This document shows, piece after piece, positions 1 to 64,000 of a stretch of DNA of 64,000 nt. The translations under genes were made by a program, and so were the position numbers. Each line of letters begins with the position of its first letter. Within the stretch, counting starts at the first letter, position 1. This stretch comes from Alcanivorax sp. (lineage in GTDB: Bacteria; Pseudomonadota; Gammaproteobacteria; Pseudomonadales; Alcanivoracaceae): the NCBI GenBank assembly GCA_022449455.1, contig JAKUPL010000010.1, positions 62,001 through 126,000 on the forward strand. Direction: 5' to 3'. The notes beneath the pieces were generated by a model. The model was not told the DNA's origin. It did no database searches and saw nothing but the letters and a program-made list of their open reading frames with translations.

Positions 1-33
1 GCGGCGAAATGACCCTTGGACAAGGAGTGGTAA

Positions 34-609
34 GTGAATTCACGGGCAGCAATTAAAGGGCTCGGCCTGTTCGGGCTGCTGTTCGCCGGTCTGGCCGGCG
101 CCGCCGCGCCCCCCGGCGGCCAGCCCGTGGAGGTGAGCGCCGACAGCGCCACCTTCGAGCAAAGCGCCGGCACCGGGGTGTACCGGGGTGACGCGGAATT
201 GATCCAGGGCAACCGGCGCCTGAACGCCGACGTGATCCGGCTGTTCACCGAGAACAACCAGCTGGTGCGCGTGGAGGCCACCGGCAATCCGGTGCGCATG
301 CGCGAGGGCGAGGACCTGCAGGCACGGGCCAAAAACCTGGTCTACGACCTGCGCGCCCGGCGGCTGGTGCTCACCGGCGACGCCCATGTGGACCACCAGG
401 GCAACACCTTCGAAGGGGCCCGCGTGCAGTACAACCTGGATTCACGGCGGGTGGACGCCAGCGGTGAAGGCGACAAGCGCGTGCGGCTGGTGATCCCGGC
501 CAAGAACGCCGACCAGACCGGCGAAAACAGCGCCGGCGATAGCGACGACAGCAGCAATAACGACACCGGCAATGGCGGCGCCGACGGCGGCAAGGCGGAG
601 ACCCCCTGA
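34..609 (+). CDS. lptA: Lipopolysaccharide transport periplasmic protein LptA
   Basis: Periplasmic bridge protein that carries LPS from the inner-membrane LptBFGC complex to LptDE. A signal peptide occupies about residues 1-25 (ending AGAAA), followed by an OstA/LptA jellyroll with the typical phrases VEVSADSATFEQ, YRGDAELIQGN and LTGDAHVDHQGN. The last 40 residues are an unusual acidic Ser/Asp/Asn/Gly tail, probably unstructured. The start is GTG, chosen because AAGGAG lies six bases upstream and the signal peptide begins there. The stop abuts lptB, so the pair is translationally coupled. The first 12 bases of the window read as the end of an upstream frame (TGA), expected to be lptC, but too little is present to annotate it. 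Confidence 0.93.
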   Translation: MNSRAAIKGLGLFGLLFAGLAGAAAPPGGQPVEVSADSATFEQSAGTGVYRGDAELIQGNRRLNADVIRLFTENNQLVRVEATGNPVRMREGEDLQARAKNLVYDLRARRLVLTGDAHVDHQGNTFEGARVQYNLDSRRVDASGEGDKRVRLVIPAKNADQTGENSAGDSDDSSNNDTGNGGADGGKAETP

Positions 610-1335
610 ATGGCACATCTGAGCGCCCATAATCTGGCCAAGAGCTACAAGAGCACCCGCGTCATCGAGGACGTGTCCCTGGAAGTGGAAGCCGGCCAGA
701 TCGTCGGCCTGCTGGGCCCCAACGGCGCCGGCAAGACCACCTGCTTCTATATGATCGTGGGCCTGGTGGCGGCCGACGCCGGCCGCATCGAAATCAACGG
801 CGATGACATCACCCACCTGCCCATGCACGGCCGCGCCCGCCGGGGCATCGGCTATCTGCCTCAGGAAGCCAGCATTTTCCGCCGGCTCACCGTGGAGCAG
901 AACATCATGGCGATCCTGGAAACGCGCAAGGAAATGACCAAGGCGCAGCGCGAGGAACAGCTGGAGAGTCTGCTCAGCGAGTTTCACATCGACCACATTC
1001 GCGACTCCATGGGCATGAGCCTGTCCGGCGGCGAACGCCGGCGGGCGGAAATCGCCCGCGGGCTGGCCACCAACCCGGACTTCATCCTCCTCGATGAACC
1101 CTTCGCCGGCGTCGACCCGATCTCGGTGAACGACATCAAGGGCATCATCCGCCACCTCAAGGAACGGGGCATCGGCGTGCTGATCACCGACCATAACGTG
1201 CGCGAAACCCTGGACATCTGCGACACGGCCTATATTGTCAGTACCGGCCACATCATCGCCGAGGGCGACGCCACCACCATTCTCGGCAACCAGCAGGTAC
1301 GCGACGTCTATCTGGGGGCCGACTTCCGGCTCTGA
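610..1335 (+). CDS. lptB: LPS export ABC transporter ATP-binding protein LptB
   Basis: Cytoplasmic ATPase that powers LPS extraction by LptFG. The 241-residue length is standard. Visible motifs are Walker [10 protein letters not shown] (36-44), signature LSGGE (138-142) and Walker B with catalytic Glu FILLDEP (158-164), followed by the family-typical FAGVDP. It starts directly at the lptA stop. A 7-nt-periodic inverted repeat and then the rpoN promoter region follow. Very secure. Confidence 0.97.
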
Positions 1336-1353
1336 AGCAGCGGCCTGCGGCCG

Positions 1354-1428
1354 CGATACAGGATGCAGGTTGCAGGATACAGAGGCAGGCACCGCGCCCC
1401 TTCACCCTGTATCCTGCATCCTGTATCG
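1354..1428. repeat. Inverted repeat with 7-nt periodic arms (GATACAG type)
   Basis: Eighteen bases after the lptB stop, the left arm (1354-1382) reads C followed by GATACAG, GATGCAG, GTTGCAG, GATACAG. The right arm (1407-1428) is the complement of C followed by GATACAG, GATGCAG, GATACAG. The arms can pair as a long hairpin with one extra heptamer on the left. Small GC-rich hairpins flank both sides (about 1341-1353 and 1428-1445). There is no downstream T-run, so a simple terminator is not evident. Two further elements of the same design but a different heptamer occur at 6424 and 58635. Confidence 0.85.
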
Positions 1429-1479
1429 GCCGCCGAAGGCGGCGCCTCCCTACACCCTCGCCCCGGGAAAAGCAACACT

Positions 1480-1495
1480 TGGCATGATTATTGCT
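1480..1495 (+). promoter_or_regulatory. Sigma-54 (-24/-12) promoter upstream of rpoN
   Basis: The 16-mer TGGCATGATTATTGCT matches the RpoN consensus TGGCACGRNNNTTGCW at 15 of 16 positions, with the required GG-N10-GC spacing. The predicted transcript start is near 1506, about 47 bases before the rpoN ATG. This implies that RpoN can bind in front of its own gene. Whether it activates or represses cannot be read from sequence; no enhancer-binding-protein site was recognised. Confidence 0.6.
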
Positions 1496-1552
1496 TAAAG
1501 CAAATTAATGCTGCTATGCTGCCCGACTTCGGGAACCAGCGACCCCAGTAGC

Positions 1553-3004
1553 ATGAAACCCACTCTACAACTGCAAATCGGCCAGCAGCTGACCATGACG
1601 CCTCAGTTGCAACAGGCAATCCGCCTGCTGCAACTGTCGACGCTGGACCTGCGCATGGAGATCCAGCAGGCGGTGGAAAACAATCCGCTGCTGGAGCTGG
1701 AAGACGGCGCCGAGGATTTCTCCGCGGACGACCTGGACGGCGACGCCGACGGCGACATGGAACTGGAGCGCGACGACGCCCTGGACGACCTGGTCGAAGG
1801 CACCGTGGAAACCGACAGCGAGTGGGACGACCTCTACGTGGGCCAGAGCAGCGCCGGCGCCGGTGAAGGCGACGACGCGGACGCCTGGCAACAGCGCCAC
1901 GCCAATCCGGACACCCTGCTCGACCACCTGGAATGGCAGCTCAACCTGACCCCGATGAGCGACCGCGACCGGGTGATCGCCCAGATCATCCTGGAAGCCC
2001 TGGACGAGCGCGGCTACGTGACAGTGCCCCTGGAACAGCTGGTGAGCACCGCCGAGGCCCAGATCGCCGACCCGGACGACCCGCTGGAAGACGACGAAGT
2101 GGTGGCGGTCCTGCACCGCCTGCAGCAGTTCGACCCGGTGGGCGTGGCCAGCCGTGACCTGGCCGAATGCCTGGCCGTGCAGCTGGCGCAGCTGGCCACC
2201 GACACCCCCCATCTGGATACCGCCCGCGCCCTGCTGGTCCACCAGGAGTTGCTGGAAAAGCACGACTACGCCGGCCTGCGCCGCGCCCTGTCGGTGAGCG
2301 AGGCGGATCTGGTGGCGGCGCTGGGACTGCTGCGCACCCTGGACCCGGCACCGGGCCAGCAGATCGGCGGCGAGACCGCCGACTACGCGGTACCCGACGT
2401 GGTGGTCCGCGCCCACCGGGGCGGCTGGCGGGTGGAGCTCAACGAGGAAGTCCTTCCCAAGGTCAATCTGCAGGCCCAGTACGCGCAGATGGCGCGTCAG
2501 GTGGGCGGCGACGACGGCCAGTACCTGCGCAACTGCATGCAGGAGGCCAAGTGGTTTCTGAAAAGCCTGCAAAGCCGCAACGACACCCTGCTCAAGGTGG
2601 CCAGCCGCATCGTCGAGGTGCAGCAGGACTTCTTCAATTACGGCGAGGAAGCCATGAAGCCGCTGGTGCTGGCCGATATCGCCGAGGCGGTGGAGATGCA
2701 CGAGTCCACCATCAGCCGGGTCACCAACCAGAAGTTCATGCTCACGCCCCGGGGCGTGTTCGAGCTCAAGTACTTCTTCTCCAGCCACGTGGACACGGAC
2801 GGCGGCGGTGAGTGTTCCTCCACCGCCATTCGTGCCATCATTAAGAAGCTGGTCGCCGCCGAGAACCCTCGCAAGCCGCTCAGCGACAACAAGCTGGCAA
2901 GCCTGCTCAACGACCAGGGCATCAAGGTGGCGCGCCGCACCGTCGCCAAGTACCGCGAGGCGATGCGAATCCCGTCCTCCAGCGCGCGCAAGCGGCTGGT
3001 CTAG
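1553..3004 (+). CDS. rpoN: RNA polymerase sigma-54 factor RpoN
   Basis: Alternative sigma factor for enhancer-dependent promoters (nitrogen, motility and other regulons). Region I at the N-terminus has the Gln/Leu-rich activator-responsive sequence (KPTLQLQIGQQLTMTPQLQQ). An acidic region II spans about residues 50-120 (many Asp/Glu). The C-terminus carries the RpoN box ARRTVAKYRE (460-469). The length of 483 residues is normal. The ATG at 1553 was chosen over an upstream in-frame ATG because region I begins there. It heads the conserved rpoN-hpf-ptsN-rapZ-npr cluster and has a sigma-54-like promoter of its own. Confidence 0.97.
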   Translation: MKPTLQLQIGQQLTMTPQLQQAIRLLQLSTLDLRMEIQQAVENNPLLELEDGAEDFSADDLDGDADGDMELERDDALDDLVEGTVETDSEWDDLYVGQSSAGAGEGDDADAWQQRHANPDTLLDHLEWQLNLTPMSDRDRVIAQIILEALDERGYVTVPLEQLVSTAEAQIADPDDPLEDDEVVAVLHRLQQFDPVGVASRDLAECLAVQLAQLATDTPHLDTARALLVHQELLEKHDYAGLRRALSVSEADLVAALGLLRTLDPAPGQQIGGETADYAVPDVVVRAHRGGWRVELNEEVLPKVNLQAQYAQMARQVGGDDGQYLRNCMQEAKWFLKSLQSRNDTLLKVASRIVEVQQDFFNYGEEAMKPLVLADIAEAVEMHESTISRVTNQKFMLTPRGVFELKYFFSSHVDTDGGGECSSTAIRAIIKKLVAAENPRKPLSDNKLASLLNDQGIKVARRTVAKYREAMRIPSSSARKRLV

Positions 3005-3051
3005 GCCGGACCGGAACGGATATCTCCGAGACGAGAGAGAAGGAGCCAGCT

Positions 3052-3351
3052 ATGCAGATCAACCTCAGTGGCCACCATCTGGACATCACCGACGCCCTGC
3101 GTGACTACGTGGACGAAAAATTCGCCAAACTGGAGCGCCACTCCGACCAGATCACCAGCGTTCAGGTGATCCTTTCCCCGGAGCCCAAGAGCCACAAGGC
3201 GGAATCCACCATTCATATATCCGGAGCGGACCTGTTCGCCACCGCCCAGGCGGACGACATGTACGCGGCCATTGATGCGCTGACCAGCAAGCTGGACCGG
3301 CAAATTCTCAAACACAAGGAAAAGACCGTGGGCCGCAAGCACGGCCACTAG
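3052..3351 (+). CDS. hpf: Ribosome hibernation promoting factor (short form)
   Basis: Small ribosome-associated protein that promotes 100S dimer formation in stationary phase by binding the 30S decoding region. It is a 99-residue, single-domain (short HPF) protein with the family start MQINLSGHHLDIT and the phrases LRDYVDEKFAKLERH and DDMYAAIDALTSKLDRQI. A good ribosome binding site (GAGAAGGAG) precedes the ATG. It lies 47 bases after rpoN, its conserved partner. Confidence 0.95.
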   Translation: MQINLSGHHLDITDALRDYVDEKFAKLERHSDQITSVQVILSPEPKSHKAESTIHISGADLFATAQADDMYAAIDALTSKLDRQILKHKEKTVGRKHGH

Positions 3352-3369
3352 GTCACCCAGAACCCGATT

Positions 3370-3843
3370 ATGCGAGTACGCGAACTGCTCACCGAAGACC
3401 GCACCTATGACGACGTGGCGGTCACCAGTAAAAAACGGTTGCTCGACCAAATCGCCCAGCTGGCCGCGGCCAGCTGTGGCGGTCTCAACGAGCAGGAAGT
3501 CTTCGACGCCCTGGTGGCCCGCGAAAAACTGGGGTCCACCGGCATCGGCGAGGGCATCGCCATCCCCCACTGCCGGCTCGGCCACTGTGACGCCGCCATC
3601 GGTCTGCTGCTGAAGCTGTCCGAGCCGGTGGATTTCGACGCCGTGGACGGGCGCCCGGTGGACTTGGTGTTCGTGCTGCTGGTGCCGGAACAAAACCCGG
3701 AACAGCACCTCAAGACCCTCAGCCACCTGGCCAATCTGTTCAACGACGACGACTACCGCAGCGACCTGCGCCACGCCCACGGCAACCAGCGTCTGTATCA
3801 GACCGCGGTGGAATCGGAGGCCGAAATTCGCCTGGCATCCTGA
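3370..3843 (+). CDS. ptsN: PTS IIA-like nitrogen regulatory protein PtsN (EIIA-Ntr)
   Basis: Phosphocarrier of the nitrogen phosphotransferase system, which receives phosphate from NPr and regulates K+ and nitrogen-linked targets. It has a PTS_EIIA type-2 fold with the phosphorylated histidine in GIAIPHCRL (His67), and the phrase REKLGSTGIGEG is characteristic. The length of 157 residues is typical. It lies 18 bases downstream of hpf in the rpoN operon. Confidence 0.95.
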   Translation: MRVRELLTEDRTYDDVAVTSKKRLLDQIAQLAAASCGGLNEQEVFDALVAREKLGSTGIGEGIAIPHCRLGHCDAAIGLLLKLSEPVDFDAVDGRPVDLVFVLLVPEQNPEQHLKTLSHLANLFNDDDYRSDLRHAHGNQRLYQTAVESEAEIRLAS

Positions 3844-3865
3844 GCTGGCCGGCCGGACCATCGCT

Positions 3866-4720
3866 ATGAAACTGACCATCCTCAGCGGACGATCGGGATC
3901 GGGTAAAACCACCGCCCTCCAGGCCCTGGAAGACCACGGCTACTATTGCGTGGACAACCTGCCCCTGGGCCTGCTGCCCACCCTGGCGGCGCAACTGCAA
4001 GGCGAGGACCATGCCCCGCAGCGCGTGGCGGTGGGCGTGGACGCCCGCAACCTGCCCCGCCAGCTGCTGGCGTTCAATCGCATCATCGAGGAACTGCGCC
4101 AGCAACCCCTGGACACCGAAATCATCTTTCTGGAGGCGGAGCCGGCCACGCTGCTGAAGCGGTTCAGCGCCACCCGTCGCCGCCACCCGCTGAGCGGCGA
4201 CGAACGCACCCTGGCCGACGCCATCGAGCTGGAAGCCAAACTGCTGGCCGACATCCGTCAGCTCGCCGACCTGGTGATCGATACCAGCAACCTGGACGTG
4301 CACACCCTGCGCAACATGATCCGCCAGCGGGTGGCGCGCCGGGACGTGCGGCTGTCCCTGCTGATCCAGTCGTTCGGCTACAAGAACGGCCTGCCCCACG
4401 ACGCCGACCTGGTGTTCGACGTGCGCGCCCTGCCCAACCCACATTGGCAGGGGGACTTGCGTCCGCTTACCGGCCGTGACGACAAGGTGGCCGAATTTCT
4501 GCGCGGCCACCCGGAAAGCGGCACCATGCTCGACGACATCTTTCACTTCCTGGACCGCTGGCTGCCCGCCTACGGCGCCAACGATCGCAGCTACGTGACC
4601 GTGGCGGTGGGCTGCACCGGCGGCCGCCACCGCTCCGTCTACATCACCGAACAGCTGGCCCACCGGCTGCGCGACAGGGGCGTGCCCCTGCATGTGCGCC
4701 ACCGGGAGCTGGACGGATGA
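3866..4720 (+). CDS. rapZ: RNase adapter protein RapZ
   Basis: Nucleotide-binding RNase adapter; in E. coli it guides RNase E to the sRNA GlmZ and senses glucosamine-6-phosphate. The N-terminal Walker A is GRSGSGKTT (8-16). The C-terminal domain has the conserved GCTGGRHRSV near residue 249. The length of 284 residues matches the family. It overlaps npr by four bases (ATGA), so the two are translationally coupled. Confidence 0.95.
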   Translation: MKLTILSGRSGSGKTTALQALEDHGYYCVDNLPLGLLPTLAAQLQGEDHAPQRVAVGVDARNLPRQLLAFNRIIEELRQQPLDTEIIFLEAEPATLLKRFSATRRRHPLSGDERTLADAIELEAKLLADIRQLADLVIDTSNLDVHTLRNMIRQRVARRDVRLSLLIQSFGYKNGLPHDADLVFDVRALPNPHWQGDLRPLTGRDDKVAEFLRGHPESGTMLDDIFHFLDRWLPAYGANDRSYVTVAVGCTGGRHRSVYITEQLAHRLRDRGVPLHVRHRELDG

Positions 4721-4986
4721 TTGAACGGAACCTGACCATCACCAACAAGCTCGGCCTGCACGCCCGCGCCGCCGCCAAGGTGGTCAGTGTCTCCTGCCGT
4801 TACAGCTGCACCATCCAGGTGTTGCAGGGCGAACGCGTGATCGACGCCAAAAGCATCATGGGCCTGCTGATGCTGGGCGCCGCCAAGGGCACCACCCTGA
4901 CGGTGCGCGTGGACGGCGAAGACGAAGTGCCCGCCATGGACGAGCTGGCCGACCTGTTCGAACGCAAGTTCGACGAAGGCGAATAA
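4717..4986 (+). CDS. npr: Phosphocarrier protein NPr (HPr family)
   Basis: HPr-like phosphocarrier of the nitrogen PTS, accepting phosphate from PtsP and passing it to PtsN. His15 lies in KLGLHARAAAK, and the regulatory-site region contains Ser46 in AKSIMGLLML. The length of 89 residues is typical. It is the last gene of the rpoN-hpf-ptsN-rapZ-npr group, followed by a short hairpin overlapping its stop codon. Confidence 0.95.
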   Translation: MIERNLTITNKLGLHARAAAKVVSVSCRYSCTIQVLQGERVIDAKSIMGLLMLGAAKGTTLTVRVDGEDEVPAMDELADLFERKFDEGE

Positions 4987-4999
4987 TCGCCGCCTTTTT
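4975..4999 (+). terminator. Possible weak intrinsic terminator after npr
   Basis: The end of npr and its stop form a short hairpin (GGCGA-ATAA-TCGCC) followed by GCC and TTTTT. The stem is only five pairs, so termination would be partial at best. It is reported because it sits exactly at the operon end. Confidence 0.35.
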
Positions 5000-5059
5000 C
5001 AGCCTTTGATCCTTGCCGCGCCGACGCTGGGTTAAACTGGCGTTCAGCGAGGAGGGAAC

Positions 5060-6418
5060 ATGTCCGAACAAAGCCAGCACAAGCGTAATCTCAACGCCGT
5101 CAACCGGGCCCTGGCCGGCGGCACCTTTTCCCAGGTGCGCCAGTTGCTCAACAGCCTGCCCGGCGCCGAGACCGCCCACCTGCTGGAATCCTCCCCGCCC
5201 CGGGAACGGGAAATCCTCTGGCGCCTGCTCAGCCAGGAGCAGGAAACCGAGGTGCTGCAGTACCTGGGCGAGGAGGTGCGCGTGGAGCTGTTGCGCGACC
5301 TGCCGCCGGAAGAACTGGTGCCGCTGATCGAGGACCTGGACACCGACGACCTGGCCGACCTGCTGCAGGAATTGCCCGAACAGGTCACCAGTCAGGTGCT
5401 GGCCGCCCTGGACGCGCAGAACCGGGAACGCCTGGAACAGGTGATGAGCTACCCGGAGGACACCGCCGGCGGCCTGATGAACACCGACGTGATCACGGTA
5501 CGCCCGGAGATCACCTTCGGCGTGGTGCAGCGCTACCTGCGCCGGCGCGGCGAAATCCCCGAGACCACCGACAACCTGCTGGTGATCAATCGCAAAAACC
5601 AGTTTATCGGCGTGCTGCCGCTGACCCGGGTACTGATCTCCGATCCCGGCACCACGGTGCGTGAAGCCATGCGCACCGACGTGGAAGCGATCCCCGCCAA
5701 CCGCCCCGCCCACGAAGTGGCCAAGCTGTTCGAACGGCTCGACCTGGTGACCGCCGCGGTGGTGGATGAGAACGGCGTGCTGGTGGGCCGGATCACCATC
5801 GATGACGTGGTGGACGTGATTCGCGAGGAAGCCGACCACTCATTGATGGGCATGGCCGGTCTGGACGAGGACGAGGACACCTTCGGCTCGGTGTGGCATA
5901 CGGTGCGGCGCCGTTCCCTGTGGCTGGGCATCAACCTGCTCACCGCTCTGGCCGCCTCGGCGGTGATCAGCCTGTTCGAGAACACCCTGGAAAAAGTCGT
6001 GGCCCTGGCGGTGCTGATGCCGATCGTGGCCAGCATGGGCGGCATCGCCGGCAGCCAGACCCTGACCCTGGTGATCCGCGCCATGGCCCTGGGCCAGGTG
6101 CAGGAAGGCAACACCCGTTATCTGTTCACCAAGGAACTGGCGGTGGGCGCGCTCAACGGGGTGCTTTGGGCGCTGGTGATCGGCGCCACCGCCGCGCTCT
6201 GGTTCGACGACACCAGCCTCGGCATGATCATCGCCTCGGCCATGGTGCTGAACCTGGTGGTGGCCGCCGGTGCCGGCGCCCTGATTCCCATCGCCATGAA
6301 ACGCATGGGCATCGATCCGGCGCTGGCCGGGTCGGTGGTGCTCACCACCATCACGGATGTGGTGGGGTTTTTCGCGTTTCTGGGGTTGGCGACGATTTTG
6401 TACGCGAGTTTGGTTTAA
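5060..6418 (+). CDS. mgtE: Magnesium transporter MgtE
   Basis: Inner-membrane Mg2+ channel. The 452-residue protein has the three expected parts: an N-terminal cytoplasmic MgtE_N superhelical domain (about 20-130; PEELVPLIEDLDTDDLADLLQ), a tandem CBS pair (about 135-260; includes YPEDTAGGLMNTD and DENGVLVGRITIDDVVDVI), and a C-terminal five-helix membrane domain (about 285-450) with MPIVASMGGIAGSQTLTLVIRA (split here as MPIVASMGGIAG and SQTLTLVIRA). A GGAGG ribosome binding site precedes the ATG. Five bases after the stop begins a heptamer-armed inverted repeat shared with the converging gene. Confidence 0.95.
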   Translation: MSEQSQHKRNLNAVNRALAGGTFSQVRQLLNSLPGAETAHLLESSPPREREILWRLLSQEQETEVLQYLGEEVRVELLRDLPPEELVPLIEDLDTDDLADLLQELPEQVTSQVLAALDAQNRERLEQVMSYPEDTAGGLMNTDVITVRPEITFGVVQRYLRRRGEIPETTDNLLVINRKNQFIGVLPLTRVLISDPGTTVREAMRTDVEAIPANRPAHEVAKLFERLDLVTAAVVDENGVLVGRITIDDVVDVIREEADHSLMGMAGLDEDEDTFGSVWHTVRRRSLWLGINLLTALAASAVISLFENTLEKVVALAVLMPIVASMGGIAGSQTLTLVIRAMALGQVQEGNTRYLFTKELAVGALNGVLWALVIGATAALWFDDTSLGMIIASAMVLNLVVAAGAGALIPIAMKRMGIDPALAGSVVLTTITDVVGFFAFLGLATILYASLV

Positions 6419-6423
6419 ACAGA

Positions 6424-6567
6424 GTTGAAAGTTAAAAGTTAAAAGCGCGCGGAATAGGCCGTGCCGGGGCATGCTTTGCCGCCGCGCGAACACATTTCGC
6501 GTGCAGGGCGGCGGATATCAGAACGGCCTCCGGGCGCGCTTTCAACTTTTAACTTTTAACTTTCAAC
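6424..6567. repeat. Inverted repeat with 7-nt periodic arms (GTTGAAA type)
   Basis: Left arm 6424-6450 is GTTGAAA, GTTAAAA, GTTAAAA, GCGCGC. The right arm 6534-6567 is the complement of GTTGAAA, GTTAAAA, GTTAAAA, GTTGAAA, GCGCGC. The 83-base loop holds nested palindromes (AGGCCGT/ACGGCCT, GCCGCC/GGCGGC, CGCGAA/TTCGCG). It fills the space between two convergent genes, so a bidirectional terminator role is plausible but unproven. A second copy of the same type lies after prs. Confidence 0.85.
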
Positions 6568-6583
6568 TGGCGCGCCAGCGCCG

Positions 6584-7525
6584 TCACAAATCCGGCGTGG
6601 CGTCCGGTTCGTCGTCGCCGACGCCGAAGATATCCCGGAACGAGGCGTAAACGGACACCGTGGTCAGGGCCAGGAAGAACAGCGCGAGTACCAGCGACAG
6701 CAAACCGATAAGCAGACCCACCAGCAGCATGGCCAGGCTGTCCGCGCCGAACAGCATATTCGCCCCTGCCAGCAGCACACCGAGCAACACCGCCAGCAGC
6801 AGCAGGAACAGCATTGGCACCAGGCCGTACCAGAGCATCGGCAGCCAGTTGCGCAGCACCGCCACCAGGCTTTCCTTCAGCGCCGGCAGCGGCCGTCGGT
6901 CGCCGAAGAACACCAGCGGCACCTGAAACCAGATCACCGCCATGTAGGGAATCGATACCGCCACCATGATCAGCGCAAGCAGCGCGCTCTTGATCATGCC
7001 CATCTGTCCGACACCGGCGGCGGAGGCCGGATCCACCGCTTCGCTTTGGAAGGCGGCGGCGAACAACGCGGCGATTTCCGGCCCGAACAACAGCAGCGCC
7101 ACCACCACCATCACCAGGGTGAACAAAATCTGCAGCCCCACCTGGGTGAGGCCGGTCAGAAACAGGGGCCCGGTGCGCTGGGAAAAGCCGACGAACAGCT
7201 GCCCGAAATCGAACTCCTCATCGTGCCAGCGCCGCCAGGCCAGTTGATGCAGCCCGGCCACCAGCACCGGCCCGATCAGCGTCGGGGCGAAGTTGCCGAA
7301 CACCGGCACGAACAGGCCGAGCAGACTGATGCCCATGATTACCGCCATGAACACCAGCAGGGCCAGGCTCCAGAGCACCCGGTTGGCGGCGGTAAGCCGC
7401 CAGGCCCGCCGCCACCACAGCCAGCCATGGCCGATGGGCCGGCGCCGGGCGGCGCCGACCGGTTCGGGACCGGGGCCGGCGGGGCCGCCCAGGTCCGCTT
7501 CCGGGCCCTGGTAGGGGTTGATCAT
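6584..7525 (-). CDS. BPSS1780-like multi-pass membrane protein (second of tandem pair)
   Basis: Polytopic inner-membrane protein of unknown function, 313 residues. It opens with the short motif INPYQGPEADL, shared with its neighbour, then a Pro/Gly-rich cytosolic stretch and about six hydrophobic segments. FVGFSQRTGPLFL recurs nearly identically in the upstream paralogue (FAGFSQRTGPLLL). It overlaps that paralogue by four bases (ATGA), so the two form one operon and may make a heteromeric complex. Family assignment is from general resemblance; the function is not known. Confidence 0.75.
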   Translation of the reverse strand: MINPYQGPEADLGGPAGPGPEPVGAARRRPIGHGWLWWRRAWRLTAANRVLWSLALLVFMAVIMGISLLGLFVPVFGNFAPTLIGPVLVAGLHQLAWRRWHDEEFDFGQLFVGFSQRTGPLFLTGLTQVGLQILFTLVMVVVALLLFGPEIAALFAAAFQSEAVDPASAAGVGQMGMIKSALLALIMVAVSIPYMAVIWFQVPLVFFGDRRPLPALKESLVAVLRNWLPMLWYGLVPMLFLLLLAVLLGVLLAGANMLFGADSLAMLLVGLLIGLLSLVLALFFLALTTVSVYASFRDIFGVGDDEPDATPDL

Positions 7526-8313
7526 GACGCGGTCAGGATCCGCTTAAAGGACAGGTAGAACGCCCCCGCCAGGATCGGCATCACGAACAGCCAGCCAAGC
7601 AGCGCCGGCAGCGCCCCCAGCGCCACGATCACCATGGCCACCAGACCGTAGACGATCATCGGGCCCAGGTTCTTCATGCAGGCTTTGAAACTGAGGCTCA
7701 TGGCCCGGCCCGGCCCGGTGTCGGTGAGCATCACCAGGGGCACGCTGAAGTACAACAGGAAGGCCACCAGCACCGAAACCACCAGCCCGGCCAGGATCAG
7801 CAACAGCATGCCAGCGCCAAAGCCGCCGCCAGCCACGGTCGGATCCAGGCCCTGGGAAGCCAGCGCACCGGCCCCCACCATCATGAAGGCCAGGCCGCCA
7901 AACACCACGGCGATGGCCACGAAAATGCCCAGCTGCGCCAGCGACAGCAGCAGCAGCGGACCGGTCCGCTGGGAGAAACCGGCGAACAGATCGGTGAAAT
8001 CGGACTGGCCGGTGGTGTCGATGCGGTGAAACATCTTCACCAGGCCACCGTACAGCAGCGTCATCAGAAACGGCTGCGCCAGCGGGCCAATCAACGGAAT
8101 GAACTGCAACACGGTGGTGATCACGAAGATCAGCACCAGCGCCCCGATCACCACGCCCCAATGGCCGGACAGCAGCTTCATGCCATCGCTGATCCAACCC
8201 AGAGCCTCACCCACCGTCACCTTGCGGGGCTCGCTCAGTTGCACGTCTCCCGGCGCCGCCGCGTTGCCCACGACATCGGCTTCCGGTTGTTGATACGGAT
8301 TCACATCACTCAT
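7522..8313 (-). CDS. BPSS1780-like multi-pass membrane protein (first of tandem pair)
   Basis: Membrane protein of 263 residues, paralogous to the gene after it. It has the N-terminal motif VNPYQQPEADV, then about six hydrophobic helices, with the shared cytoplasmic-loop phrase FAGFSQRTGPLLLLSLAQ. The start follows a GGGAAGC ribosome binding site. It is first in a two-gene minus-strand unit downstream of pmbA. No catalytic motif is visible. Confidence 0.75.
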   Translation of the reverse strand: MSDVNPYQQPEADVVGNAAAPGDVQLSEPRKVTVGEALGWISDGMKLLSGHWGVVIGALVLIFVITTVLQFIPLIGPLAQPFLMTLLYGGLVKMFHRIDTTGQSDFTDLFAGFSQRTGPLLLLSLAQLGIFVAIAVVFGGLAFMMVGAGALASQGLDPTVAGGGFGAGMLLLILAGLVVSVLVAFLLYFSVPLVMLTDTGPGRAMSLSFKACMKNLGPMIVYGLVAMVIVALGALPALLGWLFVMPILAGAFYLSFKRILTAS

Positions 8314-8354
8314 GGATAGCTTCCCTTGCTTTCAGCAAATAAAAAAATAACGAT

Positions 8355-9710
8355 TCAAACGCCGGCCACTTTCATCGCGGCCAGCAAAAGGGATCCGCAG
8401 GCAATGTTGCCGCGACGGTCCACGTCGGTTCCGCTCCCCTGAATGCCGGCAAACATGTCCCCCAGATTTCCGGCAATGGTAAACTCTTGAAGCGGCTTCT
8501 GTATGACACCGTTCTCAATCCAGAAACCGGCCGCGCCCCGCGAATAATCCCCGGTCACCAGATTGACGCCCTGCCCCATCACCTCGGTGACCAGCACGCC
8601 GGTGCCCATGCGCCGCATCAGCGCCGCCACGTCCTCACCGGTGTCGGTGATGGACAGATTGCGCACCCCGCCGCCGTTGCCGGTGGGCGCCATCTCCAAG
8701 CGCCGTGACGCGTACAGGCCCAGCGCGTAACGCTTGAGCACGCCGTCCTCCACGAACGCCTGGGCGCGGGTGGGCAGGCCGTCCGCGTCGAACCCGGCGG
8801 AGCCGTTGCCCCCCACTTGCAGCGGGTCCTCACGAATATCGATACCGGCGGGAAACAGACGTTCGCCGAGCCGGTCGCGCAGGAAGGAGGCGCGCCGGTA
8901 CAGGGTGCCGCCGCTGATCGCCGACACGAAATGCGCCAGCAGCGTGGCGGCGATTTCCGGCGACAGCAGCACCGGCCATTGGCCGGTGGCCGGCACCTCG
9001 GCGCCGAGCCGCGCCAGGGTGCGGCGGCGCGCTTCCTCGCCCACCTGCTCCGGCCCGGCCATGCGGTCGGCCTGACGGTTGCCGTCGTACCAGTAGTTGC
9101 GCTGCATGCCGTTGGCGTCTTCCGCCACCACCGCGCAGCTGCGCGAATGGAAGGTGCCGGCGTGGCCCTGCAAAAAGCCGGCGCTGGTGCCCAGCACCTG
9201 CACGCTGACGCCGGTGCTCACCGACGCCCCTTCGGAATTGACGATGCGCGCATCATCCCGGGCCACGTTCTCACAGCGCAGCGCTTCCTCGATGGCCTGT
9301 TCGGTGGTCAGCGCCCAGGGGTGATACAGACCCAGCTCCGGCTCCGGGCCGGCCAGTTGATCCGGTTCGGCGAGCCCGGAGAACGGGTCTTCCTCAGTGT
9401 GGCGGGCGATGGCGCAGGCCGCGGCCACCGCATCGCGCAGGCTTTCCGGGCTGTCGTCGGAGGTGCTGGCGTGGCCCTTGCGCTGGCCGAAGAACACGGT
9501 CACGCCCAGGCCGCGGTCGCGGTGGAATTCCACCGTCTCCACCTCGCCCAGGCGCACGTCCACGGACAGGCCCTGGGCCAGATTCAGGCGCGCTTCAGCG
9601 GCGCTGGCGCCCTGCCGTTTGGCTTCCTCGAGCACGCGGGCGACGACGTCGCGGGCGGCGGCGAGGGAATGAGGACCGAGATCAACTGTCGCGCTGGCGT
9701 TTTCGGACAT
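8355..9710 (-). CDS. pmbA: Metalloprotease-family protein PmbA (TldE)
   Basis: Partner subunit of the TldD/TldE protease, which matures modified peptides (microcin B17 in E. coli) and degrades CcdA. The 451-residue protein has the family phrases GLGVTVFFGQRKGHASTSD, LSPEIAATLLAHFVSAISGG and GSGTDVDRRGNIACGSLL. As in other TldE proteins the HExxxH zinc motif is absent; TldD, encoded at 24.4-25.9 kb, supplies it. It diverges from yjgA with a 31-base gap. Confidence 0.93.
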   Translation of the reverse strand: MSENASATVDLGPHSLAAARDVVARVLEEAKRQGASAAEARLNLAQGLSVDVRLGEVETVEFHRDRGLGVTVFFGQRKGHASTSDDSPESLRDAVAAACAIARHTEEDPFSGLAEPDQLAGPEPELGLYHPWALTTEQAIEEALRCENVARDDARIVNSEGASVSTGVSVQVLGTSAGFLQGHAGTFHSRSCAVVAEDANGMQRNYWYDGNRQADRMAGPEQVGEEARRRTLARLGAEVPATGQWPVLLSPEIAATLLAHFVSAISGGTLYRRASFLRDRLGERLFPAGIDIREDPLQVGGNGSAGFDADGLPTRAQAFVEDGVLKRYALGLYASRRLEMAPTGNGGGVRNLSITDTGEDVAALMRRMGTGVLVTEVMGQGVNLVTGDYSRGAAGFWIENGVIQKPLQEFTIAGNLGDMFAGIQGSGTDVDRRGNIACGSLLLAAMKVAGV

Positions 9711-9741
9711 AAACTAAGGCTTTCTCTTCCGCGTTGACGAT

Positions 9742-10281
9742 ATGACCGAGTATAACGATCCCCTGCCGAGCAAGACACGCCGCAAACTGGAAATGCAGGA
9801 ACTGCAGGAAGTGGGCCTGGAGCTGATGGCGCTCAAGGCCGGCCAGCAGGCGCGTCTGCCCCTCAATGACCCGCTGCGCGCGGCCCTGGACGAAGCACGC
9901 CGCATCCAGCATCCGGACGCGCGCCGCCGCCACGCACTGTACGTGGGCCGGCTGATCAGCGATTCCGACCCGGACACGCTGCTGGCCGCCCTGGCCGCGC
10001 TCACCGACCCGGTGCGCCAGCAACGGCTGCAGCAATGGACCGAACAGGTGCTGGCCTGCGAGGGCCCCCGCGACGCCGAGCCCATCGTGCAGCAGATTCT
10101 TCAGTACTATCCGGAGGGCGACCGCCAGGCGCTGCGCAATCAGGTGCGCAATCTGATCAAGGCGCGCCCGGCCGGCGAACTGCACGAAGCGGACGCGGAA
10201 CAGCGCGCGCGCCTGAAGCGGGAGCGCAAGCGCTTCCTGGGCCTGCTCAACGAGCTGGACAAGAACAGCCCGCTTTACTGA
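9742..10281 (+). CDS. yjgA: Ribosome biogenesis factor YjgA (DarP, DUF615)
   Basis: DUF615 protein associated with late 50S subunit assembly. The 179 residues are mostly helical and charged, with the family phrases PSKTRRKLEMQELQEVGLEL, RRIQHPDARRRHALYVGRLI and KRFLGLLNELD. It diverges from pmbA, the usual neighbour. Its 3' end overlaps the convergent outer-membrane channel gene by seven bases, which marks the edge of the accessory block. Confidence 0.93.
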   Translation: MTEYNDPLPSKTRRKLEMQELQEVGLELMALKAGQQARLPLNDPLRAALDEARRIQHPDARRRHALYVGRLISDSDPDTLLAALAALTDPVRQQRLQQWTEQVLACEGPRDAEPIVQQILQYYPEGDRQALRNQVRNLIKARPAGELHEADAEQRARLKRERKRFLGLLNELDKNSPLY

Positions 10282-11759
10282 GCCTCGTCCTCCCAGGGGC
10301 GCGGCGGCTCCACCACCGTCTGCACCACCGGATCGTCCAGGTCCCAGCCGCCGCCGATGGCGGCGGCCAGGCGGATCGAGGCGTTCAGGCGGTCGGCCAC
10401 AATCTGCAGTTGGGCGCGCTGGGCGTCCAGCGCCAGATCCTGGGCGGTGGCCACTTCCAGAAAGGTGACCATGCCGGCCCGGTAGCGGTTGGTGACCACC
10501 CGCAGGTTATCCCGGGCCAGGGCCAGCAGCGCGTCCTGCTGCTCGCTTTGCTGTGTCAGAAAGCGCAGCGCCGCCAGGGCGTCCTCCACTTCCTGCAGAC
10601 TTTCCAGCACCGTTTGCCGGTACAGCGCCACCTGCTCGTCGTACTCGGCCAGGGCCAGGTCGTTGGCGGCCCGGCGGGCACCGCCGTCGAACAGGGTCTG
10701 CGCCAGGGACGGCCCCACCGACCAGACCCGCACCGGCGCGTCGAGCAAATCGGAGAAGCGGTCCGCCTCCACGCCGTAGGAGGCGGTCAGCGTCAGATCC
10801 GGCAGCCAGGCGGCCCGCGCCACGCCGATGTTGGCGTTGGCGGCGGCCACCTGCCGTTCCGCCACCACCACGTCCGGACGGCGGCTGATCAGCACCCCGG
10901 GCAAGGTCTCCGGCAGGGCCGGCACCGTGGGCAGCCGGTCCGCCGGCGCCAGCCCGAACTCCGAGGGCGCCCGGCCGATCAGCACGGCGATGGCGTTCTC
11001 CTCGGCGGCGCGCTGATTGCGCAGGTCGGACAGCTCGGTGCGCAGGGACTGGCTCTGGGTCTGGGCCTGGATCACGTCGGAGCGCGCCACGATGCCGGCG
11101 TTGTACTGATTGCGCGTCAGCTCCAGGGAGCGGTCGTAGGCCTCCATGGTTTCCCGCAACAGCGCCATTTGCCGGTCCAGGGCACGCAGGCGCACATAGC
11201 TCTGCGCCAGGGACACACGCATGCTCAGGCGCACCGCCGCCAGGTCGGCGGCGCTGGCCTGCAGACCGGCCCGGTCCGCTTCCACCTGGCGCCGCACCCG
11301 GCCCCACAGATCCGGCACCCAGTTGAGGTTGAGCCCGGCACTGTAGGACTCGGTAATGCGACCGCTGCGCACGGTGCTGCCGGTGACCACGCTGCGCGAC
11401 TCATCGCTGCCGCGCCGCTGGCCGTCCACCGAAGCACTCAGCACCGGGCTGTAGCCGGAGCGGGCATCCGCCCAGCGCGCTTCGGCGGCGCGGAAACGGG
11501 CCTGGGCCTGGGCCAGGGTCTGGTTGGCGGCGGCGGCCTGATCCAGCAGGCCGGTGAGCACCGGGTCGTCGAACGCCCGCCACCATTCGCCACTGGCCGC
11601 CCAGCTCTGTGGCGGCACCGTGCGCCAACCCTGCTCGTGTTTGAACTGCGCCGGTAACGGCGCCGCCGGACGTTGATAGTCGGGCCCCACGGTGCAGGCG
11701 GCCAGCAGCAAGCCGGCGGCGAGAAGCGAAACGGTGGGCAGGGTTCGGTGCAGACTCAT
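10275..11759 (-). CDS. RND efflux outer-membrane channel lipoprotein (NodT/OprM family)
   Basis: TolC-like trimeric outer-membrane duct for the adjacent RND pump. A lipoprotein signal ends LLLAAC (Cys22), followed by the hallmark TVGPDYQRP. Two OEP repeats follow, with phrases WWRAFDDPVLTGLLDQA, RRPDVVVAERQVAAANANIG and PSLAQTLFDGGAR. It has 494 residues. The chosen ATG overlaps the end of the second permease (ATGA); an in-frame ATG farther upstream would lie inside that gene and lacks the signal peptide. It is last in a four-gene operon. Confidence 0.93.
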   Translation of the reverse strand: MSLHRTLPTVSLLAAGLLLAACTVGPDYQRPAAPLPAQFKHEQGWRTVPPQSWAASGEWWRAFDDPVLTGLLDQAAAANQTLAQAQARFRAAEARWADARSGYSPVLSASVDGQRRGSDESRSVVTGSTVRSGRITESYSAGLNLNWVPDLWGRVRRQVEADRAGLQASAADLAAVRLSMRVSLAQSYVRLRALDRQMALLRETMEAYDRSLELTRNQYNAGIVARSDVIQAQTQSQSLRTELSDLRNQRAAEENAIAVLIGRAPSEFGLAPADRLPTVPALPETLPGVLISRRPDVVVAERQVAAANANIGVARAAWLPDLTLTASYGVEADRFSDLLDAPVRVWSVGPSLAQTLFDGGARRAANDLALAEYDEQVALYRQTVLESLQEVEDALAALRFLTQQSEQQDALLALARDNLRVVTNRYRAGMVTFLEVATAQDLALDAQRAQLQIVADRLNASIRLAAAIGGGWDLDDPVVQTVVEPPRPWEDEAQ

Positions 11760-14700
11760 GGGGCGGCATTCACGGTGTCGGAGGAACCGGCGCGGCGCAG
11801 GGACCACTGCCGCAGCCGTTCCAGATACAGGTAGACCACCGGCGTGGTGTACAACGTCAACAACTGGCTGAAGGCCAGTCCGCCGATGATGGTGATGCCC
11901 AGCGGGCGACGCAACTCCGAGCCTTCCGCCAACCCCAGCACCAGCGGCACGGCGCCGAGCAGACCGGCCAGGTTGGTCATCAGGATCGGGCGCAGACGCA
12001 GCAGCGCCGCCTGGCGGATCGCCGCCGGCGGCGCCAGCCCCTGACGCCGCTGGGCGGCCAGGGCGAAGTCGATCATCAGAATGGCGTTCTTCATCACGAT
12101 GCCGATCAGCAGGAACAGGCCGAGCAGCGCGATCAGGCTGAACGGCGTGCCGCTGAAGCGCAACGCCAGCAGCGCGCCCACCCCCGCCGACGGCAACGTG
12201 GACAGAATGGTCAGCGGATGCAGGGTGCTTTCGTACAGCACGCCGAGCACCAGATAGACCGCCACCAACACCGCCAGGATCAGCATCGGCTGGCTCAGTT
12301 CGCCGGTCAGCTTGGGGCCGCTGTTCTCCGGGGCCACATGCACCTCGGTGGGCAGCATCACGCGGTTGAGCATGGCCTCGATGGCGGCCTGGGCCTCGGA
12401 CAGCACCACCCCCGGCGCCAGCGCGTAGCCGATGCCCATGGAAGCGAACTGGCCTTCATGGCGGATGCGGTCCGGCGCCATGCCGTAATGCCAGGTGGCG
12501 AAGGTGGACAGCGGCACCCGCTGGCCGTCGTCGGTGAGCACCTGCAGTTGGGCCAGCACCGAGGGGTCGGCGGTATAGCGCGGGTCCAGCTCCATCACCA
12601 CCCGGTACTGGTTCAGCTCGTCGTAGAGGGTGGCCACCTGGCGTTGGGAAAACGAATTGTTGAGCACCGAGGCCACCGTTTGCATGTCCACGCCGTAACG
12701 GCGCGCCACCTCGCGGTCGATGTCCAGGGTGATCTGCCGGGTTTCCTCGTTGCCGGCGTCGTCCACGTCGGTGAGCTCCGGCAGTTGCTGCATGGCGGTG
12801 GCCACCTTGCGACCCCAGGTGTCCAGGGCTTCCAGGGAATCGGAGCGCAGGATCAGTTCGTGCTCGCTGCGGCTGAACGGGCTGGACAACATGATGTCCT
12901 GGTCCACCATCAGGAACAGGAAGCCGCCGGGCACCGGCGGCGCCGTGGCGCGCAGCCGGTCCACCACCTGCTGAGCGGACACGCCCCGTTCCGCCCGCGG
13001 TTTGAGGCGGATGGTGAGCTGGGCGTTGGTCAGGCCCCGGTCGCCGCCGGAGGTGCCGGTGACGTCCGCCACCGCCGGGTCGTCCAGGATCTGTTGCCGG
13101 AACGCCTCGATCTTGGGCTGCATCACCTGAAACGAGAAACCGTCGTCGCCGCGCACGAAGCCACGGATCTGGCCGGTGTCCTGCTGCGGCAAGGTGGTCT
13201 TGGGAATCGCCACGTACAGGTACAGGTTGCCGCCGATCACCGCCGCCAGTACCAGCAACGTCAGCACGCCGTGGCGCAGCGCCCAGTCCAGGCTGGTGGC
13301 GTAGGCATCGCGCAGGTCGTCGAACAGGGCGGCGCTGCGCCGCGCCAGCCGTCCCGGCGCCTGGCGGCTCTGGTCGGTGAGCCAGCGCGCGCACAGGCTC
13401 GGGGTCAGGGTCAGCGACAGGGCCAGGGAAATCAGCATGGCCGCCGCCAGGGTCAGGGAAAACTCCCGGAACAGTTTCTCCACCACCCCGCCCATGAACA
13501 GGATGGAGACGAACACCACCACCAGCGCCAGATTCATGGCCAGCAGGGTGAAGCCCACCTCGCGGGCGCCGATGATCGCCGCCTGCATCGGTGGCAGGCC
13601 GGCCTCGCGATGGCGCTGCACGTTCTCCAGCACCACGATGGCGTCGTCCACCACCAGGCCGGCGGCGACGATCAGCGCCATCAGCGACAGGTTGTTCAGG
13701 GAGAAACCGTAAAAGTACATCACCGCGAAGGTGCCGATCAGCGATACCGGAATCGCTACCGACGGAATCAGGGCGGTGCGCACGCTGCCCAGGAACAGCC
13801 ACACCACCAGCACCACCAGCAGCACCGCGATCAGCAGCGTGGTCTGGGCCTCGCTCAGCGAGGCGCGGATGCCCGGCGAGCGATCCATCACCACGGTCAG
13901 CTGGCTGTCCGCCGGCATCAGCGCGCGCAGCGCTGGCAGTTCCTCGCGAATGGCGTCGATGGTGCTGACAATGTTGGCGCCGGGCTGGCGGCTGATCTCC
14001 ACGATCACCGCCGGGCGCTGGTTGTGGAAACCGCTGGTGTAGCGGTTCTCCACCGAGTCGGTGACGGTGGCCACGTCGTCCAGCCGGGTGATGGCGCCCT
14101 CCTCGGCGCGCACCACCAGGGGCCGGTACTCATCGGCCCGATCCAGGGCGCGGCTCAGGGTCAGGTCCCAGTGGCGCTCGCCCTCCTCCACCGCGCCCAG
14201 GGGCTGCAGGGCGTTGGCGGCGCCGATGGCGTCACTGACCTGATCCAGGGCGATGCCCCGGGACACCAGCGCGCCGGGATTGAGCTGCACCCGCACCGCC
14301 GGCAGCGAGGCCCCGTCCACCCGTACCTCGCCGACGCCCCGGATCTGCGCGATCTTCTGCGCCAGCACCGTGGAGGCGGCGTCGTAAAGCTGCGCCGGAG
14401 ACAGGTTCGGCGAACTCAGCGCCAGCCCCATGATCGGCGCCTGGGACGGATTGATCTTGCGATACTGGGGGTTGCCGGGCATGCCGGCGGGCAGCTGGCC
14501 GCGCACCGCGTTGATGGCCGCCTGCACATCGCGGGCCGCCTCGTTCAGGTCCCGGTCCAGCTCGAAGATCAGGGCGATCTCGGTGGACCCCTGGCCGCTG
14601 CGCGAGGAAATCGAGGTGACCCCGGAGATGCTGCCCAGGGAGCGCTCCAGGGGCGTGGCCACGCTGGCGGCCATGTTCTCCGGGCTGGCGCCGGGCAGAT

Positions 14701-14848
14701 TGGCGCTCACCGTGATCACCGGCAGGTCCACCTGCGGCAACGGCGCCACCGGCAGCAACCGCCAGGCCAGCAAGCCGCCCAGCACCACCGCCAGCGCGAT
14801 CAGTACGCTGGCGATGGGCCGGGCGATGAACAGCGCCGCCGGGTTCAC
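11756..14848 (-). CDS. RND multidrug efflux permease, MdtC-like
   Basis: Proton-driven inner-membrane RND transporter, 1030 residues, with the two-fold repeat of six helices plus a large periplasmic domain. The TM4 proton-relay aspartates are in [15 protein letters not shown]-terminal [16 protein letters not shown] and [19 protein letters not shown] are typical. Two different permeases side by side point to an MdtBC-type heteromer. The start is GTG, overlapping the previous gene's stop (GTGA). Substrates cannot be predicted. Confidence 0.93.
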
Positions 14849-17800
14849 CGCGCCGGCTCCGACCGGCGCCGCGACAGCCGGTCAAAGAACAGATACACCA
14901 CCGGCGTGGTGAACAGGGTCAGCACCTGGCTCACCAACAGGCCGCCCACCATCACCAGCCCCAGCGGTTGCCGCAGCTCGGCGCCGGAGCCGCCGGCCAG
15001 CATCAACGGGATGGCGCCGAACAGCGCCGCCAGGGTGGTCATCAGGATTGGACGAAAACGCAGCAACGCGGCCCGGTGGATCGCCTCCCGCGGCGCCAGC
15101 CCTTCGTGACGCTGCGCGTCCAGGGCGAAATCCACCATCATGATGCCGTTCTTCTTGACCAGCCCGATCAACAGCACCACCCCGACCACCGCGATCAGGT
15201 CCAGTGGCCGGCCGCTCAGCAGCAGCGCCAACAGCGCGCCCACCGCCGCCGACGGCAGCGTGGAGAGAATGGTGATGGGATGAATAAAACTTTCGTACAG
15301 CACCCCCAGCACGATGTACATCACCACCACCGCCGCCAGGATCAGCCACAGGGTATTGGCCAGGGAGGCGCGGAACGCCTCGGCGGCGCCCTGGAAGCGG
15401 CTGTCCACCTGGGCGGGCAGCCCGATGTCGCGCTGCACCGCCTGAATCGCGTCCACCGCCTCGCCCAGGGAAGCGCCGGGGGCCAGGTTGAACGACAGGG
15501 TGGCGGACGGGAACTGACCCTGGTGGTTGATCTGCAGGGCGCCGTGGCGCTGGGTCACCCGCGCCAGGGTGGCCAGGGGCACCGGTTCACCGTCGGCGTT
15601 GCTCACATAGGTGCGCTCCAACGCCGGCAGTCCGCGGGCGAAGCGCGGGTCGGCTTCGAGAATCACCCGGTACTGGTTCGACTGGGTGAACAGGGTCGCC
15701 ACCTGACGCTGGCCGTAGGCGTTCTGCAGAGCATCGGCGATGTCCGCCACGCGGATGCCGAGCCGGGCGGCCTGGTCCCGGTCGATGTCGATGTAGGCCT
15801 GGGCGGCGCGCTGCTGCAGATCGCTGGCCACGTCGCGCAGCTCCGGTCGTTCGGCCAACGCCGCCACCAGCAGCGGCACCCACTCCTCCAGCACGTCGCT
15901 GTCCGGGGTGGTCACGGAAAACTGATACTGGGTGCGGCTGACCCGGTCCTCGATGCTCAGCTCCTGGACCGGCTGGAACCAGGCACGGATGCCGTCCACC
16001 TCGGCGGCCCGTTCGGCCAGCCGCGCCATCACCGTCCGCGCCGATTCGTCCCGGTCGCCGTGGGCCGGCAGATTGATCAGCATGCGGCCACTGTTGAGCG
16101 CCGTGTTGGTGCCGTCCACGCCGATAAAGGACGACAGGCTGGCCACCCCCGGGTCCGCCAGCAGCGCCGAGGCCAGCCGCTGCTGGCGCTCGCCCATGGC
16201 CTGGAACGATACGCTCTGCGGCGCCTCGGTGATCACCTGGATCACACCGCTGTCCTGCACCGGGAAGAAATCCTTCTTCACCGCCAGGTACAGCAAGCCG
16301 GTGAGCACGATGGTCGCCAGCATCACCATCAGGGCGGCGGTCTGCCGCGCCAGCACCCAGGTCAGCGCCCGGTCATAACGATCCAGCACCCGGTTCATCA
16401 GCGACGGCGCGTCCGGGTCGTGCCCCGGCGGCCGACGCAGCATGCGCGCGCTCATCATCGGCGTCAGGGTCAGCGAGATCAGCAGTGACAGACCGATGGC
16501 CACCGCCAGGGTCACCGCGAACTCGTGGAACAGGCGCCCCACCACGTCGCCCATGAACAGCAGCGGGATCAGCACCGCGATCAGCGACAGGGTCAGCGAC
16601 ACCAGCGTGAAGCCGATTTCCGAGGCGCCGCGCAGGGCCGCTTCCAGCGGCGATGCGCCGCGCTCCCGGTGGCGGGCGATGTTCTCCAGCATGACGATGG
16701 CGTCGTCGATCACGAAGCCGGTGGCGATGGTCAGCGCCATCAGCGTCAGGTTGTTGATCGAGTAGCCCGCCATGTACATGAACACGAAGGTGCCCACCAG
16801 CGACAACGGTACCGCCACGCTGGGAATGATGGTGGCCGGCACGCTGCGCAGGAACGCGAAGGTGACCAGCACCACCAGGCCGATGGCGAACAGCAGCTCG
16901 GTCTGGGTGGCACGCACCGAGGCGCGAATACTTTCGGTGCGGTCGGTGAGCACCGCCACGTCCACCGCCGCCGGCAAGGTGGCGGTGAGCTGCGGCAGCA
17001 ACGCCCGCACGCTGTCCGCCACCTCGATCACATTGGCGCCGGGCTGCCGCTGGACGTTCACCAGCACCGCCGGCTGCTCCCCGGCCCAGGCGGCCAGAAA
17101 GCGGTTTTCGGCGCCGTCCACGATGGTCGCCACATCACCCAGCCGCAGCGGCACGCCGTCCCGCCAGGCGACGATCAGATCACGGTATTCCGCCACCGAG
17201 CGGATCTGGTCGTTGGCTTCCAGCATGGTGCTGCGGAACGGCCCGTCGAAGCTGCCCTTGGGCTGGTTCACGTTGGTGGCGGCGATGGCGGCGCGCACGT
17301 CCTCCAGGCTGACGCCGTAGGCCGCCAGCGCCATGGGGTTGGTCTGCACCCGCAGGGCCGGCCGCTGGCCGCCGGCCAGACTCACCAGCCCGACCCCGGA
17401 CAGCTGCGCCAGCTTCTGGGCGATGCGCGTGTCCACCAGGTCGTGCACTTCCGGCAACGGCAGGGTGGCGGAGCTGATCGCCAGGGTCAGAATCGGCGCG
17501 TCCGCCGGGTTGACCTTGCGATAGATCGGTGGCGTGGGCAGATCGCCGGGCAGCAGATTGCCGGCGGTGTTCATGGCCGCCTGCACTTCCTGCTCGGCCA
17601 CCCCCAGATCCATGGCCAGATCGAACTGCAGCGTGATCACCGAGGCGCCGGCGGCGCTGGTGGACGACATCTGCTTGAGGCCGGGGATGCGTCCGAGCTG
17701 GCGTTCCAGGGGCGCGGTGATGGTGCGGGCGGTAACCTCCGGCCCGGCGCCGGGCTGGAAGGTGAACACCTGGATCACCGGGTAGTCCACCTGCGGCAGC

Positions 17801-17907
17801 GCCGCCACCGGCAGCAGCCGCCAGGCCAGCAGGCCGGCCATCAGCAAGGCCGCCATCAGCAGCGAGGTGGCCACCGGACGCAGGATGAACGGGCGCGACA
17901 GACTCAT
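14845..17907 (-). CDS. RND multidrug efflux permease, MdtB-like
   Basis: First of two RND permeases, 1020 residues. It carries the proton-relay sequence [19 protein letters not shown] and the N-terminal [19 protein letters not shown] and [18 protein letters not shown]. The start is placed at MSLSRPFI because GGAGG lies seven bases upstream; an earlier in-frame ATG has no such site. It is coupled to the next permease by a GTGA overlap and lies 58 bases after the adaptor gene. It probably forms a heterotrimer with the second permease, as in E. coli MdtBC. Confidence 0.93.
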
Positions 17908-17965
17908 CGGTACGCCTCCGCCCACCGCGCGCCGGGCCACCGCGAGACCCGCGGGTGCCGTGCAC

Positions 17966-19138
17966 TCACGGTTGCGCGTCCGCTTCCGTCACCACCTCAC
18001 GGCCTTCGCGCAGCCGGTCCAGCCCTTCCAGCACCACCTGCTCGCCGCCGTCGAGCCCGGACTCCACCGCCACCCGCTCGCCCTCGGTGGGCCCCAGGGT
18101 CAGGGTGCGCAGGGTCGCCTTGCCGCCCTCCACCAGATAGACGTAGGTGCCCTGGGAGCCGTATTGCACCGCGTCGGTGGGGATCACCACCGCCTCGTCC
18201 AGAGCGCGCAGTTTCAGGCGCACATTGACGAACTGGTTGGGGAACAGCACGCCGTCGGCGTTCTCGAAACGGGCCTTCAGGCGCAGGGTGCCGGTGGCGG
18301 TGTCGATGCGATTGTCCACGGTGGTCAGTTCGCCAGTGGCCAGCACCCGGCTTTCGTCACGGTCCAGCGCTTCCACGGTCAGCGGGCGGTCGTCGCCACG
18401 GGCCTCGAGCAGTTCCTGCAGGCGCGTTTCCGGAATGGTGAATTCCACCGCGATGGGCGCCGTCTGGGTGATCGTGACCAGGCCCTCGGTGTCGGCGCTG
18501 CTCACCAGGTTGCCGGCGTCCACCGCGCGCAGGCCCAGGCGGCCGGAAATCGGCGCCTCGATGCGCGTCCAGGACAGCTGCAGCTCCGCGTCGGCCACCG
18601 CCGCCCGGTCGGTGGCCACGGTGCCTTCCAGTTGCTCCACCAGGGCCTTCTGCTGGTTTAGCTGCTGGCCGGCGATGGAATCCTGGCGGTCCAGCAATTG
18701 GTACAGCTCCAGGTCTTCCCGGGCGCCCTTCAGTTCCGCCAGGTCCCGCTGGTACTGGCCACGGGCCTGGTCCAGTGCCACTTGATAAGGACGCGGATCG
18801 ATGCGCGCCAGCAGATCGCCTTTCTCCACCCGGGCCCCTTCCTCGAAGTCCGCCTCCAGCAGCAGGCCGTCCACCCGGCTGCGCACCACCGCCGTATTCA
18901 GCGAGGTCACCGTGCCGATGGCACGCACTTCCACGGTGAGCCGGCCGGTTTCGGCGCGCACCGTGCTGACCGCCACCGGACCGTCCCAGGCGGCGCCCCG
19001 ATGCCCGCCGGGCAGGCCGCCATCCGGGGCACGCCCCAGCAGCCACCACAGGCCGAGTACCACCAGCAGAAAAACGAGCGCGAGCACCCAGCGACGCCGG
19101 GGGACGCCCGGCCGGGAAGGACGAGAAGATTCAGACAT
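17966..19138 (-). CDS. RND efflux periplasmic adaptor, MdtA-like
   Basis: Membrane-fusion protein linking the permeases to the outer-membrane channel, 390 residues. A membrane anchor spans about 18-35. The lipoyl/barrel-sandwich halves are around [20 protein letters not shown] and [20 protein letters not shown], separated by an alpha-hairpin. It is first in the operon adaptor-permease-permease-channel. The start MSESSRP was preferred over an upstream in-frame ATG without membrane-protein character. A Fur-like site lies about 86 bases upstream. No BaeSR-type regulators are adjacent. Confidence 0.92.
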
Positions 19139-19223
19139 GAAATCGGACCAGCTCGGGAGCGGCGGCCCAGCGGCCGGCCCACCCTTGAACGTTTTAGCGA
19201 CGCACGGACCCCGGCGCCCCCGC

Positions 19224-19242
19224 AAAAATGATAATGAGTTGC
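19224..19242 (-). promoter_or_regulatory. Fur-like box upstream of the RND efflux operon
   Basis: AAAAATGATAATGAGTTGC on the plus strand matches the 19-bp Fur consensus (GATAATGATAATCATTATC) at 13 of 19 positions by hand count, including ten consecutive matches apart from the ends. It is an AT-rich island in GC-rich DNA, 86 bases before the adaptor start. The only other gene end nearby is the 3' end of the MFS gene, so the site most likely serves the efflux operon. Confidence 0.5.
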
Positions 19243-19327
19243 ATTTTAGGAACGCCCGCCGCCCACGGCAACCGCGTCCTGACAACCTGTACAATCACTT
19301 TATACGATCACGAAAACGCCGTCCGGT

Positions 19328-20554
19328 TCAGCGCTCCGGCGAAGTGGTGGCGCCATCGGCCTGGATCGGCGGTCCGTCGGCCACGCGCACCCCCGCCACC
19401 GCCTGGGCCACGGTCACGCCCATCAGCAGCCACATGGGCAGCAGCCAGTCGCCGGACAGGTCATAGAGCGCGCCCAGGGTCACCGGGCCGGTGGCCGCCA
19501 GCAGATAGCCCAGCGACTGGCACATGCCGGACAACCCGGCGGAGACCCGCGCGTCGGCGCCGCGCACACCCATCAGGGTCAGGCCCAGGGCGATCATGCA
19601 GCCCTGCCCGAAGCCCAGCAGCACCACCCACAGCACCGGCGCGGTGAGCGGCGCCGCCAGCAGCCCCACCATGCCGATCAGCGGCGGCAGTTGCAGCAGC
19701 CCCACCGCCAGCCGCCGGCGCCGACGCAGCAGCGCGAACAGCAGCGGCGCCAGAAAGTTGGCCGGCATGCCGGTGATGGTGAACAGGGTCAGCAAACGAC
19801 CGGCTTCCGCCTCGCTGACGCCGGTATCCACATAGAACTTGGCCAGCCAGGCGGTGAGCGTATAGAACAGCAGGCTCTGGGAGCCGAAGAACAGGCTCAG
19901 AATCCAGGCGTCCCGTTGCCGCCACAGCGACGGTCGCGGCTGCGCCACGGTGGTCCGCGACGGCTTGAAACGCAGCATCGGCAACCAGGCCAGGGCGCCG
20001 ACCAGCGCCACCACGCCACTGGCCGCCAGCGGCCAGCGCCAATCGCCCTGGAACAGGTCGCGCACCGGCACCGCCAGCGCCGCCGCCGCCGAGGCGCCGC
20101 AGGACATGGTCACCGAATAGAGCGCGGTGACCGCCGCCACCCGGTGGGGGAAACGCTGCCGCACCAGCCCCGGGGTGAGCACGTTCATCACCGCGATGGC
20201 AGCGCCCATCACCAGGGTGCCCGCCACCATCAGCCAGTAGAAACCGAACGCCCGGGCGATCAGGCCCGCCAGCAGCAGCCACAGCACCATCAGCAGCGCC
20301 CGCTCCAGGCCCAGGCGGTCGCCCAGGCGCGGTGCGAACAGCGACAGCACCGCGAAGCACAACAGCGGCAGCGTGGTCAGCAGCCCGAGGGCGGCGGCGT
20401 CCAGGTTCAGGTCCTCGCCGATGCCATCGGCCAGCGGCCCCAACACCACGATGCCGGTGCGCATATTGGCCGCCAGCAGCATCAGGGCGGCGAGAAAACC
20501 CAGTAAGGGCCCGCTGCGGCGCAGGGCGCCGGGGGCCCGGGAGGAAGGCGACAT
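19328..20554 (-). CDS. MFS transporter, CynX/NimT family
   Basis: Twelve-helix major-facilitator protein, 408 residues. Its N-terminal phrase LAANMRTGIVVLGPLADGI resembles the (N)LRPA-type opening of cyanate/nitroimidazole (CynX/NimT) transporters, and the central loop is short. FGQGCMIALGLTLMGVR is the typical seventh-to-eleventh helix region. It is transcribed alone, with 111 bases to the next gene. The substrate is unknown; no cyanase or nitroreductase is adjacent. Confidence 0.85.
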   Translation of the reverse strand: MSPSSRAPGALRRSGPLLGFLAALMLLAANMRTGIVVLGPLADGIGEDLNLDAAALGLLTTLPLLCFAVLSLFAPRLGDRLGLERALLMVLWLLLAGLIARAFGFYWLMVAGTLVMGAAIAVMNVLTPGLVRQRFPHRVAAVTALYSVTMSCGASAAAALAVPVRDLFQGDWRWPLAASGVVALVGALAWLPMLRFKPSRTTVAQPRPSLWRQRDAWILSLFFGSQSLLFYTLTAWLAKFYVDTGVSEAEAGRLLTLFTITGMPANFLAPLLFALLRRRRRLAVGLLQLPPLIGMVGLLAAPLTAPVLWVVLLGFGQGCMIALGLTLMGVRGADARVSAGLSGMCQSLGYLLAATGPVTLGALYDLSGDWLLPMWLLMGVTVAQAVAGVRVADGPPIQADGATTSPER

Positions 20555-20665
20555 GCAAGGCCTCGAACGGAATGTAGTAAATACTTAAAAGTGCGAGGCG
20601 CAAGGATAACGCAAAACGGTTGACGCTTGCCTCCCGATTACCGTTTTTATGGCGATCCGTCCCGT

Positions 20666-22336
20666 TCAGCGACCGGCCAGAATCCAACGCGCGGCCTTCT
20701 CCGCGATCATCAGGGTGGGCGAGTTGGTGTTGCCGCTGGTGATGGTGGGCATCACGCCGGCATCCACCACCCGCAGGCCGTCCACGCCGCGCACCCGCAG
20801 GTGCGGGTCCACCACCGCCAGCGGGTCGTCGGCCCGCCCCATGCGGGTGGTGCCCACCGGATGAAAAATGGTGGTGCCAATGTCGCCGGCCAGCCGCGCC
20901 AGGTCGTCGTCGCTCTGGTACTGCGGCCCGGGTTTGAACTCCTCCGGGCGGTAGCGGGCCAGGGCCGGCTGCTCGAGGATACGCCGCGTCACCCGCAGGG
21001 AGTCGGCGGCCACCCGCCGGTCCTCGTCGGTGGCCAGGTAGTTGGGCTGGATCGACGGCGCCTCGAGCGCATCCCGGGAGCGGATGCGCACCGTGCCGCG
21101 GCTGGACGGGTTCAGGTTGCAGACACTGGCGGTGATCGCCGGGAAGGCATGCAGCGGCTGACCGAAGGCGTCCAGACTCAAGGGCTGCACGTGGTACTGG
21201 ATATTGGCATGCCGGTAGTGGCCGGCGCTGCGGGTAAAGGCGCACAGTTGGGACGGGGCCATGCTCATGGGACCGGTGCGCCGCAGCAGGTACTCCAGGC
21301 CGATCCCGGCCTTGCCCAGCCAGGAGCCGGCCAGGGTGTTGAGGGTACGGGCGCCGGTAAGTTTGTAGATGGCGCGGATCTGCAGATGGTCCTGCAGGTT
21401 CTCGCCCACTCCGGGCAGATCCGCCACCACCGGAATGTCCCGTTCCCGAAGCAGCGCCGCCGGACCGATGCCGGACACCTGCAGCAGTTGCGGCGAGCCG
21501 ATGGCGCCAGCGGCCAGAATCACCTCGCGGGCGGCCCCCACCGTGACCGGCGCGGCGCCGCGCCGGGCCACCCGGACACCCACGCAGCGCGGCGCGCGAC
21601 CCGGCTCGCGCCGGGTCTCCAGCCCCAGCACCTGGGAGGAATGCCAGACGGTCAGGTTGGCGCGCCGGCGGACGCCGCGCAGAAACGCCTTGGCCGCGTT
21701 CCAGCGCCAGCCGCCACGCTGGTTCACCTCGAAGTAATCCACGCCTTCGTTATCGCCGGTATTGAAATCGCCGGTGCGCGGAATCCCGGCCTGCACCGCC
21801 GCGTCCCGGAAGTCCTCCAGCACACGCCATTTCAGGCGCTGGGCCTCCACCCGCCACTCGCCGTCGCCACCGTGAAAGGGGTCGTCCCCCCCGCCGTCCA
21901 GCCGATGGCTGCTTTCATGTCGGCGAAAATCCGCCAGGCAGGCTTCCCAGCGCCAGTCCGGATCGCCGGTGACGGTGGCCCAGTGCTCGTAGTCGCGGGC
22001 CTGGCCACGGATATAAAGCATGCCGTTGATGCTGGAGCAGCCGCCCAGCACCTTGCCACGGGGATAGATCAGCGAGCGACCGTTGAGGCCGGGGCTGGGG
22101 TCGGTGCGAAAGCGCCAGTCGGTGCGCGGGTTGTCGATGCAGTAGAGGTAACCCACCGGAATATGAATCCAGTGGTAATTGTCGCGGCCGCCGGCCTCGA
22201 TCAGCAGCACCCGGTTGGCCGGGTCGGCGCTGAGCCGGTTGGCCAGCAGACAACCGGCGGTGCCGGCGCCGATCACCACGTAATCGTACCGGTGGGATGT
22301 GGACTGGCCGACGGTGGACGAGCAGTTGTTGTTCAT
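20666..22336 (-). CDS. GMC-family FAD-dependent oxidoreductase (alcohol/choline dehydrogenase type)
   Basis: Flavoprotein of the glucose-methanol-choline family, 556 residues. The Rossmann motif VIGAGTAGCLLANRL (21-35) binds FAD. GMC signature 1 is in YPRGKVLGGCSSINGMLYIR, and signature 2 is in GAIGSPQLLQVSGIGP. The C-terminus has the active-site histidine in FHPVGTTRMG and the closing GNTNSPTLMIAEKAA. The start MNNNCSS was chosen because it precedes the FAD motif at the normal distance and has AAGGG upstream. Oxidation of aliphatic alcohols (AlkJ-like) is a reasonable guess in an alkane degrader; the substrate is not shown. Confidence 0.88.
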   Translation of the reverse strand: MNNNCSSTVGQSTSHRYDYVVIGAGTAGCLLANRLSADPANRVLLIEAGGRDNYHWIHIPVGYLYCIDNPRTDWRFRTDPSPGLNGRSLIYPRGKVLGGCSSINGMLYIRGQARDYEHWATVTGDPDWRWEACLADFRRHESSHRLDGGGDDPFHGGDGEWRVEAQRLKWRVLEDFRDAAVQAGIPRTGDFNTGDNEGVDYFEVNQRGGWRWNAAKAFLRGVRRRANLTVWHSSQVLGLETRREPGRAPRCVGVRVARRGAAPVTVGAAREVILAAGAIGSPQLLQVSGIGPAALLRERDIPVVADLPGVGENLQDHLQIRAIYKLTGARTLNTLAGSWLGKAGIGLEYLLRRTGPMSMAPSQLCAFTRSAGHYRHANIQYHVQPLSLDAFGQPLHAFPAITASVCNLNPSSRGTVRIRSRDALEAPSIQPNYLATDEDRRVAADSLRVTRRILEQPALARYRPEEFKPGPQYQSDDDLARLAGDIGTTIFHPVGTTRMGRADDPLAVVDPHLRVRGVDGLRVVDAGVMPTITSGNTNSPTLMIAEKAARWILAGR

Positions 22337-22409
22337 ATCGTGAGCCCTTGTCGTCAGGCTCACGTTACCACTTTTGCGGAAGCCGGCCATACCCCGCCGG
22401 GCGGCCGTA

Positions 22410-23903
22410 TCAGGGCTGGCGCCACCAGTCCAGGAACGCCTTGCCCAGGTGCACCTGGGGCCGGGACCGTTGATCCGCCTCGATGCCCTGCTCCGCCTCC
22501 AGGGCGGTCACCTGATCGCTGGCCGCCTGGAACAGGGCCTCCGGGTCGCCCGGCCCGTTCCGGTCCAGGGCCTCGCCGTAGAGCGCCTCGCTGAACCAGG
22601 TGCGGTCGGAGTGATCCCCGCAACCGAACGAGGTACGGTCCGCCGCCGCCGCGGTAAAGATCAAACGGCGCCGGTCCGCCAGCGGTTCGATCCACTGGCC
22701 CGAATAGCACGCCGACACCACCAGCCACAGCCAGCGGGGCCGCAGACCGTCCAGCCATTGCGCCAGGTCCGCCGGGCCGATGTCGTTGAGACGCAGCCCG
22801 GGCTGGTTCAGCACCAGGTCGCCGTCCCGGCCGCCGTGGCTGACCAGATGCACGAACACCAGGTCCTCGTCCGGGTCGGCGATGCCGTCCAGGGCGGTCA
22901 GCGCCTCGTGCAGGCTGGTGCGAGTGGCCAGCGGCGCGCCGCCCTGGTCGCCGTTGGCCAGGGTCAGCACATGGCCACGGGACTGCCAGTGGGCGCCCAG
23001 GCGTTCGGCCACCCATTCCACTTCTTTTTGAAATACGGCCTGGCGACCGTCGCCGCCCACCAGCAGCACATAGATGTCCCGCTGCCCGGGCTTTTGCGGC
23101 ACCAGCGCGGTGAGCGCCCGCTGCAGGCGCCGTTCCTCGGAGTACAGACGCTGCTCGACACGCTCGGCGCGCTGCCGGCGGCGTTGCTGGTCACCGTCCG
23201 GGGCGGTAAAGAAGTCACCGTTGGCGAAGTAGCCCTGACGGCTGTTTTCCTCGCCCTCGGCGTCCACCGTGATCAGACGCCCCGGCCCGTCGAGGGCGCC
23301 CTGGCGGAAACGGCCCCGGCGCCGTTCTCCCTGCGCCAGAAACAATTCTCCCTCGCCGTGGAACAGCCCGTCCTGGAATTCGCCCTGGTACACCCGCCGC
23401 CCGTCGTGCCGGTATTCACCCTGAACGATCTCACCGTCGGCGAAGGTGCCGCGGTAGACGCCACCGTCCGGCGTCGTCCAGGTGCCCTCGCCTTCCGGCT
23501 GCCAGTCACGCAGCTCGCCTTCATAGACGCCGCTTTCCGCATAGGTCACCCGGGCGCGCACCGGCTGACCGGCGTCGAAGGTGCCGTCATAGGTGGCGTC
23601 CTGGCATTGATAACGGCCTTCGCCCTGGGGCTGGCCGTTGACGAAAGCGCCCTCGTACACACAGCCGTCCGTGTCCCGCCGGCGCCCCTGCCCCTGCATC
23701 ACCCCATCCACGAAGTCACCCTGATAGCGGCGGCCGTCGGGCCAGGTCAGTGTGCCCTCGCCGTGGAAGCGGTCGTTGCGGAGTTCGCCCTCGTAGACGG
23801 CGCCGTCGGGCAGGCGGTAGTCGCCGGGCAGCTGCTCGGGCCCGCAGGCGGCCAGCAGCGCCACGCCGAGGCCCAACATGGCGACAATCAAACGGCGGTT
23901 CAT
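22410..23903 (-). CDS. MORN-repeat lipoprotein with C-terminal C13 (legumain/caspase-fold) peptidase domain
   Basis: The 497-residue lipoprotein has a lipobox ALLAAC (Cys20) with Gly at +2, suggesting outer-membrane sorting. Residues about 30-230 hold roughly nine MORN repeats (YEGELRNDRFHGEG, YQGDFVDGVMQGQG, YQGEFQDGLFHGEG). An Arg/Gln-rich linker follows. Residues about 272-490 form a cysteine-peptidase domain of the C13 type, with catalytic His356 in LVSHGG and Cys399 in VVSACYSG. The ATG at 23903 is the start because the signal peptide begins there, with AGGGGG upstream. MORN repeats commonly bind lipids or act as scaffolds. Substrate and role are unknown. A cyclic-nucleotide-binding protein gene lies 32 bases upstream on the same strand. 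Confidence 0.82.
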   Translation of the reverse strand: MNRRLIVAMLGLGVALLAACGPEQLPGDYRLPDGAVYEGELRNDRFHGEGTLTWPDGRRYQGDFVDGVMQGQGRRRDTDGCVYEGAFVNGQPQGEGRYQCQDATYDGTFDAGQPVRARVTYAESGVYEGELRDWQPEGEGTWTTPDGGVYRGTFADGEIVQGEYRHDGRRVYQGEFQDGLFHGEGELFLAQGERRRGRFRQGALDGPGRLITVDAEGEENSRQGYFANGDFFTAPDGDQQRRRQRAERVEQRLYSEERRLQRALTALVPQKPGQRDIYVLLVGGDGRQAVFQKEVEWVAERLGAHWQSRGHVLTLANGDQGGAPLATRTSLHEALTALDGIADPDEDLVFVHLVSHGGRDGDLVLNQPGLRLNDIGPADLAQWLDGLRPRWLWLVVSACYSGQWIEPLADRRRLIFTAAAADRTSFGCGDHSDRTWFSEALYGEALDRNGPGDPEALFQAASDQVTALEAEQGIEADQRSRPQVHLGKAFLDWWRQP

Positions 23904-23935
23904 GGCAGCCCCCTGTGTCTTCTCTTTAGGGTCGG

Positions 23936-24415
23936 TCAGCCCAGCGGCAGCAGCACGCTGGCCAGCCGCGCGGAGGTCTGACGCAGGTTTTCGCACAGCA
24001 GACGCGCGATGTTTTCCATCATCAGCGCGGCGGCATGGGGCTGCCGCCGCCGCAGTTGTTCAAAGCCCTTGCGGGTGAGCACCACCAGGGTGGCGTCCTC
24101 GGCGGCGCGCACCGTGGCCGAACGCGGCTGGTGGTCCACCAGCGCCATCTCGCCCAGGGAATCGCCGGGGGTCAGGTGAGCGATCACCGCCGTGGTATCC
24201 GGATCGGCGCCGCCGGCGCCCTGGGATTTCAGAATATCCAGACGACCGCGCACCACGAAACACACGAAGTCGCTGCGGTCCCCTTCCCGGCAGACGGTAT
24301 CGCCGGCGGCCACCCGATTGACGAACACCAGCTTCTCGGCGGCGGCCAGTTGCTCGGCGTCGAGCCCCTGGAACAGGCGCATGCGCGCCAGCACCTCGAC
24401 CACCGCCACGCTCAT
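23936..24415 (-). CDS. Cyclic nucleotide-binding domain protein
   Basis: The 159-residue protein consists of one cNMP-binding beta-barrel. The opening VEVLARMRLFQGLDAEQL and the phosphate-binding cassette GDSLGEMALVDHQPRSATV are typical. No helix-turn-helix follows, so it is not a Crp-type regulator; it more likely senses a nucleotide and acts on a partner. Its ATG overlaps the tldD stop by one base (TGATG), and it precedes the MORN/peptidase lipoprotein, suggesting co-expression. The start was set at MSVAVVEV; frames farther upstream run into tldD. Confidence 0.85.
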   Translation of the reverse strand: MSVAVVEVLARMRLFQGLDAEQLAAAEKLVFVNRVAAGDTVCREGDRSDFVCFVVRGRLDILKSQGAGGADPDTTAVIAHLTPGDSLGEMALVDHQPRSATVRAAEDATLVVLTRKGFEQLRRRQPHAAALMMENIARLLCENLRQTSARLASVLLPLG

Positions 24416-25881
24416 CAGGCGGTGCCGCCCACCGTCAGGGCGTCCACGCGCAGGGTCGGCTGGCCGACGCCCACCGGCACCGACTGGCCGTCCTTGCCGC
24501 ACACGCCGATGCCGGTGTCCAGGGCCAGGTCGTTGCCGACCATGGAGATCTTGTTCATCACCTCCACGCCACTGCCGATCAGAGTGGCGCCCTTCACCGG
24601 GCAGACGATTTTGCCTTTCTCAACCAGATAGGCCTCGCTGGTGGAAAACACGAAACGCCCGGAGGTGATGTCCACCTGGCCACCGCCGAAATTCACCGCG
24701 TAGATGCCCCGGTCCAGGCTGGCCAGAATCTCCCCGGGCTCGGAGTCGCCGGGCAGCATGTAGGTGTTGGTCATGCGCGGCATCGGCAGGTGCGCGTAGG
24801 ATTCGCGGCGGCCGTTGCCGGTGGGCGCCACGCCCATCAGGCGGGCGCTGGTTTTGTCCTGCATATGGCCGACCAGACGGCCTTTTTCGATCAGCACGTT
24901 GTAACCGCTGGGGGTACCTTCGTCGTCCACGTTCAGGGAACCGCGCCGGTCCGGCAGGGTGCCGTCGTCGACCACGGTGCACAGGCTGGAGGCCACCGGC
25001 TCGCCCATCTTCTTGCTGAACATGGAGGTGCCCTTGCGGTTGAAGTCCCCTTCCAGGCCGTGGCCCACCGCCTCATGCAGCAGCACGCCGGGCCAGCCGG
25101 GGCCGAGCACCACCGGCATGGTGCCCGCCGGCGCCGGTTCCGCGTCCAGATTGAGCAGCGCCTGGCGCACCGCGTCGCGGGTCCAGGCTTCCAGCTTGCC
25201 GTCCTCGCGCAGCCAGTCGTAGGCCACCCGGCCACCGCCGCCAGCGCTGCCCCGTTCGCGGCGGCCGTCCCGTTCGGCGATCACGGAAATATTGAAGCGG
25301 ATCAGCGGCCGCACATCGGCGGCCAGGGTGCCGTCGGTGGCGGCCACCAGCACCACATCCTGCTCGCCGCTGAGGCTCACCGTCACTTCCTTCACCGCCG
25401 GGTCCAGGGAACGGGCCAGGCGGTCCATCTCGCGCAGCAGCGCCACCTTCATCTCGCTGCTCCAGCCAGGCAGCGGGTCCAGGGCCTGGTAGCGGGCCGG
25501 CACCGGGCGGGCGGCGCCGATGCGCACCGCCTTGTCGCCACCGGCGCGGCCGATGGCGGCGGCGGCACCGCCGGCCTGCTTCAGGGTGTCCAGGGAAATG
25601 TCGTCGCTGTAGGCGAACCCGGTCTTGTCGCCGCTGACGATGCGCACCCCGGCGCCGCGCTCCAGATTGAAGCTGGCGTCGCGCACCAGCCCGTCTTCCA
25701 GCACCCAGGCCTCGTGGCGGCTGTGCTGGAAGTAGATGTCGGCGTAGTCGGCGCTGCCCGCCAGCTTGCCGCCCAGCAGCGTCTGCAGCTGGTCGGTGCC
25801 CAGGTCGGCGGGCGCCAGCAGAATGTCGGAGGCCAGGGAAAGGCGTTCTTTGTCAGAGATCCGTTCTTGGTCAGAGATCAT
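24415..25881 (-). CDS. tldD: Metalloprotease TldD
   Basis: Zinc-dependent subunit of the TldD/TldE protease. The HExxxH motif is HEAVGH (His269, Glu270, His274) in [13 protein letters not shown]. Other family phrases are [15 protein letters not shown] and [20 protein letters not shown]. It has 488 residues. The N-terminus carries an imperfect tandem duplication ([12 protein letters not shown]) from an 18-base repeat, which may be an artefact of start choice or a recent slippage. It overlaps the nitrilase gene by 11 bases. Its partner pmbA lies 15 kb away across the accessory block, instead of being nearby as in pseudomonads. Confidence 0.94.
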
Positions 25882-26731
25882 GAGGACCGCTCACTTGAAA
25901 TCGTTGATGGGTATGCACCGGCAGGCCGGCGCGTACGGTTTCCAGCACCGCCGGGTCCACCGGACCCAGCACCACCCCGGGCGCGTCGCCGCCGTCGGCC
26001 ACCACCCGGCCCCAGGGATCGATCAGTTGGGAGTGCCCGTAGCTGGCGCGTCTGTCGCTGTGTTGCCCGCACTGGTTGGCGCCCAGCACGTAGCAGCCGC
26101 TCTGAACGGCGGCGGCGCGCAACAGCACCGTCCAGTGGGCGGCGCCGGTGGTGGCTGTGAAGGCGCTGGGGTAGACGATCAGGTCGGCGCCGGCGTCGGC
26201 CAGGGCCCGGGTCAGCAGCGGAAAGCGCAGATCGTAGCAGATCGCCAGCCCCACCCGCAGGCCGGCCACGTCCGCCACCACCACCCGGTCGCCGGCCTCG
26301 AACACGTCGGATTCCCGGTAGCGGCCCTGGGCGTCGGCCACGTCGGCGTCGAACAGATGCAGCTTGTCGTAGCGGGCGGCGACGGTGCCGTCCGGGGCCG
26401 CCAGCACCGCCCGGGGCCGCACCCGGGGTGCCGGCACCGGGCTGCCGTCCGGTCGGGTCAGGGCTGGCAGGCTGCCGCCCAGCACCCACAGCCCCAGGGC
26501 GCGGGCGCGCTCACCCAGCCATTGGCACAGCGCCTCGTGGCGCTCGCCCAGGGCCCGGTAATCGACCCCGTAGCCGGCGAAGTTTTCCGGCAGCACCGCC
26601 AGCTCGGCGCCGCCCTCGGCGGCCCGCGCCAGGGCGTCGCCGGCGGCGGCCAGGTTGGCGTCGGTGTCGGTGCCGCTGGTCATCTGCACGGCGGCCACCT
26701 GGATCGCTTTGTTCAGCACGTCGTTACTCAA
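25871..26731 (-). CDS. Nitrilase-superfamily carbon-nitrogen hydrolase
   Basis: Cytosolic C-N hydrolase of the Nit1/Nit2-like branch (possible deaminated-glutathione amidase or omega-amidase). The catalytic triad is Glu49 (LPENFAG), Lys123 (YDKLHLFD) and Cys165 (AICYDLRFP). It has 286 residues. The start is unusual: TTG at 26731, supported by GGAGG about six bases upstream inside the end of yhdP; a GTG four codons later is the alternative. It sits between yhdP and tldD, its standard position in pseudomonad-like genomes. Confidence 0.92.
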
Positions 26732-29700
26732 GAAATCCCTCCGTCTCCTTCACCGAGGGTTCGCGCCACGGGCCGGAGACCTGGTACTTCATGGTGGTGG
26801 TCTTGTCCAGCTTATCACCCCACAGGCGCTCCACCACAAAGATGCCGGCGCACACCGCCGGGCCGGCCAGGCAACCGGCGTAAAGGTTGCTGGACAGCGG
26901 CAGGGTCATGGCAACTTCCATATCCAGGGTGCGCTCGGCGAGCTGCGCCTGACCGTTCACCTCGAAGGCCGCCGACGGCGAGGCGATGGCCAGCTTGCGG
27001 GTGGTCAGCAGCGGCCCCTTGAATTGGAAGTCCCCGTCGATGCCGTCGCAGGACAGGCCCTCGCGGTAGAGGTCGGAAAAGTCCAGCCGCAGCCGGCGCT
27101 GCAGGTTGGCCAGGTTGACGATGCCGAGCACCTTCAGTACCGAGGTGCGACCGTCCGGGTCCGGCAATTGGCATTCGCCGATGTCGAGGGTGGCGGTGCC
27201 GTTCAGGTCCAGATAATCCGGGCGCAGCGGCCAGTCGTTCCAGGCCAGATCCACGCTGGCGCGGGCGTCGTCGGTGACCACCAGCGCGGGCATGTCCAGT
27301 GCCGTCAGGGCGGCCTTGAGATCGTCGGACGCGATGCTGCCCTGGTAGCGACTGCGCTGGCCCCGGGCGGTTTCCGTCCAGGTCAGCTGGCCGGCCAGAT
27401 CAAGGTGATTCCACTGGCCGCGCAGGTCGTCCACGCGCACCCCCTGCTCCACCGGCCGCAAGCGGCCGGACCAGGCACCCAGGGCCTGGCCGCCGAGGCG
27501 CAGGTCGTGGAGATCCACGTCCATGATCGGTACCCGGGTGGGGGCGATGGGCGGCGCGCTCTTGGTCTCCGCGCCGTCGTCGCCGCCCTCGCTTTCGCCG
27601 AGCGGATTGGCCGGCAGCCGCAGCCGGTTCACGGTCAGCGTCAGCGGCGTGTCGCCCCGGGGCCGGTAGCCCTCGGGCAGGCGCACGGTGCCGGCCACCG
27701 CCGGGCTGGCCAGGCCCAGTTCCCAGTCGCGACCGCGCGGCGCGGCACTGAAACGGGCCGAGGCCAGCTCGCTGCCGAACAGATCGAGCCGGTCGATGGA
27801 GAGGGACACCCGGTTGATCAGGTCGCGGGTATCCGAGGCTCCCGCTTGGCTTTTTGGTTTGCCGGGATCCTCCACCGGTGTCAGGTTGCCGATGAAGTCC
27901 AGCCAGTCCGCCGCCGAGGCGCGCGCCACCCGGCCCTCGATGGTCAGCCCGCGGGCGGGCAGCGGCGGCAGCTCGCCGCCGCCGAAGCGCAGCGCGCCGG
28001 CCAGCGGCTCGCCGAGCCGGAAGCGCCCCTCGCCCACCTGGCCGTAAAACACCGATACGTCCTTGCGCTGGCCCTGCTGGCGCCACACCAGGCGGCTGCC
28101 ACGGGCCTCGTCCGCCGGCTTGCCCAGCGGCGCCGGGGCGTCCACCTTGACCCCCTGCAGCGTGGAACGGCCCTCCAAGCGAAAGGCACGCCCCTGCCAG
28201 GGCATGGCCAGGTCCAACTCCAGCGGCAGCGTGCCGGAGGCCGGCGCCAGCCAGTCCGCGTCCAGCCAGTCGCGCAGGCGCTTCACGTCCACCTTGCCAG
28301 TGAGCTGCATCTGGCTGTCCGGGCCACGGGTCAGCCAGCTGCCCTGGAAGCGGGCCCCCAGGGCCCGGCCTTCCAAACTGCGCAGGGTGATGCCGCGCTT
28401 GAGGTGGAAATACACCGGCGCCGTCACCTCGGTAAGCGTCAGGTTCAGGGGATCGCTGCGCAGGGTCAGCCCTTCACCCCGGCCGTCGACGATCACCATG
28501 GGTGCCGGCCCCGGCCGCGCCAGCGGCAGGTCGAGCAGCAGATGGCCGTTGACCCGGCCATCGCGAAAGCGCCAGTCCAGCAGGCCCTCGGGCAGTTGCT
28601 TGCTGAGAGGGGTGTCGTGGAACAGCCGGTCCAGATCGGCGGCGGGACCGTCGGCCCGCCCCTGGATCACGATGTGACGCTCATTGGCCGCCGACACCTC
28701 CGGCAGGTCCACGCTCACGTCGGTCACCTCGGTATTGAACAGGCGACCGCGACGGGCCTGGCCGGTGACCCGGCGGCCATCGATCAGCACCTGCGCGTCC
28801 ACATCGGTGGCCGCCGGCCAGTCGGGCAGGAACGACAGGGTCACGTCACGGGCCTGGAACAGCATCTGGAAGGTGCGATCCTGCTGCCGGTCCGGATCGA
28901 TCTTCACCGGCCCCTGGTACAGGAAGCGCCCGCGATCCAGGTGGCCGCCCTGGAACGCCTGGCTCAGCCAGTCGCCCAGCGGGTCCTTGAGCTTTTCCAG
29001 CGGAATATAGTGCGCCGCCCGGGCACCGTTGCCGTCGGCCACGTCGGCGAGCAGACGCAGTTCCGGCACCGGGTAGTGTTCGCCACCGTCCACGCGCAGC
29101 ATGGCCACGCCCCGGGCATCGGCGTTGACGGCGCGCAACACGCCGGTTTCCACCCACCAGCGTTGCTCGTCGGTGTGCCAGCGCAAGGGCCCGTTGAAGG
29201 CGGCGCTGAGCGGGTGGTCGTAGAGGCGGGGCACGGTCACTTCAAGCGGCTCCCCGTTGATCCGCGCCACCCCTTCGGTGGGGGTGCCGGCCAGCCAGCC
29301 GCTCAGCCCGGTGACACCGGGCACCCGATCCAGGGCGTCGCTGGCCAGGCCGGCGAAGCGCGCCTGCAGGGTCTCCACCCGCTGTTCCTCACCCTGCAGA
29401 TAGACCGCCTCCAGCACGCCACGGGGTTCATGCTCGCGCAACCGATCGCGCACCGTGTCCAGCCCCTCGGGAAGCGCGAACGGCCACTGCGCCAGTTGTC
29501 GGGTAAGGGCGTGGATGGCCAGGTCGCGGCCCTCGAACCGCCAGCGGCTGCGCTCGCCGTCGCCGCGCCAGCGCAGCGCCACCGGCCCCGGCGCCACCGC
29601 CCCCGCCGGCGTCTCGCCGGTGAGGGAAGTCACCGACAGCTGGCTTTCCCCGTCGCTGCCGTGGCGCCACAGCGCGTCCAGATTCAGGTCGCTGAGCGGC

Positions 29701-30575
29701 CATTGGTGGGTGCCGTCGGTAAGGGTGGCGTCCGGCGCCGTCAGCCGCACCTGGCCGTCGCTCACTTCACCGCCACGGACCCGACCCCAGGCGCGCACCC
29801 GACCGTCCAGGGCCGCCAGATCCAAGGGCCAGTCTCGGCCCTCCGGCAGCCATTCCTGCAGCCGCTCGCCTTGCACATCCAGGTAACCGCGGGCGTCGAG
29901 CTGCTTCAGATCCAGCGGCTCGCCCTCCACGCTCAGCCGGGCGTCCACCGAAAACGGCCGGTCGCGGGCTTCCACGCGCACCGACAGATCGTGCTGGTCG
30001 CCGTCGTTAACCATCGCCAGGGTCAGCGACGAGGCCGCCAGGGGCGGCAGCCCGGGCCAGTCCAGGGAAAAGCGCGCGTCGTCGATCAGGATGCGGTCCT
30101 GGCGATACAGGGTCCGCAAGGTATCACGGGGGTCACCGCCGTCGCGGCGCAGGGCCTCCAGGCCGCGCAGACGGATGCCGCCGTCCGGGTCACGGACCAG
30201 ATGCAGGTCCACGCCGCGCACGCTCAGCTCGCGCAGGTAGGGTTGGCGGTGCCACAGGGTGGGCAGCACTTTGACGCTCACCGCCACCTGATCCAGACGC
30301 AGGGAGGGCTCGCCGTCGGCGTCCGGCAGCGTCAGCCCGCGCACCTGGAACCGGGGCGACAGCCCGTCCATCTCGCCGCGCAGGTCCTCGATCTCGATGG
30401 GAAAACCCAGGCGCTGCTCCAGCAGCGCTTCCAGGTCCTGGCGGTAGTCCGGCACCAGCAGCATCAGCTGCCGGGCCACCACCACGTAGGCGGCGAGCAG
30501 CAATACCGGCACCGCCACCAGCCACCAGAGCTGGCGGCGCAGGGTGTTACGCCAGCGCGCGCTGCGGTTCGTCAC
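26724..30575 (-). CDS. yhdP: YhdP family AsmA-like lipid transport protein
   Basis: Very large inner-membrane-anchored periplasmic bridge protein (1283 residues) of the YhdP/TamB/YdbH group that moves phospholipids to the outer membrane. A single N-terminal anchor (about 16-36, LWWLVAVPVLLLAAYVVVAR) is followed by long beta-rich repeats (DUF3971 region) and an AsmA-like C-terminus with GIVNLANLQRRLRLDFSDLY and the closing YQVSGPWREPSV. The GTG at 30575 is favoured because it overlaps the maf stop as GTGA; an ATG eight codons earlier is possible. The gene order maf-yhdP without RNase G is unusual. Confidence 0.93.
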   Translation of the reverse strand: MTNRSARWRNTLRRQLWWLVAVPVLLLAAYVVVARQLMLLVPDYRQDLEALLEQRLGFPIEIEDLRGEMDGLSPRFQVRGLTLPDADGEPSLRLDQVAVSVKVLPTLWHRQPYLRELSVRGVDLHLVRDPDGGIRLRGLEALRRDGGDPRDTLRTLYRQDRILIDDARFSLDWPGLPPLAASSLTLAMVNDGDQHDLSVRVEARDRPFSVDARLSVEGEPLDLKQLDARGYLDVQGERLQEWLPEGRDWPLDLAALDGRVRAWGRVRGGEVSDGQVRLTAPDATLTDGTHQWPLSDLNLDALWRHGSDGESQLSVTSLTGETPAGAVAPGPVALRWRGDGERSRWRFEGRDLAIHALTRQLAQWPFALPEGLDTVRDRLREHEPRGVLEAVYLQGEEQRVETLQARFAGLASDALDRVPGVTGLSGWLAGTPTEGVARINGEPLEVTVPRLYDHPLSAAFNGPLRWHTDEQRWWVETGVLRAVNADARGVAMLRVDGGEHYPVPELRLLADVADGNGARAAHYIPLEKLKDPLGDWLSQAFQGGHLDRGRFLYQGPVKIDPDRQQDRTFQMLFQARDVTLSFLPDWPAATDVDAQVLIDGRRVTGQARRGRLFNTEVTDVSVDLPEVSAANERHIVIQGRADGPAADLDRLFHDTPLSKQLPEGLLDWRFRDGRVNGHLLLDLPLARPGPAPMVIVDGRGEGLTLRSDPLNLTLTEVTAPVYFHLKRGITLRSLEGRALGARFQGSWLTRGPDSQMQLTGKVDVKRLRDWLDADWLAPASGTLPLELDLAMPWQGRAFRLEGRSTLQGVKVDAPAPLGKPADEARGSRLVWRQQGQRKDVSVFYGQVGEGRFRLGEPLAGALRFGGGELPPLPARGLTIEGRVARASAADWLDFIGNLTPVEDPGKPKSQAGASDTRDLINRVSLSIDRLDLFGSELASARFSAAPRGRDWELGLASPAVAGTVRLPEGYRPRGDTPLTLTVNRLRLPANPLGESEGGDDGAETKSAPPIAPTRVPIMDVDLHDLRLGGQALGAWSGRLRPVEQGVRVDDLRGQWNHLDLAGQLTWTETARGQRSRYQGSIASDDLKAALTALDMPALVVTDDARASVDLAWNDWPLRPDYLDLNGTATLDIGECQLPDPDGRTSVLKVLGIVNLANLQRRLRLDFSDLYREGLSCDGIDGDFQFKGPLLTTRKLAIASPSAAFEVNGQAQLAERTLDMEVAMTLPLSSNLYAGCLAGPAVCAGIFVVERLWGDKLDKTTTMKYQVSGPWREPSVKETEGFLE

Positions 30576-31168
30576 TGCCAATAGGGAACTCCGGCCCATT
30601 CGAGAAGCGCCACGGTCTCCGCCAGGGGCAGACCGACCACTCCACTGTAACTGCCCGTTATGGCGGCCACCAGTGCCGCCCCACGGCCCTGGATGCCGTA
30701 GGCGCCGGCCTTGTCCAGGCCCTCGCCGGTGGCGGCGTAGGCGGCCAGGGTGGCGCGGTCCAGATCCCGCAACCGCACGTGGGTTTCCGACACCCGCAGC
30801 CGCCAGACGTCACCGCGCATCAGGCAGACCGCCGAGATCACCCGGTGTTCCCGGCCGTTGAGGAGGGTCAGGGTGGCCAGGGCGTCGTCCGCGTCGTCGG
30901 GCTTGCCGAGAATCCGCTCGTCCAGCACCACGGCGGTGTCGGCGCCCAGCACCGGCGCGCCGTCCGGTGCCCCGGCGCGGCCGGCGGCGGCTTTCTCCCG
31001 GGCCATGCGCTCCACATAGGCGCGCGGCGCCTCGCCGGGCGCCGGCGTCTCGTCGATGCCGGGCGCGCGCAGTACCTCGAACGGCACGCCGATCTGCGCC
31101 AGCAGCTCCGCCCGGCGCGGCGAGCCGGACGCCAGGTAAAGCCGGGAACAGGCGATGGCGTCCGCCAT
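30572..31168 (-). CDS. maf: Maf family nucleoside triphosphate pyrophosphatase (YhdE type)
   Basis: House-cleaning NTP pyrophosphatase, probably hydrolysing dTTP/UTP and modified forms. The motif LASGSPRRAELLAQIG sits at the N-terminus, with GADTAVVLDERILGKP and YGIQGRGAALVAAITGSYSGVVGLP following. It has 198 residues. Its ATG overlaps the mreD stop (TGATG) and its own stop overlaps the yhdP GTG, so translation is probably coupled along mreD-maf-yhdP. Confidence 0.95.
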   Translation of the reverse strand: MADAIACSRLYLASGSPRRAELLAQIGVPFEVLRAPGIDETPAPGEAPRAYVERMAREKAAAGRAGAPDGAPVLGADTAVVLDERILGKPDDADDALATLTLLNGREHRVISAVCLMRGDVWRLRVSETHVRLRDLDRATLAAYAATGEGLDKAGAYGIQGRGAALVAAITGSYSGVVGLPLAETVALLEWAGVPYWQ

Positions 31169-31665
31169 CAGCGCACCAGGAAGCGCAGCTGCACCCAGCG
31201 CAGCACGCCGCACAGGGGGCGCCAGATCACCGCGCTGGCAACGGACGAGTAGAGGATGGTGTAAGGGGGATAGAAGGTGCGGCCGACGGATTCCTGGATC
31301 AGGAACGCCAGCAACTGGGCCGACCCCACCAGCAGAAACACCACGGCGCTCTGCTGCAGCAGCGGGAACACCCGCATGCGCTTGTAGGCGGCCTGCATGA
31401 AATAGGCGCCCAGGGCATAGGCAAGGGCCCATTGGCCCAGGGTGGTGCCCACCAGCACGTCCAGGTAAAGGCCCACCATGAAGCCCCACAGCACGCCGAT
31501 ACGGTGCGGCAGGGACAGCACCCAGTAAAGCAGCACCAGCAGCATCCATTCCGGACGCACCCAGTTGAGCGTGTCGCTGAGCGGCACCACTTCCAGCAAC
31601 GCCGCCACCACCAGGGTCACCAGAATCACGCCGGTGCCGGCGGGCCGCTCGCTATTCAGTCGCAT
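31168..31665 (-). CDS. mreD: Rod shape-determining protein MreD
   Basis: Polytopic inner-membrane component of the elongasome linking MreB/MreC to peptidoglycan synthases. It has 165 residues with about five hydrophobic helices. The phrases LNWVRPEWMLLVLLYWVL and GFMVGLYLDVLVGTTLGQWA are typical. It overlaps mreC by 14 bases and maf by one base. Confidence 0.94.
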   Translation of the reverse strand: MRLNSERPAGTGVILVTLVVAALLEVVPLSDTLNWVRPEWMLLVLLYWVLSLPHRIGVLWGFMVGLYLDVLVGTTLGQWALAYALGAYFMQAAYKRMRVFPLLQQSAVVFLLVGSAQLLAFLIQESVGRTFYPPYTILYSSVASAVIWRPLCGVLRWVQLRFLVR

Positions 31666-32563
31666 CGGCGCCCTCCGTGTCCGGCCCGGCGGCGGCCTCG
31701 AGGCCCGCGGCGCCGGCCTGGTCGCCGCCGTCGGTTTCCATGTCCGGGGCGCTCACCGGCTCCATGGACTGCACCAGCAGCACATGGCTGACCCGGTCCA
31801 GGTGGGCGGTGGGCCGTGCCTCGATGTCCGAGAACGAGGCGCCGGACTGATGGTTGACGCTGACCACCCGGGCCACCGGGTAGCCGCGCGGATAGAGTTT
31901 GCCCAGGCCGGTGCTGACCAGCAGGTCCCCTTCGCGGATGTCGGCGGTATCGGGCACGTACAGCAGCCGCAGCCGGCTGCCCTGGCCGGTACCCGCCAGG
32001 ATGGCGCGCACCCCGTTGCGGTTCACCTGCACGCTCATGGCGTGGCTGGCGTCGGTGATCAACAGCACCCGGGCGGACAGCGGCCCTGTTTCCACTACCT
32101 GGCCAATCAGCCCTTCGGAGTCCAGCACCGCCTGACCCTGGGACACCTCGTCGCGGACGCCCTTGTTGATCACCAGTTCCTGGCGGTTGGGATCCGGGTC
32201 CACACCGATGATTTCGGCCACCAGCACCGAGGCGTCCAGATTGGCGGAGGAATTGAGCAGCTCGCGCAGGCGGGTGTTCTCCGCCTGCAGCACCGCCAGG
32301 CGCTGCACTTTCTGCTCCAGGATCAGCACCTGCCGTTCCAGCCGTTCCCGGGATTCCATCAGCCGGGTGCGGGTTTCAGTGAGGCGCATGACGCCGTTGG
32401 CGGCGTCCACGGGCAGGTGCGCCAGATATTGCACCGGCGCGGTCAGGTAGCCGAGCGCGTAACGCAACGGGTCCACCCAGCGGCTGCGCTGATCGAGCGC
32501 GATCAGCACAACCGCCAGGACCAGAGCGATCAGCAGGCGGTAGGTGGGGTTGGCGGAAGACAT
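31652..32563 (-). CDS. mreC: Rod shape-determining protein MreC
   Basis: Bitopic elongasome protein that bridges MreB and periplasmic synthases. It has a short cytosolic N-terminus, one membrane helix (about 9-24), a coiled coil (about 60-100, TRTRLMESRERLERQVL), and a beta-rich periplasmic domain with VVETGPLSARVLLITDASHA and GDLLVSTGLGKLYPRGYPVA. The tail after about residue 270 is Glu/Gly/Ala-rich and probably disordered. It has 303 residues. It is separated from mreB by a 280-base gap almost filled by a MITE-like element. Confidence 0.95.
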   Translation of the reverse strand: MSSANPTYRLLIALVLAVVLIALDQRSRWVDPLRYALGYLTAPVQYLAHLPVDAANGVMRLTETRTRLMESRERLERQVLILEQKVQRLAVLQAENTRLRELLNSSANLDASVLVAEIIGVDPDPNRQELVINKGVRDEVSQGQAVLDSEGLIGQVVETGPLSARVLLITDASHAMSVQVNRNGVRAILAGTGQGSRLRLLYVPDTADIREGDLLVSTGLGKLYPRGYPVARVVSVNHQSGASFSDIEARPTAHLDRVSHVLLVQSMEPVSAPDMETDGGDQAGAAGLEAAAGPDTEGADATE

Positions 32564-32569
32564 GGGGCT

Positions 32570-32836
32570 AGGGCCTGTTCACACTACTTGCATCACGCCT
32601 GCTGGATGTCATTTTGGTCTCCAGCTAGGCGGAGGGAGCGCGGTTTGGTCATTCCAAATAAGCGACCGACAACGACGCTGGAGGCGAAAAGGGCGCCAGC
32701 CCTTCGGGTTGTGGCTAAAAACCCACCACTCCGCGTTACTCGTCGTTCGTTTGGCGCCACCAAACTTCTCTCCTCGTGCCTTGATTGGTGGGTTTTTAGC
32801 CACAACAGGCGTAATGCAAGTAGTGTGAACAGGCCC
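32570..32836. mobile_element. MITE-like palindromic element between mreB and mreC
   Basis: The 267-bp element is bounded by 32-bp terminal inverted repeats beginning AGGGCCTGTTCACACTAC (32570-32601 and 32805-32836, one mismatch). Inside is a perfect 20-bp inverted repeat, TTGTGGCTAAAAACCCACCA at 32709-32728 with its complement at 32786-32805. No convincing ORF is present and no clear target-site duplication was found. Composition is less GC-rich than the flanks. The element fills the mreB-mreC gap, so transcripts reading from mreB into mreCD would carry a large hairpin. Confidence 0.8.
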
Positions 32837-32843
32837 TCGGGCG

Positions 32844-34389
<1,546 letters not shown>

Positions 34390-34394
34390 CCACC

Positions 34395-35849
34395 ATGCAT
34401 GACAAGACCCTGACCGAACTGAAAGCCGGCCTGCAGGCGAAGGACTTCTCCGCCCGCGAGCTGACCGAGCACTTTCTGGACCGCATCGAGGCCCGTGACG
34501 GCGAACTGAACAGCTTTATCACCGTGACCCGGGAGCAGGCCCTGCGGCAGGCGGACGCCGCCGACCAGGCCATCGCCGCCGGCGATCACCGCCTGCTTAC
34601 CGGCCTGCCCATCGCCCACAAGGACATCTTCTGCACCGAGGGCGTGCGCACCAGCTGCGGCTCACGGATGCTGGACAACTTCGTGGCCCCCTACACCGCC
34701 ACGGTGGTGGAGAACATGGCCCGCGAAGGCGCCATCATGCTGGGCAAGACCAATATGGACGAGTTCGCCATGGGCTCCTCCAACGAAACCAGCTTCTACG
34801 GCCCGGTGCGCAACCCCTGGGACACCGAGCGGGTGCCCGGCGGCTCCTCCGGCGGCGCCGCCGCCTGCCTGGCGGCGCGGCTGGCCCCCGGCGCCACCGG
34901 CACCGACACCGGCGGCTCGATCCGCCAGCCGGCGGCGCTGAACGGCGTCACCGGCCTCAAGCCCACCTACGGCCGGGTGTCCCGCTGGGGCATGATCGCC
35001 TTCGCTTCCAGCCTGGATCAGGCCGGCCCGCTGGGCCTGAGCGCCGCCGATTGCGCGCTGATGCTGCAGGCCATGGCCGGCCACGACGCCAAGGACTCCA
35101 CCTGCCTCAACGAGCCGGTGGACGATTACCTGGGCGGGCTGGACCAGAGCCTGGACGGCCTGCGCATCGGCGTGCCCGAGGAATTCTTCCCGGACAACCT
35201 GGACGGCGCCATCGCCGACAACGCCCGCGAGGCCCTGCGCGAGCTGGAGAAACAGGGCGCGAAACTGATCAAGGTGTCGCTGCCCAGCATCAAGCTGTCG
35301 GTGCCCGCCTACTACGTGATCGCCCCGGCGGAGGCCAGCTCCAACCTTTCGCGTTTCGACGGCGTGCGCTTCGGCTACCGCTGTGACGATCCCAAGGATC
35401 TGGAAGATCTGTACAAACGGTCCCGTTCCGAGGGCTTCGGCGCGGAGGTGAAACGCCGCATTCTGGTGGGCACCTACGCGCTGTCCGCCGGCTACTACGA
35501 CGCCTACTACAAGCGCGCCCAGAAAGTCCGCCGGCTGATCCGCGACGACTTCGCCCGCGCCTTCAAGGACGTGGACGTGCTGATGGGCCCCACCAGCCCG
35601 GAGACCGCCTTCAAGCTGGGTGCCAAGGCCGACGACCCGGTCAATATGTACATGGCCGACGTATTCACCATCGCCGTGAACCTGGCCGGCCTGCCGGCGC
35701 TGTCCATGCCCAGCGGCTTTATCGACGGCCTGCCCGCCGGCACCCAGGTGATCGGCAACTACTTCCAGGAAGGCCGCGTCCTCAATGTGGCGCACCGTTA
35801 CCAACTGGCCACCGACTGGCACCTTCGGATTCCGGGAGCGTTTCAATGA
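34395..35849 (+). CDS. gatA: Asp-tRNA(Asn)/Glu-tRNA(Gln) amidotransferase subunit GatA
   Basis: Glutaminase subunit that releases ammonia for transamidation. The Ser-cisSer-Lys triad is visible: Lys in [14 protein letters not shown], cis-Ser and nucleophile Ser in [10 protein letters not shown] and [14 protein letters not shown]. It has 484 residues from the ATG at 34395. A GTG at 34386 overlapping the gatC stop is the alternative start; MHDKTLTEL aligns better with relatives. It overlaps gatB by four bases. Confidence 0.96.
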
Positions 35850-37306
35850 GTTCCTCTCTCTTTAACGGCTGGGAAGTGGTGATCGGGCTGGAAGTGCACG
35901 TGCAGCTGGCCACCCGCTCGAAGATTTTCTCCGGCGCCAGCACCGCCACCGGCGACGAGCCCAACCGCCACGCCAGCCTGATCGACCTGGGCATGCCCGG
36001 CACCCTGCCGGTGGTCAACAAGGAAGCGATTCGCAACGCGGTGCGCTTCGGCCTGGCGATCAACGCGGAGATCGGCCGCCGCTCCGTGTTCGAACGGAAA
36101 AATTATTTTTATCCGGACCTGCCCAAGGGCTATCAGACCACCCAGCTGGCGGAGCCCATCGTCGGCGCCGGCGAGGTGGTGATCCGCCTGGAGGATGGCA
36201 CCGAGAAGAGCGTGCGCATCCACCACGCGCACCTGGAGGAAGACGCTGGCAAATCGCTCCATGAAGGCTTTCATGGCCACACCGGCATCGACCTGAACCG
36301 GGCCGGCACGCCGCTGATCGAGATCGTCTCCGAGCCGGACATGGGCAACGCCGAGGAAGCGGTGGCGTTCGCCCGCCAGCTGCACGCCATCGTCACCTCC
36401 CTGGGCATCTGCGACGGCGATATGTCCCAGGGCAATATGCGCTTCGACGTGAACATTTCCGTGCGCCGCCCCGGCGAGCCCCTGGGCACCCGCACCGAGA
36501 CCAAGAACCTGAACTCGTTCCGCTTCATGGAGAAAGCCATCAAGCTGGAAGTGGAACGCCAGATCGACGTGCTCGAGGACGGCGGCAAAATCGTTCAGGA
36601 AACCCGGCTCTACAACGGCGACACCAACACGGCGCGCTCCATGCGCACCAAGGAAGACGCCAACGACTACCGCTATTTCCCCTGCCCGGATCTGCTGCCG
36701 GTGCTGGTCAGCGAAGAGGACATCGACGCCCTGCGCGCGGAGATGCCGGAACTGCCGGACGCCCGCAAGGCGCGTTTCATGGACGCCTACCAACTGTCCG
36801 ATTACGACGCCGCCCTGCTGGCCGCTTCCATCGCCACGGCACGCTATTTCGAAACCGCCGCCGACCACGGCGGCGACGCCAAGCTGGCCGCCAACTGGGT
36901 GATGGGCGATCTGGCCGCCAAGCTCAACGCCGAGGACCTGGACATCGCCCACTGCCCGGTGCCCGCCGAGCACCTTGGGCAACTGATTCAGCGCATCAAG
37001 GACGGCACCATCAGCTCGAAAATCGCCAAGCAGGTGTTCGAGGCGTGCTGGGCCGGCGACGGCAGCCCGGATCAGATCATCGAATCCCAGGGCCTCAAGC
37101 AGATGAGCGACAGCGGCGAACTGGAAAAAATCATCGACCGGATCATCGCCGACAGCCCCGCCCAGGTGGAGGACTACCGCGGCGCCGACGAGGCCAAGCG
37201 CAAGAAGAAGATCGGCTTCTTCGTCGGCCAGGTGATGAAAGCCACCCAGGGCAAGGCCAACCCGCAGCAGGTGAATCAGCTGCTGCAGGAGAAGCTGACC
37301 CCATGA
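35846..37306 (+). CDS. gatB: Asp-tRNA(Asn)/Glu-tRNA(Gln) amidotransferase subunit GatB
   Basis: Kinase/transamidase subunit that activates the mischarged tRNA. It has 486 residues. Family signatures are [42 protein letters not shown] and the C-terminal YqeY-like tail with [21 protein letters not shown] overlaps occur at both ends (with gatA and with the crotonase gene), so the four genes are probably one operon. Confidence 0.96.
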
Positions 37307-38109
37307 GCGAATCCCGCGTCACGCTGTCCATCGAAAACCACATCGCCACCGTCACCCTGAACCGGCCGGACAAGTACAACGGGCTGGACCTGGAAACGCT
37401 GACGGCGCTGGTGAAAACCGCCCGTGCTCTGAAGAAGAACCGGGACGTACGGGTGGTGATTCTGCGCGGCGCGGGCAAGGCGTTCTGCGCCGGTCTGGAC
37501 TTCGGCACCGTCACCAAAACGCCGATGAAAATGCTGCTGGCGTTCACCAAATTCGGGGTGCGCAAAACCAACCTTTTCCAGAAAGCCTGCTGGGCCTGGC
37601 GGCAACTGCCGGTGCCGGTGATCGCGGAGCTGCACGGCTATTGTTATGGCGGTGGCCTGCAACTGGCTCTGGCGGCGGACTTCCGCGTCGCCGCGCCGGA
37701 CTGCGAACTGTCGGTGATGGAAATCAAATGGGGCCTGATCCCGGACATGACCGGCACCGTCACGCTGCGCGAGCTGGTGCCCCTGGACGTGGCCAAGGAA
37801 CTGGCCATGACCGGCCGCCGCTTCGACGCCCGCGAAGCCAAACAACTCAACCTGGTGACCCGCGTCGCCGACGACCCGCGCGCCGAAAGCCAGGCCCTGG
37901 CCCACGCCCTGCTGGAGCGCTCCCCGGACGCCATCAGCGCCACCAAAGCCCTGTTCCAGCGCACCTGGAACCAGTCCGAGGACCAGGCCTTCCACGAGGA
38001 ATCGCGGCTGCAGTTCAAGCTGCTGCGCGGCAAGAACCAGGGCGAAGCCATGGCCGCCAACTTCAAAAAACGGGCGCCTGATTTCCGCAACCGGCAACGG
38101 GATTATTGA
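37303..38109 (+). CDS. Crotonase/enoyl-CoA hydratase family protein
   Basis: Acyl-CoA-handling crotonase fold, 268 residues. The oxyanion-hole segments are [10 protein letters not shown] and [16 protein letters not shown]. Aligning to classical enoyl-CoA hydratase, the second catalytic Glu is kept ([11 protein letters not shown]), but the first is Gln (GGGLQL in place of GGGCEL), so simple hydratase activity is doubtful; isomerase, hydrolase or another activity is possible. The start overlaps the gatB stop (ATGA). The link with gatB looks like convenience of transcription, not pathway. Confidence 0.9.
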
Positions 38110-38122
38110 GCATAGGGTCGCC

Positions 38123-38281
38123 TTGCGTGGCCGTCTGGAGGGGAACACCTACCCCCTGATCGAAACCCAACGCCTGTTGCTGGAAGGCACCGGCGCCGCC
38201 GGCAAACTCGACGAAGAAGCGGTGATGATCCTCAACCACAAGGAGGCGATCCGTTATCTGGTGGAGCGGGCCGGCGCCTAG
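38123..38281 (+). CDS. Small conserved-looking protein after the crotonase gene
   Basis: The open frame encodes MRGRLEGNTYPLIETQRL and about 34 further residues ending IRYLVERAGA, 52 in all. It has a compact, protein-like composition (ILNHKEAIRYLV), codon use like its neighbours, and lies 13 bases after the crotonase stop. The start is unclear: TTG at 38123 with AGGG upstream is the only conventional candidate. Its stop overlaps the convergent Slam gene stop by three bases. Function unknown. Confidence 0.45.
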   Translation: MRGRLEGNTYPLIETQRLLLEGTGAAGKLDEEAVMILNHKEAIRYLVERAGA

Positions 38282-39786
38282 AAGCGCCACTCGACTTTCA
38301 GACTGGCGGTGTTTTCCTCATAGCTGTAGAGCCAGTCCACATTGCTGCGTACCCGGGCGTGTTCCAGGTTCAGGCTCGGGACCAGGCCGGCCAGGGACCA
38401 GCGCGGCGCACTGAGTACCGCGATGTAACGCTGCTCCCGATCCTCGCGGCGCGCGTCCAGCAGAGCGCTGTAGGCGTCGTAGCGCTTCTCGCGAAGCGAC
38501 GCGAACACGGTCAGATCGATGCCCGGCAGCAACGGCTTCGCCACGCCCAGGCGCACGCCGTACTGCCGGTAGGAACTGATGTCCTCGCGGGTGTCACGAT
38601 CCAGACCGTCGAGCCCGCCAAACAGAGTCCAGTCCGTTCCCAGGCGATGCCAAAGCGTGGCGTACAACGCCCGTGAAGCCCCATCGAAACGGGCGTAGGC
38701 GTCCTGGTCATAGCGCAGATGCTTGTGCTCGGCTTCCAGCTTGAAGGCGGTGCGTGGCGAGCGGTAATGCATCCATTCCGCGCGCCCGCCCCACGCCTGG
38801 TAGAGCGCGTCGTTGCCGTAATCGGTGTATTCGAACAGCGGCGACAGCGCGTAGCGGTTGCGCGCGTTTCGGTATTGGTAACCGGCGGCCAGACTGTAGG
38901 TGCCCTGATTATAGATGCTGTGATCCCGGTAGCGATCGCCGTAGGCCAGCCCGCGCAGGAACAGGCCGTGGTGGCCGGGCAAAAAGAGCGTTTTTTCCAC
39001 CGCCGCCTCGAAGCCCAGACTTTCGGTTTCGATGGCTTCCGGCGCCGACCGGCTGATGAAGCAGGCGCCGTTGCTGAACATCAGCAGACAGGTCTCGCTT
39101 TCGGAACTGAGGTTCACGTTGTCACTGTAGCCCGGACCAGCCGCCAGCCTGCCCTGCCATCTGCCCCGTTCCGCGATCGCTTGCAGAAACGCGGTGACCG
39201 TACCACGCACGCCCGCCGCCCGAGGATCATCGTCGGGCAGTTGATCCCGTATCGCTCGGAGTCGTCGGCGCGCCTCCCAGGTCTCATGGTTTTCGAACAG
39301 CACCCTGGCCAGTTCCAGCCGGCCCGGCAGGAAGTCCGGCTTGAGAGCCAGCAAGGTACGGAACTCCGCCTCCGCGGTGTCCAGCTCGCCGCGCAGGCGC
39401 GCCAGTTTGCCCTGGGCGTAATGCAGCAGCAATGGATCCGGATTTTCCAGCGCCCGGTAGGCTTCCAGAAAACGGGCCGCCGCCGACCAGTTCCGATTGC
39501 GTAACGCCACGTACAACGCCCGGCCCAGATCGTCGCGGTTGTTTTGTACCTGGTAGGTCTGACCGTTAATGATCAAATCGGGCAGCGGCTGGTCCTTGGC
39601 GCGTTCCTCCTCCAGCAGGTCCTGTTCACGTTCCCGGGCGGAACGTTCCAGGCCCTGGTTCAGGCGAAGCTCGGTGTCCTGGTCCGCGCCATGGACAGCC
39701 GGAACAGGAAGGATAAAAAGCAAAAAGGCGAGGCCGTAAACGCCACGCACTTTGTAGCCCAACGAGGAGCGGAAAAGAAAAGCCAT
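38278..39786 (-). CDS. Slam-type outer-membrane translocator (surface lipoprotein assembly modifier family)
   Basis: Predicted outer-membrane protein of 502 residues. A signal peptide ends near residue 33 (LPVPAVHGA). A TPR-like periplasmic part covers about 70-200 (AARFLEAYRALENPDPLLLHY, LKPDFLPGRLELARVLFE). A beta-barrel from about residue 205 (RLAAGPGYSDNVNLSS) runs to a C-terminal Phe (KVEWRF). This is the DUF560/Slam plan; Slams move TbpB-like lipoproteins or soluble hemophilins across the outer membrane. It lies 79 bases downstream of a hemophilin-like gene on the same strand, the usual substrate-Slam pairing. A barrel loop has two Cys (ETCLLMFSNGACF) that could form a disulfide. Confidence 0.88.
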   Translation of the reverse strand: MAFLFRSSLGYKVRGVYGLAFLLFILPVPAVHGADQDTELRLNQGLERSAREREQDLLEEERAKDQPLPDLIINGQTYQVQNNRDDLGRALYVALRNRNWSAAARFLEAYRALENPDPLLLHYAQGKLARLRGELDTAEAEFRTLLALKPDFLPGRLELARVLFENHETWEARRRLRAIRDQLPDDDPRAAGVRGTVTAFLQAIAERGRWQGRLAAGPGYSDNVNLSSESETCLLMFSNGACFISRSAPEAIETESLGFEAAVEKTLFLPGHHGLFLRGLAYGDRYRDHSIYNQGTYSLAAGYQYRNARNRYALSPLFEYTDYGNDALYQAWGGRAEWMHYRSPRTAFKLEAEHKHLRYDQDAYARFDGASRALYATLWHRLGTDWTLFGGLDGLDRDTREDISSYRQYGVRLGVAKPLLPGIDLTVFASLREKRYDAYSALLDARREDREQRYIAVLSAPRWSLAGLVPSLNLEHARVRSNVDWLYSYEENTASLKVEWRF

Positions 39787-39865
39787 GGGGCATCGAAATC
39801 CTTGCGGCGGGAAGGCCGGTCGGTGTCCTTTCCAAAGCCGGCCTGATCAGCGAACGAAGCGGGTG

Positions 39866-40618
39866 TTAGCGGGCCCCACCAAAGGCGGTGTCGTAGTCGC
39901 TGTTGCCGCTGAAGGTGGCCATGCCGGCCAGAGCGGCGGCGTTGGTGCCGTAGAACTCGCCCACGCTGACGCCGGTCTCGGTACCCGCACCACCGATGGC
40001 GGTCGCGGTGCCGGCGAACGAGGAGCCGCTGATGGTGGCGTTAACGTCAACGTAGAGCGCGGCATTACTGAAATCACCGGTCACCGTGTTGCCGCCGAAG
40101 TCCGCGGTCAGGGTGCCACTGAGTGCGCCACCGGCGGTATGTTGGTTGATCCCGGTCACGGTGTAGTCCACCTGGCCGGAAGTCGGCATGGTGGCATCCA
40201 CATTGCCCTTCTCACCCACGTAGTACACGGCGCGGTGCTCGAAATTCGGGCTACCGGCTTCGGACCATTCGCCGAACCAAACGTCCTCACTGCCGGCCTG
40301 GGCGAAGCTGAACACGCCCATGCCGCTGTGATCGGGATCGTCCACGTCAATCGGCGAGCTCAGGGTATGCACTCCGTCGATATCGGAGGGGGAAAAGACG
40401 GACAGGAACTGGAAGTCCACCTTGTCGTCGATATCCATGGAGTTGGTTTCCACCCCGATACCGGCCAGGCCGGACGTGTGCGGCCCGGCGTCCACCGTGG
40501 ACGTATCGACCTCGACGTAGGTGTTATCGCTCTCGCCGCCGACCACCGCCGCCTGGGTCAGGGAAGCGGCGGACAGCGCCGCCACGGCCAGCGCCGCTTT
40601 AAAGGTCATCTCTTTCAT
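39866..40618 (-). CDS. Hemophilin-like Slam-dependent secreted protein (candidate hemophore)
   Basis: The 250-residue protein has a type I signal peptide (about 1-24, SLTQAA) and no lipobox Cys, so it should be soluble after export. The N-terminal half includes FSFAQAGSEDVWFGEWSEAG and a YYVGEKG turn. The C-terminal half is the TbpB-like eight-stranded barrel of Slam substrates: DYTVTGINQH, SGTLTADFGGNTVTGDF, and the closing GEFYGTNAAALAGMATF ending TAFGGAR. This layout matches hemophilin/HphA, which binds heme. The start MKEMTF has AAGGAG upstream; a longer frame to 40714 lacks signal-peptide form. Heme binding is inferred from family and locus, not from identified ligands. Confidence 0.85.
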   Translation of the reverse strand: MKEMTFKAALAVAALSAASLTQAAVVGGESDNTYVEVDTSTVDAGPHTSGLAGIGVETNSMDIDDKVDFQFLSVFSPSDIDGVHTLSSPIDVDDPDHSGMGVFSFAQAGSEDVWFGEWSEAGSPNFEHRAVYYVGEKGNVDATMPTSGQVDYTVTGINQHTAGGALSGTLTADFGGNTVTGDFSNAALYVDVNATISGSSFAGTATAIGGAGTETGVSVGEFYGTNAAALAGMATFSGNSDYDTAFGGAR

Positions 40619-40660
40619 TGCTCTACTCCTTGATCCGTTATTGATGAACCCCAAAGAGAT

Positions 40661-40679
40661 GCGAAGAATTCGCATTCTC
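40661..40679 (-). promoter_or_regulatory. Fur-like site upstream of the hemophilin-like gene
   Basis: On the minus strand GAGAATGCGAATTCTTCGC matches the Fur consensus at 11 of 19 positions and contains the inverted repeat AGAAT-GCGA-ATTCT. It lies about 43 bases before the ATG, a normal operator position. It is weaker than the sites before fecI and the PKD gene. Confidence 0.4.
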
Positions 40680-40744
40680 ATATGGATAACGAGAGCGGAG
40701 ACGCGCTTTTTCATTGCCGGCAGAAAATTTTAGTGGCCCATCAC

Positions 40745-40770
40745 AAAAAAACCGGGCCCGAAGGCCCGGT
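40745..40770 (-). terminator. Intrinsic terminator after the PKD lipoprotein gene
   Basis: Read on the minus strand, ACCGGGCC-TTCG-GGCCCGGT forms a strong eight-pair stem (overlapping loop bases) followed directly by TTTTTT. It lies about 30 bases after the PKD gene stop and before the hemophilin promoter, so the two genes are likely separate transcripts. Confidence 0.85.
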
Positions 40771-40798
40771 TGGTCATGCACCGAAAAAACGTAGGGGC

Positions 40799-43378
40799 TT
40801 AATCGTCGTCGATGGTGACCGTCCAGCCCGGTTGTTCCCGTACGCTGAAGCCGCCGCGGATGTTGCCGTCCTTCAATCGCTGCAGCATCTGCGACGCTTC
40901 GATAATGCTCGCCGGTGGTGTCTCACCCGCGATGTTGACCCGATACAGGAGTTCCACGGTCTCCCCTTCGGCGATCATATAGCCATCGGTCACGGGTTCA
41001 CCGCTGGCCGTATCCAGGAACGACGCACTGTAATTCGTATTCTCCGAGCCGCTGGCCACGTTCACCAGCGTATAGTCACCGCCGAAGGCGGTGAGCCGGA
41101 AACGTTCCACGTCGATGTCCGGGCCCTTCCAGGGATAAAGGTGCGAAACATTGAAGGCATTACGCAGGGTAAGCGGAAAGAACGCCTGCACATCGATAGC
41201 GGATGGCTGCGCCGCCAGCCTTCTTGAGGGGACTTCCATCAACAAGGTCGGATAATTGGCCCGTTCCACGGCATGGACCGTGGCCGTGAACGGTCCGGCG
41301 AATTCGCTGCCGTCGTAGACCTGATACTGGAACACGAAAACACCCGGCAGCGTCGGAGAAAACGCGGGCCCGGCACACGGCCACTCCGTATAAGCCTCGA
41401 TACGTTCCCGAAATGCCGGCCAGCTCTCCTGACTCGCTGGCGTCCAGGGTTCCACGCAGGTGCCCTCGCCACGGGCATCCATGCCGGAGGACGAATTCAC
41501 CTGCATGTGATTGCCCGCCGGAGCGCTGACCAGGGTCCAGAGGTGACTGAGCGTATCGCCGTCCGGATCGGTGCTGTCCGCTTCCAGTTTGAATTGGTCG
41601 GCCCGGAACTCGGTTGTACCACTGTCCAGCCACTGATGAGTGATCGCGAAAGGCTGCAACGGGTCGTAGTTCGGATATTGCCGCTCCGCTCCAAACCGGT
41701 TCTCGTAGCCGGCCTGTCCGGAGGTTCCCTTGTAGAGCCGGGTGATCGGCGGCGTATTCGTGGTTTTCGCCAGCACCACCACTTCGTAGAGGCTGTTGCC
41801 CGGTGTGTAGCTGCTCTGGGCGCCATGTTCATCGGTGACCATCAGGGTCACCACATAGGCGCCGGCCCGATCCGGGGTCAGCGCCGGAAACGCCGTATCG
41901 GCGCGTTGCAATTGCGCCTGGCTGTTATCCGGCCGCTGGACCAGCGTCCACTGATAGCTCAGACGGTTATCGTCCGGATCGGAGCTGCCCTCGCCGTCCA
42001 GGGTAATCGGATTGCCCACCAGGGTGGTGGGGGTGCCGCCGGCGATGGCCGCCCGCGCGGAAGGCGCCCGGTTAGCGCCCAGGCGCGCGGTGAAGGTCTC
42101 CTCGGTGGAGGCGTCGGCCTCACCGTCGGACACCGTCAGCCGCACCCGGTAGTTGCCGTCCACGGTGGGGGTGAAGGTGGCCGGGCAGTAGGTGGCGGAA
42201 CAGTAGCTGCCGGGCTCCAGGCCGTTGGCGCCATCCGGATCGTAACCGCTCGGGTGGGCGACCATCTCCCAGGTATGGGTCAGAGCGTCGCCGTCCACGT
42301 CGTAGGCACCACTGCTCACGGTGACCTCCGCGCCGCGTTCCGCTTCGAACGTATCGCCGTTGCCCGGGTTGATCACCGCCACCGGCGCGGTGTTGGCTTG
42401 CCCGTCCGCGGGGGACGCCTCGATGCGAGAGCTGGTGCAGTTCCGGGAAACGCCGTCGAACACGCACAGCTCCACGTTATAGCGGCCGGTACCATAGGCG
42501 GAGTCGGCCACGAAGCGGGTCCGCGGGCCGTCGATGCTGCTCAGTTGAGCGTTGGAACCGCGCGGCAGACTCTGAACAAAGCGCCACCGGTATTGCAGGC
42601 TGTCACCGTCCGCGTCCTCGCTGCCGCTGCCGTCCAGTTCCACGGTGTCGCCGCGGTTTACGTCAGTGGGTGCCTGAATACGCGCCACCGGAATGGCGTT
42701 GGCCTCGACGATATTGATGTCCACGGTGTCCGGTTGGCTCACCTTGTCGCCGTAGCGCACCACCAGACGGGCCTGGTAGAGGCCGACTTCATCGGCGGTG
42801 AAGCGCGGATAAACCTGGCTGCCATCGTCCAGCTCCGCCGCGCTCCCCTCGGGCTTTTGCGTCAGCGTCCAGTCATAAACCAGCTGGCCGGCTTCGCCCC
42901 CGTCCGGCGGCAAGCTGCGTGAGCCGTCCAGTTGCACGGTACCGAGAATCCAATTGATCTCGTCGGGCACCACCGCCAGCGGGTTGGGATTGAGGGCGGT
43001 GATGGTGACCCGGCTGGCGCTGGTGTCACCGCTGCCGGCGGTGCCATCGTTGACCACCAGGCGAATCACGTAGGTGCCGGGCAGGTCCGGGGTGAAACTG
43101 GCCCGATCGGTGTCGGCGCCGTCCAGGGTGGCTTCGCTGCCCTCCGGGCGACTCAGGAAGTGCCATTCCCAGGTGGTGATGTCGCCGTTGGGCGAGGTGC
43201 TGGCGCTGCCGTCCAGTTGCACGCTGCCTTCACCGGCGTTCACTTCCGTGGTGTCGGCGCTGGCGCGGGCCTGGGGGCGGTCCACGGCGTCGCCGCCCCC
43301 TCCGCCACCACCACCGCCGCAGGCGGCAAGCGCCAGCAACAAACAAAACAGGGACATTGATCTGATCAGCACGGCCAT
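40799..43378 (-). CDS. Large PKD-repeat surface/outer-membrane lipoprotein, function unknown
   Basis: The 859-residue lipoprotein has the lipobox LALAAC (Cys20) followed by nine glycines, a flexible tether. Five PKD/Ig-like units lie at about 36-128, 133-225, 228-322, 330-432 and 437-536, each with a phrase like LDGSGSEDADGDSLQYRW. A sixth, expanded unit spans about 541-715. The C-terminal 140 residues (from VERANYPTLLMEV) resemble no domain I recognise and end in Asp-Asp-Asp. Paired cysteines in units 3, 4 and 6 could form disulfides. The start was placed at the signal peptide; the upstream frame runs into exbB antisense. It has its own Fur-like site and terminator, and lies between the Slam/hemophilin pair and exbB-exbD-tonB, implying a role in the same iron/heme uptake system. 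Confidence 0.85.
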   Translation of the reverse strand: MAVLIRSMSLFCLLLALAACGGGGGGGGGDAVDRPQARASADTTEVNAGEGSVQLDGSASTSPNGDITTWEWHFLSRPEGSEATLDGADTDRASFTPDLPGTYVIRLVVNDGTAGSGDTSASRVTITALNPNPLAVVPDEINWILGTVQLDGSRSLPPDGGEAGQLVYDWTLTQKPEGSAAELDDGSQVYPRFTADEVGLYQARLVVRYGDKVSQPDTVDINIVEANAIPVARIQAPTDVNRGDTVELDGSGSEDADGDSLQYRWRFVQSLPRGSNAQLSSIDGPRTRFVADSAYGTGRYNVELCVFDGVSRNCTSSRIEASPADGQANTAPVAVINPGNGDTFEAERGAEVTVSSGAYDVDGDALTHTWEMVAHPSGYDPDGANGLEPGSYCSATYCPATFTPTVDGNYRVRLTVSDGEADASTEETFTARLGANRAPSARAAIAGGTPTTLVGNPITLDGEGSSDPDDNRLSYQWTLVQRPDNSQAQLQRADTAFPALTPDRAGAYVVTLMVTDEHGAQSSYTPGNSLYEVVVLAKTTNTPPITRLYKGTSGQAGYENRFGAERQYPNYDPLQPFAITHQWLDSGTTEFRADQFKLEADSTDPDGDTLSHLWTLVSAPAGNHMQVNSSSGMDARGEGTCVEPWTPASQESWPAFRERIEAYTEWPCAGPAFSPTLPGVFVFQYQVYDGSEFAGPFTATVHAVERANYPTLLMEVPSRRLAAQPSAIDVQAFFPLTLRNAFNVSHLYPWKGPDIDVERFRLTAFGGDYTLVNVASGSENTNYSASFLDTASGEPVTDGYMIAEGETVELLYRVNIAGETPPASIIEASQMLQRLKDGNIRGGFSVREQPGWTVTIDDD

Positions 43379-43413
43379 AAGGGGTATCTCCCAAGGAAAG
43401 CGTCGCACCCTTT

Positions 43414-43432
43414 GAGGGTGATTCTCATTTAC
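43414..43432. promoter_or_regulatory. Fur-like box in the divergent PKD-exbB intergenic region
   Basis: On the minus strand GTAAATGAGAATCACCCTC matches the Fur consensus at 13 of 19 positions. It lies 36 bases before the PKD gene start and 110 bases before exbB, in the 163-base region from which both are transcribed. It could control both directions. Confidence 0.5.
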
Positions 43433-43541
43433 AGCCTTATAACGAGTCAGACACCGGGATTTTTCACCCCGACGAGAAACACTGAAAATTCCCTGGCCGG
43501 GCTTCGTTATTAGGGTGGATGCATCACCTTGGGAAAAACGT

Positions 43542-44303
43542 ATGTTGCCACCACGTCTGGCGCGGCCCGCTGTCGCGCTGCTGGTCTTTTCGCTGGCATG
43601 GGTCGTGGCCCCCGCCAGCGCCAATACTCTCCCCCATGATCTGACGCCGCTGGGCATGTTCCGGCAGGCGGACTGGGTGGTGAAGGCGGTGATGCTCGGC
43701 CTGCTGGCGGCGTCGTCGATTACCTGGATCGTGCTGCTGGCCAAAAGCCGGGAACTGGCGGTCTTGATGCGCCGCCAGCGGCGCGCCCTGGCCGCGCTGA
43801 CAGCGGCGGCCAGCCTGGAACAGGCGGAGGACGAGGACCACGAAGCCGGCCTCTTCCTGGCCACCGCCCGGCAGGAATGGCGGCTCTCCAGCGCCGTGCT
43901 GGACGACCGGGAGGGGCTCAAGGAGCGGGTGGCCGCCAGCCTGCAACGGCTGGAAGCGGCCAGTGGCCGGCGCGCCGGTCGCGGCACCGGAGTGCTGGCC
44001 ACCATCGGCGCCACGGCGCCGTTCGTGGGCCTGTTCGGTACCGTCTGGGGGATCATGAACAGCTTTATCGGCATCTCCCAGGCCAACACCACCAACCTGG
44101 CGGTGGTGGCGCCGGGCATCGCCGAGGCGTTGCTGGCCACGGCGCTGGGGCTGGTGGCGGCGATTCCGGCGGTGGTGATCTACAACCATTTCGCCCGGCG
44201 CCTGCAGACCTACCGGGCACTGGTGGGCGACACCAGCGCGGCGGTGCTGCGGCTGGTGTCCCGGGACCTCAGCCGCCGCGCCGCGGCGCCGGCCGGGGGC
44301 TGA
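43542..44303 (+). CDS. exbB: ExbB/MotA/TolQ-family proton channel protein
   Basis: Inner-membrane motor subunit that with ExbD converts proton motive force into TonB movement. It has 253 residues. An N-terminal hydrophobic segment ending ASA looks like a cleavable signal, then TM1 around AVMLGLLAASSITWIVLLA. The conserved pair of helices is at GVLATIGATAPFVGLFGTVWG and AEALLATALGLVAAIPAVVIYN. The ATG was preferred to a GTG nine codons upstream because GGGAAA precedes it. First of exbB-exbD-tonB. Confidence 0.93.
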   Translation: MLPPRLARPAVALLVFSLAWVVAPASANTLPHDLTPLGMFRQADWVVKAVMLGLLAASSITWIVLLAKSRELAVLMRRQRRALAALTAAASLEQAEDEDHEAGLFLATARQEWRLSSAVLDDREGLKERVAASLQRLEAASGRRAGRGTGVLATIGATAPFVGLFGTVWGIMNSFIGISQANTTNLAVVAPGIAEALLATALGLVAAIPAVVIYNHFARRLQTYRALVGDTSAAVLRLVSRDLSRRAAAPAGG

Positions 44304-44306
44304 GCC

Positions 44307-44729
44307 GTGGGCCTGCGCATCGACCACGACGACGAACTGGCGGAACACCACGAGATCAACGTCACCCCGTTCATCGATGTGATGCTGGTGCTGCTGATCA
44401 TCTTCATGGTGGCGGCGCCGCTGGCCACCGTGGACATCAAGGTGGACCTGCCGGCGGCCAGCGCCGCCCCGGAGGACCGCCCGGACGACCCGCTCTGGCT
44501 GACCCTGGCCGAGGACCATTCCCTGACCCTGGGCGACACCCCGGTGGCCGACGGCGGCCTGGCGGCGGCGCTGGCCAGCGCCAGCGACGGCCGCGAGGAT
44601 CCACGCATCTTCCTGCGCGCGGACAGCCGGGTGGACTACCGGACCCTGATGGGCACCCTGGACCGCCTGCGCGAGGCCGGCTACCTGAAGGTGGCCCTGG
44701 TGGCCCGGGACGGCGCCGGCGATGAATGA
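44307..44729 (+). CDS. exbD: ExbD-family TonB energising protein
   Basis: Single-span partner of ExbB, 140 residues. The essential membrane Asp is in EINVTPFIDVMLVLLIIFMV. The periplasmic domain follows and ends RLREAGYLKVALVARDGA. The start is GTG three bases after exbB. It overlaps tonB by eight bases. Confidence 0.94.
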   Translation: MGLRIDHDDELAEHHEINVTPFIDVMLVLLIIFMVAAPLATVDIKVDLPAASAAPEDRPDDPLWLTLAEDHSLTLGDTPVADGGLAAALASASDGREDPRIFLRADSRVDYRTLMGTLDRLREAGYLKVALVARDGAGDE

Positions 44730-45717
44730 TCTGAGCCGGCCGGGGGCGACGCGCGCACCGCTGGCGCCGGTGGCGCCGCCGGCCGACCTGATAGCGGGCG
44801 CCGCCGGGCCGGGGCTGAGCGCCGACACCCGGCGCTGGCTGAGCTCCACCTTGTTGGTGACCCTGGTGTACGCGGCGCCACTGGGCTGGTGGCTGTGGCG
44901 AGCACCACCACCGGCGATGGACAGCGCCCCGGCGGCGGCCATGGTGGTGGAACTGGCGCCGCTGGCCACCTCCCCGGCCAACCCCACGGAACTGCCGCCG
45001 GGCCCTGAAAGCCAGGCCAACCAGGCCTCCCGGGCGGCGCCCCCGGAACCCCGACCTGAACCCCGGCTTGAACCAAAGCCCGAACCGGCCACGCCCCCCG
45101 CTCCGGCACCCCCCACCCCCGCCGAGCCGGAGGCGGTACTGCCCGAGGCGGAGCCTCAGCCCGAGCAGAAAGAGCCTCAGCCCGAGCAAGAAAAGCCTCA
45201 GCCCGAGCAGAAAGAACCTCAGCCCGAGCAACGGGCGCCCCAACCGGACCCGACGCCGGAACCGCCACCGACCGAACAAGCGGCGGAATCCCCCTCCCCG
45301 GAAAAGGCCTCCAGCGACGCGACGGCCTCCACCGCCAGCGCGCCGCCGGACGCCGCCCGGCAATCGGAACGGGCGGCGGCGCCCCGCCAGGGCGTGGAGC
45401 GCCCCATGGCCGATCTGAACCAGGTGCCGAGCTGGCGGGACACCTTGCTGCGCCGGCTCAACGAGGCCAAGCGCTATCCGTCCCGGGCCCGGCGGCTGCG
45501 CCAGGAAGGCGTGGGCTATCTGCGCTTCGAGATGGACATGGAAGGCCGGGTGCTGGCCAGTGGCATCGCCCGCAGCTCCGGCTATCCGTTGCTGGATGAG
45601 GAAACCCTGGCGCTGCTGCGTCGCGCCGCCCCGCTGCCGCGCCCGCCCAAGGCGCTGGCCGGGCAACGGCTGGAGTTCGTGGTGCCGGTGGAGTTCTTCC
45701 TCAGTACTGGACGGTAA
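44722..45717 (+). CDS. tonB: TonB protein
   Basis: Energy transducer to outer-membrane receptors, 331 residues. The N-terminal anchor spans about 39-59 (LSSTLLVTLVYAAPLGWWLW). A long Pro/Glu-rich periplasm-spanning region (about 75-210) includes four near-identical PQPEQKE-type octads. The C-terminal TonB domain (about 240-331) has YPSRARRLRQEGVGYLRFEM and ARSSGYPLLDEETLALLRRA. Linkage to exbBD and a receptor suggests a dedicated system. Its 3' end overlaps the convergent receptor gene by 17 bases. Confidence 0.94.
   Translation: MNDLSRPGATRAPLAPVAPPADLIAGAAGPGLSADTRRWLSSTLLVTLVYAAPLGWWLWRAPPPAMDSAPAAAMVVELAPLATSPANPTELPPGPESQANQASRAAPPEPRPEPRLEPKPEPATPPAPAPPTPAEPEAVLPEAEPQPEQKEPQPEQEKPQPEQKEPQPEQRAPQPDPTPEPPPTEQAAESPSPEKASSDATASTASAPPDAARQSERAAAPRQGVERPMADLNQVPSWRDTLLRRLNEAKRYPSRARRLRQEGVGYLRFEMDMEGRVLASGIARSSGYPLLDEETLALLRRAAPLPRPPKALAGQRLEFVVPVEFFLSTGR
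45157..45235 (+). repeat. In-frame tandem 24-nt repeats in tonB
   Basis: Four copies of a roughly 24-base unit (CCTCAGCCCGAGCAGAAAGA and variants) encode repeating PQPEQKE/PQPEQEK octads in the TonB periplasmic spacer. Copy-number change would alter spacer length without breaking the frame. Confidence 0.8.
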
Positions 45718-48454
45718 CGCCGAGCCGGGCGGTGCGGCCCGGCGCCGGCACCATGCCCAGGCTCAGAGCGTCCAGATAATACTGGTCGGTGACGTTGTCC
45801 ACGTTGAAGTCCACCGACAGCGTGTCGTTGGGCGTCCAGGTCACGAACGCATCCAGAATCGAATACTTGTGCCAGGGGATCGGTCGCGCGAAACGGCCGG
45901 CGGTCTGATCGTTGTACTCCGGCACCCGGTTGCGGGCACCCATCCAGGTATTGCGCGCGCCCACTTCCAGGCGCCGGTCGAACAACCGGAAGCCGAGCGT
46001 GGCGTTGGCCTGCCAGTTGGGCGGAATCATGTTGTTGATATAGCTGCTCGCCACGCCGTAATCGGTGCAGCGCTGGCGCCGATAGCTGCCCTCGTGGCAC
46101 AGCTCGATGTTGTTGTAGCGGGTGCCGCCCAATTCCGTGTAGACCCAGCCCAGATCGTATTCCAGGGACAGTTCCAGGCCGTGGAATTCCACACTCTCCA
46201 GGTTCTGGATGCGGAACAGCGCCGCGTTCTGGCCGATGCTGGTGTTGTCCCAGGTATTGGGGATGGTGCGGGTCAGATAGTCCTCGGTGCGATTCTGAAA
46301 ATAGGCCAGTTTGAAACGCAGCGCGTCGCCGCCGGCGAACAGGTCGTCCTTGAGGATGTTCATGCCCACCTCCTTGTTCTCGGCGCGCTCCGGCTTGATG
46401 CGCTGCCCGGGCACCGCCGCCACCGAAAAGCCGGTGGTGGTTTCGAACAGGCTGGGCATGCGCAGGGCCTCGGAGTACTTGGCGAAGAACTGCAGGCCGC
46501 GCAGCGGCTCCCAAAGCAGGCTCGCCATCGGCGCCGAACCGGAATCGCTGAAGTCGTTGTAGAGCGGATCACAGGCGCCGTCGCCATCGCCGTCCACGCA
46601 GAAATCGCTGTTCGGGTCGTTGACCTCGGTGGGGCGGCGGTCGGAGGACTGATACCGGGTGTAGCGGATGCCCGCGTCCAGCGTCAGGGTCGGCACGAAG
46701 GTCCATTTCACCGCCAGGAAGCCGCTGGTTTCCTCGCGCTCGCCATCGCGCAAGCCAAAGCCGTCACCGTCCTGGTACCGTTTCGGCTCCACCTCCTCCC
46801 GCTGCCAGGCCAGGCCATAACGAAACTGCAGATCGCCAAAGCGCGGCACGGAGGTGGTGTTGCTCAGGTCACCGCCCCAGCGCTGATAGATCTCGGTGCC
46901 GGGGCGCGCGTTCAGCAGCTCCATCAGCTCGTCGGAATAGCTGTTGTTGCGGCTTTCCGTATCGGTGTGCCAGACATGGCTGTCGATATCCAGCCAGTCG
47001 TTGTCCAGCGGCTGCCACTGATAACGGGCGGTGTAGGTGTTGGCGATGACCTCGGAGGGACGGGTCTGCTTGATGCGGCCCAGCCACAGCAGCTCCGAGG
47101 GCATCAGTTCCCCGTACTCGCTGTCGTAGCGCAGGTAGCTGAGGTCCAGGGTGTGCTCGTCGCTGGGATAGAGTCGGGTTTTGAGCAGCAGGGACTCGCT
47201 TTCGAAGTGAGTGTTGACCACTTCCTCGCCACCGCGGATGCGCGAAGCGCCGTCCACCTCCGGGCGGATTTCGGTGTAAAAGCCCCGGTCATAGCGCTCC
47301 GACAAATCCAGGCCGGGCGTGGGGCCGTGTTCACCGGCGAAGTAGTTGCCCTGGCGACGTTGCGCGTAAGCGGCCACCAGATCGGCGCCGGCCAGACGCC
47401 GGGTCGCCGCCAGACTGCCGGCGTGGCCGTCGAAGTCCAGCAGCCCAGGCCGGTCCATGGAGCCGTCCGGCGGATAGGCGTTGTCCAGATCATAGATGCC
47501 TTCGCACAGCGAGCTGCCCGGCAGGCAGTCGGTGCGGTAATGGGACGGGGTGCCCAGGCCACCCACGTTGTAACCGGCCTGGGTGCCGATCGGCGCCGGC
47601 GAGCCGCTGTTGTTGCCCACCAGGCTGCCGCGCAAACGCAGCCCCCAGTCGTTGCCGGGTTTGGCGATGTCGTCGGCGTTCAGGGTGTGCATGCGCACCA
47701 GCCCGCCGATGGCGCCGGTGCCGCTGGCGCCCATGGTGGGGCCCTTGTCGATTTCCACGCCGCCGATCAGATCCGGGTCGATGTAGCTGCGGCTGGTGAC
47801 CCCGGCGTAGCCTCGGTAGACCGTGGTCTCCTGGCGGGCGCCGTCCACCAGCACCGGCACCCGGCCCTGGCCTTGCATGCCGCGGATGTTGATATTGAGG
47901 CCGCCACTGTTGCGGTTCTCCGCCACCAGCACGCCGGTGGTGCCCTTGAACATGTCGCCCACGGACAGCCCCCGAAAACGTTCGATGTCCTGCTGGCCGA
48001 TATAGGCGGAGGACCCGGCGGTGGCGTAGGGCCGGTCGGCGGCGGCGGACTGGCGGGGGCCATCGCCCTGAACCTTCACCGCCGGCAGCATCTGCGCGTC
48101 GCCCAACCCGGTCAGGGCACGAACCACCACGGTTTTTCCCGCGCCGAAATACCAGCTCAGGCCGGTGCCATCGAGCAGACGGTCCAGCGCGACCGGCACC
48201 GGAAGCCGGCCGGTCACCGGCCGGGAGCGACGCTCGCCAAGCTCACCGGCGTCGGCGGTAACCTGGTAGCCGGACTGCTGGGCGAAGCGATCCAGAGCGC
48301 CGGGCAGGGACTGGGCGGGAATATCGAACTCCGTGCCGTCGTCGGCGAGCGCGCCGCCGGCCGGCCACAACGCCATCAACGCCAGCACGCAAAACGCCAG
48401 CGGCCAGAACGCCGGCGACAGCCGCCGACGGCCTGGTCGGTGATTCAGTATCAT
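45701..48454 (-). CDS. TonB-dependent outer-membrane receptor with N-terminal STN signalling domain (heme-type)
   Basis: The 917-residue receptor has a signal peptide to about residue 38 (GGALA). An STN domain (about 44-112) is seen as FDIPAQSLPGALDRFAQQSG and LLDGTGLSWYFGAGKTVVV. A TonB box-like LPAVKVQGD precedes the plug (about 140-280), which holds GGLNINIRGMQGQGRVPVLV. A 22-strand barrel follows, with the heme-receptor-like FRAP region YSEALRMPSLFETT and KPERAENKEVG, ending in aromatic Tyr (TVQY). STN receptors signal occupancy to FecR. HasR/HphR-like heme uptake is the best reading, though the histidine typical between the FRAP and NPNL boxes is not seen. The start has AGGAAG upstream. 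Confidence 0.88.
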   Translation of the reverse strand: MILNHRPGRRRLSPAFWPLAFCVLALMALWPAGGALADDGTEFDIPAQSLPGALDRFAQQSGYQVTADAGELGERRSRPVTGRLPVPVALDRLLDGTGLSWYFGAGKTVVVRALTGLGDAQMLPAVKVQGDGPRQSAAADRPYATAGSSAYIGQQDIERFRGLSVGDMFKGTTGVLVAENRNSGGLNINIRGMQGQGRVPVLVDGARQETTVYRGYAGVTSRSYIDPDLIGGVEIDKGPTMGASGTGAIGGLVRMHTLNADDIAKPGNDWGLRLRGSLVGNNSGSPAPIGTQAGYNVGGLGTPSHYRTDCLPGSSLCEGIYDLDNAYPPDGSMDRPGLLDFDGHAGSLAATRRLAGADLVAAYAQRRQGNYFAGEHGPTPGLDLSERYDRGFYTEIRPEVDGASRIRGGEEVVNTHFESESLLLKTRLYPSDEHTLDLSYLRYDSEYGELMPSELLWLGRIKQTRPSEVIANTYTARYQWQPLDNDWLDIDSHVWHTDTESRNNSYSDELMELLNARPGTEIYQRWGGDLSNTTSVPRFGDLQFRYGLAWQREEVEPKRYQDGDGFGLRDGEREETSGFLAVKWTFVPTLTLDAGIRYTRYQSSDRRPTEVNDPNSDFCVDGDGDGACDPLYNDFSDSGSAPMASLLWEPLRGLQFFAKYSEALRMPSLFETTTGFSVAAVPGQRIKPERAENKEVGMNILKDDLFAGGDALRFKLAYFQNRTEDYLTRTIPNTWDNTSIGQNAALFRIQNLESVEFHGLELSLEYDLGWVYTELGGTRYNNIELCHEGSYRRQRCTDYGVASSYINNMIPPNWQANATLGFRLFDRRLEVGARNTWMGARNRVPEYNDQTAGRFARPIPWHKYSILDAFVTWTPNDTLSVDFNVDNVTDQYYLDALSLGMVPAPGRTARLGVTVQY

Positions 48455-48491
48455 GCTTCCTGGTCTCCCCGGGGTGCGAATGTGAATACGA

Positions 48492-48505
48492 CGCATTTCA
48501 ATGCG
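48492..48505. promoter_or_regulatory. Short inverted repeat before the receptor gene
   Basis: CGCATTTCAATGCG has perfect six-base arms around two bases and lies 38 bases before the receptor ATG. It may be part of a FecI-type promoter (the minus strand includes TGAAAT) or an operator. It is reported as a candidate only. Confidence 0.3.
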
Positions 48506-48557
48506 ATCACGGGGGAACAACGAACGAGGCGGGGCGTTTTTTCAGGGAGCGGTCAAA

Positions 48558-49502
48558 TCAAAGCACGATGCGCAGAAGCGGCGTGATCCGCAGCACACGG
48601 CCACCGTGGGGCTGGACCATGGCCGCCAGGGCGGCGTCCACGTCGGTGAGGTCGTAGCTGCCGGTGACCCGGCGCGCGGCCAGGGCGTCATCGGCGATCA
48701 GGATGTAACCGCGGGCGTGACGCTCCAGGGTGTCCGCCAGATCCGCCAGGGTGCGGTCCTGCACGAACAGCCGGCCCTGCCGCCAAACCGCCACCCGGTC
48801 CGGCGCCGACCGTTGCACCCGGGCGGTGCCGCTGGCGCGGTCCAGGGCCCACTGGTCGCCGGGCAACAAATGGCGGGCCCGCCCACCCCGGTAACTGACC
48901 GCCACTTCACCGTGGCTGACGCCGACGCCGTAGCTCTCGTCGTCCTCGCGGACGCTGAAGGCGGTGCCGATGTCGCGGGCACGCACTTCATCGGCCACCA
49001 CCAGGAAGGGGCGCGGATCGGCGGCCACTTCGAAGAAGGCTTCACCGCGCAGCAACCGCACGCGGCGCTCACCGTCGCTGAATTCCTCGGCCAGCGCACT
49101 GTCGGCGCCAAGCACCACGGCACTGCCGTCGGCCAGCGTCACGGCCAGGGTCTGCCCCACCCCGGTGCGATAATCCGCCTGCCAGTAACGCCAGGCGGCG
49201 GGCATCAGGGCCAGCAGCAAACAGGCGGCCAGCGCCAGGGCGGTCCGCGGCGGCCAGCGCCGGCGGTTGACCGGCGCCTCGCCGTGCCCCGGCCAGCGTT
49301 GCCGCTGCACCGGCAGGTCGCCGACCAACGCCCAGGCCTCGCTGACCCGCCGCCAGGCGTCCTCGTGGCGCTCATCCCGGGCCCGCCAGTCAGCGCAGGC
49401 GCGTCGCAGGGCCGGGTCCCGCGGCGCTTCGTCCAGCCGCAGCTTCCAGTCACTGGCCTCACGCAACAGCGCGTTGTCGGCGGGCTTATCGGAATCTTCC
49501 AT
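48558..49502 (-). CDS. fecR: FecR-family anti-sigma/signal-transducing protein
   Basis: Inner-membrane regulator of the adjacent ECF sigma factor, 314 residues. The cytosolic N-terminal domain (about 11-56) has the Trp-rich pattern EASDWKLRLDEAP and CADWRARDERHEDAW. One membrane helix spans 87-105. The periplasmic FecR domain (about 113-235) includes VTLADGSAVVLGADSAL and VRLLRGEAFFEVAADPRPF. The STN-like C-terminal domain (about 245-310) should contact the receptor. It lies 51 bases after fecI and 104 bases before the receptor start. Confidence 0.93.
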   Translation of the reverse strand: MEDSDKPADNALLREASDWKLRLDEAPRDPALRRACADWRARDERHEDAWRRVSEAWALVGDLPVQRQRWPGHGEAPVNRRRWPPRTALALAACLLLALMPAAWRYWQADYRTGVGQTLAVTLADGSAVVLGADSALAEEFSDGERRVRLLRGEAFFEVAADPRPFLVVADEVRARDIGTAFSVREDDESYGVGVSHGEVAVSYRGGRARHLLPGDQWALDRASGTARVQRSAPDRVAVWRQGRLFVQDRTLADLADTLERHARGYILIADDALAARRVTGSYDLTDVDAALAAMVQPHGGRVLRITPLLRIVL

Positions 49503-49553
49503 CTTCGATCCGGGGCTGGGCTTCGTGGCGCGAAACCGGGCTTAGGGCCTGCC

Positions 49554-50048
49554 CTAATCCAGGGCGGCGGCAAGATGCGCCATGGCATCGCGTACCAGGC
49601 GGTGGGCGGTGGCCGTGGACACCTCCAGCCGCTCGGCGATTTCCGCCAGAGTATAGCCACCGACCCGGTGCATTTCGATGGCCAGACGCTGGCGCCGGGG
49701 CAGACCGTCCAACACGCCGGCCAGGCGATCCAGACGGTCGTGCTGCATGGCGGTCTGCTCGGGGCTGCTTTCCTCCCGCGGCTTGAGCCACTCCACCGTT
49801 TCTTCGTTCTGGTGGCGGCTCTCCATGGCCGAGCGACGGGTAAAATCAATCGCCAGGTTGCGCACGATGCGGTACAGGTAGGCCACGCCGGAGCCGGTCG
49901 GCCGCCGGCCGTCGGGCACGAAACGCAGAAAGGCGTCCTGAACCAGATCCTCGGCACGGGCCCGGCAGCCGACGATGGAGGTGACGTAGTCCACCAGCGC
50001 GGCCCGATGGTCCAGATACGCCTTGAGATTGCTGTCGGTGTATTTCAC
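49554..50048 (-). CDS. fecI: FecI-type ECF sigma-70 factor
   Basis: Iron-starvation ECF sigma factor, 164 residues. Region 2 includes AEDLVQDAFLRFVP and VAYLYRIVRNLAIDFTRR. Region 4 has LPRRQRLAIEMHRVGGYTLA and the recognition helix STATAHRLVRDAM. The GTG at 50048 is chosen because GGGAGA lies just upstream and the length then fits the family; an ATG at 50120 would put extra Arg/Gly-rich residues in front and start inside the Fur-like region. A strong Fur box precedes it. It probably directs transcription of the receptor gene. Confidence 0.92.
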   Translation of the reverse strand: MKYTDSNLKAYLDHRAALVDYVTSIVGCRARAEDLVQDAFLRFVPDGRRPTGSGVAYLYRIVRNLAIDFTRRSAMESRHQNEETVEWLKPREESSPEQTAMQHDRLDRLAGVLDGLPRRQRLAIEMHRVGGYTLAEIAERLEVSTATAHRLVRDAMAHLAAALD

Positions 50049-50118
50049 CCGTCTCCCACCCGCTTGATAAGGGCCCTTGTCGAACCCTGGTCGTCGCCCG
50101 AGGAGACAGAATCTAAAC

Positions 50119-50137
50119 AAAAATCATTCTCATTACA
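50119..50137 (-). promoter_or_regulatory. Fur box upstream of fecI
   Basis: On the minus strand TGTAATGAGAATGATTTTT matches the Fur consensus at 13 of 19 positions, with the characteristic AATGAGAATGAT core. It stands in an AT-rich island about 71 bases before the fecI GTG, between moeB and fecI. It gives the standard Fur-then-FecI hierarchy. Confidence 0.65.
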
Positions 50138-50172
50138 ATGATGTCAGCGTCACACGCCGCCCGGGAAGGAGA

Positions 50173-50937
50173 CTATCCGTGGCCTCCGCCGCACACCGGG
50201 CAGGCCGGGTCCTTGCGAAAGGCCACTTCCCGCCAGGACAGGGTGCGGCCGTCGAACAGCCGCAGGCGCGGCGCCACCGGCTTGCCGGTGAGCAGGTGCA
50301 GGGCCAGCAGCGCCTGAAGGGTGCCGATGGTGCCCACCACCGGGCCGAGGATGCCGGCCTCGCTGCAGGCCAGATCGCCGTCGGTACCGTCGCCGTACAC
50401 GCAGGCGTAGCAGGCGCTGTCCGGGTCACGCAGGTCGAAGGCGGCGAGCTGGCCGTCCAGGCGGATCGCGGCGCCGCTGACCAGGGCTTTGCGATGACGT
50501 ACACAGGCGGCGTTGATGGCCTGGCGGGTGGCGAAGTTGTCGCAGCAGTCCAGCACCAGATCCACCTCGGGCAGATGCCGGTCCAGCCAGTCGTCGCCGG
50601 CCATGGCGGCGTGGGGCTCCACCTTTACGTCCGGGTTCAGGGCGTTGAGCTGGGCGGCCAGGGCGGCGGCCTTGCCCTGCCCCACCTGGCCACCGCGGAA
50701 GGCGATCTGGCGGTGCAGGTTGCTGGTGTCCACGGTGTCGTCGTCCACCAGCACCAGCCGCCCGACGCCGGCGCCGGCCAGATACAGCGCGGCCGGATTG
50801 GCCAGCCCGCCGCAGCCGACCAGCAGCACGGTGGCGCCGGCGATGGCTTCCTGGCCGTCCAGGTCGAAGTCCGCCACCAGCAGTTGCCGGCTGTAGCGTT
50901 GCAGTTGGTCGTCGCTAAACACTTCTTGGTTAGACAT
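50173..50937 (-). CDS. moeB: HesA/MoeB/ThiF family adenylyltransferase
   Basis: E1-like enzyme that adenylates the C-terminus of a ubiquitin-like sulfur carrier (MoaD or ThiS), 254 residues. The nucleotide motif is VLLVGCGGLANPAALYLAGAG. Zinc ligands are the pairs CYACVYGDG and CPVCGGG. The catalytic Arg/Asp region is VDTSNLHRQI. It overlaps prmC by eight bases in the hemA-prfA-prmC-moeB order known from pseudomonads. MoeB versus ThiF cannot be settled from sequence alone. Confidence 0.88.
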   Translation of the reverse strand: MSNQEVFSDDQLQRYSRQLLVADFDLDGQEAIAGATVLLVGCGGLANPAALYLAGAGVGRLVLVDDDTVDTSNLHRQIAFRGGQVGQGKAAALAAQLNALNPDVKVEPHAAMAGDDWLDRHLPEVDLVLDCCDNFATRQAINAACVRHRKALVSGAAIRLDGQLAAFDLRDPDSACYACVYGDGTDGDLACSEAGILGPVVGTIGTLQALLALHLLTGKPVAPRLRLFDGRTLSWREVAFRKDPACPVCGGGHG

Positions 50938-51751
50938 GGCCCAAGGTTACCCTGTCGTTGCCGCCCAGGTCCTGGCGGGTGGTGACATCGTGGAAACCGT
51001 GGCCGGCCAGCAGCCGGCGCACGGCGCCGCCCTGATCGTGGCCGTGCTCGAGCATCAGCCAGCCACCGGCGGCGAGCCGTTCCCGGGCCTGGGCGGCGAT
51101 CACCCGCAGGTCCGCCAGGCCCCGGTCGTGGGCGGCCAGGGCGGAACGGGGCTCGAACCGCACATCGCCCTGCTCCAGGTGGTGATCGTCCGGGTCCACG
51201 TAGGGTGGATTACTGACGATCAGATCGAAGGGCCCGGCCAGGGCGCCCAGCCAATCGCCGCGCACCAGGCTGACGGCGGCGCCCAGGGCCTCGGCGTTGT
51301 CCCGGGCCACCGCCAGGGCGGCGGCGCTGGCGTCGGTGAGGATCACCCGCCAGGCGGGCCGTTCCAGCGCCAGCGTCACGCCCACCGCGCCGGTGCCGGT
51401 GCCCAGGTCCGCCACCCGCCGGGGCGTGGCCGGCACCGCCTCCAGCGCCGCCTCCACCAGGGTTTCCGTGTCCGGACGGGGAATCAACGTGGCGGGGGTC
51501 ACCACAAACCGGCGACCGTAGAATTCCCGCTCACCGGTCAGATGGGCCACCGGCTCACCGGCGGCCCGGCGCGTCACCAACAGATCGAACAGACGCTGCT
51601 GGTCCGCGGTCAGGGTCTTTTCCGGCCAGGTATAGAAGTAGCGGCGGTCCTGGCCGAGCACCCGGGTGAGCAGCAGCTCCGCGTCCAGCCGCGCGCTGGG
51701 CGATGCCGCCAGGGTGTCGCGGGCACCGCGCAGAGCCTCGTCGATGCGCAC
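50930..51751 (-). CDS. prmC: Peptide chain release factor N5-glutamine methyltransferase PrmC
   Basis: SAM-dependent enzyme that methylates the Gln of the GGQ motif in RF1/RF2. It has 273 residues. The substrate-binding NPPY is in LIVSNPPYVDPDDHH, and SAM motif I is VADLGTGTGAVGVTLA. It follows prfA, its substrate gene, after five bases. Confidence 0.95.
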   Translation of the reverse strand: MRIDEALRGARDTLAASPSARLDAELLLTRVLGQDRRYFYTWPEKTLTADQQRLFDLLVTRRAAGEPVAHLTGEREFYGRRFVVTPATLIPRPDTETLVEAALEAVPATPRRVADLGTGTGAVGVTLALERPAWRVILTDASAAALAVARDNAEALGAAVSLVRGDWLGALAGPFDLIVSNPPYVDPDDHHLEQGDVRFEPRSALAAHDRGLADLRVIAAQARERLAAGGWLMLEHGHDQGGAVRRLLAGHGFHDVTTRQDLGGNDRVTLGHV

Positions 51752-51756
51752 GGCGC

Positions 51757-52848
51757 TCAGCCCTGACCCTCGGCCAGGGCCGCCAGCTGTTCCGCCTGAT
51801 GCTCGGCGAGCAGCGCGCCCACCACCTCGTCCAGGTCGCCGGCGACGATTTCGTTGAGCCGGTACAGGGTCAGGTTGATGCGGTGGTCGGTGAGCCGGCC
51901 CTGGGGGAAATTGTAGGTGCGGATGCGCTCGGAGCGGTCCCCGGAGCCGACCAGGGATTTGCGTTCCGCCGCCTGCTCGGCGTGGGCGGCGCTTTCACGG
52001 GCGTCCAGCAGCCGCGCCTTGAGCAACGACATGGCCTTGGCCTTGTTCTTGTGCTGGCTGCGCTCGTCCTGGCATTCCACCACCACGCCGGTGGGCAGGT
52101 GGGTGATGCGCACCGCCGAGTCGGTGGTGTTGACGTGCTGGCCGCCGGCGCCGGAGGACCGGTAGGTGTCGATGCGCAGATCCTCGTTGCGAATCTCGAT
52201 GTCGCCGGCGTCCTCGGCCTCGGCCAGGATCGCCACGGTGCAGGCGGAGGTGTGGATGCGCCCCTGGGACTCGGTGGCCGGCACGCGCTGCACCCGGTGG
52301 GCGCCGGATTCGAACTTGAGCCGGGAGTACACGCCGTCGCCGGCGATACGCGCGATCACTTCCTTATAGCCGCCGTGCTCGCCCTCGCTAGCGCTCACCA
52401 CTTCCACCTTCCAGCCGCGCTGGTCGGCGTAGCGGGAATACATGCGGAACAGGTCGCCGGCGAACAGGGCGGCTTCGTCGCCGCCGGTGCCGGCGCGGAT
52501 TTCCAAGTACACACTGGCACCGTCACGGGGATCCCGGGGCAGCATCAGGCGTTGCAGTTCTTCTTCCAGGTCGGCGGCGCGCTGTTCGCCCACGCGGACT
52601 TCCTCGGCGCCCATCTCACGCATGTCCGGGTCGCCGTCGTCGAGCAGGGCCCGGGCGGTGTCCAGGTTGTCCAGGGTGGCGCGGTAATCGCGATAGGCAC
52701 GCACCACGTCTTCCAGCTCCGCGTACTCCTTGGAGAGCCCCCGGAACCGCTTCTGGTCCCCGATCACCTGCGGGTCCGCCAGCAGCCCGCTGATCTCCTC
52801 GAAGCGTTCCATCAATCGGTTGAGCTTGCCCTCTAACGACGCCTTCAT
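51757..52848 (-). CDS. prfA: Peptide chain release factor 1
   Basis: Recognises UAA and UAG stop codons. It has 363 residues. The GGQ hydrolysis motif is in [18 protein letters not shown], and the stop-reading tripeptide lies in [14 protein letters not shown] (PAT, RF1 type). Its ATG overlaps the hemA stop by four bases. Confidence 0.97.
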
Positions 52849-54122
52849 GATTCCTCGCTGGACGCCTCGCCGTCCTGATCAAGCAGAATTTCCCGGGCCA
52901 TCAGCAGCGCCTCGGCGCGATCCTCGGCGGCCAGCCGGCGCAGGGTGACGCTGGGCCGGTGCAGCCATTTGTTCACCAGGTTGTGCTTGAAGCGGCGCAG
53001 CACTTCTTCCGGGTCGCCGCCCTGCTGCAGCTGCGCCAGCGCCCGCTCCAGTTCCTGGTCGGCCAGCTCGGTGCGCTGGCGACGGTAATCGCGCAGCACC
53101 CCCACCGCCCGCTTTTCCCGCCGTGAACGGTGATGCTGGGTGACCGCCTCGGCGATCAGCCCGGCGGCTTCCCGGGCGGCCTGTTCACGGGCGCGGACGT
53201 TTTCCTGGATCGCCTCCTGCAGATGGTCGACGGTATAAAGGTAGACGTCGTCCATTTCGCCCACTTCCGGCTCGATGTCCCGGGGCACGGCGATGTCCAC
53301 CATGAACATGGGCTTGTGGCGGCGCCGCTTGAGCGCACGCTCCACGGTGCCCTTGCCGAGAATGGGGATCGGCGCGGCGGTGCAGGCGATCAGAATGTCG
53401 GCGTGCTCCAGGGCCACCGGCAGCTCTTCCAGGGCGATGCCCCGGCCGCCGACCTGCTCGGCCAGCGCCTGGGCGCGCGCGGCGGTGCGGTTGGCGATCA
53501 CGATTTCGCGCACCTGCTGTTCTTCCAGATGGCGGGCCACCAGCTCGATCATCTCACCGGCGCCGATCAGCAGCGCCCGGCTTTTCTTCAGGTCGGCGAA
53601 AATGTGCCGCGCGAACGACACCGCCGCGTAGGCCACCGACACCGGGTTGGCGCCGATGCCGGTCTCCGTGCGGATGCGCTTGGCCACCGAGAACACGTCC
53701 TGGAACACCCGCCCCAGTTCGCCGTTGACCAGGCCCGCCTCGTGGGCGCGGGCATAGGCCTCGCGCATCTGGCCGAGAATCTGCGGCTCGCCCAGCACCA
53801 GGGAATCCAGGCCGCCGGCCACTCGCATCATATGTTCCAGGGCCAGGTCGCCCTGGTGCCGGTACAGCGCCGGGCGCAGGGTGTCCACCGGCATGCGCCG
53901 CTCCGCCGCCAGCCAGTCGCCGAAGTCCGGCGCCTCGCCTTCCACCAGGCAATACAGTTCGGTGCGATTGCAGGTCGACAGCAGAGCCGCCTCGCGGACC
54001 CCGGGCAGATCGGCGCGCAGCCGCGCCAGCGCCCGATCCGCCTGATCGGCGGAGAACGCCAGTTGCTCGCGCAACTCCACGTCCGCGGTGGTGTGATTAA
54101 CGCCGACTGCGATGAGATTCAT
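52845..54122 (-). CDS. hemA: Glutamyl-tRNA reductase
   Basis: First step of C5 tetrapyrrole synthesis, converting Glu-tRNA to glutamate-1-semialdehyde. It has 425 residues. The start [19 protein letters not shown] is canonical. The catalytic Cys51 is in [12 protein letters not shown], and the NADPH fold begins [18 protein letters not shown]. It leads hemA-prfA-prmC-moeB and diverges from a TPR lipoprotein gene. Heme biosynthesis next to the heme-type uptake locus is probably coincidental ancestral order. Confidence 0.97.
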
Positions 54123-54305
54123 AGGAAAACGACGACGACCCGATGGGATGCCCAGACACGCGCAAGGGTGTGGCATTTTGCGCGAAACGGCCCTTTAAAA
54201 CAATGTAGTGGCCCTTTCGTACCCGGCCGTGAAAGCGTCGCCGATCCTTGGGTGCGGCCGGCGGGTGTGCAATGATAGCGGCTCGAAACGAGGACCGTAT
54301 CGCCG

Positions 54306-56006
54306 ATGAATGCACGCCCATCGCTTGTTGTTGCCGCCCTCCTGGCCCTGGCGGGCTGCGCCCAGACCCCGCCGGCGCCGCCCGCCGCGCCGGCCCCGCC
54401 ACCCCGCGATCTGCCCCCGATTGAATACGATGGCGAAACCCTCGGCGATCTGCTGGTGGCGGAAACCGCCGCCCAACGGCAGAGCCTGGCGGTGACGCTG
54501 GAATACTATGCCCGCGCCGCGCGCACCACCGGGGACCCGGAAGTGATCGCCCAGGCCACCAAACTGGCCACGTTTCTGGAGCGCACCGACCAGGCCCGGG
54601 AGCTGTCCGACCTGTGGCTGGATCGCGAGCCGGATAACGCCGACGCCCTGCGGCTGGCCGCCCTGGCCCATATCCGTCAGGGCGATAGCGACGGCGCCGC
54701 CGCCCTGATCGACCGGCTGCTGGCCGCCCACGGCAGCGACGCCCTGCTGCCACTGGTGGCGGAAGCCAGCAATATGGACGACGCGGACAACCAGGAACTG
54801 CTGGAAGCCCTGTCGCAGCTGGCCGACCGTTACCCCCATCAGGCGCCGCTGTGGTACGCCCGGGCGCTGGACCGGCGCCAGCGGGACGACCTGCCCGGCG
54901 CCCTGGACGCCACCCGGCGCGCCTTGAAGGAAGACCCGGACCACCTGGAAGCCGCCCTGCTGCAGGCGCAGTTGTTGTTCGAGGCCGGCCAGCCTGAGAA
55001 AGCGCTGAAACGGGTGGCGCAACGGGTCGAGGCCCATCCGGACAGCCGCCGCGCCCGGGTCGCCTATGTGCGCCTGCTGCTGGCCGCCCACCAGTACGAC
55101 GACGCCCGTGAACAATTACAGATTCTGGCGGAGCGCAACCCCCAGGATCTGGACCTGCAGTATTCCCTGGCCTTGCTGGCCCTGGACGCCGGCGCCGTGG
55201 AATCCGCCGAGGAGATCCTGCATCAACTGCTGCGCCAGGGTTACCGCCCCAACCAGATGCGCCTGCATCTGGGCCAGGCGGCGGAAGCCCGCGGCGCCGT
55301 GGACGAAGCCATCAACGACTACCTGAAGGTCAAGGGCAGCGACGCCCTGCAGGCCCAGGTGCAGGCGGCGCGCTTGCTGTACGCCAGCGACCGGGGTGAT
55401 CGCGGCCATGCGCTGATCACCAGCCTGACCCGCCAATTTCCCGACCGCGCCGACCTGCTGTGGGTGAGCGAAGCGGAAATGCGCGCCGCCACCGGCGACG
55501 CCCAGGGTGCCCTGGCGCTGCTCGACCATGCCCTGGAAGCCGACCCGGACAACCCGGACCTGCTTTATGCCCGCGCCATGACCGCCGGCCAGATGGGCCG
55601 CACCGAGCAGATGGAAGCGGACCTGCAGCAAGTGCTGGCGCAGGACCCGGACGACACCGCCGCGCTCAATGCCCTGGGCTACACCTGGGCGGACCGGGGC
55701 GCCCACCTGGAGCAAGCCCACGATATGATCGCCCGGGCCCTGGCGGCGGAACCGGATGACCCGGCGATTCTCGACTCCATGGGCTGGGTGCTGTACCGGC
55801 TGGGTCGCCCGGAAGAGGGCCTGCCCTACCTGCGCCGAGCCTACCAGCAGCAGCCCGACGCCGAAGTCAGTGCTCACTTGGGCGAAGTGCTCTGGGCCCT
55901 GAACGAGCGCGATGCCGCCCTGCGGGTGTGGCGCGCCGCCCTGGCCAAGGAGCCGCAATCGCCGGTTCTGCTGGACACCCTGCAACGGCTGGAGATCGCC
56001 CCATGA
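54306..56006 (+). CDS. Tetratricopeptide-repeat lipoprotein
   Basis: The 566-residue protein has lipobox LALAGC (Cys18) and then a Pro/Ala linker. About a dozen TPR units cover residues 45-560, for example LLDHALEADPDNPDLLYARA and LNALGYTWADRGAHLEQA. It is probably an outer-membrane-anchored periplasmic scaffold. The gene precedes lolB-ispE (ATGA overlap with lolB), the common order in Pseudomonas-like genomes. No catalytic domain. The 183-base gap to hemA should hold two divergent promoters; a direct repeat GGCCCTTT is seen there (about 54188 and 54212). Confidence 0.9.
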   Translation: MNARPSLVVAALLALAGCAQTPPAPPAAPAPPPRDLPPIEYDGETLGDLLVAETAAQRQSLAVTLEYYARAARTTGDPEVIAQATKLATFLERTDQARELSDLWLDREPDNADALRLAALAHIRQGDSDGAAALIDRLLAAHGSDALLPLVAEASNMDDADNQELLEALSQLADRYPHQAPLWYARALDRRQRDDLPGALDATRRALKEDPDHLEAALLQAQLLFEAGQPEKALKRVAQRVEAHPDSRRARVAYVRLLLAAHQYDDAREQLQILAERNPQDLDLQYSLALLALDAGAVESAEEILHQLLRQGYRPNQMRLHLGQAAEARGAVDEAINDYLKVKGSDALQAQVQAARLLYASDRGDRGHALITSLTRQFPDRADLLWVSEAEMRAATGDAQGALALLDHALEADPDNPDLLYARAMTAGQMGRTEQMEADLQQVLAQDPDDTAALNALGYTWADRGAHLEQAHDMIARALAAEPDDPAILDSMGWVLYRLGRPEEGLPYLRRAYQQQPDAEVSAHLGEVLWALNERDAALRVWRAALAKEPQSPVLLDTLQRLEIAP

Positions 56007-56569
56007 CCCGACTGTGGTGGCTGCCCCTGCTGGCACTGTTTTTAAGCGCTTGTCAGACCCGCCCGGTGACGGACACCGACTTCACCCGCCCGGACCAGAT
56101 CCAGCGCTGGGAAATGAACGGCAAGCTGGGCTACCGCACTCCGGAGGACGGCGGTTCCGCCACCTTCGATTGGGAACAGTCCCCGCGCCACGGCGCCATT
56201 CACTTTTCCGGCCCGCTGGGCTTCGGCAGCGCCGAACTGACCTGGCGTCCCGGCCGCGCCCGCCTGGAAACCGGCAAGGGCGAGTGGCAAGCACGCTCCC
56301 CCGGCGAACTGGCCTGGCACCTGACCGGCTTCTGGCTGCCGGTGTCGGCCCTGGAATACTGGAGCCGCGGCCTGGTCTGGCCCGGCGCCCCGGCGCAGGC
56401 GGAGAAAAACGAGGCCGGCCAGTTGGTGCGCCTTCGCCAGCTGGGCTGGAACCTGGAGTTCGACCGCTATGAACCGGTGGGCCAGGTGGCACTGCCCCAT
56501 CGCATCAAGGCCCACCAGGACGCCAACCATTTCACCCTGCTGATCCGGGAGTGGCGCCCGCTGCCATGA
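56003..56569 (+). CDS. lolB: Outer-membrane lipoprotein receptor LolB
   Basis: Receives lipoproteins from LolA and inserts them in the outer membrane. It has 188 residues, a lipobox LFLSAC (Cys17), then WEMNGKLGYRTPEDGGSATF and LPVSALEYWSRGLV, all family-typical. It overlaps both neighbours by four bases. The start was set at MTRLWWLP because the signal peptide begins there. Confidence 0.94.
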   Translation: MTRLWWLPLLALFLSACQTRPVTDTDFTRPDQIQRWEMNGKLGYRTPEDGGSATFDWEQSPRHGAIHFSGPLGFGSAELTWRPGRARLETGKGEWQARSPGELAWHLTGFWLPVSALEYWSRGLVWPGAPAQAEKNEAGQLVRLRQLGWNLEFDRYEPVGQVALPHRIKAHQDANHFTLLIREWRPLP

Positions 56570-57507
56570 CCCCTGCATCCCCCGCGATGGCGCCGGCGAC
56601 CGGGTTCGCCCTGCCGGCACCGGCCAAGCTCAACCTGCTGCTGCACATCATCGGCCGCCGCGCCGACGGCTACCACGACCTGCAGACCCTGTTCGCGCTG
56701 CTCGACCACGGTGACACCCTGCACTTCCGGCCCCACGACGCCCTGACCCTGACCTGCGACCGGCCCGACCTGCCGGTGGACGAGCACAATCTGGTGCTGC
56801 GCGCCGCCCGTCTGCTGCAACAGGCCAGCGGCTGCCACCAGGGCGCCGCGCTGCATCTGGAGAAGCGTCTGCCCGCCGGCGGCGGCGTGGGCGGCGGCTC
56901 CTCCGACGCGGCCACCGCCCTGCTCGGCCTCAATCATCTATGGGGACTGAACCTGACCCTGGAGCAACTGGCCACCCTCGGCCTGCAACTGGGCGCCGAC
57001 GTACCGGTGTTCGTGCACGGTCGCAACGCCTGGGCGGAGGGCGTGGGCGAGCGCCTGCAAGCCGTTGATCTGCCGCCACAATGGTTTCTGGTGGTGAATC
57101 CCGGGGTAGCCGTTTCAACCGCTCGAATTTTCAGCGACGGGGAATTGACAAGGCACACCCCCGCCATTACATTACCGGCCTCGCTTGGGGCGGCCACTTT
57201 CGAGGCCCTTCTCAACCAGGGTCATAACGACTGTGAAGCCGTGGCCCGGCGCCTTTTTCCCCCCGTGGATCAAGCGCTTGAGTGGCTCCAACGCGAAGCG
57301 GGCAACGCCCGCATGACCGGCACCGGCGCCTGCTGTTTCGCACGCCTTGCCGGGGCGCAAGCGGCCCGCGACCTGCAGCGGCGCTTGCCAGAAAACTGGA
57401 CGGCTTTTGTGGCCCGAAGCACTGAACTCTCACCTCTCCACGAGGCACTGGCGACGCTTCGAGCCAAAGAACATCCAGGTCCGGCGTCCAACGACGACGC
57501 CACCTGA
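56566..57507 (+). CDS. ispE: 4-diphosphocytidyl-2-C-methyl-D-erythritol kinase
   Basis: GHMP kinase of the MEP isoprenoid pathway, 313 residues. The motifs are PAPAKLNLLLHIIGRRADGY and the ATP loop LPAGGGVGGGSSDAATALL, with a C-terminal RMTGTGACCFA. The ATG overlapping the lolB stop was chosen; a GTG five codons earlier also exists. tRNA-Gln and prs follow, a widely conserved order. Confidence 0.96.
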   Translation: MTPASPAMAPATGFALPAPAKLNLLLHIIGRRADGYHDLQTLFALLDHGDTLHFRPHDALTLTCDRPDLPVDEHNLVLRAARLLQQASGCHQGAALHLEKRLPAGGGVGGGSSDAATALLGLNHLWGLNLTLEQLATLGLQLGADVPVFVHGRNAWAEGVGERLQAVDLPPQWFLVVNPGVAVSTARIFSDGELTRHTPAITLPASLGAATFEALLNQGHNDCEAVARRLFPPVDQALEWLQREAGNARMTGTGACCFARLAGAQAARDLQRRLPENWTAFVARSTELSPLHEALATLRAKEHPGPASNDDAT

Positions 57508-57518
57508 CCGGTTAGTGT

Positions 57519-57594
57519 TGGGGTATAGCCAAGTTGGTAAGGCAGCGGGTTTTGATCCCGTCATTCCCAGGTTCGAGTCCTGGTACCCCAGCCA
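57519..57594 (+). tRNA. tRNA-Gln (anticodon TTG)
   Basis: A cloverleaf is readable: acceptor TGGGGTA/TACCCCA, D arm around GCCAAGTTGGTAAGGC, anticodon stem GCGGG/CCCGT with loop TTTTGAT (anticodon TTG), T arm CCAGG-TTCGAGT-CCTGG, and encoded CCA. It lies 11 bases after ispE. Confidence 0.97.
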
Positions 57595-57669
57595 TCTTCT
57601 TTATACGTTCTTCTATATAAAAGGAACGTGAGTTCCTGAAATCCACTACCTGATAGTCAGGGGACGCCA

Positions 57670-58629
57670 GTGTCCAAACTCGTGGTTTTTTCCGGTAGCG
57701 CCAATCCCGAGCTGGCCCAGGCCATGGTCAAGCAGCTCAACATTCCCCTTGGCGATGCCGACGTGGGCATTTTCAGCGACGGCGAAGTGTCCGTGGACAT
57801 CCAGGAAAACGTACGCGGCAAGGACGTGTTCATCGTCCAGTCCACCTGCAACCCCACCAACGATCACCTGATGGAACTGCTGGTCATGGCGGACGCCCTG
57901 CGCCGTTCCTCCGCCGGCCGCATCACCGCGGTGATGCCCTACTTCGGCTATGCCCGTCAGGACCGCCGGGTGCGCTCCGCGCGGGTGCCGATCACCGCCA
58001 AGGTGGTGGCCGACATGATCACCGCCGTGGGCATCGACCGGGTGGTGACCGTGGACCTGCACGCCGATCAGATCCAGGGCTTCTTCGATATTCCGGTGGA
58101 CAACGTATACGGCACGCCGCTGTTCGTGGCCGACATCGAGCGCCAGAAGCACGACGACCTGATGGTGGTGAGCCCGGACGTGGGCGGCGTGGTACGGGCA
58201 CGCGCCCTGGCCAAGCAGCTCAACGACGCCGACCTGGCGATCATCGACAAGCGCCGCCCGAAAGCCAACGAATCCCAGGTGATGCACATCATCGGTGAGG
58301 TGGAAGGCCGCACCTGCGTACTGGTGGACGACATCGTCGACACCGCCGGCACCCTGTGCAAGGCGGCCCAGGCACTCAAGGACCACGGCGCCGCCAAGGT
58401 GTACGCCTACTGCACCCACGCGGTGCTGTCCGGCCCGGCCATCGACAACATCAGCAACAGCGCCATGGACCAGCTGGTGGTCACCGACACCATCCCGCTG
58501 TCCGAACAGGGCCGCCAGTGCGACAAGATCCGCGTGCTGCGCCTGGCCCCGATGCTGGCTGAAACCGTGCGCCGGGTGAACAACGAGGAATCCCTGTCCG
58601 CCATGTTCGACCGGCTGGAGCTGGTTTAG
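57670..58629 (+). CDS. prs: Ribose-phosphate pyrophosphokinase
   Basis: Makes PRPP from ribose-5-phosphate and ATP. It has 319 residues. Signatures are [30 protein letters not shown] and the PRPP loop [13 protein letters not shown]. The start is GTG: the N-terminus [15 protein letters not shown] aligns with relatives from there. A heptamer-armed inverted repeat begins five bases after the stop. The leader (57595-57669) has an AT-rich stretch with TATAAAA. Confidence 0.97.
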
Positions 58630-58634
58630 GACCT

Positions 58635-58790
58635 GTTGAAAGTTGAAAGTGAAAAGTTGAAAGCGCGACAGGCCCTCCCTCCGGCTTTCAACTTCAGAGG
58701 CCGCGCCCCAGGCCCGGAGCGCGGCCTCTTGCGTTCCGGGACCCGCCCAAGCGGGCTCGCGCTTTCAACTTTTAACTTGTCACTTTCAAC
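58635..58790. repeat. Inverted repeat with 7-nt periodic arms (GTTGAAA type)
   Basis: Left arm 58635-58668 is GTTGAAA, GTTGAAA, GTGAAAA, GTTGAAA, GCGCGA. Right arm 58757-58790 is the complement of GTTGAAA, GTGACAA, GTTAAAA, GTTGAAA, GCGCGA. Both arms have four heptamers. The loop contains a nested hairpin AGAGGCCGCGC/GCGCGGCCTCT and an isolated extra TTTCAAC. It lies between prs and rplY and is the same type as the element after mgtE. Confidence 0.85.
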
Positions 58791-58894
58791 TTCTGGCCTG
58801 CCGGCCAGATTTCGGGCATAATCCGGCCCCCTTTATCAACCCTTCCCATCGCACCTGGTCGCGGGGCGGCGGGGAGCTTTACGGAGACATCGAC

Positions 58895-59551
58895 ATGTCC
58901 AACGAATTCGAACTGACCGCGGAAAGCCGCAGCGACGCGGGGAAAGGTGCGAGCCGCCGCCTGCGTCGTCTGCAGGGTCGGGTTCCGGGCATCATCTACG
59001 GCGGCACCGCCGAACCGCAGATGATTTCCCTGGAAGCCCGTGAGCTGAAGAAAGCCCTGGAAACCGAGGCCTTCTACAGCCACATCCTGACCCTCAAGCT
59101 GGACGGCAAGAACCAGCAGGCGGTACTGCGCGATCTGCAGCGCGATCCGGCCCGCGGTTTCCCGATCCACGCCGACTTCATGCGCGTGGACGCCAGCCAC
59201 AAGATCACCATGACCGTTCCGCTGCACTTCACCAATGAAGAAGCCTGCATCGGCGTCAAGAAGCAGGGCGGCGAGATCCACCGCAACATCTCCGAGGTGG
59301 AAGTGAGCTGTCTGCCCAAGGACCTGCCGGAATACCTGGAAGTGGACATGATCGCCGTGGAGCTGGATCAGGTGATCCACCTCTCCGAGATCAAGCTGCC
59401 GGGCGGCGTGGAAATCGTCGAGCTGACCCATGGCGAAGACCATGACCAGCCGGTGGTGGCCGTGCACAAACCGAAGGTCCGCGCCGAGGAAGACGAAGGC
59501 GAGGAAGGCGGCGAAGAAGCCGCCGGTGACGACAAGGCCGACGAGGAATAA
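58895..59551 (+). CDS. rplY: 50S ribosomal protein L25/general stress protein Ctc
   Basis: 5S rRNA-binding ribosomal protein in its long (Ctc) form, 218 residues. The N-terminal L25 domain (about 5-95) has GKGASRRLRRLQGRVPGIIY. The C-terminal TL5 domain (about 100-190) has VDASHKITMTVPLHF. The acidic tail is Glu/Asp/Gly-rich. GGAGACATCGAC precedes the ATG. It follows prs and precedes pth by eight bases, the standard prs-rplY-pth-ychF order. Confidence 0.96.
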   Translation: MSNEFELTAESRSDAGKGASRRLRRLQGRVPGIIYGGTAEPQMISLEARELKKALETEAFYSHILTLKLDGKNQQAVLRDLQRDPARGFPIHADFMRVDASHKITMTVPLHFTNEEACIGVKKQGGEIHRNISEVEVSCLPKDLPEYLEVDMIAVELDQVIHLSEIKLPGGVEIVELTHGEDHDQPVVAVHKPKVRAEEDEGEEGGEEAAGDDKADEE

Positions 59552-59559
59552 TCCTCGCC

Positions 59560-60147
59560 GTGGCGGATCCGGTACGACTGATCGTGGGCCTGGGCAACCC
59601 GGGCCCCGAATACGACGCCACCCGTCACAACGCCGGTGTCTGGTACATCGATGCCCTGGCCCGTGCCCAGGGCATTTTCCTTTCCGAGGAAAAGAAATAC
59701 TTCGGCCTCACCGGCACCTTCCAGTTCGAAGGCGAAACCATCCGCCTGCTGGTGCCCTCCACCTATATGAACCGCAGCGGCCAGGCCACCTCGGCGCTGG
59801 CGAACTTCTTCAAGATTCCGGTCACGCAGATGCTGGTGGCCCACGACGAACTGGACCTGCCCCCGGGCGTGGCCCGCTTCAAGCAGGGCGGCGGCCACGG
59901 CGGCCACAACGGACTGCGCGACATCATTGCCCGGCACGGTAACAGCCGGGATTTTCACCGCCTGCGCATCGGCATCGGCCATCCCGGCAGCGCCGACCGC
60001 GTCACCCCCCATGTGCTGAGCAAACCCTCCGCCCAGGACCGCGACTTGATCGAGCGGGCCATCGACGAGGCGGTGCGCTTTACCCCGGATATGCTACGTG
60101 GCGACCTGAACGGTGCCATGAACGGGCTGAACGGCTTCCGCGCCTGA
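59560..60147 (+). CDS. pth: Peptidyl-tRNA hydrolase
   Basis: Recycles peptidyl-tRNAs released from stalled ribosomes. It has 195 residues. The start region is VRLIVGLGNPGPEYDATRHN with the catalytic His, and GGGHGGHNGLRDI follows. The start is GTG, eight bases after rplY. ychF follows beyond an opposite-strand GST gene, an interruption of the usual pth-ychF adjacency. Confidence 0.96.
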   Translation: MADPVRLIVGLGNPGPEYDATRHNAGVWYIDALARAQGIFLSEEKKYFGLTGTFQFEGETIRLLVPSTYMNRSGQATSALANFFKIPVTQMLVAHDELDLPPGVARFKQGGGHGGHNGLRDIIARHGNSRDFHRLRIGIGHPGSADRVTPHVLSKPSAQDRDLIERAIDEAVRFTPDMLRGDLNGAMNGLNGFRA

Positions 60148-60162
60148 CCACGCTCCCGATCT

Positions 60163-60903
60163 TCAACGATCGCCGCGGTAACGCGCCAGAACCCACTGCC
60201 CCGCCGGCCGTTCGCGCATGTCGCCGAGCTTCTTTTGCAGCGCCGGCGACAGGGTGCTCTCATCGAAAACGTCCCAGGGCGTGCCCGGCGGGCTGACCAG
60301 CGGCGCCAGCAAGCTGGCCGCGGTAATGTCCGCCAGGGTCAGCCGGTCCGCCACCAGATAGTCGCCACCGCCCTGGGCCAGGGCCTCTTCCACCAGTGCC
60401 AGCCCCTCTTCCACGCGCTGTTCCGAATACACCACCGCCTTGGGCTTGATGGCGTACAGCCGCCGCACGCCCTCGCGGGTGAGCGGCACCAGGGCACGCT
60501 TGACCGGACCGGGCAGATGGTAGGGGTCGAGCATGGCGTCCATGATCTCCGGGCGGTTCAGCACCTGGCCATAGAGCCAGCGGCGCACATGCACGCCGAT
60601 GCGGTCGAACTGCTGCTCCAGCTCGATCATGCGCGCCCGCTGATCCCCGTCCTCCGGCACCAGCGGCCGCTCCGGATAATACTTCTCCAGGTAATAGGCG
60701 ATCTTGGTGGAATCGCCCACCGTGCGTTTATCGTCGCGCAGAATCGGCAGGGTATTGATGCGCGCCAGCCAGTGGCTGCGCAGCCGATGCGGCCCGGGCA
60801 ACAGATTGCGCACGCGGTAATCCAGCCCCTTGTGGTCGAGCTGCCAGCGGCTCTTCTCGCAGTAATGGGAGATCGGAAACTGATAAAGGATTCGGACGGT
60901 CAT
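60163..60903 (-). CDS. Glutathione S-transferase family protein
   Basis: The 246-residue protein has an N-terminal thioredoxin-like GST domain: YQFPISHYCEKSRWQLDHKG, where Cys/Ser rather than Tyr may contact glutathione, then NTLPILRD and DSTKIAYYLEKYYPERPLV. The C-terminal helical domain has YLVADRLTLADITAASLLAPL. It stands alone on the minus strand between pth and ychF. The substrate is unknown. Confidence 0.9.
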   Translation of the reverse strand: MTVRILYQFPISHYCEKSRWQLDHKGLDYRVRNLLPGPHRLRSHWLARINTLPILRDDKRTVGDSTKIAYYLEKYYPERPLVPEDGDQRARMIELEQQFDRIGVHVRRWLYGQVLNRPEIMDAMLDPYHLPGPVKRALVPLTREGVRRLYAIKPKAVVYSEQRVEEGLALVEEALAQGGGDYLVADRLTLADITAASLLAPLVSPPGTPWDVFDESTLSPALQKKLGDMRERPAGQWVLARYRGDR

Positions 60904-61058
60904 CGCAAAGGCACCTCCTTGTGACCAGCCAGTCTAGAGGTTCCCGCCCACCCGGTTCAGGGCACGAGCGCCCCGCCGGAACGGCGCTTGAGCAACCCCC
61001 GGTCGCATTTTGCGCGTAGCTTGAGTAGCATTGCGCCCTCGAAATCGGAGGTGCAGTT

Positions 61059-62150
61059 ATGGGTATTCAGTGCGGTATCGTGGGCCTGCCCAACGTGGGC
61101 AAATCCACCCTTTTCAACGCCTTGACCAAGGCCGGCATCGACGCTGAGAACTTCCCGTTCTGCACCATCGAGCCCAACACCGGCGTGGTGCCGGTGCCGG
61201 ACCCGCGCCTCGACCAGCTGGCCGCCATCGCCAAGCCGGAAAAGGTGATCCCGGCGACCATGGAATTCGTGGACATCGCCGGCCTGGTGGCGGGCGCCTC
61301 CAAGGGCGAAGGGCTGGGCAACCAGTTCCTGGCCAACATCCGCGACACCGACGCCATCGCCCATGTGGTGCGCTGCTTCGACGATGAGAACGTGATCCAC
61401 GTGGCCGGCAAGGTGTCGCCCCTGGACGACATCGCGGTCATCAACACCGAGCTGGCGCTGGCCGACCTGGACTCCGTGGAACGCGCCCTGCAGCGCGCCC
61501 AGAAGGCCGCCAAGGGCCAGAACAAGGACGCCCAGGCGATGATCCCGGTGCTGGAAAAACTGCTGCCGCTGCTCAGCGAAGGCGAACCGGCCCGCGCCGC
61601 GGACCTGAGCGCCGACGAACGCAAGACCATCCGCAGCCTCAATCTGCTCACCCTCAAGCCCACCATGTACATCGCCAACGTGGAAGAAGACGGCTTCGAC
61701 AACAACCCGCTGCTGGACACCGTCCGCCAGCAGGCCGAGACGGAAAACGCCGTGGTGGTGCCGATCTGCGCCAAGATCGAATCCGAGATCGCCGAGCTGG
61801 ACGATGAAGAGAAAACGGACTTCCTGGCCGACCTGGGCATGGAGGAACCGGGCCTCAACCGGGTGATCCGCGCCGGCTACGAACTGCTCGGCCTGCAGAC
61901 CTACTTCACCGCCGGCAAGAAGGAAGTGCGCGCCTGGACCATCAAGGTCGGCGCCACCGCCCCCCAGGCCGCCGGGGTCATCCACACCGACTTCGAGAAG
62001 GGCTTTATCCGCGCCCAGACCATCGCCTTCGACGACTTCGTCGCCGGCAACGGCGAACAGGGCGCCAAGGAAGCCGGCAAGATGCGCGCCGAGGGCAAGG
62101 ACTACGTGGTCCACGACGGCGACGTGCTGAACTTCCTGTTTAACGTCTGA
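61059..62150 (+). CDS. ychF: Redox-regulated ATPase YchF (OLA1 type)
   Basis: Obg-family P-loop ATPase linked to ribosomes and oxidative stress, 363 residues. G1 is [18 protein letters not shown], the switch region has [21 protein letters not shown], and the C-terminal TGS domain ends [16 protein letters not shown] to the usual [11 protein letters not shown]. The ATG has GGAGG seven bases upstream. Directly after the stop is the junction with the probable integrative element. Confidence 0.97.
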
Positions 62151-62345
62151 TTAACGTTTGATCATTTCTCCTATACCTCAGTAGACGTTAGTAGCCACCC
62201 ATAGACTAAGCATATAACGTAAAATCAACAGCTTACATTGAAAAAGCCTGGGTCTTCTGAGCCGCCGACGTCTACTGTTGGATTTTGCATTCCAGGATTT
62301 TTGGGGGTACAGTTGGGGGTACTGCTCAAAAATTTTGGGGGTACC
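62139..62345. other. Candidate attachment/junction region between ychF and integrase
   Basis: The end of ychF holds a tandem direct repeat TTAACGTCTGAT/TTAACGTTTGAT (62140-62162). An inverted pair CAGTAGACGT (62178) and ACGTCTACTG (near 62267) lies farther on. Three copies of TGGGGGTAC occur at about 62298-62345, just before integrase. Such repeats are typical of integrase core or arm sites, but no second att copy is inside the window, so the exact core is unknown. The 219 bases contain no gene, and GC drops sharply here. Confidence 0.4.
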
Positions 62346-62369
62346 GCCTCCCCCATCCTGGAGGTGCCA

Positions 62370-63644
62370 ATGCCAAAGGATCTACTTACCGAACTCAAAG
62401 TCAGGGCGGCGAAGCCGGAATCACGCTCGTATAAGCTCAGTGATGGCGGCGGCCTGTTCCTCTTGGTCAAACCAAATGGCAGCAAGCTCTGGCGCTGGAA
62501 GTACCGCATTGATGGCAAGGAGAATCTTTACGCTATCGGCCCCTACCCTGATGTAGGCCTATCAGATGCCCGAACGGAGCGGGACTCGGCACGGCAGCTC
62601 GTCAAGCAAGGCATTCACCCATCGCACGACCGCCAAGAGATAAAGCGGCGCAATATCGAGACACTCGAAGAACGCAAGCGAGCCATGGAAAGCTCTTTTG
62701 CCAAAGTCTCGGCTGCTTATCTGGCTGAGGTGAAAGCGAGCTACAAGCCAGGCTCGTACCGCGCCAAGGAAAGCCGTATCCGGAAATACCTCGCACCGAA
62801 GCTGGCCGAGATTCCAATCAGTGAGATCGGAGTCAAAGAGATACGTCCCGTCCTGGAGGCCTGCAAAGCCCACGGTGCCTGGGCCGGGATTCATGTGAAG
62901 GGCGACCTGAACGCAATTTTTGAGTATGCAATCGTACGGGGCTTGGCCGACGCCAACCCGATACCAACGCTGCGCGGACTGCTCAAGATACCTCCCAGCC
63001 AAAGCAAGGCCGTCTTGACCGCCGAGCAGACCCGCGCCTTCTATCGAGAGCTTCGGGCTTACCGTGGCTACCCAGAAACTGCCCTGTGTCTGCGACTCAT
63101 TGCACTAACTGCCTGCCGACCCGGCGAAGCAGCCGATGCAGAGTGGAACGAGTTTGATTTTGAGGAACAAGTATGGCGCCGACCGGGGGAGAAGATGAAA
63201 GCCGGACGCGACCACGTCTGCCCTCTTTCTGATCAGGCAATCCAGGTGATCGAAGACCTTCGGCCAATTACCGAAGGTGGGCGCTATCTGTTTCCTCACC
63301 GTAGCGGCAAGGGGTTCACGACGCCCAACAGATTGTCGTATGCCATGCGTGACATGAATCTGGGGCCGAGAACAACACCCCACTGTTGGCGAACCACTTT
63401 TTCCACTTGGGCCAACGAGCAGGGTTTCCGTCCCGATGCCATTGAGCGCCAGCTAGCCCACGTCGAAAGCAACAAGGTGCGCGCAACTTACAATAAGGCA
63501 ATCCTGCTCTCCCAGCGCCGTGAAATGATGCAGGCATGGGCTGATTATCTTTCGGCAGCAGAAGAGGCGGCTGTAAATACATCTGAGTCAGCTTCCAAGC
63601 CGACATCCAAGAAGATTGGTGCTCGTGCTCGCAGAGCGGGCTAA
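62370..63644 (+). CDS. Tyrosine-type site-specific integrase (P4/DUF4102 family)
   Basis: The 424-residue integrase has an N-terminal DUF4102 arm-binding domain (LSDGGGLFLLVKPNGSKLWR), a core-binding SAM-like domain, and a catalytic domain with Arg250 (TACRPGE), HCWR box, QLAHVESNK and nucleophile Tyr374 (RATYNKA). The start MPKDLLTEL follows GGAGGT. Codon use and GC are lower than in ychF. With the adjacent TraI fragment it marks one end of an integrative and conjugative element or genomic island. Confidence 0.93.
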   Translation: MPKDLLTELKVRAAKPESRSYKLSDGGGLFLLVKPNGSKLWRWKYRIDGKENLYAIGPYPDVGLSDARTERDSARQLVKQGIHPSHDRQEIKRRNIETLEERKRAMESSFAKVSAAYLAEVKASYKPGSYRAKESRIRKYLAPKLAEIPISEIGVKEIRPVLEACKAHGAWAGIHVKGDLNAIFEYAIVRGLADANPIPTLRGLLKIPPSQSKAVLTAEQTRAFYRELRAYRGYPETALCLRLIALTACRPGEAADAEWNEFDFEEQVWRRPGEKMKAGRDHVCPLSDQAIQVIEDLRPITEGGRYLFPHRSGKGFTTPNRLSYAMRDMNLGPRTTPHCWRTTFSTWANEQGFRPDAIERQLAHVESNKVRATYNKAILLSQRREMMQAWADYLSAAEEAAVNTSESASKPTSKKIGARARRAG

Positions 63645-63647
63645 GCT

Positions 63648-64000
63648 TTATGTAGCACCACTGTTGGACTGAGCTTCGCCAACCGAAAGCGTCAAATACG
63701 GATTATTTAGAATTGGTTCGTTGAACAACACCGAGCCATCTGCCAACAAGTAGCCATGCAACCGCCGCGACTTGCGTGGCCCGGTGACTTCGCAAGTCCA
63801 GATGTTCAGCCCATTGTCTTGCTTGCGGTGCAGTCCCAACTTTTCGAACTTCTTCTGAGCCCACTGCCAGTCTGAGAGCTTCTCTGTCTTGGCAAGCTTC
63901 GCTATCTGGGGATGCTCCTGGGCATAACGCTGGAACACCCCCGGGCTGACGAGATACACGGTACCGTCTACGGTGTGCACCAGCGCCTTGGCGTCGTTGA
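63648..64000 (-). CDS. TraI-type conjugal transfer protein, C-terminal part (cut by window edge)
   Basis: An open frame enters from beyond the window end and stops at 63648. The visible 117 or so residues include ALVHTVDGTVYLVSPGVF, RYAQEHPQIAKL and RRLHGYLLADGSVLFNEPIL, which resemble the C-terminal (TraI_2_C/DUF1528) domain of ICE-type relaxases. It converges on the integrase with a three-base gap. The catalytic relaxase domain would lie outside the window. An internal GTG at 63980 is not the true start, because the frame is open to the edge. Confidence 0.75.
   Translation of the reverse strand, partial: NDAKALVHTVDGTVYLVSPGVFQRYAQEHPQIAKLAKTEKLSDWQWAQKKFEKLGLHRKQDNGLNIWTCEVTGPRKSRRLHGYLLADGSVLFNEPILNNPYLTLSVGEAQSNSGAT

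Follow-up and report, generated by a model that had tools for sequence, protein, structure and literature searches.

A probable two-module heme-piracy locus with a PKD-repeat lipoprotein as likely co-receptor in Alcanivorax sp.

In the 64,000-nucleotide stretch of Alcanivorax sp. DNA analysed here (the window), positions 38278 to 50137 encode a Slam translocator, a hemophilin (HphA), a PKD-repeat lipoprotein, ExbB-ExbD-TonB, an STN-type heme receptor, FecR and FecI. We favour, with moderate confidence, the reading of this region as an iron-controlled heme-piracy locus of two coupled modules, in which the PKD lipoprotein is the likely co-receptor. From the sequence comparisons, we conclude that the locus joins a FecI-FecR-receptor-PKD module, probably for heme, to a hemophilin and its Slam. 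Most of the locus is of a known kind; its new part is the lipoprotein together with its receptor. The bacterium itself is a relative of Alloalcanivorax marinus.

Genes and layout of the locus

All nine genes of the original prediction were found at their claimed positions and in the claimed order, and each passed a curated cut-off at least once in Pfam/TIGR profile searches. Genes and candidate control elements are as follows.

38278 to 39786, minus strand: Slam / T11SS outer-membrane translocator (HsmA-like), 502 residues; PF04575 SlipAM 6.7e-54, PF24575 TPR_Slam 3.2e-24
39866 to 40618, minus strand: hemophilin (HphA-like secreted hemophore), 250 residues; PF22828 HphA_N 3e-31, PF22829 HphA_C 4.9e-16, PDB 8gmm 4.7e-46
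40656 to 40682, minus strand: palindromic Fur-like element upstream of HphA, with a two-mismatch match at 40664
40750 to 40771, minus strand: terminator-like hairpin in the gap between the PKD gene and HphA, 9-bp stem followed by a T run
40799 to 43378, minus strand: PKD-repeat lipoprotein, 859 residues, lipobox LAAC (Cys20); several Pfam PKD families
43417 to 43429, minus strand: Fur-like site between the divergently oriented PKD and ExbB genes, 2 mismatches
43515 to 44303, plus strand: ExbB (possible ATG start at 43542); TIGR02797, 298.7 bits
44307 to 44729, plus strand: ExbD; TIGR02803, 176.5 bits
44722 to 45717, plus strand: TonB; TIGR01352, 1e-16
45701 to 48454, minus strand: STN-bearing TonB-dependent heme receptor that belongs to a PKD-associated HphR-like subfamily; TIGR01785, 343 bits
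48558 to 49502, minus strand: FecR-type anti-sigma regulator; PF04773, 9.2e-20
49554 to 50048, minus strand: FecI-type ECF sigma factor; PF08281, PF04542, TIGR02937 1.5e-24
50122 to 50134, minus strand: exact Fur-like site upstream of FecI, AATGAGAATGATT, 0 mismatches

HphA starts at the ATG at 40618. Sequence and relatives point to 48454 as the most likely start of the receptor, in a frame open from 48520, and to 50048 as that of FecI, in a frame open from 50120; in one relative (L035), FecI aligns from the latter start. Base composition is not clearly unusual, total G+C being 63-73% in the nine locus genes versus 64-73% in six flanking genes. At third positions, six locus genes have a somewhat reduced G+C (0.77-0.86), under all six flanks (0.87-0.91), with the lowest values in the Slam and PKD genes. 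Because other genes fill the ECH-MoeB site in G020, G023 and G027, the locus appears to sit at a variable site. On that side of MoeB, the 12-13 kb covered in G018, G019, G028 and G029 showed no GatB, and a clean empty ECH-MoeB site was found in none of G018, G019, G020, G023, G027, G028 and G029 (G025 was left out).

The PKD lipoprotein and its receptor

In overlapping samples of 369, 390 and 398 genomes, 16 strong homologues of the C-terminal domain of the PKD protein were identified (E ≤ 1e-30), and the adjacency of lipoprotein and transporter genes is conserved among them. In 11 of the 16, an HphR-like receptor gene directly precedes the PKD gene on the same strand, with a gap, measured from likely start codons, of 12-44 bases in 10 cases and of about 280 bases in one, a hemophilin unit in G029. 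In three more (the window, G021 and G024), only a divergent ExbBD-TonB block parts the two genes, and the remaining homologues are one tandem copy and one remnant without a receptor. Directly paired units occur in the window's genus, in another genus of its family (G035), in two further families of its order (one represented by G250, the other by G228 and G404) and in another order of the class (G555). The original prediction was right to single out the PKD lipoprotein as a distinguishing feature, and it missed this link to the receptor.

Several PKD-receptor loci lack a hemophilin. Of six genomes with PKD-receptor units and no hemophilin in view, five (G019, G035, G250, G228 and G404; G555 was left out) had no HphA_N match in a whole-genome search. 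A PKD homologue was found at none of eight hemophilin loci outside Alloalcanivorax in the stretches read, and G060 has an ordinary hemophilin locus plus a PKD remnant elsewhere in its genome. Where units do bear HphA_N, PKD and receptor genes are not immediate neighbours: ExbBD-TonB lies between them or, in G029, the interval of about 280 bases, which has a Fur-like site.

The window receptor passes the TIGR01785 TonB-hemin profile (cut-off 316.85 bits), with an STN domain scoring just below its own cut-off (28.0 versus 28.4 bits). Its subfamily was assigned from its place in the tree, its identity to other receptors and the length of one loop. Its identity is 44.4-55.7% to nine receptors of PKD-only, hemophilin-free loci, and 29.6-32.1% to seven ordinary hemophilin receptors. 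One varied loop, which we take to be extracellular from general TonB-receptor topology, lies in a segment of 57-78 residues in all 15 PKD-type receptors (59 in the window, residues 614-672) and of 146-173 residues, some 70-115 longer, in all seven ordinary hemophilin receptors. By these sequence measures, the window receptor is outside the branch found at the seven ordinary hemophilin loci.

Both the subfamily of the receptor and the length of its loop thus track PKD rather than hemophilin, which also bears on another explanation, namely an ordinary hemophilin locus whose receptor is the local HphR and in which the PKD lipoprotein merely lies nearby and serves some other purpose, such as adhesion or wall spacing. 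Every ordinary part is indeed present, and a terminator-like hairpin lies between PKD and HphA. In addition, PKD homologues are also found alone: none of the 11 weaker ones read lies near a receptor, which indicates that proteins of PKD build can do other things. Yet a chance neighbour would hardly account for the placing of receptors of one subfamily directly before most of the strong homologues, nearly always at short range and in several families and orders, and we regard this explanation as unlikely. As judged from these neighbourhoods and alignments, the most likely role of the PKD lipoprotein would be that of an outer-membrane co-receptor for the window receptor.

We consider it quite unlikely that the substrate of the receptor-PKD pair is not HphA-carried heme but heme of free hemoproteins, for example, or another iron chelate, with the hemophilin feeding another receptor or denying heme to competitors. 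The receptor does lack the long loop of the seven ordinary hemophilin receptors, the hemophilin-free PKD-receptor loci would fit such a role, and heme sequestration by the H. haemolyticus hemophilin is described as reducing infection by a competitor (PMC10964412). However, the receptor scores over the TonB-hemin cut-off, and at all four PKD loci tested, three with a receptor and one the remnant locus, the gene next to ExbB encodes a heme oxygenase (PF01126, 74.8-87.0 bits versus a cut-off of 23). Furthermore, this receptor branch stands in the hemophilin locus itself in four of five hemophilin-bearing Alloalcanivorax genomes (in G024, the two are on separate contigs), and none of these genomes showed a receptor of the long-loop type next to the hemophilin.

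The AlphaFold2 model of the PKD protein (mean pLDDT 81.7) depicts a rod of Ig-like domains with an N-terminal lipid anchor, ending in a C-terminal domain that is common to 13 aligned proteins and is predicted to be an undescribed beta-sandwich. Pfam and TIGR profiles gave the protein no specific family name, and Pfam named no heme-binding domain in it. For the full model, 593 fold matches reached E ≤ 0.001, the 50 listed being long multi-domain chains with low TM-scores. The C-terminal model had no good match, with TM-scores by query of at most 0.36 among the 50 listed; its six matches at E ≤ 0.001 were all to one glycoside hydrolase, at a TM-score of about 0.3. A plasmid search with the protein returned 18 records, all below 60% identity and all with a query coverage under 80%. 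As a lipoprotein encoded beside Slam and HphA, the PKD protein might be suspected of being another cargo that Slam flips to the surface. This is highly improbable, since it has no Pfam match to TbpB or HphA_C, its C-terminal model shows a beta-sandwich instead of a TbpB-type barrel, and the stretches read around PKD at L037, L038, L039, L068, L100 and L101 contained no Slam match.

Hemophilin, iron control and a proposed working

HphA carries a signal peptide without a Cys, and its residues 32-249 match the solved hemophilin 8gmm. H97 is present in 13 of 13 aligned rows and H47 in 12 of 13, and both line up with solved hemophilins, H47 at a two-residue offset to the A. baumannii chain, whose axial histidines are given as H43 and H106 (PMC8560813). 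By sequence HphA is a hemophilin, and H47 and H97 are its likely heme ligands. The adjacent Slam, the only PF04575 match in its genome, consists of a TPR domain followed by a SlipAM barrel, and HphA, through its HphA_C and TbpB_B_D matches, has the features of a TbpB-barrel cargo. The proposed hemophilin-Slam heme-uptake locus, including a hemophilin or TbpB fold for the 250-residue protein, is therefore supported by these sequence matches, and, as also expected, Slam and a receptor of the same family occur together at related loci. In Alloalcanivorax, a genus of marine oil degraders, the hemophilin pair is combined with another branch of receptor. The Slam cluster responsible for secreting this type of cargo is described as 75% animal-associated (PMC8406197). 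AU tests did not reject a tree joining ordinary and Alloalcanivorax hemophilin-linked receptors (p 0.076 and 0.26), so tree proof that PKD loci gained hemophilin was not obtained and its loss from them is as possible as gain; neither the HphA tree nor the Slam tree settled this.

Fur-like sites exceed chance, in agreement with the original prediction: AATGANAATNATT with at most two mismatches has eight matches in the window where 1.26 would be expected, a count reached in none of 100 shuffles. Four of the eight stand at three intergenic starts, before FecI (the exact site and an overlapping one), between PKD and ExbB, and before HphA; a stricter 15-base Fur palindrome pattern had no match in the locus. 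A palindrome upstream of HphA was recognized by eye in all four related regions examined (L007, L036, L033 and L034), at varying distance, the PKD/ExbB site recurs in L007 and L035 (same genome), L033 and L043, and the exact site recurs in L007, just before FecI, and in L043, before FecR, with FecI not called there. Terminator-like hairpins are not in excess, with seven in the region versus 9.0 in shuffles, and a promoter scan found one candidate versus 1.5 expected.

No heme oxygenase adjoins the locus, as had been noted; the sole match in the genome lies on a different contig (G000:C69:127835), beside genes reading as a heme ABC importer (HmuTUV-like). The idea of a self-contained system is accordingly partly wrong and was rejected on account of the heme oxygenase.

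In the working that we propose, module 1 would consist of FecI, FecR, receptor and PKD lipoprotein, together with an ExbB-ExbD-TonB set of its own; neighbourhoods place it elsewhere without hemophilin, and we infer heme uptake for it from the receptor family and the linked heme oxygenase. Module 2 would be the hemophilin with its Slam. Fur may act as a repressor at the three intergenic starts that carry Fur-like sites, those at FecI, PKD/ExbB and HphA. By analogy with A. baumannii and Xenorhabdus, HphA would be exported by Sec and then cross the outer membrane through Slam, binding heme via H47 and H97. The receptor would take up the heme with energy from ExbBD-TonB, while its STN domain might signal through FecR to FecI. 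The PKD lipoprotein would serve as an outer-membrane co-receptor that captures or docks heme, a hemoprotein or holo-hemophilin, possibly standing in for the long loop of ordinary hemophilin receptors. Heme would finally pass to the HmuTUV-like importer and be opened by the heme oxygenase, both encoded elsewhere.

More tentatively, and at slightly less than even chances, the PKD-receptor loci may represent an undescribed class of heme importer, in which an HphR-like receptor works with a dedicated PKD-rod lipoprotein in place of the long extracellular loop through which ordinary hemophilin receptors would dock hemophilin, and to which Alloalcanivorax adds hemophilin and Slam, giving a three-part relay. 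The order of this relay would be hemophore, lipoprotein, receptor. As a heme co-receptor, the lipoprotein would be a new kind of partner in TonB-dependent heme uptake. It would then also account for a hemophore being served by a receptor that lacks the usual long loop, and its gene could be used as a marker for heme-uptake loci. Some loci of this class also have a heme oxygenase and ExbBD-TonB. In the titles and abstract starts of open-licence literature, we recognized no PKD lipoprotein-heme receptor pair; two articles on hemophilin families (J Bacteriol 2024, e0002724 and e0044423) may describe related loci.

Comparison with known systems

The A. baumannii hemO cluster (HphA-HsmA-HphR) is described as containing an ECF sigma factor, an anti-sigma factor, a receptor, HphA, Slam and a TonB-related gene (PMC10483418, PMC8560813), all of which have counterparts here, the receptor being TonB-dependent. 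Unlike that cluster, the window locus has no heme oxygenase within it, and it has an additional ExbB-ExbD, the PKD lipoprotein and an inverted middle block; its receptor is of another branch than those of the seven ordinary loci, among which the A. baumannii receptor was not included. Cell-surface signalling had been predicted, and the FecI and FecR genes are present, but given the A. baumannii sigma and anti-sigma factors they are not distinctive. Stenotrophomonas sp. MMGLT7 (L009) likewise encodes FecR, receptor, HphA, Slam, ExbB, ExbD and TonB within about 10 kb, so ExbBD-TonB beside a hemophilin does not set the window locus apart; L009 differs in having no PKD match at 1e-5 in 20.7 kb and a receptor of the long-loop branch. 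The Xenorhabdus Hrp locus (HrpA receptor, HrpB T11SS, HrpC) shares a Slam-secreted soluble hemophilin, TonB and a receptor, whereas neither PKD nor a sigma factor is mentioned in the main text of its description (PMC8406197).

Among solved receptors, Serratia HasR is closest to the window receptor (191 bits), and its N-terminal part (2m5j) aligns too. Of H189 and H603, presumably the heme ligands of HasR, the former aligns to Tyr in all 22 receptors and the latter has no His partner. HasR is described as serving a hemophore (PMC8560813), as we propose for the window receptor. The Has system differs in that its hemophore is HasA rather than a hemophilin, and no exporter of the HasDE type is encoded among the nine genes.

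Pairs of a TonB transporter and a surface lipoprotein are exemplified by TbpAB and SusCD, and in Xus the lipoprotein gene adjoins the transporter gene. XusB is described as a lipoprotein that passes iron chelates to XusA (PMC13142918). The PKD-receptor loci resemble XusAB-type pairs in having a lipoprotein gene beside a transporter gene, whereas the predicted PKD rod is of an unrelated build.

Gene content of the locus and its substrate

All nine genes of the original prediction (Slam, the hemophilin HphA, a PKD lipoprotein, ExbB, ExbD, TonB, an HphR-like heme receptor with an STN domain, FecR and FecI) were borne out by matches to curated models. In the window, FecI, FecR and the receptor are transcribed leftward, ExbB-ExbD-TonB rightward with a 17-base overlap with the end of the receptor, and PKD, HphA and Slam all leftward, the PKD gene starting in the intergenic region that it shares with ExbB. 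A terminator-like hairpin separates PKD from HphA, the latter having its own palindromic Fur-like element, and Fur and FecI would control the locus. By eye, a palindrome before HphA (window 40656-40682; also L033 and L034) is kept at a varying distance from the start, and its arms change together between near and far relatives, which, judged from sequence, suggests either a hairpin or a site for a dimeric regulator.

HphA matches the solved hemophilins 8gmm (4.7e-46) and 8gm3 (7.6e-38), and its family profile also matches chain 7re4 (3.8e-51), which we take to be the A. baumannii hemophilin. Across the HphA alignment, H97 is conserved in 13 of 13 rows and H47 in 12; aligned to 7re4, the second of these histidines falls into place without a gap and the first is shifted by two residues. 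The heme ligands given for A. baumannii hemophilin are H43 and H106 (PMC8560813). Like the soluble class of PMC8406197, HphA has a signal peptide without a cysteine, but the NCBIfam model 'Slam-dependent surface lipoprotein' also matches HphA (122.4 bits, cut-off 80). HphA would be secreted, bind heme and then transfer it. The closest named matches of HphA are from A. marinus NMRL4 (93% identical) and A. profundimaris (85%), and the carrier of the locus is a relative of Alloalcanivorax. Its genome has a single match each to PF04575 and PF22828. Of the 46 genomes of the family, 5 carry HphA_N, all among the 13 of the genus; the 390 genomes sampled from the order include 11 with it, four of which are also among the family's five. 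Stretches L007 and L035 were taken as one genome and counted once.

We infer that the FecI-FecR-receptor-PKD module serves heme. The window receptor scores above the TonB-hemin cut-off, and the neighbour of ExbB is a heme oxygenase in all four loci tested (L100, L101, L109 and L102, the PKD remnant locus; PF01126 74.8-87.0 bits, cut-off 23). At locus L068, ExbBD-TonB is present with no heme oxygenase-like gene seen beside it, and ExbBD was not seen in the stretches read at L037 and L038. The sole PF01126 match of the window's own genome (G000:C69:127835) lies on a different contig from the locus, followed by open frames that read, by eye, as a periplasmic heme-binding protein, a permease and an ATPase.

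The PKD lipoprotein and its neighbours

The feature of the locus that is not ordinary is the PKD lipoprotein, which goes with the receptor. We searched overlapping samples of genomes from the class (369), the order (390) and the phylum (398) with an alignment of the PKD C-terminal domain, considering matches down to 1e-9, and read the neighbourhoods of the 16 strong matches (E<=1e-30), spread over 11 genomes, over 10-20 kb.

Genomes with strong matches: the window's, G021, G024, G029 (5), G019 (2), G035, G250, G228, G404, G060, G555

In eleven of the 16, the PKD gene comes immediately after a co-oriented gene for an HphR-like receptor. Measured to likely start codons, ten of them are 12-44 bases away (the open-frame start was used in two, where the lipobox pattern found nothing); the eleventh, from the hemophilin unit of G029, starts about 280 bases further along, with a Fur-like site in the gap. 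In three more (the window, G021 and G024), only the divergent ExbB-ExbD-TonB separates PKD from receptor, and one is a tandem copy in G029. The last is a remnant in G060: it lies in an open frame of 329 residues whose neighbours include FecI, heme oxygenase and ExbBD-TonB but no HphR-like receptor. G022 is outside the 16; its locus, examined following the family search, carries PKD as a tandem pair arranged as in the window. The class and order searches also returned 12 weaker matches (E 1e-20 to 1e-9), and no HphR-like receptor was nearby in the 11 read, one of which (L103) is at a contig end.

The PKD lipoprotein has 859 residues and a lipobox. Its AlphaFold2 model (14 sequences; mean pLDDT 81.7, pTM 0.54) is mostly beta and multidomain, the relative arrangement of the domains not being fixed. 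The C-terminal domain alone reached a pLDDT of 82.8; its best solved matches were weak (E 4e-4, TM-score by query about 0.3), and a Pfam search named no family in it. From the model, we read the protein as a putative lipid-anchored rod of Ig-like domains with an undescribed beta-sandwich at its tip, which would be on the surface, touch the receptor and function in uptake.

A free-standing PKD paralogue of 740 aa (L070:564-2786, on G000:C31) has counterparts of the same length and match values at loci in G020 and G021, and mobile-element-like genes seem, by eye, to lie near this type. In three hemophilin-free loci, the PKD gene is followed by a co-oriented gene for a small TPR-repeat protein (L037:9220-9786, L039:9057-9698, L041:6669-7346).

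G029 carries a large heme locus (G029:C2, about 265-328 kb; L041, L113, L034, L042, L116), with four HphR-like receptors, five PKD lipoproteins, HphA with Slam, two more Slam-like genes, frames reading as permease and ATPase, and an ExbBD-TonB block including a gene with its first 36 residues almost identical to those of the tested L109 heme oxygenase. Between a receptor-PKD pair and a DUF6607 protein, L042:9729-12204 (+) encodes a divergent 295-aa HphA-like protein, which has no HphA_N match and scores below the HphA_C cut-off (24 bits against 31), together with a Slam of its own at 31% identity; the protein is possibly a new type of Slam cargo. The third Slam-like gene, L116:12519-14885 (+), is 27% identical; the 265-aa protein preceding it may be its cargo.

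The receptor branch

PKD-linked and ordinary receptors separate with support 100/100 in a 17-row tree. In a tree of 23 rows, one of them a distant outgroup, the seven ordinary hemophilin receptors form one branch (100/99) and the 15 PKD-linked receptors, the window's among them, a second (93/97, short of the tool's star). The window receptor is 78.9-97.6% identical to four orthologues, 50.4% to the receptor of the second G029 hemophilin-like unit, and 44.4-55.7% to nine receptors of PKD loci without hemophilin, versus 29.6-32.1% to the seven ordinary ones. The loop at its residues 614-672 (939-aa frame) spans 57-78 residues in 15/15 PKD-type receptors, including the hemophilin-linked ones of Alloalcanivorax (59-60), versus 146-173 in 7/7 ordinary ones; H518 is present in all 15 and in none of the seven. 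At residues 641-650, the short loop has a DGDGDG stretch between two cysteines, with similar stretches in several PKD-type receptors, which we take to resemble the calcium-binding thrombospondin type 3 motif.

The nearest solved chain is HasR, the Serratia hemophore receptor (191 bits with the window receptor, 99 with the ordinary receptor L048). Because a plug RGY at the HasR H189 position is common to 22/22 receptors and a histidine at the H603 position occurs in none of the 22, both branches are HphR-like, not HasR-like, at these positions.

An AU test did not reject grouping the Alloalcanivorax hemophilin-linked receptors with the ordinary ones, whether the outgroup row and the second unit of G029 were included (p 0.076) or both left out (p 0.26), and this speaks against a simple story of hemophilin capture. 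Since the deep nodes of the HphA and Slam trees are also unresolved, hemophilin may have been either gained or lost at PKD loci.

Comparison with known hemophilin loci

In one genome (G187), L046:8153-19899 holds two hemophilin-Slam-receptor sets near each other, the second of them divergent and truncated by the end of the stretch. A FecI- or FecR-like gene accompanies all eight hemophilin loci outside Alloalcanivorax (seven genomes from the order sample and the Stenotrophomonas locus L009), and L009, like the window, also has ExbB-ExbD-TonB. The A. baumannii hemO cluster comprises an ECF sigma factor, an anti-sigma factor, hphR, hphA, hsmA, a TonB-related protein and heme oxygenase (PMC10483418, Table 1); because it has these counterparts, FecI-FecR and TonB do not set the window locus apart. 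The locus is of a known kind, Slam-hemophilin heme uptake, and what is new in it is the receptor branch linked to the PKD lipoprotein.
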